The position numbers and the translations under genes were made by a program. Under the pieces are notes generated by a model. That model was not told the DNA's origin. It was given only the letters and a program-made list of their open reading frames with translations, and ran no database searches. Of a DNA stretch of 64,000 bases, positions 1 to 64,000 are shown one piece after another (the first letter of the stretch is position 1; each line of letters opens with the position of its first letter). Origin of the DNA: Xestospongia bergquistia. Lineage: Eukaryota; Porifera; Demospongiae; Haplosclerida; Petrosiidae. The stretch lies in assembly GCA_963965975.1 (NCBI GenBank), contig OZ014418.1:5096775-5160774 (forward strand), read 5' to 3'.

Positions 1-106
1 TAATCTAGGACAAAGTTTAAGTGTTCTATTTCCACTAACCAACCAATTTAGACAAAGGATATTGCAATAAGTGGTATGGCTTCATGGACATGTGACCTTA
101 TGGCCT

Positions 107-520
107 AAAACATAATGAAGATATAACAAAGAATGAAGGAAATATGAAATAATGACTTTAGTTTAGCCAGCCAATAATGCTAGTCTCTCACATTATAATG
201 CATATTGGCCTTGACCTTATGGCCTTTATCTTCATTATTTTGTTTACAACCACCTCAGCATGTGCACTAAGTGATGAGGCCACATGGTATTTATAAAAAC
301 CCTAGCAAGTGCACTAAGCCAAAGGCCACATAATATTTATAAAAACCCTAGCATGTGCACTAAAAAATACGGCCACATGGTATTTATAAAAACCCCAGCA
401 TGTGCACTAAGCCAAAGGCCACATGGCCATGTGGCCTTTGGCTTAGTGCACATGCTGGTACAGTTGTAAACTAAGGAATGAAGGAAATAAGAAATAATCA
501 CTTTTGCATAAAAATTAGAT
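107..520. repeat. MITE-like hairpin repeat with short tandem units
   Basis: A 46-47 bp unit, recognisable by GGCCACATGGTATTTATAAA followed by GCATGTGCACTAAG, recurs at about 278, 324, 371 and 417. The last unit runs into a perfect 64-bp palindrome (395-458). Outside the units an imperfect inverted match (TTGTTTACAACC near 240; GTTGTAAACTAAGG near 463) extends the hairpin, and a direct repeat (GAATGAAGGAAAT near 132 and 475) flanks it. I see no coding capacity. The short open frame across it is a by-product of the repeat. It is probably a non-autonomous foldback or MITE-type element; its family is not recognised. Confidence 0.6.
395..458. repeat. Perfect 64-bp palindrome
   Basis: The left arm (395-426, beginning CCAGCATGTGCACTAAGCC) and right arm (427-458) are exact reverse complements with no spacer and no mismatch. 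Symmetry breaks immediately outside. This is the core of the surrounding hairpin repeat. Confidence 0.9.
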
Positions 521-1811
521 TTGTATACTCATTCTTAGACCTTAACAGGGACTGCTAAACTCTTTAGTGTATGATGCACACAGTCACTACTTACATGCTT
601 TAATGTAAGATTTGAAGTCTGACTTTAAACACATTTTAGTGCATATAAGGGTAGACTATACTGACAGTAGATCATATAATAGTTTAGTGGCCCTGGTTTA
701 ACTAAGGTCTACAGGAACAAGTGTACAAATCTTATTGTATATCATTTATACATTATAATATACAATATCATAAAGTATCACCCAGTCATACCATGAGCCC
801 AACCCAAGTGTGATGATAACTCACTTTGATATTAATGAGGTATAAAATATCTAATGTTTATAAACATCTAAGAACACACTAGATACCTCATGTTTCTTAT
901 TAACATTGAAGGAAGTTATTTATAAATTGTCAGAGTACTATAGTAAAGGCTTTTAAATTTAGTAAACTTTTAACAAAAATAATTAAGATAATTCATCTAA
1001 TCTTACTATATATAGTCTGATGTTGCTGACTCTTCATTAAGAGAGGAAATGTCTAGGTACAAGTGCATATAGGACTTATACAGCAGGAATGCGGATGTGG
1101 GTATAGAACATTCTCATACTTGACCACGTATTAAATGAAAATATAAAATAACTGCTGTGATATGCTCTGGTTGTGGTTATCTTTCAAGTAGAAGCACAGA
1201 CCACCTTTTACTAACCAGCACTGCCTCGTGTCATATACTGCTTTAGAACAGAGTTTCAAGTAGCTTCAAAAACCATCACTGACTCATGTGTAATAGGAGT
1301 TAAGTGAAAAGGAGGAGCTTGTAAGTGTACAAGGAGTTTCTGGGGCTTATAAGAATTTTGCATGTTGTACGAGTCTGAGTCCTAAGTCCTATACGTGCTT
1401 GTCCCAAACTCTTCCTCTCATAACAAAGGGTTAGCAACAGTAGAATAGTCTTACTATACATGTGACTATAATATAATTAGAATTTTAGTGAACATCAAAC
1501 TCAATTATGATATAAATGATGGACTGAGCATATTTTGGTATGATGCTAGCTATAGAAGTTGATAGTGTGTATAATGACATCACAACATTGTATACAGCAA
1601 CACTAACTATTACTATAATATGGTAAGTACAATTATAACTAAAATTTATAGCATTTTAGTTTTTTACTAAAACTAAAACTAAAATAAACTAAACTGGCCT
1701 AATTTTACAATCACTAAAACTGAAATAACATTCTTTTCCTAAACAATGCTAGATAATAGCAAAATTTAGAACATATAACAGAACAATTATTAAATATGGC
1801 AAATGCTTTAC
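521..1811. other. Non-coding stretch, no gene recognised
   Basis: AT-rich sequence with frequent stops in all frames. It lies downstream of the last recognisable exon of the RBR ligase, so it is either intron or 3' flank of that gene. I looked for the expected membrane-segment exons of an RNF19-type protein and did not find them. A low-complexity run of ACTAAA units lies near 1650-1700. Confidence 0.5.
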
Positions 1812-3315
1812 CTTAAAAAATGCAATTCCGAACTTGGACGTAAACAAAGCCAGCAAAATTCCAAATCACAAACATTACAATGTACGTGATTACAACTTCC
1901 ATCATCCACTTTTTCAGCCACAGTTCCACAACGAGGGCAGTGCTTGATATTCAATGATTTCATTTGTTCTTTAGTTAAAGTTTCCTTTGGACCAAGTTTC
2001 TGTTAATAAAATAATTAGTAACTTGCAATGGTATTAATCACAATTAGTAATAATGCTGTACCTCAGTATTAGACAATTCCCTAATGTGGTTGTAATTTAT
2101 CATTTATTAAACATAATATCTATGACATCATTGTTAACAAAAGCCTATCACAAGAAGATATATTAATGTGCATATAATGGACATGCTTTAAGCCCAGACC
2201 TTTGATTACAATCATATATACAACTATAAGGAGATTATTAGGTCAGTAGGCAGTCCTGATCCTTTATTAAACTCATGACATATAAATAGAGATTAACAGT
2301 AAAACTTTATTGTTAAGATAGTTGTAATATGCAGCTGCAGATTCTCAAAATTAGAGGATGGGTATGACCATTATATATATCAGTACAACAAAATAGCAAG
2401 GATGGTAGTAATCACTTTCTCATACAGACTAATGTACTACTCATAAAGCTGGCAAATTGTTTAAAACCATGAATAGTATTAGAGTCTGCAAATTATCACA
2501 AGCCACTACAAAAGAAAAACATTCTAAAATCTGAATATTTTATCAGTTATTGACAAGATCATTGGAAAATGTTTTGTCCAACATATCTTGGCTACTTACT
2601 GATGACTGCAGTTACTAATCATAGCTAAGTTACAAATGAACTCTCATACTATACTTTGATATGTAGACAGAATTGTAAACTACTCTTCACAAAAAATAGC
2701 CATACACACAGTATTTGTTAATACACACCCACTTTTAAATTAACACTAAAAATGGTGAAACAATTCATGATATAACCACACCCAGTGAATAACTAACATG
2801 AACATATTATTACTTACCCCTATACCATTCTGTTGATGCTGCTTTCTTGCTTCATCACAACTAATGCCCTCATGCCAAGTATTCTTACACTGATAACAGA
2901 ATTCTACTCCACATCCTTCTCTTCGACAAACAAAATGATTATCAGAACAGCTTGATGGCTGATCTAGTATATAAACAAATGAACAATCTGGTGCTATACA
3001 ATGACGAACATTTGGTTGAAGAACTAAGTATCTTCGAAGAGAATGCTCTAAGTATTTTTCGTATAGTAATGGAGGAAGAAACGTTCTAACTTCACTTTGA
3101 GTTACTTCAATTGAACATTGCAGACATGTAATTTTGTTACGAGCTCCTTTGAGAATTGTTTCAAAATGGATCTGTATACAGGACTTACAAAAGGAGTGGC
3201 CACATCCAGAAAATTTCACAAGATCTTCTACATAGTGGATACAAACAGAGCATGTCCCTCCATCCACAGACTGGTCATTCTCCATATTAAGCTTCCAGTG
3301 ACTAGACAAAGTCAA
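1812..3315 (-). CDS. RBR-type E3 ubiquitin ligase, RNF19/RNF144-like (3' end not found)
   Basis: Two exons are clear on the minus strand: 3315-2818 and 1999-1812, joined in frame through GT-AG sites. The first encodes RING1, beginning CSVC...CGHSFC about 20 residues after a methionine at 3285, and then the in-between-RING zinc domain ending FCYQC..TWHEG..C. The second encodes RING2, with HCPRCG, the DDGSCNH segment that carries the catalytic cysteine of RBR ligases, and CEFCWLC-like final ligands. The family transfers ubiquitin through a thioester on this RING2 cysteine. The second exon ends at a good donor (AAG|GTAAAG), so more coding sequence is expected, but none is recognisable down to position 1. 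RNF19 proteins have membrane segments here; RNF144 proteins have one. Either methionine, 3315 or 3285, could start the protein. It is head-to-head with the RSRC2-like gene, about 70 bp away. Confidence 0.85.
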
Positions 3316-3385
3316 ATTATTTCAAAATTTCGACCCCACCCAATTTAAGACACGTCTATTAATTAGAAAGATCAAGTTTCACATC

Positions 3386-5792
3386 ATGGATGCTTTAAGG
3401 GAGTATTCTCCTTCAGATGATGAGGTAACTTCAGTGTTGTTGTGTTATTACACTATATTTATCTAGGAGATACATGCAATTAATCAAGGTGAAAAGGCAG
3501 ACTCTTCTACTGACAGAGAACAGGAAAGTCAACCTAAACCTATCGATTTGCCTGTCAGGAAAGACCAGGACAGTAAGAACAATGAAAGAACAACTACAGT
3601 TACAAATGAAAGTGACCATGGAGATAAACAAAGATGGAAGAATGATTGTCCAACTTCTCCGAGAAAAAGAGATCAATATGGTAATGATACAAATGTCAGA
3701 TAATGATATTGTACAGTTAAATTGATAGTAGTAAATGTAAGATAGCACAGAGCGCAATCATATAGTTACAAATGTATAAAAAATTCAAAAGATAAAAGAT
3801 GAATGGATACTTTAGGTAAAAAACTATGTGTAATTGTGTATATATGTATACTGTATCTACTTAATTTAATGTCCTTGTGTTTAGTTAACTCCAAGCATTT
3901 AGACTCAGTGTCAAATGAGGTTATAATGTCAAGTTATTAATCCTTTGTTGTCTACATGTAGCATGGTAACATGTAAACTGTTTTTGTCTTTCTAAGCAAC
4001 TTAACTTGTCACTGAAATTATAATCCATTAATACTCTAATTTTGACAAACCCTTTGAATTTGTAATTTATGTGACAAACCTGTGCCATTAATAATCAGTA
4101 TTTTTTTATACTTGTAATAGTTATATTGCTAACCTGATCACTATAATATCTAGGTCAATCAAGACATCACACACACTCTTCTGATAAAAGGTCAGGACAT
4201 AGACGAGATAGGTCACCATCTCATCGACGTCATCGATCACGCTCACCACACACTAAATCAAGACACTCTTATCACAGTAGGTAAGGAAGGGTTCTCTGCC
4301 TGTAATGTAGATCTTATAGATGTAAAAGATACCAATGTTGCAAGACAAGGTTTCTTCACACATATGATATATATTTTTCATTTAGTGACAAACGCAGGAG
4401 GTCTTCTGATAAGACACAAGGTTGGTTAGATAAAACAACTGAAAATTATTGTTGTAATTGATTAGATGTGTACAGAAAGGAAACATCATCCAGTGATTCC
4501 AGTCAACAGAGAAGTCAAGGTATGAATATCATCCTCATTTTGTTTTGATAATACATGTAGCTGTCAGGGTACATGCTTTATTACCGTATACTGGAAAATT
4601 TTCAAGGAGGAATGTTTTTATGCTTTTACAAATATAAGCCATTTATGAAATTAATTATTGATTAATAGGTGTGGTATGTCAATGGGAATACAATTCGTGA
4701 AAAGTATAATTCAAAAATGTCCCAAAAAACTTTTTAGAAATTTTTCTGCCTTGAAAATTTCCTGGTATACAGTATTGTGTTAAATACCATCACATTAATG
4801 GGTGTTACTTATTCTATAGATTCTAAGCAAAAATCAGAGAAATTTCCAACATCAAATCAAAGTTCAGAACAACTTACACTTCCAAGTTATCTTAATCCAG
4901 GTGCTGTTAATCCTAAACAATTCCAGTCAACACTGGACAAGAGAAAACTTTTATGGAACAAAAGTAAAAAGGTAAAAATACATGCCATTATGAAAATTAT
5001 CACTTATATTGTGTATACTGAATAGGATTTTCAAGACTTAAAGACAGTTCTCTATAGCTTTCTAGTTGATATAACAATAAGTCAATTAAATATACTAATT
5101 AGAATTATGTGGGCTGTAATATTTCCATGTCAAGTGTGGTAGGACCTGCATATGTATAGACCATTTACATCAATTTGACCTTTGCAACAACACAATTCCA
5201 TTGATGTACACCACAAACAATAAATCATTGATTACCAGATTGTACTGAGCCTACTGACATCCTGATTTCCTTATAATAAATAACATGGCTTAGTAATGTC
5301 TTTTAATGTTCCTGTTATGCTACTTGTAAAATACCTTCAAGTTTATTTTAGAGACGAAAGTACATATATGGTGTGTTAACTAGCAATTGTACTATAATTT
5401 CATCGCAGTAGTATTATTTCTTTTATTAACATATTATGTTGCTATTGTTAACTTCTAATTTCCTCATTTTATCAGGAATCCTATTTTCACTTGTCTAGAC
5501 TGATCAATCATGGAATAACTGGGAATCTGCTTCATTTGAAGGTGATATTGGTGGAGAGACACAATCTAAGTTTAGACGTCTCATGGGAATAAAGAGCACA
5601 TCATCTGAAACTAAAACAGCAGATGAAACAACTCATAAGGGTACAACTTTACTGCGTAACTTAGAATCACAGTATGAGACATCTCGTGTTATGACTCATT
5701 TAGCTAAAGGAGCTGGTCTAGGGTATGGAGTGTCTTCTCAGATCACACAAACTGAAGTGAATCCAACTGATACTGACAATCTTCATGAATGA
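3386..5792 (+). CDS. RSRC2: RSRC2-like arginine/serine-rich protein with SMAP C-terminal domain
   Basis: Seven exons join in frame: 3386-3424, 3467-3680, 4154-4280, 4386-4420, 4476-4519, 4820-4971 and 5499-5792. The N-terminal part is polar and low complexity. Exons 3-5 are rich in Arg, Ser and His (RDRSPSHRRHRSRSP), as in nuclear RNA-processing proteins. The C-terminal third matches the small acidic protein (SMAP) region of RSRC2: LPSYLNPGAVNP, then a KLLW motif, then FRRLMGIKS, and finally LESQYETSR...GLGYG near the end. Human RSRC2 has the same order of RS-rich region then SMAP domain. Its molecular role is poorly defined; a splicing-related nuclear function is inferred from composition. 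The start is the only ATG before the first donor and gives a short 13-codon first exon. Confidence 0.85.
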
Positions 5793-5848
5793 TTTTATCT
5801 GCACAATATTTTTCACAAAATAAAATGTAAACTTGCTTACAGAAATCT

Positions 5849-6729
5849 TTACTTAAAACATTGTAAAGGTAGGCAGAAGTTATAAAATGATAAGTCATCA
5901 AAAATTCCTAAATCATGCCAACATAAAGCACCACTCTTCATGATATCAGGAATAGTATCTTGTCCTATATAATGAGGATCCTATAAACATAAGGCAATAA
6001 CATTACATTAAACTGGATACATAAACTTTTTACTCACAGCAACAAGTACTTTCCATTGATATGTTCCTATAGTTGTAGATTGTGCTACTCCAAGGAGAGT
6101 TTTTGATCCACAGTCAATATTACCACCTAATATTATGATAAACTGTATTAAGTGACTCTCTTTAACTTGCCTATCATAACTGGTGAACCAACTGTTTGGA
6201 AGTGGGCCTTCAATTGGGGTAAAATCTTAATAACATCATTGCCACTAGCTATGTGTATTAACTTGCAAGATACCTGTAATTCTTATGTCATTAACATTTA
6301 AAATTCATTATAATTTATCATCTTCTATGGATAGGTATAAGACCTTACTTTGTATAAATGATCAATGATAATACTTGCTTCAAAGCAGCCAATCCATTCA
6401 TTAGAACCAACAAAAGACTGGGGTTTGTCATTTACTTCCACTAACACACGTTGGATCTCTTGTAATGATGGCACTATTGAGTTACTGCAATGGTTGTTAG
6501 ACACAACCCATGAACAAAGGGATTGTAATGTTCGGTACCCACAACCCCAACCCTATGTGGTTAATTAGGAAAATCGTATAATGCCATTAAAGGAGAACAT
6601 TACTGAATCACTTTGTCCATCACAGCAATAATGATAAAATTTAGCTCCTGACTTGCCAATTATTGTATACTCTACGTAGCCATCTTGTAAGTGTGAGCTG
6701 TTCACCATATCTAAAAGACTGATCATCAT
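5849..6729 (-). CDS. UFSP1: UFM1-specific cysteine protease, short UFSP1-like form
   Basis: Five exons on the minus strand: 6729-6604, 6552-6349, 6273-6171, 6126-6038 and 5980-5849. The peptidase C78 signatures appear in order: YHYCCDGQSDS, then GWGCGYRTLQSLCSW with the catalytic cysteine, FVGSNEWIG, GSPVMIGGG, the DPHY segment that supplies the catalytic Asp and His, and a terminal FYNFCLP. These proteases mature the ubiquitin-like modifier UFM1 and remove it from substrates. The product is only the catalytic domain, about 217 residues, as in UFSP1, and lacks the N-terminal extension of UFSP2. Intron 3 has a GC donor (ATAG|GCAAGT). The start is one of two adjacent ATGs 26 bp from a tRNA gene, so a start at the later Met (6708) is also possible. 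Confidence 0.88.
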
Positions 6730-6740
6730 AAAAGCATAAA

Positions 6741-6754
6741 AGCAAAAATAAAAA
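6741..6754 (-). terminator. Pol III T-run terminator of tRNA-Ser
   Basis: The minus-strand sequence immediately after the discriminator base is TTTTTATTTTTGCT, the usual oligo-T stop for RNA polymerase III. It ends about 12 bp before the UFSP1-like start codon. Confidence 0.75.
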
Positions 6755-6836
6755 CGACGAGGGTGGGATTCGAACCCACGCGTGCAGAGCACAATGGATT
6801 AGCAGTCCATCGCCTTAACCACTCGGCCACCTCGTC
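6755..6836 (-). tRNA. tRNA-Ser (anticodon GCT)
   Basis: Read on the minus strand, the acceptor stem GACGAGG pairs with CCTCGTC. The D-arm begins GGCCGAGTGG, the anticodon loop CTGCTAA gives GCT, a long variable arm (GTGCTCTGCAC) is typical of serine, and the T-arm is GTGGGTTCGAATCCCAC. There is no intron. Box A and box B internal promoter sequences are intact. A T-rich run (TTTTTATTTTT) directly after the 3' end serves as the Pol III terminator. Confidence 0.97.
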
Positions 6837-6914
6837 ATACCTTAACAGGTTTTAGTAAAACTTCAACTTAATTATCAATAACAAAATTTGGAATTCTCTA
6901 TACATAAAATGACT

Positions 6915-9450
6915 CTATAATTCTTCATGTAGAACTCCACTGTCTCCTCGCTCCCCCTGTCGTTTTTGAGGATTTCCAGTCACAGCAAAATGGAGCAATC
7001 TTTCTTCAGATTGTTGAAAACTTTTAAGAGTCACTATTTCCTAAAAATAATAATTACATTAATACTATATTTATGGTTCATGCCTTACTTCTCTGGGAAT
7101 AAAATGTTCTGGTGAAACATTCAGTTTGGTACGGTAGTACTTTATATTATTAGCCATTACAGTATCAGAAGGCTCTAGAGCACGGAATGTTGATGCTGCT
7201 TCTGCTGCTTTGTTCAACAAATTTACTGTACAAAGTAGAAATTATATCAAAAATTGAATGGTTAAGTATATAATTGTATACTGGATCCTATAGGCAATAT
7301 ATATTTACAATATAGAACTAAATTAGACAACTCACATTTGAAGTAGTTGAATTGAAGATAATGAAAGTGCCCTGAAAGATATTTATCAAAGAATTCACCA
7401 TCCACAGTAGCAGTACGAACACGACAATCACTACGACATTTCAGATATGAAAGTACAATACTTCTTAAAAGTTCATAGTACTCTAATGAGTCTGGTAAAA
7501 TCTCGTACTCTTCCAGTTTGTTGTCTTTTTCAGGACTAACATCATCTCCAGTAATGTTAATGACATTGATGTCATCGCATAGCAGATAGCAATCATTAAG
7601 ACTATTTTTGTATTCCTTGATACCTTTTTCTATAAGAACAGCTGACTGTAGCCATTCACCACTTGTGTAGGCACTTCTAGCACTTGTGTAGAATTGCTGG
7701 TGACGCATTTTGCCAGGTTCCCTTGAAACAACATCTTCTTTACTCAGACCCAATTTTTTACGATAGTAAGCTATACTGTTAACTATCATTGAGTCATTAG
7801 GATGATAAAAGTAGTATGTAAATGCACATTTAATTCCTTCTTCTAAATTACCAATCTGATGGACAAAAATGAATATTATTATTTATATGAGTTGGGTTAC
7901 CTGGTAGTATGAATAATGAAGATAGGAGTAAGGAACTCTTTTTTTAAATTGTTCCAATACAAAAGGATCTGGATTTCTTTGTGAAGGAGGCAATTTCTCT
8001 TTCTTGCATTGTTTAATACACTGAGCTTTAATAGAGTATTTCAAAAAAGACAAGACATTGGTATCAAATTCAGCCAACAAAGTCTCTTGCTTATTGGTAA
8101 GGTATTCTGCAAAAAAGAAAGTTATAAGTTATGAAAATTTAAAAATAAATACAGTTGTGATTCTTATATATATATATAAACAGTACAAATTAGCTGAAGA
8201 ATTTAGCTGTGTCTATTAACATTTATATTTCTAGGACCATGTCCTGGAAAAGTGGTTTATAGTATCTACATGAAGCATTAGTCTGCCATAAAATAAGCTA
8301 ATTACCTTGCTGCTTTGAATTTTCACAACTTTGCAAGCAATGCTTGGTGTGGTTTCGGTACTGCTCAAATATTTTCAAAGATTCTTCTATCATTTCAATA
8401 GCTTTCTGCCAATTTTGATCTGTATAATAGGTCAAACCTTGATTCCATACATCTTCTAGGCTTGGTATTACCCCGAGGGTTTGTTTATCCTAATAAATAA
8501 TATAATTAGTGGTGCAAAATATATCATTTCACTGATATATTGTAGTAACTCACTCTTTCAAGTTTTATTAATCGAATATAAAACACTAATGTTGAATTTG
8601 GTGGTATGATTTGTCCTACACCTCTTTCTCCATATCCAAGATGAGGTGGGATTGTAATTCGTCGACGCTCCCATAAACATGTTCCTACCAATCCCTTATC
8701 CATGCCAGCAATAATCCGACGTTGACCCAATGCCACAATGTAAGGTGAATTGTAATCGAAGCTAGAATGATAAGTTGTTATTATAAATTGAAAGATGTTC
8801 CTTTATTTATTATATTAGCACTGCAGACATGAATATTTTGGCAATAAAAAAATTTTCATGAATTTCACTTATTTCTTGAAAATTTTAACCATAAAGCATA
8901 CAGAGTCAATGGACAGGGTTCAGTCTCACAAAATTTCAGCATTGAAATTTTATTTCAATATAATTCACAACTATCCCAAAACTTTTACTCATACAGTTAT
9001 ATTGATAGTGACAATTTGATTTCAAGCACTCGCAAGCTTCTGGACATAGAAATATCACAGCATGGCATGCATTGCAGATCTTTGAAATTTCTTCCAGTCC
9101 AGCAGCAAGTTAATACTATAAATCATGGTCTTAAAATAGTTCCATGCAAACTGCAATACATTATTTACCTTTGCCCAAACACTTGTCCACTATTTCCAAG
9201 CCGACCAACATAATGATAATGAACAATATCATTATTCTGAGCTTTATACTGACACTCCTTTGGTTTGTAAGTCGTCAAGACTTTCAATCCATCGCCCCAA
9301 TCTTCTTCTGTAAGCATATGTTATATATATATATGATTCTATTATCTGTAACAATACCGACTAACCGATTCCTTCATTTGTTGTAAGAACAGTAAGATCT
9401 CTAAGACAACAATGAAGAACTATAAACAGAAGAACAGTCAAGCACTTCAT
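6915..9450 (-). CDS. Secreted-pathway FKBP prolyl isomerase fused to CRTAP/leprecan-like CXXXC region
   Basis: Eight exons on the minus strand: 9450-9366, 9307-9169, 8761-8554, 8489-8306, 8106-7901, 7855-7336, 7225-7089 and 7040-6915. Exon 1 encodes a signal peptide (MKCLTVLLFIVLHCCL). Exons 2-3 encode one FKBP domain (NDIVHYHYVGRL...GQVFGQSFDYNSPY, then IPPHLGYGERG and IPPNSTLVFYI). Exons 4-7 carry TPR-like helices with four CXXXC motifs (CLQSC, CIKQC, CYLLC, CRSDC), the hallmark of the leprecan family (prolyl 3-hydroxylases, CRTAP, SC65), including repeated 'N..AYYR..L' blocks. The 2-oxoglutarate dioxygenase domain of P3H is absent. The protein ends HEEL, an ER-retrieval type tail. In vertebrates CRTAP works in a complex with P3H1 and a separate isomerase, cyclophilin B; here an isomerase is on the same chain. 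A role in ER folding of collagen-like proteins is inferred. Confidence 0.85.
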
Positions 9451-9552
9451 TACTTACGACGAATTAAAACATGCAAGACGAGAACAATGGTCACCGCATG
9501 AAAAGGAGTAAGTCCCTGAAATTTGACTTAATTGAGCTTAAGAAGATTTAAG
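9451..9552. promoter_or_regulatory. Left remnant of a shared bidirectional promoter
   Basis: These 102 bp separate the FKBP-leprecan start codon from the transposon. With 17485-17518 on the other side they make a pre-insertion gap of about 136 bp to the GALNT2-like start codon, like the other head-to-head gaps here. No specific factor site is called. Confidence 0.5.
9545..9552. repeat. Target site duplication, left copy
   Basis: AGATTTAA directly precedes the GGGT terminus of the transposon and is repeated exactly at 17477-17484. Confidence 0.85.
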
Positions 9553-9628
9553 GGTCCTTCTTGGTGTAACTTGCCTATGATGACATCAATGATGACATCA
9601 TATGACATCATAGGGTTAATAATGGTAG
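9553..9628 (+). repeat. Left terminal inverted repeat (76 bp)
   Basis: It begins GGGTCCTTCTTGGTGTAACT and ends GGGTTAATAATGGTA. It contains repeats of TGATGACATCA. By eye it differs from the right TIR at five positions. Confidence 0.9.
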
Positions 9629-12364
9629 TGTGATGGATACTGGTATTGTAGGAAATACTGGTATTCTAGGTAATACTGGTATTGTGGGTAATACTGGTAT
9701 TCTAGGTAATAATGGTATTGTGGGTAATACTGGTATTGTGGGTAATACTGGTATTCTAGGTAATGATGGTATTATAGGTAATATAGGTATTGTAGGTAAT
9801 ACTGGTATTCTAGGTAATATTGGTATTGTAGGTAATACTGGTATTGTGGGTAATACTGGTATTCTAGGTAATGATGGTATTGTGGGTAATACTGGTATTG
9901 TGGGTAATACTGGTATTCTAGGTAATGATGGTATTATAGGTAATATAGGTATTGTAGGTAATACTGGTATTCTAGGTAATATTGGTATTGTAGGTAATAC
10001 TGGTATTGTGGGTAATACTGGTATTCTAGGTAATGATGGTATTGTGGGTAATACTGGTATTGTGGGTAATACTGGTATTCTAGGTAATGATGGTATTATA
10101 GGTAATATAGGTATTGTAGGTAATACTGGTATTCTAGGTAATATTGGTATTGTAGGTAATACTGGTATTGTGGGTAATACTGGTATTCTAGGTAATGATG
10201 GTATTATAGGTAATATAGGTATTGTAGGTAATACTGGTATTCTAGGTAATATTGGTATTGTAGGTAATACTAGTATTGGGGGTAATACTGGTATTGTAGG
10301 TAATAATGGTATTCTAGGTAATACTGGTATTGTAGGTAATACTGGTATTGTGGGTAATACTGGTATTGTAGGTAATATTGGTATTATAGGTAATACAGGT
10401 ATTGTAGGTAATATTGGTATTGTAGGTAATACTGGTATTCTAGGTAAAACTGGTATTCTAGGTAATACTGGTATTGTAGGTAATATTGGTATTCTAGGTA
10501 ATATTGGTATTGTAGGTAATACTGGTATTGTGGGTAATACTGGTATTCTAGGTAATGATGGTATTGTGGGTAATATTGGTATTGTGGGTAATACTGGTAT
10601 TCTAGGTAATGATGGTATTATAGGTAATATAGGTATTGTAGGTAATACTGGTATTCTAGGTAATATTGGTATTGTAGGTAATACTGGTATTGTGGGTAAT
10701 ACTGGTATTCTAGGTAATGATGGTATTATAGGTAATATAGGTATTGTAGGTAATACTGGTATTCTAGGTAATATTGGTATTGTAGGTAATACTGGTATTG
10801 GGGGTAATACTGGTATTGTAGGTAATAATGGTATTCTAGGTAATACTGATATTGTAGGTAATACTGGTATTGTGGGTAATACTGGTATTGTAGGTAATAT
10901 TGGTATTATCAGTAATACAGGTATTGTAGGTAATATTGGTATTGTAGGTAATACTGGTATTCTAGGTAAAACTGGTATTCTAGGTAATACTGGTATTGTA
11001 GGTAATATTGGTATTCTAGGTAATATTGGTATTGTGGGTAATACTGGTATTCTAGGGAAATGATGGTATTGTGGGTAATACTGGTATTGTGGGTAATACT
11101 GGTATTCTAGGTAATGATGGTGTTATAGGTAATATAGGTATTTTAGGTAATACTGGTATTCTAGGTAATACTGGTATTGTAGGTAACACTGGTATTGTAG
11201 GTAATACAGGTATTGTAGGTAATACTGGTATTCTAGGTAATACTGGTATTGTAGGTAATACTGGTATTGTAGGTAATACTGGTATTGTGGGTAATACTGG
11301 TATTCAAGGTAATGATGGTATTATAGGTAATATAGGTATTGTAGGTAATATTGGTATTCTAGGTAATACAGGTATTGTAGGTAATACAGGTATTGTAGTT
11401 AATACTGGTATTTTAGGTAATAAAAGTATTGTAGGTAATACTGGTATTGTGGGTAATACTGGTTTTGTAGTAATACTGGTATTGTGGGTAATACTGGTAT
11501 TGTAGGTAATACTGGTATCTAGGTAATACTGGTATTCTAGGTAATACTGGTATTTAAGGTAATACTGGTATTCTAGGTAATATTGGTATTGTGGGTAATA
11601 TTGGTATTGTTGGTATTCTAGGTAATAATGGTATTGTGGGTAATACTGGTATTGTGGGTAATACTGGTATTCTAGGTAATGATGGTATTATAGGTAATAT
11701 AGGTATTGTAGGTAATACTGGTATTCTACGTAATATTGGTATTGTAGGTAATACTGGTATTGTGGGTAATACTGGTATTCTAGGTAATACAGGTATTGTA
11801 GGTAATACTGGTATTGTGGGTAATACTGGTATTCTAGGTAATGATGGTATTATAGGTAATATAGGTATTGTAAGTAATACTGGTATTCTAGGTAATACTG
11901 GTATTTAAGGTAATACTGGTATTGTAGGTAATATTGGTATTGTGGGTAATACTGGTATTGTAGGTAATACTGGTATTCTAGGTAATAATGGTATTGTGGG
12001 TAATACTGGTATTGTGGGTAATACTGGTATTCTAGGTAATGATGGTATTATAGGTAATATAGGTATTGTAAGTAATATTGGTATTCTAGGTAATACAGGT
12101 ATTGTAGGTAATACAGGTATTGTAGGTAATACTGGTATTTTAGGTAATAAAGGTATTGTAGGTAATACTGGTATTGTGGGTAATACTGGTTTTGTAGTAA
12201 TACTGGTATTGTAGGTAATACTGGTATTGTAGGTAATACTGGTATTCTAGGTAATACTGGTATTCTAGGTAATACTGGTATTTAAGGTAATACTGGTATT
12301 CTAGGTAATAATGGTATTCTAGGTAATACTGGTATTGTAGGTAATACTGGTATTGTGGGTAATT
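9629..12364 (+). repeat. Left 18-bp minisatellite array, with 522-bp higher-order repeat
   Basis: There are about 150 copies of GGTAATACTGGTATTGTA and variants, changing mainly at base triplets three (ACT, ATT, GAT, AAT) and six (GTA, GTG, CTA, ATA). Because 18 is divisible by three, the array is open for long stretches and encodes GNTGIV/GNTGIL hexapeptides, including one 477-codon frame from 9630. Frames are broken by small indels (near 11057, 11467 and 12194) and by TAA-containing units (near 11554 and 11905). A 29-unit block is duplicated: the rare unit with GGGGG at 10278 recurs at 10800. Confidence 0.9.
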
Positions 12365-12624
12365 TTTAAAGTAATAATATCCGTAGTATTAGCCCTATAT
12401 ATGTACATGGAATTAGAAATATAACATTAACATGACTTAATATTTTATTAATCTTTTTATTATTTTAATTTGGAAAAATAAATAATTTTGTACCTATCAA
12501 TATTATGTATATATATATATTATGTGTGAATAAGGTACAAGTGCTTCATAATTTCATCTTCCATGTAGGATGCAGAATATAACAGCAATTATACAGCTTC
12601 CAACATTTCAAGCCTTGTTATGTA
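12365..12624. other. AT-rich 5' region of the transposase gene
   Basis: Unique, AT-rich sequence between the left array and the transposase frame, with a short TA run near 12509. A possible upstream frame from 12570 ends in a stop near 12640, so the true N-terminus of the transposase is unclear. Confidence 0.4.
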
Positions 12625-15418
12625 GTGACATACCAACTTAGTGTCAACCTCCTTATATTACCACATGTAATTTGTTGGCACCCTTTAATACAATTTCCAT
12701 TGTTAACAGAATCATTAGAAGCATGTCCAACTGACAAATGTACGGGAAAGCTTCGGTTCCATGAGTGGGCATGTGGTCAGAGCAAAGGCAAGCAACCTAG
12801 ACTTTTGCACAATATCCAACACACAGTATTACTTGCAGGGGCCATCTATAAATGCACTGAAGGACAACATACAATATATTCTACTGATCCTCTAATCCTT
12901 CGGAAGATTGGTATAGTTCACTTACCATTCTTTCTTTTACATCGTTCTGGATTTACACGTACATTTGTACATTGTGTTGTTAGTCTTGCTCATGAAGGCT
13001 TAAATATAAAAGCAATTGCTCGACATATTCAGAGCCTACGAGAAGAGTATGCTGCTGAACTAATTGTCAAATTGGTGAAAGACTGCAGCTGCATTGGTAA
13101 AGAATTGACACAATCAGAAATTGATTCCCTCATTGCCTCAACCTCTGTTTCTTCAATTGCACAACCATTTCCATCTAATGACATTATTGCACGATGTTTC
13201 ATTATACATTTTCAACAAAATGAAAACATTTATTCAGCACATATGATCAATTTATCCATAAGAAAAAGCATCCGGATATTTACGACCTGATGGAAGGTGG
13301 GTCACCCAGTATGGCAGTGTGTTTATGGTGTTGAATGAAGAAGGTGAAGTTGTAACTTGGCAATTTACCAACTCAACCTCAATTGATGAAGTGCAATCGC
13401 TATTGTGTAGTCTAAAAGAAAGAATCAAAGTTTCTGAAGATAGCCATTTGACAATATATGTTGACAACTGTTGTCTTATTCGATCCAAGCTGAAGTTAAT
13501 ATTTGGAAACGACACAATTGTGAAGTTAGATGTATTTCATGCAGTACAGCGTGTAACACGGGCTATGTCAAAAAGGCATTTGCTGTTTTTAACCTGTATG
13601 AATGACTTCAAAATGATTTTTAGAAAGCCAAATGATATTGGACGAAAAAGGACAATGAGTACACCCACTGTCGAACAAATTCTGGTAAACATAGAAAACT
13701 TTGTCACAAAATGGAAAAATGCTGAGCACAATGGACATAAAATTCTAACTGAAAAGGTTATGGAGCAAATATACTCTTTGCAGGTTCATATCAGACGTGG
13801 TTGCCTATCAGATATAGAGCCTGGTGGTGGAACCAATTACAATGAGGCTTTACATCGTTACATTAATCCCCACTTTAGTCATGCAGGTCGAATTGGACTT
13901 CCTCTAGCATATGCTATTCTGACAATTCTATTGTACAAGCATAATTGTAAGAAGTTACCTAAAGCATCCAAGTCACTGTCTGCCACGTTAGCAACAAAGT
14001 GCAGGTCCACACAAATGGTATCAGCTTCATTTGGAATTGTAGGAAGAGATAGTTATGGAAGAAGAGACCATTGGATGAGAATCAAAATAGATGACTTGAT
14101 AACAAAAGGTGATGATTCAGAGAGTTTATTGTATTTCACTAGTGATGGTGATGATTGTTTTACAATGCCCATTACAGATATTCAACAAATAGTTAAGAAT
14201 GCACAGTTTTCAACTGATGTTGCAAAACACATGCAGAAAATTTCAGATCAATCACAAACCTTCTCCTACAGAATGATGCCATTCATGTCTGGGGTGCCAT
14301 CGATGTACTTCCACACTTTAGACAACACCACAAATCAGAATTGTATGACACATGACAAACGTCTAACTGGTGTATTAGATGCTTGGAACATGTGCAAACA
14401 TGAAATTGAAGGAGATGGCAATTGCTGTTTTACAGCTGTGGCTTTTGGTCTGATCACCATCAGTACAAACCTAACACGTGAAAACAAACAGTTTCTGCTA
14501 TCATGTGGAATTGATCTATCAATGAATATGCAAGCCATAGCAACTCAACTTAGATATCTTGCTGTAGCTGAGTGGACTGAGAATTATTGTTACTATCAAG
14601 ACTTTGTGCCTAGTGTGGACATTCAGCAAGAAGCTTCCAAGTTTCTAGCCTCTGGATTCTACTACGGGGACCTAGCAGACACAATGATTTTGGCATTATC
14701 AAATGCTCTTCAAACTACCATAATAGTATTTTCATCCATTGAATGCCATCCAGTTTTCTGTATATCACCACGCACACAGACAATTTCTATGCCAATTATG
14801 GTATCATTTACACAGTATGGCTCTGGGCATTATGATGGGGTACTCATTAAGAGTAAAGGTGACCAGACTCCAAAGGTGCATCTGACATGTAGCTGTGGAA
14901 AAAATGACAAAGAAGGCAAACCCCATTGCCAAGAAATAAAGTGTAAGTATACAACAGTCATCCGTTGCGCTTGCTTGAAAAGCAAAAGAGCCTGTTCTGA
15001 ATATTGTCGTTGCAAGAACTGTGGTAACAAACTTGGAAAAAGAGTAGTACATGAAGTCCAACAACGCAAAAGGAGGAAGCATGAATGGCAAATGTTTCAT
15101 CACCTCAGTAGTATTGAATTTGCAGATGGTAAGCAGGAACATTTATCAGCAGGACCATTAACTATCATGGAGTTTTTTGTTCTGGAAAATGTACTAGTTT
15201 ACTGTGAGGAAGAAGCAATAGAACCTACTCCAGAAAACATTTCACTATTATATAGACAAATTTTAGCATCAACAATAGTGTCCAGTCCTGCATTACCTCT
15301 AAGTCAGAAGAATGAAAAGGACATAAGTAAATTTCTCGTCATGCACCAAAAAAATCTAGCTACCTTCCAAAGGCTGTGCAGAAATCAACTTGATTGGAAC
15401 ACAAGTAAAGAATTATAA
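12625..15418 (+). pseudogene. DDE-type transposase with OTU and CXC domains, one frameshift
   Basis: Two frames, 12625-13290 and 13319-15418, belong to one protein. They are joined by a one-base shift in the A-rich run near 13260 (AAGAAAAAG), after which the sequence continues GYLRPDGRW. The N-terminal part has a zinc-like segment (CPTDKC) and a conserved core (STDPLIL...HLPFFLLHRSG). The likely RNase H-fold core follows, with candidate acidic residues in TIYVDNC, KLDVFHAVQR and GGGTNYNEALHR. Next is an OTU cysteine-protease domain with DGNC (EGDGNCCFTA) and a matching histidine motif (GSGHYDGV). A cysteine-rich CXC/tesmin-like block (RCACLKSKRACSEYCRCKNC) precedes the basic tail. The N-terminus is uncertain. 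An unrecognised intron instead of a frameshift is possible but no good splice pair is seen. Confidence 0.75.
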
Positions 15419-15583
15419 AAAAAAACATTAAGAAAAATCAATATGTATAATTATATAGACATTGCATTAATTTCAGTTCTAATGTAATCAACATAATCAA
15501 ACATATTACGTAGTAGACAGTGTTATTCTATTATTATTACTACGAAGAGAGTATATAAAATACCAAATGTTGTTATCACTTAT
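15419..15583. other. 3' region of the transposase gene
   Basis: Short unique AT-rich sequence between the transposase stop and the right array. No further gene is seen. Confidence 0.5.
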
Positions 15584-17400
15584 TTACTTACAAGTATTAC
15601 CTACAATACGAGTATTACCTACAATACCAGTATTACCTACATTACCAGTATCACCTACAATACCAGTATTACCAACAATACCAGTATTACCTACAATACC
15701 AGTATTACCAACAATACCAGTATTACCTACAATACCAGTATTACCTACAATACCTGTATTACCTATAATACCAGTATTACCAACAATACCAGTATTACCT
15801 ACAATACCAGTATTACCTACAATACCTGTATTACCTATAATACCAGTATTACCTACAATACCAGTATTACCTACAATACCAGTATTACTTACAATACCAG
15901 TATTACCAACAATACCAGTATTACCTACAATACCAGTATTACCTACAATACCATAATTACCTACAATACCAGTATTACCTACAATACCTGTATTACCTAT
16001 AATACCAGTATTACCTAGAATACCAGTATTACCTACAATACCAGTATTACCAACAATACCAGTATTACCCACAATACCAGTATTACTTACAATACCAGTA
16101 TTACCTACAATACCAGTATTACCTACAATACCATTATTACCTACAATACCAGTATTTCCAATAATACCTGTATTACCTACAATACCAGTATTACCTACAA
16201 TACCAGTATTACCTACAATACCATAATTACCTACAATACCAGTATTACCTATAATACCAGTATTACCTAGAATACCTGTATTACCTAGAATACCAGTATT
16301 ACCAACAATACCAGTATTACCTACAATACCTGTATTACCTATAATACCTGTATTACCTACAATACCAGTATTACCTACAATACCATAATTACCTACAATA
16401 CCAGTATTACCTATAATACCAGTATTACCTAGAATACCTGTATTACCTAGAATACCAGTATTACCAACAATACCAGTATTACCTACAATACCAGTATTAC
16501 CTACAATACCTGTATTACCTATAATACCTGTATTACCTACAATACCAGTATTACCTACAATACCAGTATTACCTACAATACCAGTATTACTTACAATACC
16601 TGTATTACCTATAATACCTGTATTACCTACAATACCAGTATTACCTAGAGTACCAATATTACCTACAATACCATTATTACCTACAATACCTGTATTACCT
16701 AGAATACCAGTATTACCTACAATACCTTTATTACCTACAATACCATTATTACCTACAATACCTGTATTACCTAGAATACCATATTACCTACAATACCACT
16801 ATTACCTACAATACCTGTATTACCTAGAATACCAGTATTACCTACAATACCTTCATTACCTACAATACCATTATTATCTACAATACCTGTATTACCTAGA
16901 ATACCAGTATTACCTAGAATACCAGTATTACCTATAATACCTTTATTACCTAGAATACCAGTATTACCTACAATACCATTATTACCTAGAATACCAATAT
17001 TACCTACAATACCTTTATTACCTAGAATACCAGTATTACCTACAATACCATTATTACCTATAATACCAGTATTACCTACAATACCTGTATTACCTAGAAT
17101 ACCAGTATTACCTACAATACCTGTATTACCTACAATGCCAGCATTACCTAGAATACCAGTATTACCTACAATACCAATATTACCTACAATACCTGTATTA
17201 CCTACAATACCTGTATAACCTAGAATACCAGTATTACACACAATACCAATATTACCTAGAATACCAGTATTACCTAGAATACCAGTATTACCTAGAATAC
17301 CTGTATTACCTAGAATACCAGTATTACCTAGAATACCAGTATTACCTACAATACCTGTATTACTTATAATACCATTATTATCTATAATACCAGTATTACC
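15584..17400 (-). repeat. Right 18-bp minisatellite array, inverted relative to the left
   Basis: There are about 100 copies of the same 18-bp unit as the left array, on the opposite strand (top strand TACAATACCAGTATTACC). The unit mix differs, with more GTA and ATA third-position variants and fewer GAT units. Minus-strand frames such as 16072-15584 and 17655-16771 read GNTGIV repeats and are by-products of the period. Indels break the frame (for example near 16783). Confidence 0.9.
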
Positions 17401-17476
17401 TACCATTATTAACCCTATGATGTCATAATATGTCATCAATGATGTCATCATAGGCAAGTTACACCAAGAACCACCC
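17401..17476 (-). repeat. Right terminal inverted repeat (76 bp)
   Basis: On the minus strand it begins GGGTGGTTCTTGGTGTAACT and ends GGGTTAATAATGGTA, pairing with 9553-9628. Confidence 0.9.
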
Positions 17477-17484
17477 AGATTTAA
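17477..17484. repeat. Target site duplication, right copy
   Basis: AGATTTAA follows the CCACCC end of the element and matches 9545-9552 exactly. Confidence 0.85.
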
Positions 17485-17518
17485 CCCTTGCTTCATATAT
17501 ATATAATATGTATATATC

Positions 17519-20500
17519 ATGAGGCTAAAGCTAAGAACTTTAGTTTTGTCAGGTGGTCTTTTATGGTTTACAATATCTGCTGTTTTTGTCCTATATTTGT
17601 ACTTACCCCGAGAGGAAAAAGTTGTGAGTTGATAATAATAATTATACATTAACATGTGTAATTATACATAACATGTGGAATGGGTGTGGCCACATTAGTT
17701 TCTATAATGAGCATATACTGACTATGTCAAACATTCACTATATAAGTACTAAAATTAGAAGACTTGGGTGAGGTTTACTTTTTATTGAAATATGGGATGT
17801 GATCTCAGTAGACTCATGTAGCCAGTCTCTTCCATTCACAGGAAAGTGGCTCTTGCTACAGTAGACTACACTGTTGGTGCAATAGATCATTTATGTTATT
17901 GAAGTTTTTGTTTAAGGAAGTTTAATCATATATGTATATGTCTTTAAGTTCGTAGATATAGATATCAAAAGCCAGATATAGACTCCTAATATATATTATA
18001 ATATGTTATTACGGAGAACATTTGTATCATACAAATAATTGTTCTAGTAATACATTGTATACATCGCATACTTAATAGAGTTCATGAATATGCTAAATTA
18101 GTAATTTCTTTTTCTAGTATAATCATTTTGATCATGAACCAAAAGTATCCGTCACACGCCTCATTGAAGGAAAACCAAATCTATTAGGATTTAATGCCAC
18201 AGCTTATATATTTGGAGGACGAATAGACAAACATGATGCATATAAAATTAATGCATTTAATCAAGAGGCTAGTGACCATGCAGCCATTGATAGACAAATA
18301 CCCGACACAAGACATTCCTGGTAATGTTGTATGCCAATACTAAAGTAAGATGTTTATATTTGCAGGTGTTATAATCAAGTTTATAGTCCAAAATTACCGA
18401 GTACCTCTGTTATTATTACTTTTCATAATGAGGCTAGATCAACATTGCTAAGGACAGTTGTCAGGTAGTGTCATTCTAAACAATATTTAATGATTGTAAT
18501 TTGTGGTCTGTGTAAAAATTAATGACAAATAAAATAAACAGACTATATAGCCATTGAATACCAAGATTTTGATGGTATTGACTTTCAATAAATTCTCATT
18601 TATAAGAAATGTACCGTGAAAAAAAATGTTGTTATTCTCTTTTAGTGTATTGAACCGCAGTCCTCCCCATTTGATTCATGAAATTATTTTAGTTGATGAC
18701 TTCAGTGATGACTGTAAGTAATTATAGTAGTTTAAATATTGTTGATGTCTTTATATAGCTAATACTGGAGCATTGCTTCAAAAATTACCAAAAGTGAAAG
18801 TTATCAGAAACAGCCGCAGGGAAGGTAATTGTAAGCTAAGTAATGAAAAAGTAACACAATGTGTAATTCTGTATAGGATTGGTTCGATCCAGGATCTTTG
18901 GAGCTGATCTTGCTACAGCAAAAGTGCTTACTTTCTTGGACAGTCACTGTGAATGTAATATTGGATGGTTGGAGCCATTGTTACAACGTGTTCACAAAGT
19001 AAAGCTTCCTCTAAGTCAGAATAGTCATCACACATTAATTTGTTTTAACAATCAAGTAATATAAGCGTACAAGAAAATCTATCCTTCAATAAGAGGATTT
19101 TTTTAAAGATATAAGTACATATAGTGTCTTGTTATTCACACCATATGTGTTCCTGTTATTTGTCTGTTTGCAGGATCATACTGTTATAGTGAGCCCAATT
19201 ATTGATGTTATAAGTATGGACTCCTTCCAGTATATTGGTGCATCCTCAGAACTCAAAGGAGGTGAATACGCATTACAGTCTTGCATTATATGAGGCTCAG
19301 TAGTAACAAAAGTTGAGATAGTTAATATTATTTACTTCATACAGGGTTTGACTGGAATCTTCATTTCAAATGGGATGCTCTAACAAATGAAGAAAGAGCT
19401 AAAAGAAAATCTCCCATTGAACCTATCAAGTAAATATTAAGTTAAAATGTAGCAAATTAGAGCCACTTTATTGTGATTTAAGAATGATCTTTGTTTTGAG
19501 AAAATCAAGGACAACATTGATATGATCTTCTATTAGGACTCCTATGATTGCTGGTGGACTGTTCTCAGTCAATAGGCAAAGATTTATAGAGACTGGCAAA
19601 TATGATGCTGAAATGGACATCTGGGGTGGTGAAAATTTTGGTAGGTTCTGTCACATTAAATCTAGAAAATAAACAGATACAGTAGCTATAAATGTTAATA
19701 TGGATCTATCAGGTCCCAATGAAAGTTCTAAAGTACACAGAACCTTCATACTAGCAGTTAGTTATTACTAATCAAGAAGTAGGCATGTTACCAATACAAT
19801 TTTATAGAGATTAATGTCAGCATTTGTTGTTATGGTTACTCATTAGTCTGTTTCTTCTTTTTTCCTAATTTTCTCTCTGGTGATTATGCTTAAAAACAAA
19901 CCACACATTAGTTTGTCAATTGTGCACAAAGTCTTGCTGCTATAGTTTTGGGTTAAAGATCTTTTCCAGTTAAGGAATAGGCCAATACGTATGTAGATGT
20001 ACAGCAGATTCTCAGCAGACTCTCATGTATATTTTTTTCTGTCTTAAGAAATATCTTTCCGTACCTGGATGTGTGGTGGATCCATGGAAATTATTCCTTG
20101 TTCTCGAGTTGGACATGTCTTTAGAAAGAGGCATCCATATGTGTTTCCAGCTGGTAATGCTATGACATATATGAAGTGAGTTGATCAACTGGCACTGTAA
20201 AGTACTAATATAGTACTTTCAATGTCAGTCTGTTTGTTAGACTAAAATGGTATTTCACCTATATATTAGTACCATGATTACTAGAAATATAGTTTTCCAT
20301 TGATAATATTGGTGATAAGATGATCTCCAATATCAATTTTCTAATTAATTTCAAGTTTGCTTTATATTTTATCTTATTAGGAATACTAAACGTACAGCTG
20401 AAGTATGGATGGATGAATACAAACAACATTACTACAATACTAGACCTGCAGCAAGAGGTAGACCTATTGGCAAGTAAGTCACTCTACATACCTGTTGTAT

Positions 20501-21660
20501 TAGAGAATATAGTGAGAACTTATACTATAGCCAGACCTGTAGACACCTTGTAATGAAATAGTGTATACATTTTCTAGTATTGAAGATCGAGTTGCATTAA
20601 GAAAGAAGCTTAACTGCACTACATTTGATTGGTATTTAAAGAATGTTTATCCTCAATTAAAGTAAGTATTTATAGCTAATGCTAAATTTGACATAGTATT
20701 ATTAGATATAAGTATTTAATGAATATTCAAAATTAAGAAAATTGTCAATTATGCATAGTTTATTAACAAATGTAGTTAGTATGTTACTTGACATAGTGAA
20801 CAGCAAGATATTAGGCATTGGTTTCAATATGAGAATTTTACTATTTTAGAAATTTGTGAAATTTTTGATACATACCTCCAATTCTTGTATTCAACAAAAT
20901 CTCACAATTCAACCAAATACCATGTTGAAAGTAATTTTCCAAATTTCTACTTGTCAAAAGTCCTCATTATACAATATAGAACTGATTAAATGCTATCTAA
21001 TTTACTTTTTGTTCATAGTATTCCAAATCCATCAGACTCTAAATCTGGTGAGATAAGGCAAGGTAATTTATGTTTAGACACATTTGGACACCAAGCAGGA
21101 GGTACTGTAGGACTATTCCAATGTCATCATTCTGGAGGAAATCAAGTTAGTATACACTCTTAATAAAGTAATTCTCAGGACCTGTGATTTTGCCCCAATA
21201 TGATGATCTGATTACTAGGGTGTGCTCCTTGATAACTTTTAAATACAGATTACAACATTATAGTAACATCATAATAGTACATTTGGTTCTTCTTGAATCT
21301 CACCTAATTGTATAAGTAATGAATTCACATGAATTCTAAAGTAATTGTGTCTTGAGGTTACTCTTATAGAGAACCCTTGCATTCATCAACCCAGATTATT
21401 ATTATTCCTTTTAGGGATGGGCATTGACCAGTCGCAAAGTCATTCAACATTTGAACTTATGTTTAGAAGCTAGAGGTCAAGTAGTGTTATTACAATTCTG
21501 TTCCTATGATCGCTCTCAGAAATGGTCTCACACCAAAGAAGGTTTATTGCAACATATCAGTACTGCAAAATGCCTAGGGAGTAGTCACTCAGAGAAAGAA
21601 CTGTCTCTTGAAACTTGTGATGCTAGAAATCACCATCAGTTATGGAGATTTGTGACTTAA
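17519..21660 (+). CDS. GALNT2: Polypeptide N-acetylgalactosaminyltransferase, GALNT2/14/16 group
   Basis: About 14 exons run from an ATG at 17519 to TAA at 21660. Exon 1 encodes a short cytosolic tail and one membrane anchor ([20 protein letters not shown]), typical of a type II Golgi enzyme. The catalytic domain follows: [30 protein letters not shown], the DSHCECN metal-binding (DXH) segment, [36 protein letters not shown] and [19 protein letters not shown]. The last two exons encode a ricin-type lectin domain ([23 protein letters not shown]). The enzyme transfers GalNAc from UDP-GalNAc to Ser or Thr to start mucin-type O-glycans. Wording around the metal site and lectin is closest to GALNT2/14/16 as I know them. 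The start codon is only 42 bp from the transposon end, so its promoter has been split by the insertion. Confidence 0.93.
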
Positions 21661-22583
21661 TACTGTATCACTGTTTTCTTTCAATATAATAATTATTTTT
21701 AATTGCAAAATGAATCTATTCCCCCCAGATCAACTTTGGTTCCAAATTAAGGTTACCTGCTCAGATAAATGAAATTATGAGATGTGTTGAAATTGAAAAA
21801 TCATAATACAGATTCACAGCCAGTAACAAATTAAAAAATATAATTATTAAATTTTTAAGCAATTTAAACAAACCAATAGCTGTTCTTATTCTTATACAAA
21901 ATACTTTCTTTTGCAAGCAGAGCAGTAATCTGACATTGGAGGTCTGCTGTCTCCTTTGATTGGCTGTCACTTTAATATTATAAGATATATTATATATAGC
22001 AAATTTCATAGTTTCTTGCATTAATTAATTAAATTGTGTAGTTATATATCATGAGAATACACATTTTGGGAACAAAACACCATCCCTGGCCACTTAAAAT
22101 GTTCATTAATACAGTTCAGAGTACGTTTGATACCTACATGCCCTTATGTTCTATCCAAGTGGCAAACATTCAGGATTTTATTATTTCTCTCATCCACATC
22201 ACACACATACATAATTATACATCTAACCTCTACAACTTGAATGAAGACAACATTATCGTCTGTAAGCAGTATAGCATCTGGAATCCTTAATGAGGTTATT
22301 GTAATATAAGTAAATAACCAAACTCAAGCTCAAGTCTCATTTTATCTTTACTTTCTGTTCCTTCAGCTTGATGAAAATCATCTCTCTACCTGTCACTACA
22401 AAATTCGCTGCTACTCTCCTTATAATTTACATTCTCCCTCACTTCTTTACATCTATTGGAATTTGAGTTATGTAGAAGTAGGTTTCTTCCACTTAAACAC
22501 TTTTCCTCACTGGACATTTCGGGCTTGGACCGAAATTCTCATCACATTTTGATATAGAAATTCAATATCCGGTTACTATCAAT
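21661..22583. other. Intergenic region between GALNT2-like and DUF4139 genes
   Basis: AT-rich intergenic DNA. The only coding-like signal is a decayed integrase fragment on the minus strand at 22051-22287, listed separately. The last 300 bp, richer in C and T, probably include the promoter of the DUF4139 gene. Confidence 0.6.
22051..22287 (-). pseudogene. Relic of a Ty3/gypsy-like integrase zinc-binding domain
   Basis: One minus-strand frame of about 75 codons, interrupted by a single stop near 22147, shows the order KILNVCH, then GHVGIKRTL, then HFKWPGM. This is the spacing of the integrase H2C2 finger and the following helix in Ty3/gypsy-type elements. No reverse transcriptase, LTR or integrase core is visible nearby, so this is an isolated decayed fragment. 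Confidence 0.6.
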
Positions 22584-25500
22584 ATGGAGCGCCCTTGTCA
22601 AGATTTGTCAGTGAAACAGTGTACTGTTCACAGTGTTGTGGTGTACAGAGATAGAGCTGAAGTTAAGAGAACTATCTCTCTTGGATTGCCAGCTGGTGAG
22701 AGTAACGTTGTCATTAAAGATTTGTCTGTGGCTGTAGATGGAGATTCTATCAGGTAGACCTGACGAAAGATATCTGCGTATATATGCACCATGATATGAA
22801 TCATAGATTAAGTTTAGGTAAATACATGCCTTGCCTCCTTCCTCTCTCCTCATTATGAACCACGATCTTCCTACACTGACCTATGTTATTGTCAGTATCA
22901 TAGACCATGATGATTTTAAGCTGACCTCACCAAGCATGCTAGATGATTTTTTGATGACATGTGTGCTGTGTTATTTTATTGTTATATGTGACTAATGAAG
23001 GAATACATGAATTGACTGCCAGTGCAAATGACACCTAATAAATTAAATTATTAATACTGTCAAACTCTACCATATTGGGCATTACTGGAATTACTTGAAA
23101 GTGCTTCTTAGCAGCACCATAACTTATGTTAGCTCTCAAGTTTGGATTTTAGGAACCTCTAGTAGTTTAATGCATCAAAACTCTTTTATAAGTAAATCTT
23201 AGGGCAATTGTTCTAATTGTAATCTTGATAAAGTTAAGAAACTAAGGAAAAGGCAACAATTTTGGCACATTTATTAAATTTAATGAACTTTGGATATAGG
23301 TTATTTTACAGTAATATATTCAGATCAAAAGTTAACAAAGAAACGACAATGTTTTGATGAAAAAGCAAGGATCCATGTAACATTAAAAGACTGATATACT
23401 GTGTAGAAGTCACTCAAATATAATTCTTATGCTATCTTTTATAATAGACTAGAAGGGCAAGGACCAGCCACTATATTGGATGTTACCTACTATACAAAGG
23501 AAGAGAAAAAAGTTGAGAGCAGAGATGTAACCAGTGACGATACATACTTGTCTTTACTGGAGAATATAAAAGAGAAAGAACAGGAATTAAAGCAGATATC
23601 ATTTCATATTGAAGTGATCAATAAGCAAAAAGAGATGTTGAAGGAATTTGCTGGCAATGTTACTAAATTGCGAAACAATACAAAGGTACAATATACGATC
23701 TACTGTCTTGTAATAAATAGCCTATATTCAACTTAAAACATTTTTTTAACTTATTGATTTTGTTTTTATTACCAGACACCAACTACTATTACTACTCTTG
23801 TGTTGCCTGATGATGTTAGTCATATAATGGAGTTTATGGAACGTTACCAAACTCAACTAGCTTTGTTGGATGAGAGGTTAATAGAGCTTCTTCACCAACA
23901 AAAAAATCTACAAGATGAGAAGAAAGTATTTGAAGCCAAAGCTGCTCAACTTAATCCAGAGAACACTGTCTCTGAAAAAACAGAAAGTATTAGGTGATAA
24001 AAACATGTATATCATTTACTGATCTTGTTTATATGTGCTCATCATATCATTTAGAGCTGTCAAGGTGACTCTGGATGTTAAAGAAAAAGGAGAAATAACA
24101 TTGATTTTATCATATGTAGTGTCCAATGCTTCATGGTCACCAACTTATGATGTGAGAGTCTTTAGTAAAGAGAAGACTATGAAGGCACGTTCCCTGTCTA
24201 TAATTACATTAGTTACTAGCAGTCTTTATAATCACCTATGATAGATATTATGATATTTTGCTATTAGGTTCACTATTATGGTCTTATTAAACAATCAACT
24301 GGAGAAGACTGGGAGAATGCTAACCTTTCTCTCTCTACAGCTCAGCCCAATATTGGTGGTGCTGTACCTCAACTTGGAGTCCATTACATTGGGTTTAAAT
24401 ATCCGGTAGCTTTGGCTTTAGCTGGCAAAAGAAGGAAGCAGAAGGAAATGGTGCATCTTGATGCTTCAGATGAAGAAGATGAATTGGGCTATTTGGAAGA
24501 AAGAGCAGAAAATCTAGCAGAAACAGCAGATGTATTTATGAAGTCGGCAACCGTACTTAAAAGGAAGAAACGCTTCAATTTTCAATTACGCAGTAGTATT
24601 TCAAGTTGGCGAAGCTCTAGTGAATCTAGTTCTGTTTCTTCTCTGGAAGTACAGGTTGCTAAGGTTAGTACTAGAAATAAAATGGTTGCGTTTTACGCCT
24701 TAGAGTTTAGGTGGAATCGGGTCAAATGTTTAACACAACATATACCATTCCTCGTACTGCTACTATACCAGCAGATAATACTGAACATAAGGTAAATATT
24801 TACTGTCATGTGTCTGCGTGATTACATATATACTCTATCTAAGGTGACTGTGGCTATTATTGATCTCCAACCAGAATTCAAATATGTATCTGTTCCACGA
24901 CTATCACCTTATTCTTTCCTTCAATCTATAGTAAAGAACATGTCACCTTACACTATTCTAAGTGGGCCAGCCAATATTTTCCTGGATAACAACTTTTTAG
25001 CTAAGGTATGTATCTAGAACACGTTGTACACTAAATATAATGTACATTGTAGAACATTTTTCTTTTCATTTATTAGTCTCAGCTTGACGATACATCTCCT
25101 AATGAAGAGTTCACCACATCCCTTGGAGCTGATCAATCTATTCACATCACATGTCATCCTATGAAGATACTGAGGGGTACTGCAGGTATAATTACTAGTA
25201 TATATACTGTTGTAAAATAGTGACTTTTTATTGCTAGGTCATCTTAGAAAAACTAATTTATTGACATATACTTATGTCTACTCTGTTAAGAACACACAGG
25301 CTAACACTGTGAAAGTGAAAGTGATGGAACAGATACCATTAAGTGATGACGAGAAATTGAAAGTAGGTGACTTTACATAGCACCAGTATTCTATATAATA
25401 ATATGTAGAACCCTACATTAATTGAGTAATAGCAATGCAAAGCTAATTTGATTAGAATTCTTTTGCATTAATCAAAATAGTAACAGAGCATTGAGATCAA

Positions 25501-25975
25501 AGCTTGAACTTAAGGTTTTTGTAAAACGTTTTGTAAAGCAATTTAATAGAGCCACAAAACACATAAAACTTGTCCCTGCATACATGTAGCAAAGCAAGAA
25601 CAATAATTTGCTAAATTATCTTCTAACTTTTTACTATTGTTTTTCAAGTCCATTCTTCAGTGATAAAACATAACAAAATTTTCATTAGCCTAGAGAGGTT
25701 GCCCATTCTCATTTCGAAAGTTTGTGTTGTGTTAGTATTTAAGGACAACTTGTAGTGTCAAGTCCTGTTTCTTATTTTAGGTTGCCCTTCATAATCCAGA
25801 TCTTAAAAAACGTAATGTTCAAGTTCTATTCTCTCATGGACATTCAGTTCTTAATGATGATAATAATATAGAGTGGCATTGTACAATTCCTCCTGATGCC
25901 TCAATTGATCTTCAACTGATATTCACTATTGAGTTCCCTCTTAATGATATTGTTGAAGGACTCCCAAATCAGTGA
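22584..25975 (+). CDS. DUF4140/DUF4139 family protein (F37C4.5-like)
   Basis: Ten exons join in frame. The first is 22584-22753 and the second 23448-23685; the last ends at TGA 25973-25975. The N-terminus (TVHSVVVYRDRAEVKRTI) and the short domain after it match DUF4140. A coiled-coil follows (exons 2-3, many K, E and Q with heptad leucines). The C-terminal beta-rich DUF4139 region includes SYVVSNASWSPTYDVRV, HYYGLIKQSTGEDWENANLSLSTA and LTYTYVYSVKN. An unusual acidic then serine-rich insert (near 24470-24650: DEEDELGYLEE, then SSSESSSVSS) lies inside the domain. Intron 4 uses a GC donor (ATGAAG|GCACGT). The family occurs across bacteria, fungi and animals with no firmly established function. 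No signal peptide or membrane segment is seen, so a cytosolic product is expected. Confidence 0.85.
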
Positions 25976-26091
25976 TATTTCTATAGAAGTGTGCATTGAC
26001 ATTAATTTTATTTAGAACACATAATTATGTATTTGAATATATATTCTAATCAAGGGTAATAGCAATTTTAGTTATTAATAATCATAATAGT

Positions 26092-26865
26092 CTAATAATC
26101 ATAATAGTCTATTACTTCAGCATTCCTAAACTTATCTTCTTTAAGGATACGCACAAGTTTACCTATTGACTCTTCAGTTTTGAGAGGTAAAATATCTGCA
26201 AACGCTGCTTTGGTAGGTTCAAATGTAGCATCATTTATAACGGTGTGAAACATCTCTGTATCACAAGGGCCAGGAGAATAGCTAAGCATTCGTACATCTG
26301 GATATTCCAAAGACAATGTTTCAAGAAAAACATTTCTGGCAGCTTTTATTGAAGAATAGGCAACAGCTCTACCAGCAGGTTTCTTGGCTACAAGTGATGA
26401 CATATTTAAAATAAATTTTGGTACAGTTGTGTCATGAGAAAGAAATCGTGTCGTTAGAATCCACAATGATGTATAGTTCAATGTTACGTAGTTCTTCACT
26501 TGAACAGGGTCAACTTGATCAGCTGTTGGTGTAGCAATATCACCAATAGAACCAGCATTATGAAATAGAGCAGCTTGTTGATGATGAGATGGACTATAGC
26601 CAGATAAAGCTTCGGTACATACATCACTAAGGCTGTTTAGATCACTCAGATCAGCCTGTACAACAGTCACGCCTACCAAGGATGTTTCATTCTTGATCAG
26701 CTGCTTTGTTTCCTGTAGTTTGGCAATATTTCGAGCCATTAGGACTAATGTAGACTTGCAGCCTGTTTTTCCCCACTCACGAGCGAACTGTATAGCCATC
26801 TCCCTCCCTAATCCACTACTAGCTCCAGTAATAATGCAGAATGTTGCTTTAGAAAAGAACTCCAT
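26092..26865 (-). CDS. SPR: Sepiapterin reductase (short-chain dehydrogenase)
   Basis: A single open frame of 257 codons without introns, close to the 261 residues of human SPR. The NADPH-binding glycine motif TGASSGLGRE is near residue 13, the NAG motif is in HNAGSIGD near 104, the catalytic serine is in NMSSLVAKK and the active-site YSSIKAAR (YXXXK) is near 170. The C-terminal half (SPGPCDTEMF) also follows the sepiapterin-reductase pattern. The enzyme makes the last reduction in tetrahydrobiopterin synthesis. The start is the only upstream ATG in frame (MEFFSKATFCIITG). It is head-to-head with the membrane protein gene at 26946, about 80 bp apart, and convergent with the DUF4139 gene. A 17-bp direct duplication overlaps its stop region (26080-26113). 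Confidence 0.9.
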   Translation of the reverse strand: MEFFSKATFCIITGASSGLGREMAIQFAREWGKTGCKSTLVLMARNIAKLQETKQLIKNETSLVGVTVVQADLSDLNSLSDVCTEALSGYSPSHHQQAALFHNAGSIGDIATPTADQVDPVQVKNYVTLNYTSLWILTTRFLSHDTTVPKFILNMSSLVAKKPAGRAVAYSSIKAARNVFLETLSLEYPDVRMLSYSPGPCDTEMFHTVINDATFEPTKAAFADILPLKTEESIGKLVRILKEDKFRNAEVIDYYDY

Positions 26866-26945
26866 TTTTATGGTAATTTAGGTTGAGAATGTCCATACTC
26901 CGGATACTCTAATCACGTGTTTCGCATCCTTGGCCTGTAGAAAAT

Positions 26946-29631
26946 ATGGCTCAATCAAGTCAGTTAGTATTATAAATATTATGACTTTAATAATGTCACA
27001 TACAGGGTCAGTCCAATCAACTCAAAAGGACTTAATCAGGAAACATCAAGAAGCTAAATCTCGTGTCAATTATGTCAGTGGAGTAGGGGGTGGAGTCAGT
27101 TTGTGGCCTGCTATGGATGATATGCGCCTGTCATGTAATGAAGTGATTGTGCTTCTTGTCAGTTCTCTATCACTGATGCTAATCACTGGGGCTATTTTTC
27201 TTTTCCTTCATGGTTAGTGATCTGATAAGTTACAGAAACAGGTTAATATAAAGGTATAACAGAAAACATCTCGACTACATGGCAATGTCTGATAGTGGTA
27301 TAAATATCTAATACCTGAACAAATTACATCTATTGCTTTAAGCCAGACCCTTCCTCTTAGGGAGTGAGAATGGTAGGCTGTAGCAGATTATTTATCTGTA
27401 AGATTAGGCAATTAAGTAGGAATATGCACACGCATAAACCTCATGCCACATGGTGAGACATTTTACATGTAAACTTGCAATGGTTGGAAAGAGAACATTT
27501 GATGATGTTGACAAAATTTTGTCTTCATCCTCAGCATCAAAAGTACATGATCTGACTTCTGATAAGACCTAGCAAGACTTCTCTTCTAATTTCATCTAAT
27601 ACTTCACTGGTCTATATTTCCTTTGCTTTCCTTTTCTCAGCTTAGACATTACTTTTGACACCCATTCCTGCTGTTAGTTTTTCACATGTTATTTTATTAT
27701 TCAGAAAAGATAACCATTCCTGTGGTTACATGTTCTGAAAGTACTTAATTACATGCCCAACTGTAATGGATATACAAACATTTTCCTGCAAGGTTAGTTT
27801 AAGACAATATAATTAACTGCCTTATGCTAAGGTGTGCTATTATAATATTTGTGTGGGACAAAAGGAAATGTAATGTCTTCCTTCTCAAGAAGTGGGAATA
27901 ATTGTTATCACAATAGATGATTGTTTTAAGGCATGAATGTACAGATATGTAGAAGGTGTTACCTCATTTCAGTAAATATGGTCTCTCATTTTGGTTCTAC
28001 TAAAATCAATATTTCCATACAATAAAGTATGGTTGTCACCAATATTATGATTATGCTGATCAAAAATTGAATATACTTTTTGCTAATCTATGCTATGGCT
28101 ACACTGTATATTTTGTTGATCTCAAAATCTAATGTTTTATTGTTAAACCCTTTTAATTAGACATTCGTCAAATATTTACTGTAATTCATTGGAAATCCCT
28201 TTCATGAAAAACATGACACTCTATCTCTCCTCATGCAGGATCTCATATCAGAAGGCTACAGCATTACTCACTTCAGTTCTCTCAGTTCACTGCCTTTCAT
28301 CGTCTGAACTTTACAGATCAAGATGTCTTAGATAAAACTATTATAACTTGGCATAATGATTTTCTACAATTAAAGGTATTATTACTGTGTGAATAATAAC
28401 TTTATATATGCATGAAAAGTTACATCTGACTAAACTATTGCTATAAATATTCTGTATGATCTACTGGGCACATCATAGTCTATCACATTAAACCTTACTC
28501 CTGCTTTGAGTCTTGCTTGGTAGACTAGACAGACTCATAGTCCTTCTTGTTTTGCCATCACAGCTTCTCTTTATTGCAATATCACAAAATTTAATATTAT
28601 CTTACTATTTAATTTAGCAGATTATATGAAACTGTATGATCTTTATTATAAATTTAATTGTCATTTCAACTTTATTATTGTAGACAATAACAATTAATTA
28701 CAATAAAAGATGTTTGCATCAATTAATGCTATAACTTTTATTAAATGTTCTAGTTTTTTAATATGACTATAACATTGATCACTGAACTTGAGTTTGTAGT
28801 GGATCTAACTAATATTAATGAATAAAGAAAGCATAAAGCTCCAAAAAAGATATCAGCTCTGTGTACACAAATGAGGACCAATATTTGATCCACCTCAATG
28901 GATATAATATTTGGTTTACATATGTATAACACATCCTGTAGTTATGCTCAGTATAATATAGCCTTTCTGTTTTCTTTTTTGAGGATAATCTTACCACAGA
29001 ATTAAATGTAGTCTGGTCTCAATCTTCAATCTTTGATGAGATTTTCTTGGTTCTTTATGTGGTATGTTGAAGTATCATATTCTGCTCATGAATTTGACTT
29101 TTCCTAGTTTGGTATCATCATTCTGTTATATTATCTTGGTGACAACATGTTTGCTAAGAGTAGACTGACACCACATAGAATTAAAACTTGGGTCTCATTG
29201 CTATGTGTTACTGGTACATGGACAATATTAGCTGTTATTTATATTAGTATAGCATACTCTGTTGAGACAGCAGCCAAGGAACTGCTATATGATTTACTGA
29301 ATGAGAAGGTATGTCTTATCATAATATTATGATTGTACTTAAATATGTTTGTGTTTATCTGTAAGTCTCTATATTTCTCATTTCTTAGGGTTCTCTGATA
29401 TTGACCTCACTTGATCTCACAAAGGTTGACCAAATCATATCTTTTTGGACATTATATTTACTTCCTCCGACTGGACGTGGGATACTTACTGTCATGGGAT
29501 TGGTCCCTCTCCAAGACATTGTTTATTACTTTCAATATTACAGTCTGCCTATTCTCACAGCTCTGTTGACTCCTGTAATTAAACTCATTATATCACTAAG
29601 AGCTGTCTATAAAACCAATATAAGAAAATGA
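26946..29631 (+). CDS. Unnamed multipass membrane protein
   Basis: I do not recognise the family. Six exons fit one frame: 26946 with a 13-base first exon, about 27006-27211, 28240-28374, 28984-29061, 29108-29308 and 29390-29631. The product is about 290 residues. After a polar N-terminus there is a strong hydrophobic segment (EVIVLLVSSLSLMLITGAI), then a polar loop with possible N-glycosylation sites (NFT, NLT). Four more hydrophobic stretches follow (DEIFLVLYVFGIIILLYY; WVSLLCVTGTWTILAVIY; GILTVMGLVPLQDIVYY; LPILTALLTPVIKLII), and a basic tail RAVYKTNIRK. Five membrane passes are suggested. The short exon 4 is called because it keeps the frame and supplies half of the second hydrophobic segment. 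The acceptor before it (TTTTTTGAG) is weak. Confidence 0.7.
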
Positions 29632-29754
29632 TGTAACTGAACTCATATCTTAGGATATAAAAGCAGATATTATTAAGAGTTATCAAAGGGGGAAGTCACA
29701 GCTAAAAATTAAAACTTATTAAATATTAACCTCCAACCCCTTATGACTGTCAGC

Positions 29755-32700
29755 ATGACTGATGTTATAGTGTTTTCACCGTCCTTCAACAAGCAATGCA
29801 AGCTAAGATTGACTGAATCAGCTCTCAATGCTGAAGAACTAGATGCTGATGATGCAAAAACGTTGTTTTCTGTTAATCTAGAGGATGTGTTGGGTCTAAA
29901 CGTTCTTTCCAAGCCAGCTAATGGAAAACCAGCAGTGTGTCTGGCTGAACTGTGTACCTACTCTCTGGTAAAACGTTGGTCTCACAAGAAACCCTCTCGA
30001 ACTTTAAACAGAGAATTGCTTGAGTTTGCTGGATCTGATAATTTTGAGGACAATAAACATACAGCTGATGAGTGGCGAAATGCTATAAAGACCCAATGTT
30101 TGAGAAATGACCAAAAAATATTTGTGTCAAATCAAGGTTAGACTACGTAATTCATTATGAATAATCACATCCGTCATTCCTTTTATCATTCAGATGATGA
30201 TGAGAATGAGCTATCTCTAAAGTCTATCCTGTTAATCATTAATCCATTCTCTGGTACTCGCAAAGGTGTTGAGCTCTATCATAAGGAAGTACAACCTATC
30301 TTTGAGGCTGCTGGTATCAATATTGTTAAAGAAGTTATTTCAGGTCAGTAATGGTAATACCTGACTTGTATACTAGATACACACTGTGTGCAATTAAGTA
30401 ACACTTGATCAGGTTTGACTTTTACTAGCATATGGTATGTAATGTAACATGCTATATACTAACAAGTAATTATGTATATTTAATACACATTATATGGTTT
30501 TATATATTAGAGCGTCATGGTCACATCATTGAGATAGTGAAAACCTTTGATATTTCTACTATTAATGGTATTGTAGCTGTTGGTGGTGATGGTACTCTCA
30601 ATGAGGTAATATAACTTATTGTTACTAATTGGCCAGACAAACAGTGTGTGTCAGATAGTCGTAAGACGATGTATATATGTTGTTATACATTGTTTTACTC
30701 CATTAATTCAACAATGGATTAATCATTCTATTGTTGTTATTTTCAAATTGTTGTAAGGAAGCATGGACTGTTGATGCATGTTATGTAAGGGGCTTTATTG
30801 TTGTTTCTAAGTATGTTTAAAGCTACTGACACAAAAAACTTATTGCTACCTCACCTACCTGACATGTTCAGCTTACCACTGGCAAATTATATAATCTCTA
30901 TAGCTTTAGTTAGTGCTTCACTAAAGTCGGTGTCTTCCAAAACAATTGTAGGATGATTTTTTCAATTATAGTCTTGTTAGATTAATTATATCTTCATAAA
31001 ACAATCTTAAGAATTAATAAAGTTTGTGTAATTACAATGTAACTACTGGACTAGGCTGATTTTATATTATTACATTGACATGATTAAAAAATGCTCTTAA
31101 ATGTATTAAAACAACTATATGAAAGAGATTGTCTAACATTATTGGGGAAGTTTGTTATTATTTCTCGCTATCTAGAGTATTTAAATTTATGACTATGCTG
31201 GTAGCCCACAAAAAGGAAAGAATCATTTTTTTACATTAATATAAGTGTTAGATATACCATATAGCAGTCAATGACTTAGTTCATAATATTAGTTGTAAGT
31301 AGCTATAGGCTACTAATGTTTTCTAGTTATGTGTAATTAACTAGACATGTATCCATGGAATTAAAGAGTTATGATAAAATATTGGCTATGTCTTTATAAA
31401 CATACTTAGTTTATAGTTTTTCTCTTAGGTTGTGAATGGCTTAATGTCACGACCAGACTGGCAGACTGCTATTACAACACCAGTAGGAATACTTCCATCA
31501 GGTTCTGGTAATGGTTTTGTGGCATCACAACTACTTGAAATAAAGTATGACAACCTTTTTTCTGCCTAACATACTATGTTGTCCAATTTTTTACAAGATT
31601 TGTTTTGTTTATTAGGCAGGTGTAACATTGCCTACTGTATAGTTGGTACATAGGGATACCATGACATTCTTCTTTTCTTCTTCCTTTTAGTGCTTGCCTG
31701 CAATTAGATCAGAAATCAGCTTCTATCCTGTTTTTATATAAATATAGCTAGGAATTGGCGTAAGTATTTTTTTGTGTTAAAAGCTTTTGGTCATGTTTTT
31801 GTAAGAGGCTACTGAGACTGAACCACAAGACTAGTCAAGCTTGACATTGGAGGGACTGAATCACTTCTTATTTCTATATGCTAGTATGCTAGGAGTGACA
31901 CAAGTTATCTGCTGCTAAAGCTCCACCCTAACATGTAGAAATGTATTACAAATTCAGTACACACTGTGGTCCTGATACTCTCACTTTCACAAGGGCAAAG
32001 TCACACCTAATGTCTCATAACAGGATAGATAACCAATCTGCATTTTTTTCTTAATGAAAATAATTACTAATACAACTAAAATTGGGTCACTTGGGAATTT
32101 ATTTATTAAGTCTTATTAAAATCACTGCTTTAGTTAGTGACGTGGTTTTAAGGAGACTTATAAAAGCACTCACTTCAAATGAAATAATTATTAATACCCT
32201 TTTAGTTTTGGAGTTATTATGGTCTATAGAATATAGAGTGCCATCCCTACATAGGCTATACTATACTACTGCCTGTCTGATATATCTTTGCTTATTGATT
32301 TCAAGCAGAAACTGTAAATAGTTTATTACTTTAGGGAAGACTACAGTATTGCTAATGCTGCTTTTCAAATTGCCAGAGGAGGAGTTCAACCTTGTGATCT
32401 TGTGTCTATACAGACTGTATCCAATCATTGCTACATGTTTATGACATTTCAGTGGGGCTTTTTTTCAGATGTGGACATTGAGTCTGAGAGATTTCGAGTA
32501 CTTGGAGGATATTTGAGAGATATTTCAGCTGCAGTTTGGTCAATGCTACGAAAACGTGCATATGAGGGTCGACTAAGTTATCTTCCTCTTCAAGATGACT
32601 CCTCCCCTACTATTGAAGAAGAGAGCATGCGCAAAACTGATAATAATGAAACCAATGGTGAAACTGCAACATCAAGTAATTGGCAAGGCCCTCCTGACAA

Positions 32701-33091
32701 CCTTCTTCCTTTGAATCTCTCTGATCCAGTTCCCAGCACATGGAAAACTATAGAGGGTAACTTTGTCTCTCTTTTAGTGATGTTATGTGCTTGTGTAACT
32801 GATTTCTACACAGTTCTACCTGACCTGTCAATAGGATCAGGAGAAATTGGTATACTGTATTCTCTAGATGATATCACACGATGGGAGATGTTTAATCAGA
32901 TGACTTCTGGTAATGGGCGATTTTCTGAATTTGAGAGTGTTCACCAGATTCGTACTCGAGCATTTCGTTTGGAACCAATCACACCAGGGAGAATCAGTAT
33001 GGATGGGGAGCTATTAGAAGAATATGGTCCTTGTCAATTTCAACTTCATTCTAATCTTTTGCATGTTTTTTCTAGGAAAAGAAGAAGCTAA
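29755..33091 (+). CDS. SPHK: Sphingosine kinase, upstream tandem copy
   Basis: Five exons: 29755-30136, 30194-30343, 30511-30605, 31429-31544 and 32335-33091. The lipid-kinase domain runs C1 (SILLIINPFSGTRKGVELY), C2 with the nucleotide-binding GGDGTLNE, VVNGLMSRPDWQTAI, C3 with LPSGSGNG, and C4 with the GVQPCDLVSI segment that includes the sphingosine-contacting Asp. FSDVDIESERFR...YEGRLSYLP and a C-terminal RAFRLEPITPGR with an EYGPCQ end are typical of SPHK1/2 and not of ceramide kinase. It phosphorylates sphingosine to sphingosine-1-phosphate. The start at 29755 (MTDVIVFSP) is chosen because the second copy begins at the same residue, though an in-frame ATG lies four codons upstream at 29743. 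Only introns 3 and 4 are long (about 0.8 kb each). Confidence 0.92.
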
Positions 33092-34513
33092 GTTACATCT
33101 TCCCAAGCATTAGTTTTTGTCTAATTTGTTATTTAGAATAGTTATGGATTTGCTTGTTTTCAATTTTTATTAGAATATAATTAGCATTTGATCATCAACC
33201 ACACTGTAGAAGCAACATTTGTTTTGACAACAGGTGGAACAAAAAGTGATTGACTAAAACACTGTAGGCAAGTGAATGAGAATTTTTGAAAAATAACATT
33301 GTAGCTATAGTATTTCAAACAAGACTAAAAAAGGAATTCACAACAGCATGAACACACATTGTAGTTGTATATAATCAACAACATGATGCTTATGTGAGTT
33401 GTTATAATTGAATGGCTAAAAGAGAATTTTCAGGTTGGCAGAGTGCTATTAACTTAGGGCTGTTATAAGTTGCTATAGAAATTTAATATTTTGTTTGAGA
33501 AATGTAATTACAATAAAATTATAGAATTTTCAAATAATTATGTAAAATTATATAAATTTTGTGGAGGTGCTGTGCTGTTATTATGTGCATGGCTATTATA
33601 TATAGGAATGTTCATGAATACCACCATTCCTACTTTGATCATGGTGAATTTTTTTAGCTTACATGTATGAACTGACTTGTTTTCATAGTGGAATGTTTTT
33701 CCCATCATAAAATGAAGTTTGGTCTGCAAAATTAAAAGGAATTGTAACATCATGCAAATGGAGTGTGTTTCTATTAATTGAACTGCATGCATACATCATA
33801 GTATCATTTTTAATTTATAAAGAAGTCATCACTTTCTCTGTAAATATAATCTTCAACAGCCTTGTCATTAATATTTTGGAGTTATGGTGGCCTATTTAAA
33901 AAGAAAAAAGAAAGAGCATCACTAGTACTGTGCTACTGCCTGCCTGATAGATGCTCAAAAATTTACAAGAAACCTTTAAATTAACTGAACTCTGATCAGT
34001 ATGATTGATATGCACAAATTAAATCAATAGTTGTCCAGAGAAAAAAAACTTTTTTGCTTTATTATGTGGTTTTAATTTGAGAATTAATCTTTGATCCATT
34101 CTGTTAGAACTTTGATGTTTAGTATGAGGCTGCGTGAGACTACAGCTAGAAACTATATGGGTAATTTGTGTCTAATTTTTGAAGCCCAATGTCCAAACCT
34201 TGGACTACATGCTTTACTCTCACAAGCCAGACCCAATCTCTATGATTGTTGAAGAACAATTCCCCCACTTGTCATTCAGTCATAGGGTTTGGGCCTGGTT
34301 CACAAGACTACATACTCAGGGTTTAGGGATCAGTGTTGTTTATATAGTATGATCTGTCAATATCAACATCCTTCCTTATACAAGCAAAGAACTGAGGAAT
34401 TTAGGAACCATCCTTTCGCTCGAAATTAAAATATAAAATTAATATTAGACTAGTTATTAAAAGTAGGTGGTGGCATTAAACCTTTGTAGACGAAGGTCCG
34501 TTGTGTCGCTAAT
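33092..34513. other. Intergenic region between the two sphingosine kinases
   Basis: AT-rich with no gene recognised. A dispersed-repeat copy lies near 33876-33960 (GGAGTTATGGTGGCCTAT followed by TGCTACTGCCTGCCTGATAG) and has relatives in introns of both kinases. The last 100 bp should hold the promoter of the second copy; no TATA box is evident. Confidence 0.5.
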
Positions 34514-36143
34514 ATGACTGATGTTATAGTGTTTTCGCCGTCCTTCAACAAGCAATGCAAGCTAAGATTGACTGAATCAGCTCTTGTTGCTGAAGAACCA
34601 GGTGCTGATGATGCAAAAACGTTGTTTTCTGTTAATCTAGAGGATGTGTTGGGTCTAAACGTTCTTTCCAAGCCAGCTAATGGAAGACCAGCTGTGTGTC
34701 TAGCTGAATTATGCACCTACTCTCTGGAAAAACATCGGCCTCACAAGAAACCCTCTCGAGCTTTACGAAGAGAGTTGCTTGAATTTGCTGGATCTGATAA
34801 TTTTGAGGACAATCAACGTATAGCTGAAGAGTGGCGAAATGCTATACAGACTCAGTGTTTGAGAAATGACAAGAAAATATTCATGTCAAATCAAGGTTAG
34901 AGTACGTAATTTATTATGAATAATCACATCTGTGATCATGTTATTGAAGTAACTGTTGTGTCATTCTTTATCTACTTCATTTTTTCATTCAGATGATGAG
35001 AGTGAGCTATCTCCAAAGTCTATCCTGTTAATCATTAATCCGTTCTCTGGTACTGGGAAAGGTGTTGAGCTCTATCATAAGGAAGTACAACCTATCTTTG
35101 AGGCTGCTGGTATCACTATTGTTAAAGAAGTTATTTCAGGTTAGTAATGGTAATACCTTGATAAAATAATACAGCATGCTGTGTACAGGCATGTATTTTA
35201 ATACACATTATATATTTTTCTATATTAGAACATCAAGGTCACATCATTGAGATAGTGAAAACCTTTGATATTTCTACTATTAATGGTATTGTAGCTGTTG
35301 GTGGTGATGGTACTCTCAATGAGGTAATATAACTTATTGTTACTAATTTGATATCTTTAGACCATGAATGTGTTCTTGCCTTGTTTTTAATAGAGTTTGT
35401 ACTATATCTTTGGTTTAATTCCGTATATTTAAAATGGATAACTACTAATTCCAATCAATTTTGTTATTGTGAGCTAATTAATGAAACAAATAAAATTATA
35501 AGCATGGAATGCTGAGGTGTATCGTAACAATAGCATACACTTATCATAAGGAATATTGGATGCTTGATGTTTGGTTGCATAAAAACACTTTTAGTATGAT
35601 GATAACTTATTACTTTCACTTTTAAGATTTGTGTAATTTTTATCCTGCTTTCTTAGAATAATAGTACTCTTTGTTACTATCAAAATTTATGCTACATATT
35701 TCATCAATAGGACTTTAGGATCATTTCAAGGATGTGATTAAATAATGTTTGATAAAATGGCCATTTCAATACATAGATAGGTTCTTATGTAACTATGAAA
35801 AGGACTATGTAACATCAGTGGACAATTTTGATGTTTGGTCATCATTTCTGAGAGTTCTCCCTGTCTGAGCCCATAACCCACAAAAAGGAAATGATCTTTC
35901 AATTAAGTATAGGTGTTTGACATACAGTGGCAGTCAGGTAGTCATAATATTAACTCAGAGACTGTATAACACCATATGGCTCTTTTTGTGGTTGATTTCA
36001 TCATTTCTGAGATTTCTTCTTTTCTAAACCTTTCAAAACCCTGTAGCCCACAAAAGGAAATGATCATTCAATTAAATGCATGTGTTAGACATACAACGGT
36101 AGTCAGTAACTCACTTCAAGTCATAATGCTAATTGTTACAAAG

Positions 36144-36186
<43 letters not shown>

Positions 36187-39100
36187 TAATATAGGCTGAT
36201 ATCACTATAATTAAAACATTGAACACTGAATAGAACTACTAAGGCTAAAGAATTAGCAGCAATGTCTGTGGATTATTGGAAATATACAGAGAAGCAAGAT
36301 AGTGAGACACAGAGTTAATAAAATTCATTAGTTTGCATATGCTTCTGCAATTAAAGGATGTGGTTTTTATATACCTATCTATCTAGCTACAGTAACTGGT
36401 CAGGCCATGATCTAGCTACTTTTTGGGCAAAGTTGATTAACATTAGTACATGTATGTTATTACAGTCCTACACTGATTACATGTAGCTGTACATATCTGC
36501 TACATCCACTCTGACCACATCCTAGCATGGAACCTCTAGGTTTGCTTGCTTGGGGTCTGATATATATATATATTTATTCATCTAAAATGATTATAGGACT
36601 ACCTGGCATGCACAGTGTCAAATCTCTACATAGTAGCCACAACTTAAGGTGGATATATTTAGTGAGACTCGACTATGTAGGGATTTTATATTACTATTGG
36701 ATTGTGAACTTGTTTTAGATGTTTGTACCATCATCTCTACAATTTTTAGAAACATAAGGTTTGAGGTTACTAGAAGGTTAGAGAACAGACAAATGGAAAG
36801 ATCTAATAGAAAAACACAGGAAAGATGACAGTAGCTAACTGTCCTATAGCAGTTTGCAATTGTGTGGTCCCAGTTTCACTATATTTAAACTATGATTCAT
36901 TTTGTAACTCAATCGCAGATTATCCTTTCTATTCCAATTCAATGATATTCCAAGTATAATTCTACTGTAGTTCTTTCCTACCCTATTATAGCAGCAGTAA
37001 TTCTACCTCAATGCATACATGTATATTTAATGAACTGCATCAATAGCAGCTCTTTTGTTAATGTTCTAGCTTTTTTGGTTTACAAGCATCTTATATATTT
37101 GAGAGAACTACACAACTGACATTATTTTAAAAGAATATTATGTTTTATTCACATATATAATTTACCATAATTTGTCATATATATGGTAAAAAATTTGTTA
37201 TAAAATTATAAAATTTAATATCTAGAAAAATCTGAAAATTGTTTTTTTGGTAAAATTTAAGCTCGCTCACCGAAAAATTGATTAAAATAAAGGGTCTTCT
37301 TAACAGCGTTTCATCTGTATTAATGTTTGATGTTAGATATATTCAAAAGCTGTGCATTTAGTATCCACGTACAAAAAAAATGATAGTAGATTTACCATTG
37401 AATGATAGTTGATTGATATTGGAACTTCAGTTGAACTATATTATATAGTGGAACTGCAGTAGAGGTACAATTAAAACAAAGTGGAAGAAAGAATTATCCT
37501 TCATAAATATTAGACTTGTACATAAATATAGTTGAAATAAAGTAGAAATGGAAATGTTATGGAAATGCATTAAAATCATAGTAGAATTATAGTTGAAATA
37601 CAATAAAAGTGGAACTAGAATTGTATGAAGAATGACCTTAATAAGCCAATATACCGTCCTCTTCTAATGAATAATAATTAAATAAATAATGTCCCTCCGA
37701 GAAGCTACTTCCAGTTTAATAAGAAAGAAATTTGTGCTATCCCTACATAGGTACTATCACTGCCTGCCTGATATTTTATCTTTTAGGTTGTGAATGGCTT
37801 AATGTCAAGACCAGACTGGCAGACTGCTATCAAAACACCAGTAGGATTACTTCCAGCAGGGTCTGGTAATGGCTGGGTGGCATCACAGCTTCTTGAAACC
37901 AAGTATGATATATAAAAATTTTCTGCCTGGTACATTTAATGTTCCAGACAGTCCTAAGAATGTTTTATTATAGAAAATATATTGTTGTATGTGTCTATAG
38001 TGTTCAACTTGTCTAAATAAATTGAGATTTCATACAATTAAATATTTTAATCAATGTATTTTATTTGGCCTGCCACAACATATTAGAAATTGATTCGTTG
38101 ATGTAACCAATATATGGTTATACAGGTTGCATGTACATAGTAAATTATTTGAAGCAATAAAGTAAACATCATGTACAGTATTCATTACTAATGTAATAAA
38201 TGTACTATAGAATACATATAGCTAATTGTTGGAACAATAATGATCAATGACATTTTTCTAATTTTCTAATGGAAAGTAGAAAAATTTGTAAGATAACCAA
38301 TCAAAATTATTCGTAGAAAAATTTCTAAGATAATCAATCAAAATTATTCATTGTTAATTTTTACAAGGTTAGATTTATACAATTGTTGAAACATTCAATT
38401 TTCCAAAACATGGTAGAAATTCATACATACACTTCAATGTATTTTGTAGGGAATACATGCAACTAAAATGTATACATGAATTAGTTAAAATAACCAATTT
38501 ATTTTTAACTTTTACCAACTCTTCAGATGTATTTGCTGAATTATACTCCTCCTTTCTAATGATTTTATATATTCTTGTTTAAATTTGCTAGGATACATTT
38601 TGTTTTCTTTCACTTGTTATTCTCATTAAGTGTATGTTTTATGAAGTATTGGATAGAGACTGAGGTTACTTTGTTTTTAGCAGCCCCAAAAAACGAAATA
38701 TAACATGTGAGGGAATCATTTCTAACTAACAAAGTAACAGATGCTCAGGTCTATATTTAGCTTAGAAGTCAGTTAGTAATATATCCACATTAATCACAAA
38801 CTTTGAGACTTTGATAGAAGTACTTATAAATTATTCATAATGATCACGAAGCTTTGAAGTAGCCAAAAGTTTAATCTACCAAGCTTTAATTAAATTTTTG
38901 TGCTACTGTACCAGTAATAGAAGGATAGTTATGATTATGTTATAACCCATAGTTGATCATTAAGTGGGTTTAATCCTATCATTTCAAACACAGACTTCAT
39001 AATTAAAAAAATTGCTTTATCAGGAACAGTATTTTTTAGTATTGGAATTATCATGATTTTCTTGTACAAACTTCTTTTCTCACAAAACTCATTATCATGT

Positions 39101-40248
39101 GACCTTTAGCTACTTGTCATATGACTATTGGTATGTGATTGGATAGAGTTGACATACCACACTAATCACACTAGGACTCCAAGCCAGACTGCCTTTTCAT
39201 TAGAGGGGAATGGCTGTCTGGGGGGGACAAGAAGCTTTGAAGTTTGATCAGCCACACCCATCATTATTGTGCTTAACTAGTAAAGTCTTCATTGGCTGTC
39301 ATTTGCATTACCATTTAATATATGGCAAAACAATTATGGGATTACCTGATGTGCTTTGTGAAATGTTTTGTTTGGAATAAACTATTTTACCCTCAAATGT
39401 TTAACTATATAGTAATGTTTATATATAAATGTATAATAGCATATCCCTTCACTTATTGGTATAAACTGTGAATACTTACTTGTTATAATTTCAGGGAAGA
39501 CTACAGTATTGCTAATGCTGCTTTTCAAATTGCCAGAGGAGGAGTTCAACCTTGTGATCTAGTGTCTATACAGACTGAATCCAATCATTGCTACATGTTT
39601 ATGACATTTCAGTGGGGTATCTTTTCAGATGCAGACATTGAGTCTGAGAAATTTCGAATACTTGGAGGATATTTAAGAGATGTTTCTGCTGGACTTTGGT
39701 CATTGCTACGAAAACGTGCATATGAGGGTCGACTAAGTTATCTACCTCTTCAAGATGATTCCTCCCCTACTATTGAAGAAGAGAGCATGCACACAACTGT
39801 CAATAATGAAACCAATGGTGAGACTGCAACATCATGTAATTGGCAAGGCCCTCCTGATGACCTTCTTCCTCCAAAGCTCTCTGATCCAGTTCCCAGCACA
39901 TGGAAAACTATAGAGGGTAACTTTGTCTCTCTTGTAACAGTGCTATGTGCTTGTGTAGCTGATTTCTACACAGTTCTACCTGACCTGTTAATAGGATCAG
40001 GAGAAATGGGTATATTGTATGCTCTAGACAGCATCACACGATGGGAATTGTTCAATCAGTTAGCTTCAGGTAGTGGGCGATATCATGAATTTGAGAGTAT
40101 TCACCAGATTCGTACTCAAGCATTTCGTTTAGAACCAATCACACCAGGGAGAATCACTGTGGATGGGGAGCTATTAAAATATGGTCCTTGTCAATTCCAA
40201 CTTCATTCTAATCTTATGCGGGCTTTCTCTAGGAAAAGAAGAAGCTAA
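34514..40248 (+). CDS. SPHK: Sphingosine kinase, downstream tandem copy
   Basis: Five exons in the same arrangement as the first copy: 34514-34895, 34993-35139, 35229-35323, 37797-37902 and 39495-40248. Exon phases are identical, and by eye the protein is roughly 85-90% identical to the upstream copy. All catalytic landmarks are kept: INPFSGTGKGVELY, GGDGTLNE, LPAGSGNGWVASQ, GVQPCDL and RLEPITPGR. C1 reads SGTGKG here but SGTRKG in the upstream copy, so this one is nearer the family consensus. Introns 3 (2.5 kb) and 4 (1.6 kb) are much longer than in copy one and contain a TA run and dispersed repeats. Tandem duplication followed by intron growth is the simplest reading. Confidence 0.92.
35885..36130. 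repeat. Duplicated intronic segment
   Basis: A block beginning CCCACAAAAAGGAAATGATC and ending near GTCATAAT occurs twice in this intron (near 35877-35950 and 36046-36127). A related copy lies at the equivalent place in intron 3 of the upstream kinase (near 31206-31290). This shows the introns are homologous and that the block duplicated again in the downstream copy. Confidence 0.6.
36145..36182. repeat. (TA)n microsatellite in sphingosine kinase intron
   Basis: Uninterrupted TA dinucleotides over 38 bp in intron 3 of the downstream kinase. Confidence 0.95.
38277..38350. repeat. Short direct duplication
   Basis: Two adjacent copies of a block of about 37 bp containing AGAAAAATTT(G/C)TAAGATAA and CAATCAAAATTATTC, in intron 4 of the downstream kinase. 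Confidence 0.6.
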
Positions 40249-41095
40249 TTTGCATTTTCCCAAACTTTAATATTTACCTTATTTGTTATTTATACTTTCC
40301 AGTCTATGTTTACAAATTCAAACCAAACCACCCATTACTTTAAAAAGAATCATTTTAATTTTTGAATAGCACAATGTGGATTGCTATGACTGCATGTTTT
40401 CAAGTACCACTTTAAATATTGATTGGTTGATTTAATCAATCTATGATTGTTTTCATTGCATAAGCATAATACATGATGAGATACCGAGAAACACCACTCA
40501 GTTCTCAATACTAATATACTAATAACAAGTTATTTAGTTGATTGTCAGAGTTATGAGATTCTGCATAACATCTAGATCTCATTAGACAATAGCTACCTTA
40601 ACTGTATGTACAGGGTAGTCTTATTTCCTTATTATGTTTGCACTGTAATATCAAGGAATAATAGGGTATATGCTGCTTTCTCTTAACAACGAAATATGTT
40701 GCCTACATCTATTTATATCATCACAATCACTATTTCTGGGCAACTGTAGTATGTTAGTAACTAAAACAAAGTAGTAATTACTACTTCTCAGTATCTCATT
40801 ATGTACTATTTGCAACAAAACAATGTAAAAAAGGATAGATTGATTTAACCAAATTCTTGATTGGTTAAATCAAATCAATCCATTTTTACAGTGTGCACAG
40901 TTCCATACACTACACTAGAAATAAATTTATGTTGGTTGTGAACGCTATTGAGAATCTTAAAGAATGACTGAGTGAGTGAGAGACTAAAGCATGCCATCTT
41001 TAACATTCAAAAAGATTACAATATAATTATTATTAATCATATTTGGCACATCTCTACATAATATTTGTTTACTCTATCTACTATAGTCTTCATAA
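40249..41095. other. Intergenic region between sphingosine kinase and dCMP deaminase
   Basis: AT-rich region between convergent genes with no coding signal. It holds one small hairpin element at 40824-40890. Confidence 0.6.
40824..40890. repeat. Small hairpin, MITE-like
   Basis: The 67-bp segment has arms of about 29 bp. The left arm begins TGTAAAAAAGGATAGATTGA, and the right arm on the other strand begins TGTAAAAATGGATTGATTTG. Both arms end TTTAACCAA around an 8-bp loop. The transcript would fold strongly, but no known RNA family is recognised. Confidence 0.6.
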
Positions 41096-41718
41096 TTATA
41101 ATTTATTCATAGTTTGTAGACTTTCTATTGTTAATGCCATAGTCTTTTCTTTTGGTACATGTTGCCTAAAGAAGGTGATGCTATGTTGAAAATATTCTGA
41201 ATTACTAACCGAAATTTAACATTGGCTTTTGTAAGAATGTCTTCTGCAATTTGGTACTTTGGTTTGTCTTTGTATTTATGACTCATATAAATGACTTCAG
41301 TGACCCCTGATTGCACAATTAGCTTGGCACAGTCTTTGCAGGGAAATAATCCAGTGTATAAGATTGATCCATTTACATCCTTATCTCCTTTATTAATAAA
41401 GGCATTGTATTCTGCATGACATACTAAAACAACAAAGAATATATGATTGTTATAGCTTATGGTTACCATATGGCCTTTTATTTTCTTCTTCATTCTCTGG
41501 CATGTTAGTCCATGGCAGAAGGTCATCACTACAGCCCCATGGCATGCCATTATATCCAGTGGAGATTACTTTACCATCTCTGACGATGCAAGCACCAACC
41601 TGCACATAATATGAGCACATTTGACATTATTACTGTATTTATTTACCTGAGTTAGAGGATCTTTACTTCTTTCAGCTGTCAGAAATGCAAGAGCCATAAA
41701 GAAATTGTCGTCTTCCAT
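41096..41718 (-). CDS. DCTD: Deoxycytidylate (dCMP) deaminase
   Basis: Four exons on the minus strand, the first starting [21 protein letters not shown] at 41718. Exon 2 carries the substrate loop [12 protein letters not shown]. Exon 3 holds the zinc and catalytic motifs CHAEYNAF (HAE, with the catalytic Glu) and FPCKDCAK (PCXXC). After a donor near 41211 the last exon gives [10 protein letters not shown] and stops at 41096-41098. The total is about 160 residues; human DCTD has 178. It converts dCMP to dUMP for thymidylate synthesis. An unspliced read-through frame at the third intron is also open and was not preferred, because the spliced version keeps a family-like C-terminus. The gene is head-to-head with a paralogue at 41857. 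Confidence 0.9.
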
Positions 41719-41856
41719 TGCTGTATATTGCTTTTAATTTAAAGAAAAGTTATCAATTTAATTTAATTTGGGATAAGAGCTATTATTAGAAACTATACCT
41801 CCCTAGTATGACCATGTGAATGTTATTAACAGGTATATTATAAATGTGGGTGGTGC

Positions 41857-42564
41857 ATGACAACAATGGCTGAACCTGAGGTCATAAAGAAAAGAACTGA
41901 TTACATACAATGGGATGATTACTTTATGGGTACTGCTATCTTGGCTTCAAAGCGATGTGATTTGAATGCACACGTGAGGCTACTATTTATTACTACTGCT
42001 TTCTATAAAAGCCATTTTATTTGCTGTTTAGCTTCAGGTTGGGAGTTGCATTGTCTCTTTGGGAAAAATAGTTGTAGGAGTTGGTCACCATACATTGGTA
42101 AAAGGAATGAGTAAGGGTAATCTTCAATTAACTGATGACATAGCTGACTACTGTAAGTTAAGATATCCATTATATCTAATAATATAAGACAAGTCTTGTA
42201 GTATGTCATGCTACAATGAATGCTATAGTATGGGCTAATAAACAAGATATTTGTGACTGTATCATCTATACTACCAATTTTCCCTGTCACAAATGTGCTC
42301 AACTCATAATTCAATCTGGAGTGAGAATGGTTCACTATATCACTGAAAAACAGTGCGAAGGTCACTTAGACTCACCATATAAGAATCCTCCCAAAACTTT
42401 ACTGACAGAGGCAGGAATCCCACTTAGGTAATGAAAGATGCATCATTTCTCTTTACCTCATATGCTTTATCTAATTTAGACAATACAAACCTAAGAATGT
42501 TGTCATAAACTATGAAAAAATGGATCCAACATTGTTCCTATATAGTTCATTAAGTAATAACTAA
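41857..42564 (+). CDS. dCMP deaminase paralogue lacking the catalytic glutamate
   Basis: Four exons: 41857-41975, about 42037-42152, about 42206-42427 and about 42479-42564. Reading order: IQWDDYFMGTAILASKRC, VGSCIVSLGKIVVGVGHHT, VCHATMNAIVWANK, YTTNFPCHKCAQLIIQSGV, QYKPKNVVINYE. This matches dCMP deaminase from end to end, including the zinc ligands (His of CHAT and both Cys of PCHKC). The proton-shuttling Glu of the HAE motif is replaced by Thr. The GYNGMP substrate loop is also lost and replaced by GVGHHTLVKG. Deaminase activity is therefore unlikely. Frame and splice sites are intact, so this looks like a conserved pseudoenzyme and not a decayed copy; CDADC1-like proteins are an alternative comparison. 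Either Met 41857 or the one three codons later may start. Confidence 0.85.
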
Positions 42565-42613
42565 TGAAAGAAAATATTAATATTATAGATCTATTATTTT
42601 TTAATTAACATTT

Positions 42614-44662
42614 TTACTCAAACCAATTAATGAAACAATTTGATTGTTTAACAACAACTTCTTGAGATATGAATTGAAGGAGATCAATGTCCTGAGTAGT
42701 CAGACCTACATATGGAGAACCTGGACTTAATTCTTCATTTATACTAAGAGTAATTTTACGAAGCTTGAATTTGCATTGACTTTCAAAATAGGTGGTTTGA
42801 AAAACAGTTGCAAAACCCTGTAAATTTTTCTTTATTTTAAGCCCTCTGGATGTACTGCATAAAACTAGGTTTAGGTTTGAAAGATTTCGGTCAAGACTTA
42901 ATATGGCAGTAAAAAGAGATTTCTGTTCATCATTAGTTATATTGCCAATATCAGAAACAAAACGAAGATTAACCAATGAACCACAAGATTGAGAAAGAGC
43001 TTGATGAAGTTCAGTAATATGAGGTTTCACAGCGGGATGAAAGCTCAAAAAGCCAAACAAGACAAGACTGATGTTCTTAATACAACTGTTGGTTAGAATG
43101 TTTCCAAGGTGCTTTACAGCTGAAACTACAGGCATTATTGAAATATGTAAATGTTCAATGCAAACATTTTGATTAGTAAAGAACATATATTCCCCTCCAT
43201 GCTGTGTCCCAGGTTTGAAAAGTACTCTACAAAGGTGGACAGTACTCTGCTTACTTAATAACTGACTAATGACTTCTTCATCAAACAAACAAGCAGACAA
43301 TGTGAGATTCTTTGATACACTGACTGACGAAGCAATGCAACCTGGTAAATCAGTTCCTTCATTTTCCTTAGACAACACTTTAGTCCCTCCTAGTAGTAAA
43401 TATTTCTCTTTAAGACCACTTGAATGGAAAAATGTCTCCATGAACAAAATGAAAGTTTTTGATGACATATTGAAGTTAGTTAACATCAATCTGTGAAATT
43501 GAGATTTCATAAAAAGTGAATTTAATACTGAAATTAAGATTGATGATATAATGCCTTTTGCATCATAATGAAGACTTACTTCCTCAAGTGTATTTATGCA
43601 TTTGTTAAGTATTGCGCAGACAGTTTGGATTTGATGATCAGCAACAGACACACTAAACTCAGTAAGACAATCGAGACACACTGGATTTAACTTTGACAAT
43701 ATTAATTTGTCATAATCAAAAGCAGTTAACGCAAAAGGTTTAATATGAAATGATTTTAAAGGAGAAGCGATATTTGAAAAAATAGCATCAAAGTCCAGAC
43801 GGTTCTCAAATTTAGGGATACCAGTATGTGTAGTGTCCCGCATGGATCGAGTTACATGAAGCATTTGAAGATCTCTGAGAAAATCTGTAAGAATCATGGA
43901 ATTAGCCTTCAGTACATTGCTATCCTCTGTAGGATTATAAACCGGAAAGAAGTTATAATGCAAACAACGAGGACGAAAATCAAAGTGTTTTATAAGGCAA
44001 GACATTGTCTTAATTAACATGCTATGATCATTAAAGCCTTCTAAACTGAAGTACTTAACATACCGATTAGGACAATATAGTACACATTCTTCTATATTAT
44101 AAAGTCTATTGATATTGTACATAGTAATATCAGATAAATTATGTGGAAAGGTTGGAGTAATGATGAAGAAACCACTTAGTACTTTGATGGCACATGATTC
44201 ATCTAATTCAAAATATCGGCTCAATACAATTTCTAATAGCCAACCCAAATATTTCTCTTTCCAAGATAAATTGGGTTTACTGGGAGGAGAAAGACCACCA
44301 GGAATGTATGGATCAGCATAAAATTCTTGGAATTTTGATGCCATCAAAGGTTCTCCAGCATCATCATTTCCCACTGTTACATAACATGGAGAATGGCTAA
44401 GACTCGACTTACTTGCTACATCTATCTTAGGAGAGAACAGAGGCGATCGGGAATAATACGTTTCCTTCCAAATGTCATCAATGTTGATACCACTGGTGAA
44501 CTCTGGTACAGTTTCAAACTGATAGATGTCCGCAGCAGGTAGATTTATGAGAAATTCACGTCGTAATATAGTGGGTAAATGTGTGAAAATAGACAAAGGA
44601 AACTCTTCAAGATGACCAATAAGATACAGGAGAGTCTGCGATTTTAAAGTATCAACATTCAT
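42614..44662 (-). CDS. Intronless F-box/leucine-rich-like protein
   Basis: A single 682-codon frame with no introns among multi-exon neighbours. The N-terminus (FPLSIFTHLPTILRREFLINLPAADIYQFE) resembles an F-box-like helix bundle that starts many leucine-rich proteins. The rest has irregular leucine-rich segments (LTEFSVSVADHQIQTVCAIL; LEEVSLHYDAKGIISSIL; KNLTLSACLFDEEVISQLL; IKNISLVLFGF; SLVNLRFVSDIG; LSNLNLVL), consistent with a degenerate leucine-rich repeat solenoid. No signal peptide or membrane segment is seen. The function is not recognised. A substrate-adaptor role is possible if the N-terminal segment is a true F-box. Lack of introns suggests a retrocopy or an expanded single-exon family. 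Confidence 0.7.
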   Translation of the reverse strand: MNVDTLKSQTLLYLIGHLEEFPLSIFTHLPTILRREFLINLPAADIYQFETVPEFTSGINIDDIWKETYYSRSPLFSPKIDVASKSSLSHSPCYVTVGNDDAGEPLMASKFQEFYADPYIPGGLSPPSKPNLSWKEKYLGWLLEIVLSRYFELDESCAIKVLSGFFIITPTFPHNLSDITMYNINRLYNIEECVLYCPNRYVKYFSLEGFNDHSMLIKTMSCLIKHFDFRPRCLHYNFFPVYNPTEDSNVLKANSMILTDFLRDLQMLHVTRSMRDTTHTGIPKFENRLDFDAIFSNIASPLKSFHIKPFALTAFDYDKLILSKLNPVCLDCLTEFSVSVADHQIQTVCAILNKCINTLEEVSLHYDAKGIISSILISVLNSLFMKSQFHRLMLTNFNMSSKTFILFMETFFHSSGLKEKYLLLGGTKVLSKENEGTDLPGCIASSVSVSKNLTLSACLFDEEVISQLLSKQSTVHLCRVLFKPGTQHGGEYMFFTNQNVCIEHLHISIMPVVSAVKHLGNILTNSCIKNISLVLFGFLSFHPAVKPHITELHQALSQSCGSLVNLRFVSDIGNITNDEQKSLFTAILSLDRNLSNLNLVLCSTSRGLKIKKNLQGFATVFQTTYFESQCKFKLRKITLSINEELSPGSPYVGLTTQDIDLLQFISQEVVVKQSNCFINWFE

Positions 44663-44770
44663 ATTTATAAATTACAACAAGGGGAGTGGCAATAATATTG
44701 GTTTCGTTAGTTATTAGTTATAATGTTAGCAAATAAATACATAATATTAACTGTGTTCGTGTATCTTTAT

Positions 44771-46601
44771 TCAAAGAAGTCTTGCTCCATATCCAAAAGT
44801 GGCTTTGATTGGTTCAAATATAAAATTCTTCCAGCCATCTCTAGTACGTTCATGTTCAGTGCTAGGAATTCCAGTTTGAAGTAGTGTCAATTTTGTACCA
44901 TCATCTTCCTGATAAAATTCCAGTGTCACAAGAGAAAAATGTCCTAATGTGAAAAATATCATTTGATTATTTTTATATTTTTACTATAATTGTTTTACTG
45001 CATTAGAGGTATCTAAAGTTACATTGCCACTACCTGCATCATGAATATCTCAACACTTACCATCAGGCCATTCTTTTGCCCTCCATTTCTGTACAATCTT
45101 GTTAGGTCTGTCCTAATAGTATAAACCAACTTGAATCAAAAGACTGTAATACTAATAATCTTACCAGTTGCACATATTCTCCAGTGATTTGTCCTCCTAA
45201 TATTGAAAATTGACCACCTTTTTGTCCATTAACCGAGGCTGTAGATCTAGTGTAAGCTTGTACAAGCTAAAGACAAATGACAGTCTTTATATATATATAG
45301 AGCCATACCTCTTCTACAATAAACACATTAAATAAGTCTTCTACACTGCACTTAAATGACTCTGATAATTTAACCTTTTTTGTAGAAATCTTCAACCCTA
45401 ATGCTGGAAATAGACATTATTATAATATTTACAACATATAATGAGATACTTACTATTAGAAGAGTCAGAACTGGAAACAGTAGTCAATTTAACATCTTTT
45501 TTAACAACTTTGGACACTTCTGAACTCATCTGAGAAGTTGGTAGCATTAGTCCTTGGCTAAAATCTATTATGCAATGGTAAGAATTTATTAACAACCTTC
45601 TAACTGATTACCATTAGAAAGCATATGTACATAATCTTGTAATTTTATAGTAATTTCTGCTTTAGCTATTTTTAATAGTAAGTCATGAGGACAATTGCCA
45701 CTTTTTAATGTCAATGAGATCTATAAAAGGAGATAAACAAAGCATAACAAATCAATTAATTAGCTTTTTATTATTCTCACTTCAATATCTTCAAGTGTAT
45801 TCTCATCAGAAAAGTTCCTGATCTCAACTGACCCGTCTCCTTCACCAGTCAGCTTTCCAGTAATAGCCCAGTCATACAAAACGATAAGTTTTCCTTTTCG
45901 ATTGCTGTAATGACAACAATAATGTCATAAAAATGAAATTAAAGCATGATGCCACAGCTAGACTTTGGGTCATTAAATAGGCAGTTGTCCCTTAATTCAA
46001 GGGAGGAAGGCTTCAATAATGTAAGTCTAACACATATATGCCATCAAAGCCTAGCATCTAAATCTTACAATTGTTTCTAGAGGAAGACATTCCTTCAGGT
46101 GAGTAAACATCACATATCTATCAGCAAGAAGGAAAGGTAGAACTTTAGATACCTCTAAATTGATCTATGTACAACTAGTATTGCTAAATGTAGACATACC
46201 TGACTGATGCTTCACCTGTTACAACTAAGTCAGATAACTTCCATGAACCTAAAAGGTAGTCAAATTATACATTATTATTAAATTTTTATAATAATTATAA
46301 TTATAAATAAACAATATCAATTGTAATTTCTTGGTTGGTAGAGAATGTGAACAAATTTGTAAGATGGTAATAATTGGTCACATAAGACATACCTATGTCA
46401 GAGTTTTCAATATTAATTGCTGTAAGAAATGACTTCAGTTTATTTTTAGACCAAGCAGATGCATCTTTCACTGTCCTGTATGAAACAGACAGAATTACTT
46501 CTAAAACATTAGTCAACTTACCAATGCCAATTATTTACATTGACAGCGTCAGGACGATCTTCTACTATCCATCTTGGATCTCCTTCACCCCACTTAGCCA
46601 T
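44771..46601 (-). CDS. AHSA1: Activator of Hsp90 ATPase (AHSA1)
   Basis: About eight to nine short exons on the minus strand. The first (from 46601) encodes MAKWGEGDPRWIVEDR...NNWHW, the very conserved Aha1 N-terminus. Middle exons include GRKGKLIVLYDWAI-type sequence near 45880 (Aha1 N-terminal domain), and the last ends FGYGARLL at 44771, as in vertebrate AHSA1. The N-terminal domain binds the Hsp90 middle domain and stimulates its ATPase; the C-terminal AHSA1/START-like domain contacts the dimerised N-domains. Individual internal exon borders were not all resolved. The start is 92 bp from the TRAPPC6 start on the other strand, so the two probably share a promoter. Confidence 0.9.
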
Positions 46602-46693
46602 TGCCGGTGTATGTGGTAGACTGTTCTAGAAATCTGTAGGAGGAGTGTATACCACGCCTGGTCTGGAGAGGAGGAGTATACCACGTCTACATA

Positions 46694-47640
46694 ATGGCCG
46701 CAGCTGGAGAAATCAAGGCTGAAGTTGGGCAAGCTCTTTTTGAATTTTTGCATATGGAAACGCTATCCTATCTTGTAGAGGTACATGGAAAAGAAAATAA
46801 GGTGATGATAAACCTTCAGTAATTTCATGTTAATAGCATATTTTGACAAATGGAAAGTTGAATGTGTTTGTGAAGAAAAGCTTCCATTTGTTTTGAGAAA
46901 GAGACTATTAATAAACATTGTACTTATACTGCTGGACCTCTAGACACAATGATTATTCAGTGTTGGGGACGTAATGAGTAGTAAAGTATGTGTACCTTAA
47001 ACTAGATCCATATTTGTTTGCAATGCACACAGATCCTTATCTGATTTAATGTTAATTTGATGGTCCTTGTTATATTGATAACTTACTGTTAATATTTGAT
47101 TTCATATAAAGGGTGAACTGATTTCAAGTTTAGAGGCCCTTGGTTGTAGAGTTGGTGAGAGTATGATGGAAAGATCATGCAAAGATGTCCCTAGATTTAG
47201 AACTGAGCTTGATGCTATGGTATTTCTCTGTAAACAATTTTGGATTCAACTATTTAATAAACAAGTTGATAATCTGAAGACAAATAATCAGGTATCCAGT
47301 TGTTCCTACTTCTCATTATCATTTCTGTTAAAAAATAGGATGTCTTTGTACTCTATGATAACAATTTTCGGCTCTTAACACATTTATCAGACTCCTCACA
47401 GTATCATGATGAAGCATCTGTTGTAAGGAGAATGTCCACATATAATTTGGAGCATGTATTTTGTATTTAGTTTCTTGCTTTTACTTCTGGAGTGTTAACG
47501 GGAGCATTGTCTAATTTAGGGATACGTTCTCGTATTACATACGAAATTCCTAAACCACCTCAATGTAAGTACTCCTTTATAGTATCTTTTCTCATGTTCA
47601 TTTTATCACAGGCATTTTCCAAGTGAAGATCTTATTGTAA
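46694..47640 (+). CDS. TRAPPC6: TRAPP complex subunit 6 (TRAPPC6A/B)
   Basis: Five exons: 46694-46801, 47112-47291, about 47339-47422, about 47470-47563 and about 47611-47640. The product has the Bet3-like fold landmarks of TRAPPC6: ELISSLEALGCRVGESMMER, RFRTELDAMVFLCKQFWIQLF, KQVDNLKTNNQ, DVFVLYDNNFRLL and AFTSGVLTGALSNLGI, ending FQVKILL. It is a core subunit of the TRAPP tethering and Rab-activating complexes of the ER-Golgi route. The length of about 160 residues is as expected for TRAPPC6B. The first methionine fits because the gap to AHSA1 is only 92 bp. Confidence 0.92.
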
Positions 47641-47703
47641 TACAGCAGCATTATTGTTTAATATTGTTTAGTTTTTAATACTCATAATAATTGAACCAAT
47701 TAA

Positions 47704-47740
47704 TTTTGGCGCCAATTGGTAATTTAAATATTTAGCGCCA
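47704..47740 (+). promoter_or_regulatory. E2F-like and CCAAT sites upstream of HAUS5
   Basis: TTTTGGCGCCAA (47704-47715) fits the E2F consensus TTTSGCGCSAA on both strands. It overlaps CCAATTGG, and a second E2F-like TTTAGCGCCA lies at 47731-47740, 17 bp before the start codon. Such sites are typical of cell-cycle genes. Confidence 0.6.
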
Positions 47741-47757
47741 TTTTATTTACCTCGAAC

Positions 47758-50700
47758 ATGGAGAAATTAATGTGCTTGGTAGCTTCTGGACGTAATGTTT
47801 CTAAGACTAAGTCTTTGCTCTCTGTTGAAGAAAGGAAGTAAGTAATTTTATTGTCTGCTTAAAATTATGAATCACATCACCTGAAGTGAGTGAGTCTAGA
47901 CGCTAAGGCTACATAACATTGAGGATATTGGGTAGATATGAGATCATTGCTGTTTATTACTGGTCTGGCGATGTGCATTACTTTGGTTACAGATTATAAA
48001 GTTTAGGCAGTTGTTGTTTGTCCAGCAGGAAGGCCGTGCTTTGTATACTGATCCCCACCTCTAAACAAATTATACACAACAAAGTATAGAGGACAACTAG
48101 TCATTGTGTTCTTTTTATGCAGTTTCACATGATTTAGTTGATTGATATAGAGTCTCTAAGTCTGACACCATCTTATATGACCAGAGACTTTATATGTTGA
48201 CTTGTATTTAGGTTATTACAGGGTCAAGGAGAGGAGGTGTGGGAATTTATTCATAACATTCTTCAAATGAAGAGGTATATTTCTATTATATCTACATAGG
48301 TTATATTGAGAGTTATTATAGGTTGGCAGAAGAGAACCCTTCACTGGAAACAAGCCATGCCTCTTTGGAACTCCAGTCACTTAAGAGTGCTATTGAGCTT
48401 TTAGAATCTGATATTAAACAATTAGAAAAGATGATTGGAAACTTAGGTATGTTTTATTAGTCATATAGTGTCAGTATCTATGAAGTAATGACTTAGATTA
48501 TTTGTATTTTAAATATGCTCTTTCTGTTTTTAATGATAACCAAAGATCTCTGCGACTAATTTCACTCAGGTGGTACAACTTTCAATAGTATTCCCCGTTA
48601 TAAAGTTTCATTTTGAGCTCTTTTAGTGATATTTGTGAACAAACTGTTTACAAAAGGCAACATTTTCTTATGAATACTTGGTCTCACCAATTGAACATTA
48701 ATGTAGTTAGTATAATCAAGAACTTCCTAGATCCTTCAAGTTAAGTCATTAGTGACTTCAACTGTTATTGTATCAGTTGATGCTGAATTGTTTATGTTTG
48801 ATGACAATGCTATTCCCATTGCTACTATTTTGCTTTTGTTCTTTTTAACCATTCCTTTTTAATAATTATTATTGTATGCTAACCATATTTTATTACAGTT
48901 GAATCTATTGATATACTTAGTTGTGATACTAAACTAATTGAACTAAAGAAAGAACTATTTAAACTACAGTCTCTCCAGTCACAAGAATATGGAAATGTTC
49001 TCAACGAATACACTCGAAGACTAAAAGAAAGGACAAAGCTCATTATGTAAGTAGTATCTGTTCTGCGGGATCATTGAATAGGCTAGTGTTCAATATAGGA
49101 TGACCCAGGAAAGGATAACTGCCTCATTTAATCTCTTATTATGTGATTCTTAAGAAGGAACTAGAACTTATTGTAACAATAACGGCCTTTCAGTCTAGGA
49201 AAATGTTATATATAATAGATAACAGAAATGTTAAGTAGGCAAGTAGCCTAACAGTCTGATTCTACTTTGTTCATAAAGGCTAACATGACCATGGTAGCAA
49301 TAAGGAGCAGCCATTTTGTTGTTATTAAGTTTATGACTATGTAGTAATTTCCAAGTGTTTTGTTGTCTAAGTCAATTAACACTGTAAATTGACTATACTA
49401 GTGCTGTGTTGTAGACAGTAGCCAAGTCTATTTATGTAATAATACTTTATATTACTGTTTAATGAGTTATCCTGTTTGAGTTAAACACTAGTTTACTACT
49501 CATACAATTTTTTTGAAATTGAAAGGTTGATATGATAACAGGGAAATGTAGAAAAAACATGATAGGGACAGAACCAAATTCAATTTTTAAGCCATTCTGT
49601 ATAAGACTTCTACAATAGTAGTTAAATGTATTCCAGCCACTCTGTATAAGACTTCTACAATAGTAGTTAAATGTATTCCTTAAATGATAGTTGTAGATAT
49701 GTATAATTTTTTGCTGAAGCTATTCAACTTTATTAAATTTCTATAGATAGATAGTTATGTTAAAAATTGATTTTTATTATCTCACTTGTCCTTTCTCCTT
49801 TGTAATTCCAATATTGTTTTTTAAATATATTTATGTGTGTAGTGCTAATCTAGAAAATACTTTTTGTTAAAGCTGTATTTAACATTATTGACTGTATCTT
49901 TATCTACTGAAATCTACATGAAAATCATCATAGTAACCATGGTAACATTAAAGTCAAAATTCTTATTGTTATTCTTCAGTTCTCATCAAAAAGAGGAAAC
50001 ATTCATCTATTCACAGGGATCTACTCTCCAGGACAATTCTAACATGGAATCTATTTTCATTGTATGTTCATTTTATAATATTTCTCTTGTACTAATATAC
50101 TAATTTGTCTGTAGAAAAAATTGAAGGAAAGCTTTGATCAAGTTGTTAAGTTACTTAGAATGTTATCCGAAGGATCTTGCAGGTAAATTATAACAGATTA
50201 TTAAAATACAAGGTAACTGTATATTTTAGTAATGCTGACTTGGAGAAAGCTAAATTGAACACTTGGACCAAGATTGAAGTAAGAATACATATATCCCAGT
50301 AAAAGAACATAAATTGTTCATGTAGTTATAACTAGTACACATGAACATCACTTATTATATGATTTAATTTGAAAGATGAATATCATATGCTTCTGTTACA
50401 ATCAGTCCCTTTTTACAAGAGTAATCTAATCTTGTTATTAATGTTTATTTATAATAGAGTATTGTTCAATCTCTACCTACTGAAGCAATTTATTCTTCTC
50501 TGATACAACTCACTGAAATAGCAATGAAGGAAGTAGTTCAATTGTCTCATCAAGTGAATTCTCAAAATGAAATGCAGGATTTAAGGTATCTAGTATAGAC
50601 ATGTAATAATAATGTAATGAAGAGTGGGCAATAATGTAATGACAACAACATGTACTTTGACCTTTTAAAATTTATGTATGTATAATTCTGTTTAGGTATG

Positions 50701-52462
50701 TTTTAAGTGATGGTGTTTTACAAGATAAAATAAATTGTTCTTCTATTCTCCAATCTGTGGAAGAACACATTCAGGTACATAGAGTTTGCAATATATAGCT
50801 AAAGTGGACTGTAATAAACTGCACCACATCTACTCTCTACAAACACAATTATTATTAACTGAAGTTATATCTCATTGTTTTTTATTACAGTGTTATTTTT
50901 TCCACTACAGGAAGCTCAACTAAGTCATGTTTATATGGCTCAGAAATGTTCCATGATGGAGAAAACTGCCAATGAAAGTTACTGTCAACTTCAGATTACC
51001 TTCAAGTTATGGGCAGATGCTGTTGATAAATTTTGTCTCTTAGACTCTGAAAAAAGGCAACAGTATGACAGATTAATTTTGCTACAGTGTGAATGTGCTG
51101 GATATGAGGCTAGCATACATGCTCTTAATAGTGTTTCTAAAAGACTTTCTGAAACACAAAATCAAATGGAGATTGATTGGAGGAGGCTTCAAGAAAAAAT
51201 TAACAAAATCAATGAGTTTGATGTAATTGTGGTGAGTAAGTACTGATTTAGATCTGTCACAAATGTAGTATATCTGTAGCACTCAAAGGAAAACGATATT
51301 CAGTCATTAGCAAAACATAACTTATCTGCAAGACAACGGATATGTCACCAACAGACTGAGGTACATAATTACTATAACATGTACCATAATGTTCATCATT
51401 TTATTTTCAGCTCAGTACATACATGCTTAAGAACATATGTTCTCATAAACCTGATGTAATATCTTCTTTGACAAATCTTGTGGATTTTGTATCTCATGAA
51501 ACGCATACTGTGTTAGCTCTTACCAAGTTAAACCTGTTTACACCACTGGAATTAGAGTAAATACATAAGTGATGCAATAGAGTACAATATGGCTTGTGTA
51601 TACAAGTGCATAGTTCAGACTAACAAGTCATAGTGTGAAGTGTTAGTGACCTTTGATCTTCAAGTAATATTCATACACTTAAAGTGAAATTCATATTTCC
51701 CATAGACACTGGAGGGAGAAAAGTACGTTACAAACTCCTTGTGTTGGAATAATAATGAATCTACCTTACCAAGTACCTGCATACTCAATACTTCAAAATA
51801 TATTACTATGTTTACAAAGAGGTAGGATATATATGTATTTAAAAAAACAATGAAGTTGGGCTATAATGTATTTCTGACAGTACTATATTTTCATACAGTA
51901 GTAACACTACCTGATATAATTTTTTGTATCTGAATGGTTAATTGTGGCACATTAAACTACTATAGTATCATGTCACAATGTACTATAATAGCTATACTTT
52001 ATCTCTAGTGACTCAAGTTGAAAGCAATGTTTCTGTAAGAGAGGCATGTATGAAAGAAGAACATGCATTTGATGTCAATGGCAAACACAATATTGCAGGT
52101 AAGCCACTCTTTATTTCTTATTGAACTATCTTGTGTATAGCAACTGTTACAAGATCTCAAGAATGTATGGCACAACATAAGCAGGCTCTATCATTGAGTC
52201 TGTCTTCAGCTTCAAAAGCATTTGCTGATCTTTCTGATGTTCAAACTATAATTTCAGATTGGTTAGTATATAATCCTACAGTAACAAGTCCAGGATATCT
52301 GAACTGAATTCTTTGTAATAACTACCTGTTTACGATAGGTGGAATCAACCTGGTGGAAGTACTGTGACCTGGAAGACAGTAGAAGGAATGAGTATTTTAC
52401 AGTGGTTGGAACAGTGGCATTTGTTGGCTGCTAGACACAGTCAATTAATGAGTCATACATAG
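47758..52462 (+). CDS. HAUS5: Augmin complex subunit 5 (HAUS5)
   Basis: Around 16 small exons from ATG 47758 to TAG 52460-52462. The N-terminus has LLQGQGEEVWEFIHNILQMKR, matching the conserved start of HAUS5. Most of the rest is coiled coil (LQSLKSAIELLESDIKQLEKMI; LIELKKELFKLQSLQSQEYG; CEAQLSHVYMAQKC-type exons). The C-terminus (ISDWWNQPGG...WKTVEGMSILQWLEQW) matches the end of human HAUS5 (GDWWEQPGQ...LPQWRLRW). HAUS5 is one of eight augmin subunits that bring gamma-tubulin to spindle microtubules for branching nucleation. Several internal exons are short and their borders are approximate. The open frame at 50875 is one of the real exons with its flanking intron. E2F-like sites in the promoter agree with mitotic use. 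Confidence 0.85.
49590..49680. repeat. 45-bp tandem duplication in HAUS5 intron
   Basis: Two adjacent copies of AGCCA(T/C)TCTGTATAAGACTTC... differ by one base over 45 bp. Confidence 0.85.
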
Positions 52463-52505
52463 TTTTTGTGAACTGTCTATGTTTTACGTAATGAATATTA
52501 TCAAA

Positions 52506-52560
52506 CGTCATATGACGGATGTCGTATTGTGGGCGTGGGCGTGAGCTTAAATGCTATAAA
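52506..52560 (+). promoter_or_regulatory. Immediate-early style promoter: CRE pair, EGR site, TATA box
   Basis: CGTCATATGACG (52506-52517) is a palindrome of two CRE half sites. GCGTGGGCG (52533-52541) is the exact EGR consensus, and TATAAA is at 52555-52560. A start of transcription near 52585 would leave about 45 bases of leader before the ATG at 52630. Confidence 0.65.
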
Positions 52561-52629
52561 TTTAGAATCTGCTCGAGTTATCTCATAGCTAAACTATTCA
52601 GCCTTGCCTCTAATACGCAAACCTCAATT

Positions 52630-53466
52630 ATGTATAGTGAACTTGAAATGAGCGTCAATCCCAACGTGTCTATCTGGGCACCAGGACAAGCTGTTATCGG
52701 AAGAAATTTGTATCCAGTAAAAGCAGATACGGTAAGAAATACTGAACTTCTCTGATCAGATACACTATTATTTGTTCGTTATCTTGCAGATTTCATCGAC
52801 TTGTACGACTCCAGATTACTCACAGAGCCTCAACCTGGAGAGTACTATTCTGCTATCTTCGACTATGAACTTGTCCTCTCCAAACTGTATGCCAACCACT
52901 GTCATTGCAGGCCAGGAGAGACAACCAGTTTGTGAGCCACAATCTACAGTTCTGCCTCCCCCTACTCGAAGTATTAATCCAAGACAAGGCAGACGAAGCA
53001 AGACGTTTGTAGATCCTTGTGAAATAGCTCCCTTGAAGAAACGAAGGATTCAGGTTTGTCTATATTGATGTTGCATTTAGATTTATTGTCACTTCGTTTA
53101 TTGTTAGTTTTGATATTATTAGAGTAATATATAATTATATATAATAACAATAATATCAATATATATATATTATATATAATTATTCTAACAAAATAATATA
53201 TTATTATAATCATTTTCCTTTATATACAGCTTGAAATGTTAAATCCTGATGAACGTGATAAAGTACTACAGAAAAGAGAAAAGAACAAAGTAGCTGCTGA
53301 AAAATGTCGTATCAAGCGTCGAGAGAGAATGCATCATGTGAGACTAGAGTATGAGGAATATTTAGAAGCAAATGAAGCATTGGAAAAAGAAATTAGAAAG
53401 CTGGAAGAAGAGAGAGACCTGCTTGAGCAAGCACTGAAGAAACATCACTGTGTCCAGAAGGCCTAA
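52630..53466 (+). CDS. ATF3/JDP2/FOS-like bZIP transcription factor
   Basis: Three exons: 52630-52731, 52790-53053 and 53230-53466, about 200 residues. The first two encode a Ser/Pro/Thr-rich region. Exon 2 ends in a basic run (LKKRRIQ). Exon 3 has the bZIP basic region REKNKVAAEKCRIKRRER with the invariant N-X7-R, then a heptad leucine zipper (residue spacing L, L, L, L). The REKNKVAA core is that of the ATF3/JDP2/FOS group, which binds AP-1 or CRE sites as dimers. The start at 52630 is preferred over an in-frame ATG at 52519, because the TATA box at 52555 lies between them and the longer N-terminus would overlap the promoter elements. The 3' end is convergent with HECTD1. Confidence 0.88.
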
Positions 53467-53788
53467 TGTGAATGGCCTATAAAACTTTGTATAAAGATAA
53501 TTATTACAAACTCTATTAGTGTGACATGTTAGTGCTTATTCGACTATTTCATAATCCATCGATTTCGCCCATTTTTGTATTTTGTATAATATTAAAATTA
53601 TATTTTATTTTCCACATAATTATGCCGGATGTGGGATATAAAGGAATTTCCTGATAGTTTCCCGTGCTATTATACCTTATAACAATTTAAAGGTCGCAGG
53701 GTCAGCATAATAACTTCCTGTAAATAACTGCTGTGTTATTTTATTTTGAGTGTTAAATAGAAAACACAATTTTAATTTGCACAACAAT
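53467..53788. other. Convergent 3' flanks of bZIP and HECTD1
   Basis: 322 bp with no gene. It must hold both 3' ends. AT-rich sequence (ATTAAAATTATATTT near 53590) contains a possible polyadenylation signal for the plus-strand gene. Confidence 0.5.
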
Positions 53789-56700
53789 TTAATTAAGGTG
53801 AAATCCTTTCTCAAATGTTGCTTGTAAGAGTTTTTGGCGTAAAACTTCTTCTGAAGGGTATTCTGGTAATTTGAGGTAGTGTACACAAGTATTAACTGAA
53901 GGAAACACATGTTCACTACTTGCTTCTTTCTTAACTACAGTCAATCTAGGATGTAAATTAGCAAGGCCACCAGGAGGTAGTGAAGAGCATCCAGTTACAA
54001 ATTGTATAAATGCCTATAAAAATCATTTGTTGATATTAGTAGCTACATACTTTTAAAGGTTACCTTTCTTTCATCAGAGGTCATATTTACCAACACATTA
54101 ACAAATCTTTGATAGCCCGGGCTATAGAGTGTTATGATATCTAAACAATTTTGATAAAAAATATTACCTGTCCTGATTGTATCCATATTTGGGTAGAGTG
54201 AATTTTATGACATCATCTCTTGTCCATGTGGGTGTTTGCTCACCACAAATTATTAGTCTCAATTCATACGGTGAAAACAGTTGAAGTTTCCTCATTGGGA
54301 ATACGCGATCAAATCCAGCTACATTATATGAATGTAAAAAAGTTGACAAGTACCAATAGCTTACATTTGAATGATTCTAGCTGCTTCCTGATTCCAGTAG
54401 AGAGAGCAAAGTCTTTAGTCAATTGGAAATATTTGTCAGCATTGTCGTTTGTTATTTCCTAAAAAGAATCCAATACCATAATATTCAAGGTAAGAAATGA
54501 CACTGACAATGTCTTCACCATTAGTCAGCAGTGGATACCAGCTGTATCCATGTGTCTGAGATGATGGAGTATAAGTGAATGAAATCCTAAAAGGAAGAAA
54601 TGGCTATGTAAATCTTCATGAAATTATATAGTTGGAATTCATTAAAAACCAATATGGCCACATTAAGGATGATTACAAAATGTGGTTATACTTACATCAT
54701 ATCTTGAAGTTGAGAGTTTCCATCAAATACCATTTCCCTAACTTTTTGATCTTTTTCTCTTTGAGATAATGAGCTGTCATTTAGAATCCTTGATTTCAAA
54801 GTTATAAATTCTTTAAGCTTGACAAGAAATTTTCCTCGATAAGGGTCAACACTACAGAAATCATTTATAGTCAGTATACCAGTAAACCATGGCAACGTTG
54901 AACGTAATGGTTCCTCACGAGAGGGCCGAGTATGTTCACTTTTCAAAACATCCTCTTTACTTCCATCTTTCCTGGACACTTCCTCTTCTTTTTCTATATC
55001 TACTATTATTAGTTTTTCTTTCCCAGTAGCACCTTCAACATCGTCTGTTGTTATTCTATTTAACTGAGTATTGTCAAGGCTATTATCATCAGTAGATATT
55101 TCTTCTGTTGCTTTTGTAGATGAAGTTGGTTTCTCTTCTTCATTGTTATTATCTTCAGATCCAATGTTTGACTCTACTGATATACTTCTTCTTGTGTAAG
55201 AGCTAGGTAACCCATCTTGAGCAGAACATAGTAATTTCAGGAATGAGTCAGCTAAAGGTATGTCTACTCTTCTACCATCTTGAAAACATTTAGCAAGGAA
55301 TATTCCTAGTAATTCAAACAGTTTGCAGATACGAGTCAATTCACTACTGTTTTGTGGAATAGGAGCAGGGAACAGCCCACTAGATCTTTGTACATAATAG
55401 CCAGGAGGTTTGACTCCATGACCAATGTCAACCTACCACAGTAAAAGTTTACATAGGACACTGATGCATACATATTACCTCTCTACTTTGGTCTTCTCCT
55501 TGACCTTTGTCATCATCACTTAACCACATGCCTAGGCTTTTCTTTTGAAATTCAGCACTAACTAGTGCATAAAATTCAAGGGATGGTCCTAGACCAGTTC
55601 CCTCCTCATCCATAAATTCAACTTCTAACACAGATTTACGTTCAGCATGTGCATTTAATACAGTCAATACCCATGACAATATCTAGCACAAGATAAAGTA
55701 TTCTATAAAGGATGATCTCATGAAATCTAATACTAACAAACCACAAAGCCATACTATATACATGAACATAGTATGTCATCAGGAAGTTTACATTAATGTG
55801 ACATCATATATCATCATACAATTCATTTGTGGTTAGCTGTGTGTATACACTACAGGCTTATTGAAACAATGTGTGGTTAGTGTCAGTTGCAGCTCTCAAC
55901 GATCACTTAGCAACCTAACCACAACATGGCACTTAACATGATTACATTGGATTGCATTGATAAAATTTCTTGAGAACTCACATCTTCTTCTTTCCGTGGT
56001 ATTTTCACTCTGTCCTGACGTAATCGTCCAATATGATATTCATATTGTTCTTCTTTCTTTAATGCTCCACCTCGTAATCTTTCTAAAATTTCATCACGTC
56101 TCTTTTGTAGCCATATGACACTTCTAATGTAGAGAGAGCCAAATATTAATTGACAAGTACTCTATGATAATAACTAGTAAGTAAGTAGTTATTGTCTTGA
56201 TCAGTCATGTTCCTTTTCATTAAAAACCTAAGTAATTTATTATTTATTCACTTTATATTAACTTTAAGTTTAGTCCTTAACTCATGCAGGAAGGAGTATC
56301 AATTATAGTGAAGACATACATAATAGTGACAACAGTATAATTACAATAACACAGATAATGACAACAATCTAATTTTAGTAACACTATGTCATCATTAATA
56401 GTTGACATTCCATGAAGTCACATTGTTCTAATTACATTTCAATATCCTTATTAATAAATCATGAATAATATTACACAGTTCTACATTCTATATGAATAAC
56501 AACTGAATATACACTAGAGACCACAAGCTACATCCTACTTTGGACATCCTGTCAATGTCTGAGCATTCAAACTATTCATCACATGAGACAGACATTATTC
56601 ATACCTTGAAGGCCCAAAAGCAGTACATAAAAAGAATATTTCTCTAGTCTCAAATGGGAACAGGAAAGAGCAGTGAGTAGTTAGCTGATAACACCATTCA

Positions 56701-59700
56701 GGAAGAGATCCACTAGCCAATGTCAATGGGTCCTATTAAATAAAACAATTTTAATTACATACTCAGCCGGACTGTAATAGTGTTGCCAAGGTTGTTCAAT
56801 ATTATAAACAAACTACTTACATGAATTTGCTGTACAAGTTTATTAACTAGTTTCCTACTTTGAAAATGCTCTGAAGACACTTCAAAAATACCTATAATAA
56901 TTGAAAAACGTCACTTTGCAAAGTCACCCTCAATGCATTAGAGGTTAAAGTTGTTTACAAGCAACAGCATTGTCATATTAATCAGCAAATGTTGTTACAT
57001 AAACAATCACAAGATGTCAGCAAATTTAATATTAACAGTAAACAAACTGGTATTATATTAATAAATCTAAACATTTAAAATGGACTTGTATGAATAAACA
57101 TCAATATTTACCATCCTCTGAGAATGTGTGTAGTAGTCTTAATAGAGAGAGAACATCATTTAAAGAAGAGAGTTGAGTTGTTCCATTAAGATTGGAATCA
57201 TCAGGACAATTAGTAGGAGAGCTAATCAAATCCTATACAGAAAAATAGAATAGGATTAACATAACACTATGATTGGTCATGTATACAATAAAGTAAACTA
57301 ATTTACAAGACTACTCATTGTCTATGATGACAGCATTAGTTAGTATGTTAGTTGTAATTATAGCAACCCATAGTAATGTCTATCTATTGGGTGGCTATGT
57401 AGATAGAACATCTGTTGTATTTACAACTACTAGCATGCCAAATTGCTTCAATAGTAATCCTTCCGCTATGCCAACCACAGATAACACATGAATAATTAAT
57501 AAGTAAAGTCAACACTACTATAGTTTGACATACAGACAATGAACAATTGATGTGCATAAAGGCTATATTGTTTCCTGAATATTATTGTTGTATACCTTAT
57601 ATGCATTTATCAGTTCTGTATTAGATAGTTTGCCTTTCACAACTTGAAGAGAGCCAACAAGTTTCCATTTCTTTAGCCAACTCTCCTATCAAAGATAACA
57701 ATGACATAATCAGTTTGATGATTTTTTGGCTTAAATAATATCTCATTTCTGTATTTTAGGATGATATCATTTTCAAACATACAATATACAATATACTAAT
57801 CATAAAATATCCACTAAAAGAGGAATACATTACTAACACAATGAATTTATACTGAGTAAATTACAGATCACTGACTCGAGTCTTTAGCCAATGGCAGTGA
57901 TCAAAGTCAGTACTTTACTACTTAGTAACAAGTGCTTAAAATCTTAATTGTGCTTAGTAAATGATTATATTGATGTCAGTGATAAAAACATGAAGTTATC
58001 ATGTCATTGTTAATTACAATGACTTGATTTTTACATTGAAAGGAACAGTCATTAATACCTTGGCATTTTTCTGTAAGAATTCAATGAGACGTCTCTTAGA
58101 TAGTTGATGAGTAGAGAGCTTATATTTGACTTCAGATACAGTGCCTAACCACTTCCCAGACTGACAGAGAGATGCCCCATCATAATATACCAAGCTATAA
58201 GAAAAAAAATATAAATCCAATTTGACCACATCCATTAGGGTTTACTTGAAAGTTTCATCCCACAATCTTTTAGGATGTTTAGATTTTGGTAAATATTGGA
58301 GCAATTTTTGAATGTAATAGAAAACTGACTTATTTCCATCCTCCATCATGAGTTCCATGTCATGATACTATATGTAATGAAGATGACAAGTATGACCTTA
58401 CATAATAACATGATAATTATCAGATGTAGGCTGTTCAAACACGTGCACAATACATATGTTAATGACCACATCAAAAATAATCTCCTATAGTAACAAGCCA
58501 CCTGTGAGCATATAGGTTACATATACTAATAAAATATTATTTCCATATTAAGACAATAGTATCTTTATTAGTACAATTAACATTTACACAGACTATAATA
58601 AGAATATTTATTAAGTAATTAACCAAGGTCGGCTAGATCCCTTTGCTTGCCCTTTGCTTGCTCGAGCTTTCAGTGATCTAACATCCTATCCTTTAGAGGT
58701 TAAGTTCATATCTAGCGGTGAATTGTCTAACCTCTAAATTATATCATCCGTTGGCAGGTACATCAAATAGGAAGGTTATCATAAATTGCAATACAGTGAC
58801 TTAACACTAATGACTTCACCCAATTGTTTGTATATTGTACTTACAAGGAAAACTTTTTGGATAAACTATTGTGTAGGAGTCTATCACTAAGAGTTCCCAC
58901 AATTCATTACCACAAACAATAAAAGAGATACATATAGCAATATCCCATTTATAGTATGAGCATATGTAGTCGCATTGTTTTATACCCATATTTGGATAAG
59001 CTTATGTACTTATAAGTATATGTGACTTTAGTCCATCAGTTATGATAGTATGATATGTAAAAGTAATATCGTAAATATAAAGCCACAAAAGAGTCTATTT
59101 AAATAACTTACCTTAATACAGAGAGCAAGTTTGACTCCTTTAAATCCTGCATTGTTAGCAACCGATAGTCCACCATTGAATGTCATATCATTAAAATCAC
59201 CTACATGTACATGCACATGATATGTAAATTATGGGGAAGCTACTACAATATCATTAGTTGTATATATGGTTTGAGAAAGAATTATGTAAATATGTTGACT
59301 CCACTGACCTGGAGGAGGCACAGGAAAGTCGTGTATTTGTGAGATATTGGTTTGACCAGGACGAGGGTCAAAAGCAGCAACAAGAGCAGTAAAAGATTGC
59401 CTCAAAATACAATCTTCTTCCCACGATTTCTTATCAGTCACTTCACCTTCCTCTTCCTGAGTGATAAGAAACCACAAACATACCAATGTTCTGACAGTTG
59501 CATAAGAACAATGGAGTTTTTATAGTATAAATTGTGTTTGTTATACCTCTAATAACTCATAGTTTGCTATACATGTCACTGACCTCTCCTGATGGCTCAT
59601 CTTGTGGTGATATATTTTGATCAGATACTCCATTAGAAGGTGGTGGTGGAATAGCTGGATCTTCTCCTGTTAGGTCTAAGTCATATTTGCCTTCTGCTCC

Positions 59701-61816
59701 CATCCTATAAGAATTCGCTCCCCCATGATCCCATTGAACTTCAACCCAACCTAATATAAAAGAGAAAATATATGTGAAACTGGAAATTCACTAGTAAATG
59801 ATTAAATTGTAGCTGTATTGATGTAAGTAGGACACATTTACCATTTCTAATTTCTCCAATTACAGTACCAGGTACAGGTGGATTGCCATCTTGATCACGC
59901 CATTTCCAATCCACACCACGTACAACACGAGCTCCAATGTGTAGTTTCTTCATAGTGTGGTTTTTAATATAGCGACGTCTATGTAGAAGTTGTTTTTCTT
60001 GTTCCTTTGCAGATTTTCCTATAAAAATTAGAAAGTAGCATTTGATCTGGTATTTTCTTGATCATGTATCAAAGTCAGAGCTAATATTAAGCAATCATTG
60101 GTATATCAGTCGGAGGGTTAGTATGAACAGATGCCTTAAATCTAAAAAAACCCCAATGACATTTTTACAGGATGTGAACATCCCTGGTACTTTTTGGATG
60201 CTAGTCCATGTGTCATAATGTATATTCATAAGATTGAGTGCGCAACTAAAGAAAACAATGCAACAGGAAGCTAATCTTAACTAGAATAACAACCTGATAA
60301 GACTATTGGCAGATATACAGAGCTTAGTGGGAAAGATAGTGTTGAGATAATATGAACCACATTAATTAGTTAGTTATCAGATCCAATAAAAATGGCAATT
60401 TAGGGATGTCCCATTGAAATGTGCTAGCAGAAATGCAGCCAATTAAAGTGATGACTTGATTCACAGGCTTAAAATAATATTGCTTAGCATCACCTAATTA
60501 CAGCAAAAAATGTCTAAATCCTACATTTGAACAAATATGCTTTTTAAAGTATTTAGCAACTATTTTCATTAAGGTAATACATCTTTACAGAACTATGATA
60601 TCATTTTTTATGAATAATAATTACAGAAGATAATATTTAATAGATGTTAACAGTGTTGGGCAGTGTACTCTAAGCTACATAATATCTTATAGTAAATGCA
60701 AAGTTATATCTGTGACTACACTGATGATTCTATATATAATACAAAGTCTGAATTTAACATTTTACTGTTTCAATTTGTAATGAAAAGTAATTTCCTTGTA
60801 TGTCAAAATTATGTAAGGGATGAGCCACAGTCATTGCTACTACCTTGTTTGTATTCTTTTTAACACAACATATTTACCTTTCTACTTGTATACATTGATA
60901 TACCCAAAAATCTATAGTTAAAAAGAACACAAACAAGAGAGCAGTGATGGCAATAGCATCATCTTTATATACACATAGAAATCAAAAACAACTACAACAT
61001 TAATAATATACAGGTAATTAACTACAAAGTTTATCAAATAGAGACCACTCCTACATCATATAAATTTTTGTTAAAATTGTTTAGTGATTTAGACAGATAT
61101 GAGGTTTGTATAATACATCAACATCATGTATATTCCTAACTACAGTACCTAATTCTTCATCAGCTAGTCCTCTCACTTCTCCATACATTTCCAGTCCTGA
61201 TATAGAGAGGTAGTATGTGTGACCACAAGCATTAGCCCCTGTTAATTGTATTCTTAAGTGACGCCAGCCTTCTGGATCAGGTGGTGGAGATAATGGCCAT
61301 GTTGCTACAGACCTAAAGAAGACATAGTTTCCAGGCTCAAATGAGAGAGAGGAATGTAGCCATTATGACATATGTATGTGTGGTTGTTTCTTTTACCCTG
61401 GTTCACTAAGTGAACTGTCCCCTTCATGAGAAAACAAAGTTATCCATGAGTGACCATCTTTTGAGACTTGAAACTCCCAGTTACGTAATGCAGAGCGACT
61501 AGTAAAGAAACAAAAATGTACACACACAATGACATATAAAATATAACCACAACAAGGTCAGACTGTATAATTAGATATTCCTAGTACAGTAGATATTCCT
61601 AGTACAGATGTACAACATACACGTCATTGTCATTAGTTATAATAACTAAACAAGACTGTTTGTACAGATGTACTATCAATAGCATTTTAATATAAAGTAT
61701 ATTAGACTTTGTATTACTAAGGTTACTTTGATCTTTTAGTCTAGTCAGTACTAGAAAGATGTTTAGAGACATAGTATTGGATACTGGGAATTAAGGATGC
61801 ATTTATAGTAACAATG

Positions 61817-61852
<36 letters not shown>

Positions 61853-64000
61853 CAATGAACTATTGCGTAGATGTATTTAAATTACATCATTTACTTTCCA
61901 TATCCTCTAGAATGTCTTAAAGTGTATGATGTTGGATAAAACCACACCCCTGTATCAACAGCAAACCAACTATTACGATCATCTTTAGTATGACAATTGG
62001 CTGGTGTCTCTTCTCGAGAGAAAATGTCTTCTAGATTGCCATAAGGAAGGATACGTCCATCAGAAGAACTCACTACAACAATATGATGAGCTGCAGGATT
62101 CACCCATTCACTAGTCCTAAATTAGAGAACAGAAAGTGATCATAGAACAAAAGATGATTGTGTGTGCATGTGCATGTGTGCCCTCTGGAAATTCCTTTTT
62201 GCAAGAATAGTTTTATTTACAAGTATGAAGTTTTTAAATGTATTATTAACAATCTCTCAGCTGTCAAAACAGTAAAGCAGATGTAAACATCTGTAAATAT
62301 AGCCGAAATCTGTACTTAAATTGTTGCACTTGTTCATGTACTTATACTTAAGTAATTTTGCTAAGCAGGTCAATCTTGTATTTAATGTTTTTAGTACTTT
62401 ACTTAAGTATTTACAAAATTAATGTATATTTATGAACTTATATCTATCGGGTAATTGACGTTTACTTATGACAGAAGAGATTTTATATATACCTATAATC
62501 TGAACATGTACACAGACTGATCCTAAATCATAGTTATATTTTACCTAGCATTTGATCCAATCCAATACAATATTCCATTTTGGTCAAAGTCAGAGGTATG
62601 TTTGAAGACAAGTGGCTCCTTCAAATTTTGGAGAAGTTTAACAAAGTGATAAGAAGTCCTTTCAAAATCATACCACTGTTTGGCCACCTGCATATCAACA
62701 AAACATAACAATATATTGAATATACTACATAACTAGGATTAGAAATGGTGCATGTGATTACATAGAACTGACAGTATGAAACAAACACATTTGAAGAATT
62801 TCTAACAGTGCTTAAAGAATTAAGCTCATTTCTATTGATCAACATGTTGTCTGTATATTTTTGTTTATAATCCATTATAAAATGTTTGTAAAAGGTTATG
62901 TAATGTTGTTTGAATTACTCATTTGCATTAAAGAAGTTGTATAAGGATACTTTTGGGACTGATATATTTAATAGAACATTATTATTGAAATATTAGTGTA
63001 TAAATAATGATTATAACTTTGTTGGTTTAAACCAATTTTCTTACATAATATACTAAATCTAGTGGTAAGTTTTCTAAAGCTCTCATAGTTTGGACTCTAG
63101 AATTGAAGCAAACTTTATACTTCAATATTTCAGTTGGTACTTGGTAGTGAAGGTAAAGTAATTAATGTTGTGTTAGCATATTACTGTTTACTATAATAGC
63201 CTTATTATTTTATTAATCAGAATTAAAAATTGTGATATACTCATTTCTCTTATAATACTGGAAGTGCGTGGGTGTTTTAATCCTTGTTACGAGTCATAAT
63301 GACATAACATGTTGTGTTACTACACTGTACATGAGTTAGGTACATTGAATGCAAACTACAAATGTACATGTACATACATAATTACATATTATACTCAAAG
63401 AAATTATTCACATCGGACTATCATACTTTTCCATTGAGAAACCTTTCAAGACCGTCAACATTTACAAGTGGCTCAACACGTAAACACCTTCCAGTATAAT
63501 CACGTAATGAAGTCTCCTTTGGTTGACGCTCTAATTTAAGCTGTAGACGTTGTTGAAGTACCTGCAAATAAAAACAGACATATTTATATGCACAGAGAAA
63601 GCTTTATACTTCAATTCACAGAACATTCATTAACTGTGAGATAATTCTTTTAAATGGGTTCTATTTAGTTTACAAAGTACCGGAAGGTTTAGTGATGATC
63701 CTGGTGAATTATAACAGTACAACGGAAGACGTTCCACAGCTTCTAGCACAGATATTAACTTTTTGACTAAACTTGTTGATGGAGGTGATATATTGGTTTC
63801 TTGAATAGTACTAACAATACTCGATAAATACAGTAACATTAGAGGAAAGATACTTACAATACTTTCTTGTCCATTTCAGAAAAGACTTTCTTAAAAAGAT
63901 TACATCTTTCTTGAATTTTTTCCAAAGATATTTCTTCTTCTGAAAACTATTAAAGAAAACAAGACATAATTGTATACTATATAAAAGACATACTTTCCCA
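53789..64000 (-). CDS. HECTD1: HECT-type E3 ubiquitin ligase HECTD1 (5' part outside window)
   Basis: More than 25 exons on the minus strand, stopping with TAA at 53789-53791. Reading from the N-terminal side: a SUN/discoidin-like domain (61140-62110: [24 protein letters not shown]), a MIB/HERC2 domain (59741-60020: [17 protein letters not shown]), a serine/acid-rich stretch with [17 protein letters not shown] (about 59400), a segment like [10 protein letters not shown] (58320) and KWKLVGSL (57650), and the HECT domain (about 56100-53789). The HECT domain contains [20 protein letters not shown] and the catalytic cysteine in [12 protein letters not shown], and ends EKGFHLN. This order matches human HECTD1. 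The N-terminal ankyrin part lies beyond position 64000. An acidic insert (54750-55240, many E, D, S and T) lies between HECT lobes. Many exon borders were not individually resolved. Confidence 0.9.
61576..61612. repeat. Short tandem duplication in HECTD1 intron
   Basis: AGATATTCCTAGTACAGT is present twice in tandem, with a change at the last base. Confidence 0.7.
61820..61851. repeat. (TA)n microsatellite in HECTD1 intron
   Basis: A 32-bp run of TA dinucleotides. Confidence 0.95.

Follow-up and report, generated by a model that had tools for sequence, protein, structure and literature searches.

A probable foldback-type DNA transposon family with long inverted arrays of an 18-bp repeat in the sponge Xestospongia bergquistia

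Organisation of the element and its gene

The window analysed here, a stretch of 64,000 nucleotides from contig OZ014418.1 of Xestospongia bergquistia, contains an element of 7,925 bp (positions 9552-17476) in which a gene lies between two long inverted arms (Table 1). A preliminary description of this DNA had proposed a 7.9-kb foldback-type transposon with 76-bp terminal inverted repeats (TIRs), an exact 8-bp target duplication, and long inverted arrays of one 18-bp repeat. All of these structures are present: the size agrees, AGATTTAA occurs on both sides, TRF gives the arrays a period of 18, and the TIRs measure 77 bp once the left end is moved by one base, to 9552. The TIR pair has 5 mismatches over 77 aligned columns and scores 67; the best of 500 shuffles scores 15. 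The left TIR itself contains about three copies of a 12-bp unit, ATGATGACATCA (TRF, 9577-9610). The two arms match each other in inverted orientation, with ungapped matches that reach 1,194 nt at 89% in an inverted-repeat search.

Table 1. Features of the element, in positions of the window
Feature	Positions	Strand	Evidence
Target site duplication, left copy, AGATTTAA	9544..9551	.	Identical to 17477-17484
Left TIR, 77 bp, end type GGGTCC	9552..9628	+	93.5% identity to inverted right end
Left arm, ~152 units (152.1) of 18-bp repeat GGTAATACTGGTATTGTA and variants	9637..12363	+	TRF, 86% matches, 0% indels
5' part of putative transposase gene, open frame of 235 residues	12583..13287	+	ORF list; relatives in two other copies
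DDE-like core	13262..14389	+	Motif positions; no Pfam match
Junction of 35-bp deletion in window copy	13272..13273	+	Alignment with L009 and L012
Candidate second Asp, YVDNCC	13457-13474	+	Motif position
DxxH in LDVFHA	13526-13543	+	Motif position
Candidate Glu, NEALHR	13841-13858	+	Motif position
OTU-protease-like domain	14390..14887	+	Pfam OTU and motif positions
OTU-like Cys motif, GDGNCCF	14411-14431	+	Motif position
OTU-like His motif, GHYDGV	14825-14842	+	Motif position
Cysteine-rich CXC-like stretch	14888..15025	+	Mainly motif; Pfam TCR E 5.2
Right arm, ~101 units (100.9), 18-bp repeat of left arm, inverted	15589..17403	-	TRF, 89% matches, 0% indels; inverted-repeat search
Right TIR, 77 bp, end type GGGTGG	17400..17476	-	Inverted match to left TIR
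Target site duplication, right copy, AGATTTAA	17477..17484	.	Identical to 9544-9551

Judged from its motifs and profile matches, the gene looks as if it encodes a DDE transposase that also carries OTU-like and CXC-like domains. In its 5' part, CPTDKC (12724) and one more Cys (12853) may form a zinc ribbon, as judged by eye. The reading frame of this part is broken in the window copy at the 35-bp deletion, where two other copies (L009 and L012) have a CLDHTFK motif with the candidate first catalytic Asp. The candidate D, D, and E residues are spaced by 73 (in L012) and 127 residues (in the window). The Pfam OTU match spans profile positions 2-128 of 128 with an E-value of 0.0031 and 18.4 bits, below the cut-off of 23.3, and the CXC-like assignment was made chiefly by motif because Pfam TCR reached only the E-value given in Table 1. 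Structures predicted from single sequences had a mean pLDDT of 37, both for the core and for the OTU-like part. No copy in this assembly looks intact or able to encode a complete transposase.

A family of dispersed copies

The search for other copies of the TIR, which the preliminary description had proposed as a check, revealed six two-ended copies with ends, arrays, and core in the host genome: the window copy and L009-L013. Loci L014-L028 were left out of this set. L014-L020 and L022-L028 have a single end or decayed ends, and L021 was rejected as a two-ended copy, its second end being decayed and the 8-bp duplication absent. The consistency of the target duplication, on which the early proposal had been made to depend, is borne out by five of the six copies, whose exact 8-bp duplications are all mutually different; as a control, none of 30 mismatched pairings of left and right flanks agreed. 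L012 has both ends, and its target duplication was not found.

The comparison with empty sites, likewise suggested at the outset, yielded a result for L011. This copy is inserted in a tandemly repeated stretch, of which two neighbouring units constitute paralogous empty sites. They align across the joined flanks of the element (84% over 292 columns and 82% over 254), hold a single CAACAAAC, ungapped at the junction, and lack the array. A search covering the window and L009-L028 showed no empty sites for the other five two-ended copies.

The TIR core has 154 sites in the genome at up to 3 mismatches, and its reversed pattern has none. At least 72 small relatives of about 185 bp (MITEs) have the same ends as the element, and 8-bp duplications were found in three of the four MITEs examined; for the MITE in L052, the ends are present and no duplication was found. 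A TIR lying beside a MULE domain (C1:16114241) was considered as evidence of a MULE in this family and rejected: it belongs to a 183-bp MITE inside another, MULE-like copy. Five of the six two-ended copies have in common an 817-bp deletion while occupying different insertion sites, and a deleted form has therefore spread. The cores of L010, L011, and L013 diverge by about 1%.

The window element is very probably a member of a low-copy family of foldback-type DNA transposons, because of its ends, its duplications, the L011 empty sites, the inverted arrays, the dispersed copies, the deletion derivatives, and the MITEs, which together lend good support to the type originally proposed. The features that characterise the foldback class are found here: long inverted arms with tandem repeats, fixed outer ends, a duplication of constant length, and several dispersed copies. 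The results support a family that is new, in the sense of unmet in the collections searched, and of a structural kind already known (as in Tm1, Galileo, and Rehavkus). To this extent the suggested new foldback lineage stands, with no protein relatives in viral, phage, and prokaryote collections.

Unlike ends and exchange between the arms

In all six two-ended copies, one end reads GGGTCC and the other GGGTGG or GGGCGG. The end pairs of the MITEs follow the same rule (72 GG/CC, 0 GG/GG, 0 CC/CC), but these are not 72 independent tests of the asymmetry because the MITEs share a founder.

L009 and L012 have their interior flipped with respect to the ends. Since the array edge at the GG end of these two copies resembles that of a CC end (GTGAGAT, GTGTGAT), an exchange of termini is possible, instead of one clean inversion. 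In L010, L011, and L013, the 3' inner flank is present again, inverted, beside the 5' array. By an exact-match check, the two arms of L011 share inverted stretches of 470 and 346 bp and those of L013 one of 173 bp, the other four copies having at most 61-79 bp; a megablast of the arms at 95% identity gave no match in any copy, L011 included. We rejected an estimate from pooled 60-mers that about 1.5 kb of the L011 arm was copied, the exact matches being only those of 470 and 346 bp. The flipped interiors of two copies and the exact inverted arm copies of a third thus argue that the arms exchange sequence, which they can do because they are inverted copies of each other.

Kinship of the transposase

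We searched the core with hmmscan at E-values up to 10, at which the HMMER filters drop most matches above about 0.1. The window core was used without the first-Asp segment, and that segment was scanned separately from L012. The core had no match among the Pfam and NCBIfam transposase models, and the profile classification against P, hAT, KDZ, and MULE families that had been recommended gave no Pfam match to any of them. The early view of a different, unnamed type of transposase holds as far as these models go, whereas the layout of the motifs appears to resemble that of the MULE/hAT/P group. A search of solved structures returned a single match (E 0.36), judged to be due to chance. The foldback structure alone is uninformative on kinship.

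The element might be a divergent foldback of the MULE/Phantom/Rehavkus group, like Tm1, whose transposase lies below Pfam detection and has acquired the OTU-like and CXC-like domains. We put this just short of an even chance; it concerns kinship only, and leaves the body plan and the movement of the element as in the best explanation. There are several points of agreement: the 8-bp duplication falls inside the 8-11 bp range of MULEs, Rehavkus and aphid Phantom elements carry minisatellites, and a Spectre MULE combines 74-bp TIRs with an 8-bp duplication (PMC6446971), while Tm1 has array-bearing TIRs, unlike terminal motifs, and MITE-like forms (PMC3169594). The DVFH (DxxH) motif, 22 residues past the candidate second Asp, also fits such a kinship. 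However, the MULE transposase profile (PF10551) had no match in the core by hmmscan at E-values up to 10, none of its 113 matches in a genome-wide search (150 of 195 candidates scored) is at the element, and Pfam scans of the protein matched no FLYWCH, PHD, or SWIM domain. When the core was aligned directly to a single MULE of the sponge's own genome, the score was within chance (z about 2, with 26 and 28 of 500 shuffles equally good).

Membership of the core in a different named superfamily with duplications of about 8 bp, such as hAT, P, or KDZ, is distinctly unlikely. The size would be the usual one for two of these, as hAT and KDZ elements generally make 8-bp duplications. Among P elements, Galileo is a foldback (PMC3573991). 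Yet at E-values up to 10 there was no Pfam match to the hAT core or the hAT C-terminal dimerisation domain, to KDZ (PF18758), or to the THAP domain and P-type transposase, the true N-terminus of the frame being uncertain. A genome search for KDZ was also empty, as were its controls.

Comparison with known foldback and MULE elements

The element was not found in the literature searched, which was without Repbase and most subscription papers. Drosophila FB/NOF combines tandemly repetitive foldback arms with a gene for a MULE-type transposase. Arabidopsis FARE, likened by description only, has tandem repeats in its foldback arms and, associated with them, a transposase gene of MULE type (PMC3169594). 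Tm1 of root-knot nematodes, a Phantom-like Mutator/Foldback element, has in common with the sponge element composite TIRs in which short tandem repeats vary in number, termini with different motifs in most copies, MITE-like relatives, and one transposase-bearing form alongside others without transposase. It differs in its 1-9 units of mostly 14 bp, where each arm of the sponge copies has 27-193 units of 18 bp, in its 9-bp rather than 8-bp duplications, and in its Pfam FLYWCH and MULE domains, neither of which was found in the sponge element (PMC3169594).

Galileo, of the P superfamily, also has long, internally repetitive TIRs, extended by copying of inner sequence onto the other side; in contrast, its repeats are few and of about 210 bp instead of 18 bp, and it has THAP and P-type transposase domains, which were unmatched here (PMC3573991, PMC3688188). 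Tetris of Drosophila virilis is a foldback with tandem repeats in its TIRs and 8-10 bp duplications, but its 220-bp repeats also form satellite arrays, unlike those of the sponge, and no transposase is known for it (PMC4079207). Rehavkus, a MULE-like outgroup, has a minisatellite before the 3' TIR, on one side only where the sponge element has arrays on both, together with a 9-bp duplication and a PHD finger (8 bp and no PHD match in the sponge). The Spectre MULEs of arthropods, likened by description only, have 74-bp TIRs and an 8-bp duplication, but also a C2H2 zinc finger and a MULE transposase, and the available text mentions no arrays (PMC6446971 for both).

A proposed mechanism

In the mechanism that we propose, a DDE transposase bearing OTU-like and CXC-like domains would excise the element at its GGGT ends, the excised element would be inserted into staggered 8-bp cuts, and the deletion derivatives and MITEs would be moved in trans. 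Pairing would require one GGGTCC end and one GGGTGG end. Through the exchange between the arms, their length, their sequence, and the orientation of the interior would be reshuffled, whether by conversion, by recombination, or by repair of the gap left by excision. Some tandem repeats of Galileo have been shown to hold transposase-binding sites (PMC3688188); by analogy, the 18-bp arrays may constitute many putative binding sites, a tentative reading that we lean slightly against. A fuller scenario, rather unlikely as a whole, would have the core represent a transposase lineage outside the present family models, with an OTU protease and a CXC DNA-binding domain, that needs GGGTCC and GGGTGG ends and has enlisted binding sites in an inverted array of great length; the interior would be flipped and copied by the arrays, which would nevertheless keep to the element.

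Foldback arms arose in several transposase lineages. Six copies of one family display several steps together (very long arrays of a short unit, stretches copied exactly from one arm to the other, interiors that have flipped, and, in every two-ended copy, ends that differ), so that the purpose of the arms and the need for unlike ends become directly testable. The body plan, a gene between long inverted repeat arms, is already known elsewhere. The enzyme gene, as read from its sequence, matched no catalogued transposase family tested, and contributes OTU-like and CXC-like domains beside a DDE-like core, a combination not found in the literature searched.

Origin of the repeat arrays

The 18-bp array belongs to the family, and the repeat is found almost only there: a 29-bp array pattern has 304 matches in the genome, of which 303 are within 15 loci that also match the ends of the element, and not in unrelated satellite DNA elsewhere, the outcome that would have spoken against the preliminary description. 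That the arms are ordinary satellite DNA invaded by an unrelated transposon, as their resemblance to satellites at 0.5-3.5 kb might suggest, is hardly credible given this distribution, the position of the arrays inside the target duplications in the copies having them, and the array-free empty sites of L011. Just as little credence goes to an array coding for a collagen-like Gly-X-Y protein (GNTGIVGNTGIL), which we rejected despite a 477-codon open frame with a Pfam Collagen match (E 5.4e-64, reflecting repeat composition) and two L013 arms that are both stop-free in one frame, since at both places 98.6% of units have T as the last base of the glycine codon (GGT), the variable codons differ at all three positions, and a scripted walk along the units found at least one frame shift in 10 of 12 arms. 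Variation among the units is concentrated in the NNN of GGTAWTNNN (unit table), which fits constraint on a binding site and also the amplification of a few variants.

Structure of the element and its copies

The preliminary description had placed a foldback transposon at 9553..17476, with 76-bp terminal inverted repeats (TIRs). The plan it proposed was recovered in the window, with ends, an exact 8-bp target duplication and inverted 18-bp arrays, and the right bound stood; the measured left start is 9552 and the ends are 77 bp long. These ends differ from each other at 5 positions (alignment score 67; the best of 500 shuffles scored 15). Inward of each lies a period-18 array (152.1 copies left, 100.9 right), the two in opposite orientations and with a longest ungapped inverted match between arms of 1,194 nt at 89%. 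A gene of about 2.8 kb reads rightward between them.

Positions and sizes of the element, its gene and its relatives
Feature	Position	Size or remark
Foldback element, window copy	9552-17476	7,925 bp
Target duplication AGATTTAA	9544-9551 and 17477-17484	both sides of window element
Main frame	13262-15415	718 residues
Two-ended copy	L009	7,112 bp
Two-ended copy	L010	7,886 bp
Two-ended copy	L011	8,284 bp
Two-ended copy	L012	6,054 bp
Two-ended copy	L013	3,621 bp
Decayed transposase relative	L049 4000-5563 (C1:11838499-11840062)	~30% identity, many stops

Searching the genome to which the window belongs (146 Mb in 21 contigs) with the left end gave many sites, and we took 20 regions for study. Other genomic copies and empty sites had been suggested as checks, and both were found, the latter for L011. 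Including the window, six copies have two ends and the whole plan (window, L009-L013); the remaining regions have a single end or decayed ends. Exact 8-bp duplications flank 5 of the 6, every one a different sequence, and L012 has none at its two ends; mispaired left and right flanks matched in 0 of 30 comparisons.

L011 was inserted into DNA made of tandem repeats. Two repeat units next to it, at about 9229-9512 and 9652-9901, can be aligned with its joined flanks straight through the junction (84% over 292 columns and 82% over 254) and are paralogous empty sites. Because these units hold a single CAACAAAC and the junction is ungapped, the insertion duplicated exactly 8 bp. A search of the window and L009-L028 showed no empty site for the other five copies. 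By eye, the minus strand of the L011 host repeat (L011, about 500-748 and 9033-9901) appears to code for ankyrin repeats.

The foldback family is real and was formerly active. The target duplications, together with the empty sites of L011, give good support to cut-and-paste movement with an 8-bp stagger; DDE chemistry would perform it.

On contig C6, one TIR end is joined to the same flank in six places (L016, L017, L018, L019, L025, L028); a short array accompanies most of these ends, though none was seen in L025. The shared flank implies that the element end was carried along as some other repeat multiplied.

The 18-bp array

The array is part of the element. An array pattern of 29 bp is matched exactly at 304 genomic positions (133 in forward and 171 in reverse orientation; reversed control, 0). 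Counts were made in the window, L009-L028 and L049, 22 regions in all; 15 of them, each also matching the element's end, contain 303 of the matches, and the lone exception is C1:25798530-25798558. The arrays are therefore not the unrelated satellite that would have counted against the original proposal. In the 1,540 units, which follow GGTAWTNNN, a single base accounts for 96-99% at each of positions 1-4, 6, 10-13 and 15, and positions 7-9 and 16-18 are variable. As some units were read in a half-shifted phase, positions 5, 7-9, 14 and 16-18 seem more variable than they are.

We tentatively favour a function of the arrays as repeated binding sites, since THAP-binding sites are described within some tandem repeats of Galileo (PMC3688188). 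A collagen-like open frame runs over the array at 9630-11063 of the window (Pfam E 5.4e-64), a warning for automatic annotation.

Unlike ends and small relatives

All six two-ended copies carry GGGTCC at one end and GGGTGG at the other (GGGCGG in L011). The ends also occur on MITEs of about 185 bp, in which exact patterns in that size range gave 72 GG/CC pairs, 0 GG/GG and 0 CC/CC; as MITEs share ancestry, this is one strong regularity rather than 72 tests. One MITE, in L050, has GGGTGG and GGGTCA. Exact 8-bp duplications flank 3 of the 4 MITEs examined (L050 and two in L051, absent in L052; L053, with a single end, was left out). With up to 3 mismatches, the TIR pattern has 154 genomic sites (reversed control, 0). 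The unlike ends suggest a synapsis with different roles for the two termini; motifs are likewise described as differing between the ends of Tm1 (24/39 and 20/22 elements; PMC3169594).

The MITE family occupies at least 72 places in the genome (e.g., L051:102-286 and L051:297-479, two adjacent copies whose target duplications overlap). In the L050 region (C1:16113100-16114400), the MITE is flanked by the target duplication TTAAATTT and lies inside a MULE-like transposase copy.

Exchange between arms

Sequence has been exchanged between arms. Two stretches of L011, 470 and 346 bp long, recur inverted and without a mismatch in its opposite arm, where they follow the same order. Exact matches between a copy's own arms reach at most 173 bp in L013, and 61-79 bp in the window, L009, L010 and L012. 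Distinct 54-mers common to arms of different copies range from 0 to 61%: the window 5' arm has at most about 5% in common with any other arm, and its 3' arm 46% with the L010 3' arm. Beside the 5' array, L010, L011 and L013 carry a piece of the 3' inner flank, 80-105 bp long, as an inverted copy; this is similar to the TIR1-F1-F1-TIR2 product reported for Galileo (PMC3573991).

The GGGTCC end lies 3' of the gene in L009 and L012 and 5' of it in the other four copies, and its array edge is alike in L009, L012, L010 and L011 (85-97% over 110 columns including the TIR). The simplest reading of these alignments is that the interior was flipped between the arms in L009 and L012. A single clean inversion, however, fits poorly with the edge at their GG end, which is also CC-like, and with the L013 GGGTCC end, which retains only ~51 bp ahead of the array. 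Gap repair after excision, conversion and crossing-over are candidate routes of exchange.

Transposase, decay and kinship

The main frame contains YVDNCC, then DVFH 22 residues past its Asp and the Glu of NEALHR 127 residues past it. CLDHTFK occurs in L009 and in L012, there 73 residues ahead of the YVDNCC Asp, within 35 bp missing from the window copy. From their order, CLDHTFK, YVDNCC, DVFH and NEALHR are the candidate first Asp, second Asp, DxxH signature and Glu of a DDE enzyme. Downstream of this core are an OTU-like domain with GDGNCCF and GHYDGV (Pfam E 0.0031 along the full profile, short of the curated cut-off) and a CXC-like cluster of Cys residues, assigned mainly by eye (Pfam TCR E 5.2).

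No copy in the assembly appears intact. The 35-bp deletion in the window coincides with a frame change; the other five copies have one 817-bp deletion in common (window 13584-14400), with a further 477 bp missing more 5' in L009 and L012 and most of the gene's 5' part in L010, L011 and L013. Core divergence is 0.9-1.0% among the latter three, 2.2% between L009 and L012 and 4.9-6.8% for the remaining pairs. A deletion derivative thus multiplied, probably with transposase supplied in trans at the time. A protein search of the genome returned the six two-ended copies and one decayed relic, L049, with a TIR remnant (81% over 48 columns); this relic suggests that the lineage has long resided in the host.

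The body plan is that of a foldback element, a plan found in more than one lineage. FB is of the MULE lineage. FARE and Tm1 are described as MULE foldbacks (PMC3169594) and Galileo as one of the P lineage; minisatellites are reported in Rehavkus and aphid Phantom (PMC6446971). The preliminary description had called the transposase different and unnamed. Consistent with this, no transposase model matched the protein, no defining domain of the lineages tested was found in it, and it was not among 113 genome-wide PF10551 matches (150 of 195 candidates scored). The lineage is unplaced: a diverged MULE-group enzyme is the likeliest placement, though somewhat less likely than not. Direct comparison with one MULE from the same genome was weak, 26 and 28 of 500 shuffles scoring as well. 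A lineage outside present models is possible, at a lower probability. The family stands out for its arms, which are very long and built of short units, for an unclassified transposase with OTU-like and CXC-like domains, for unlike ends in all two-ended copies and for clear traces of arm exchange.

Elsewhere in the window, two open frames on the same strand 7 kb apart (32402-33091 and 39562-40248) are clearly similar by eye and look like a tandem gene duplication. At 257-460, the final unit of a 47-bp tandem repeat passes into an inverted copy of itself (AGCATGTGCACTAAGCC / GGCTTAGTGCACATGCT).
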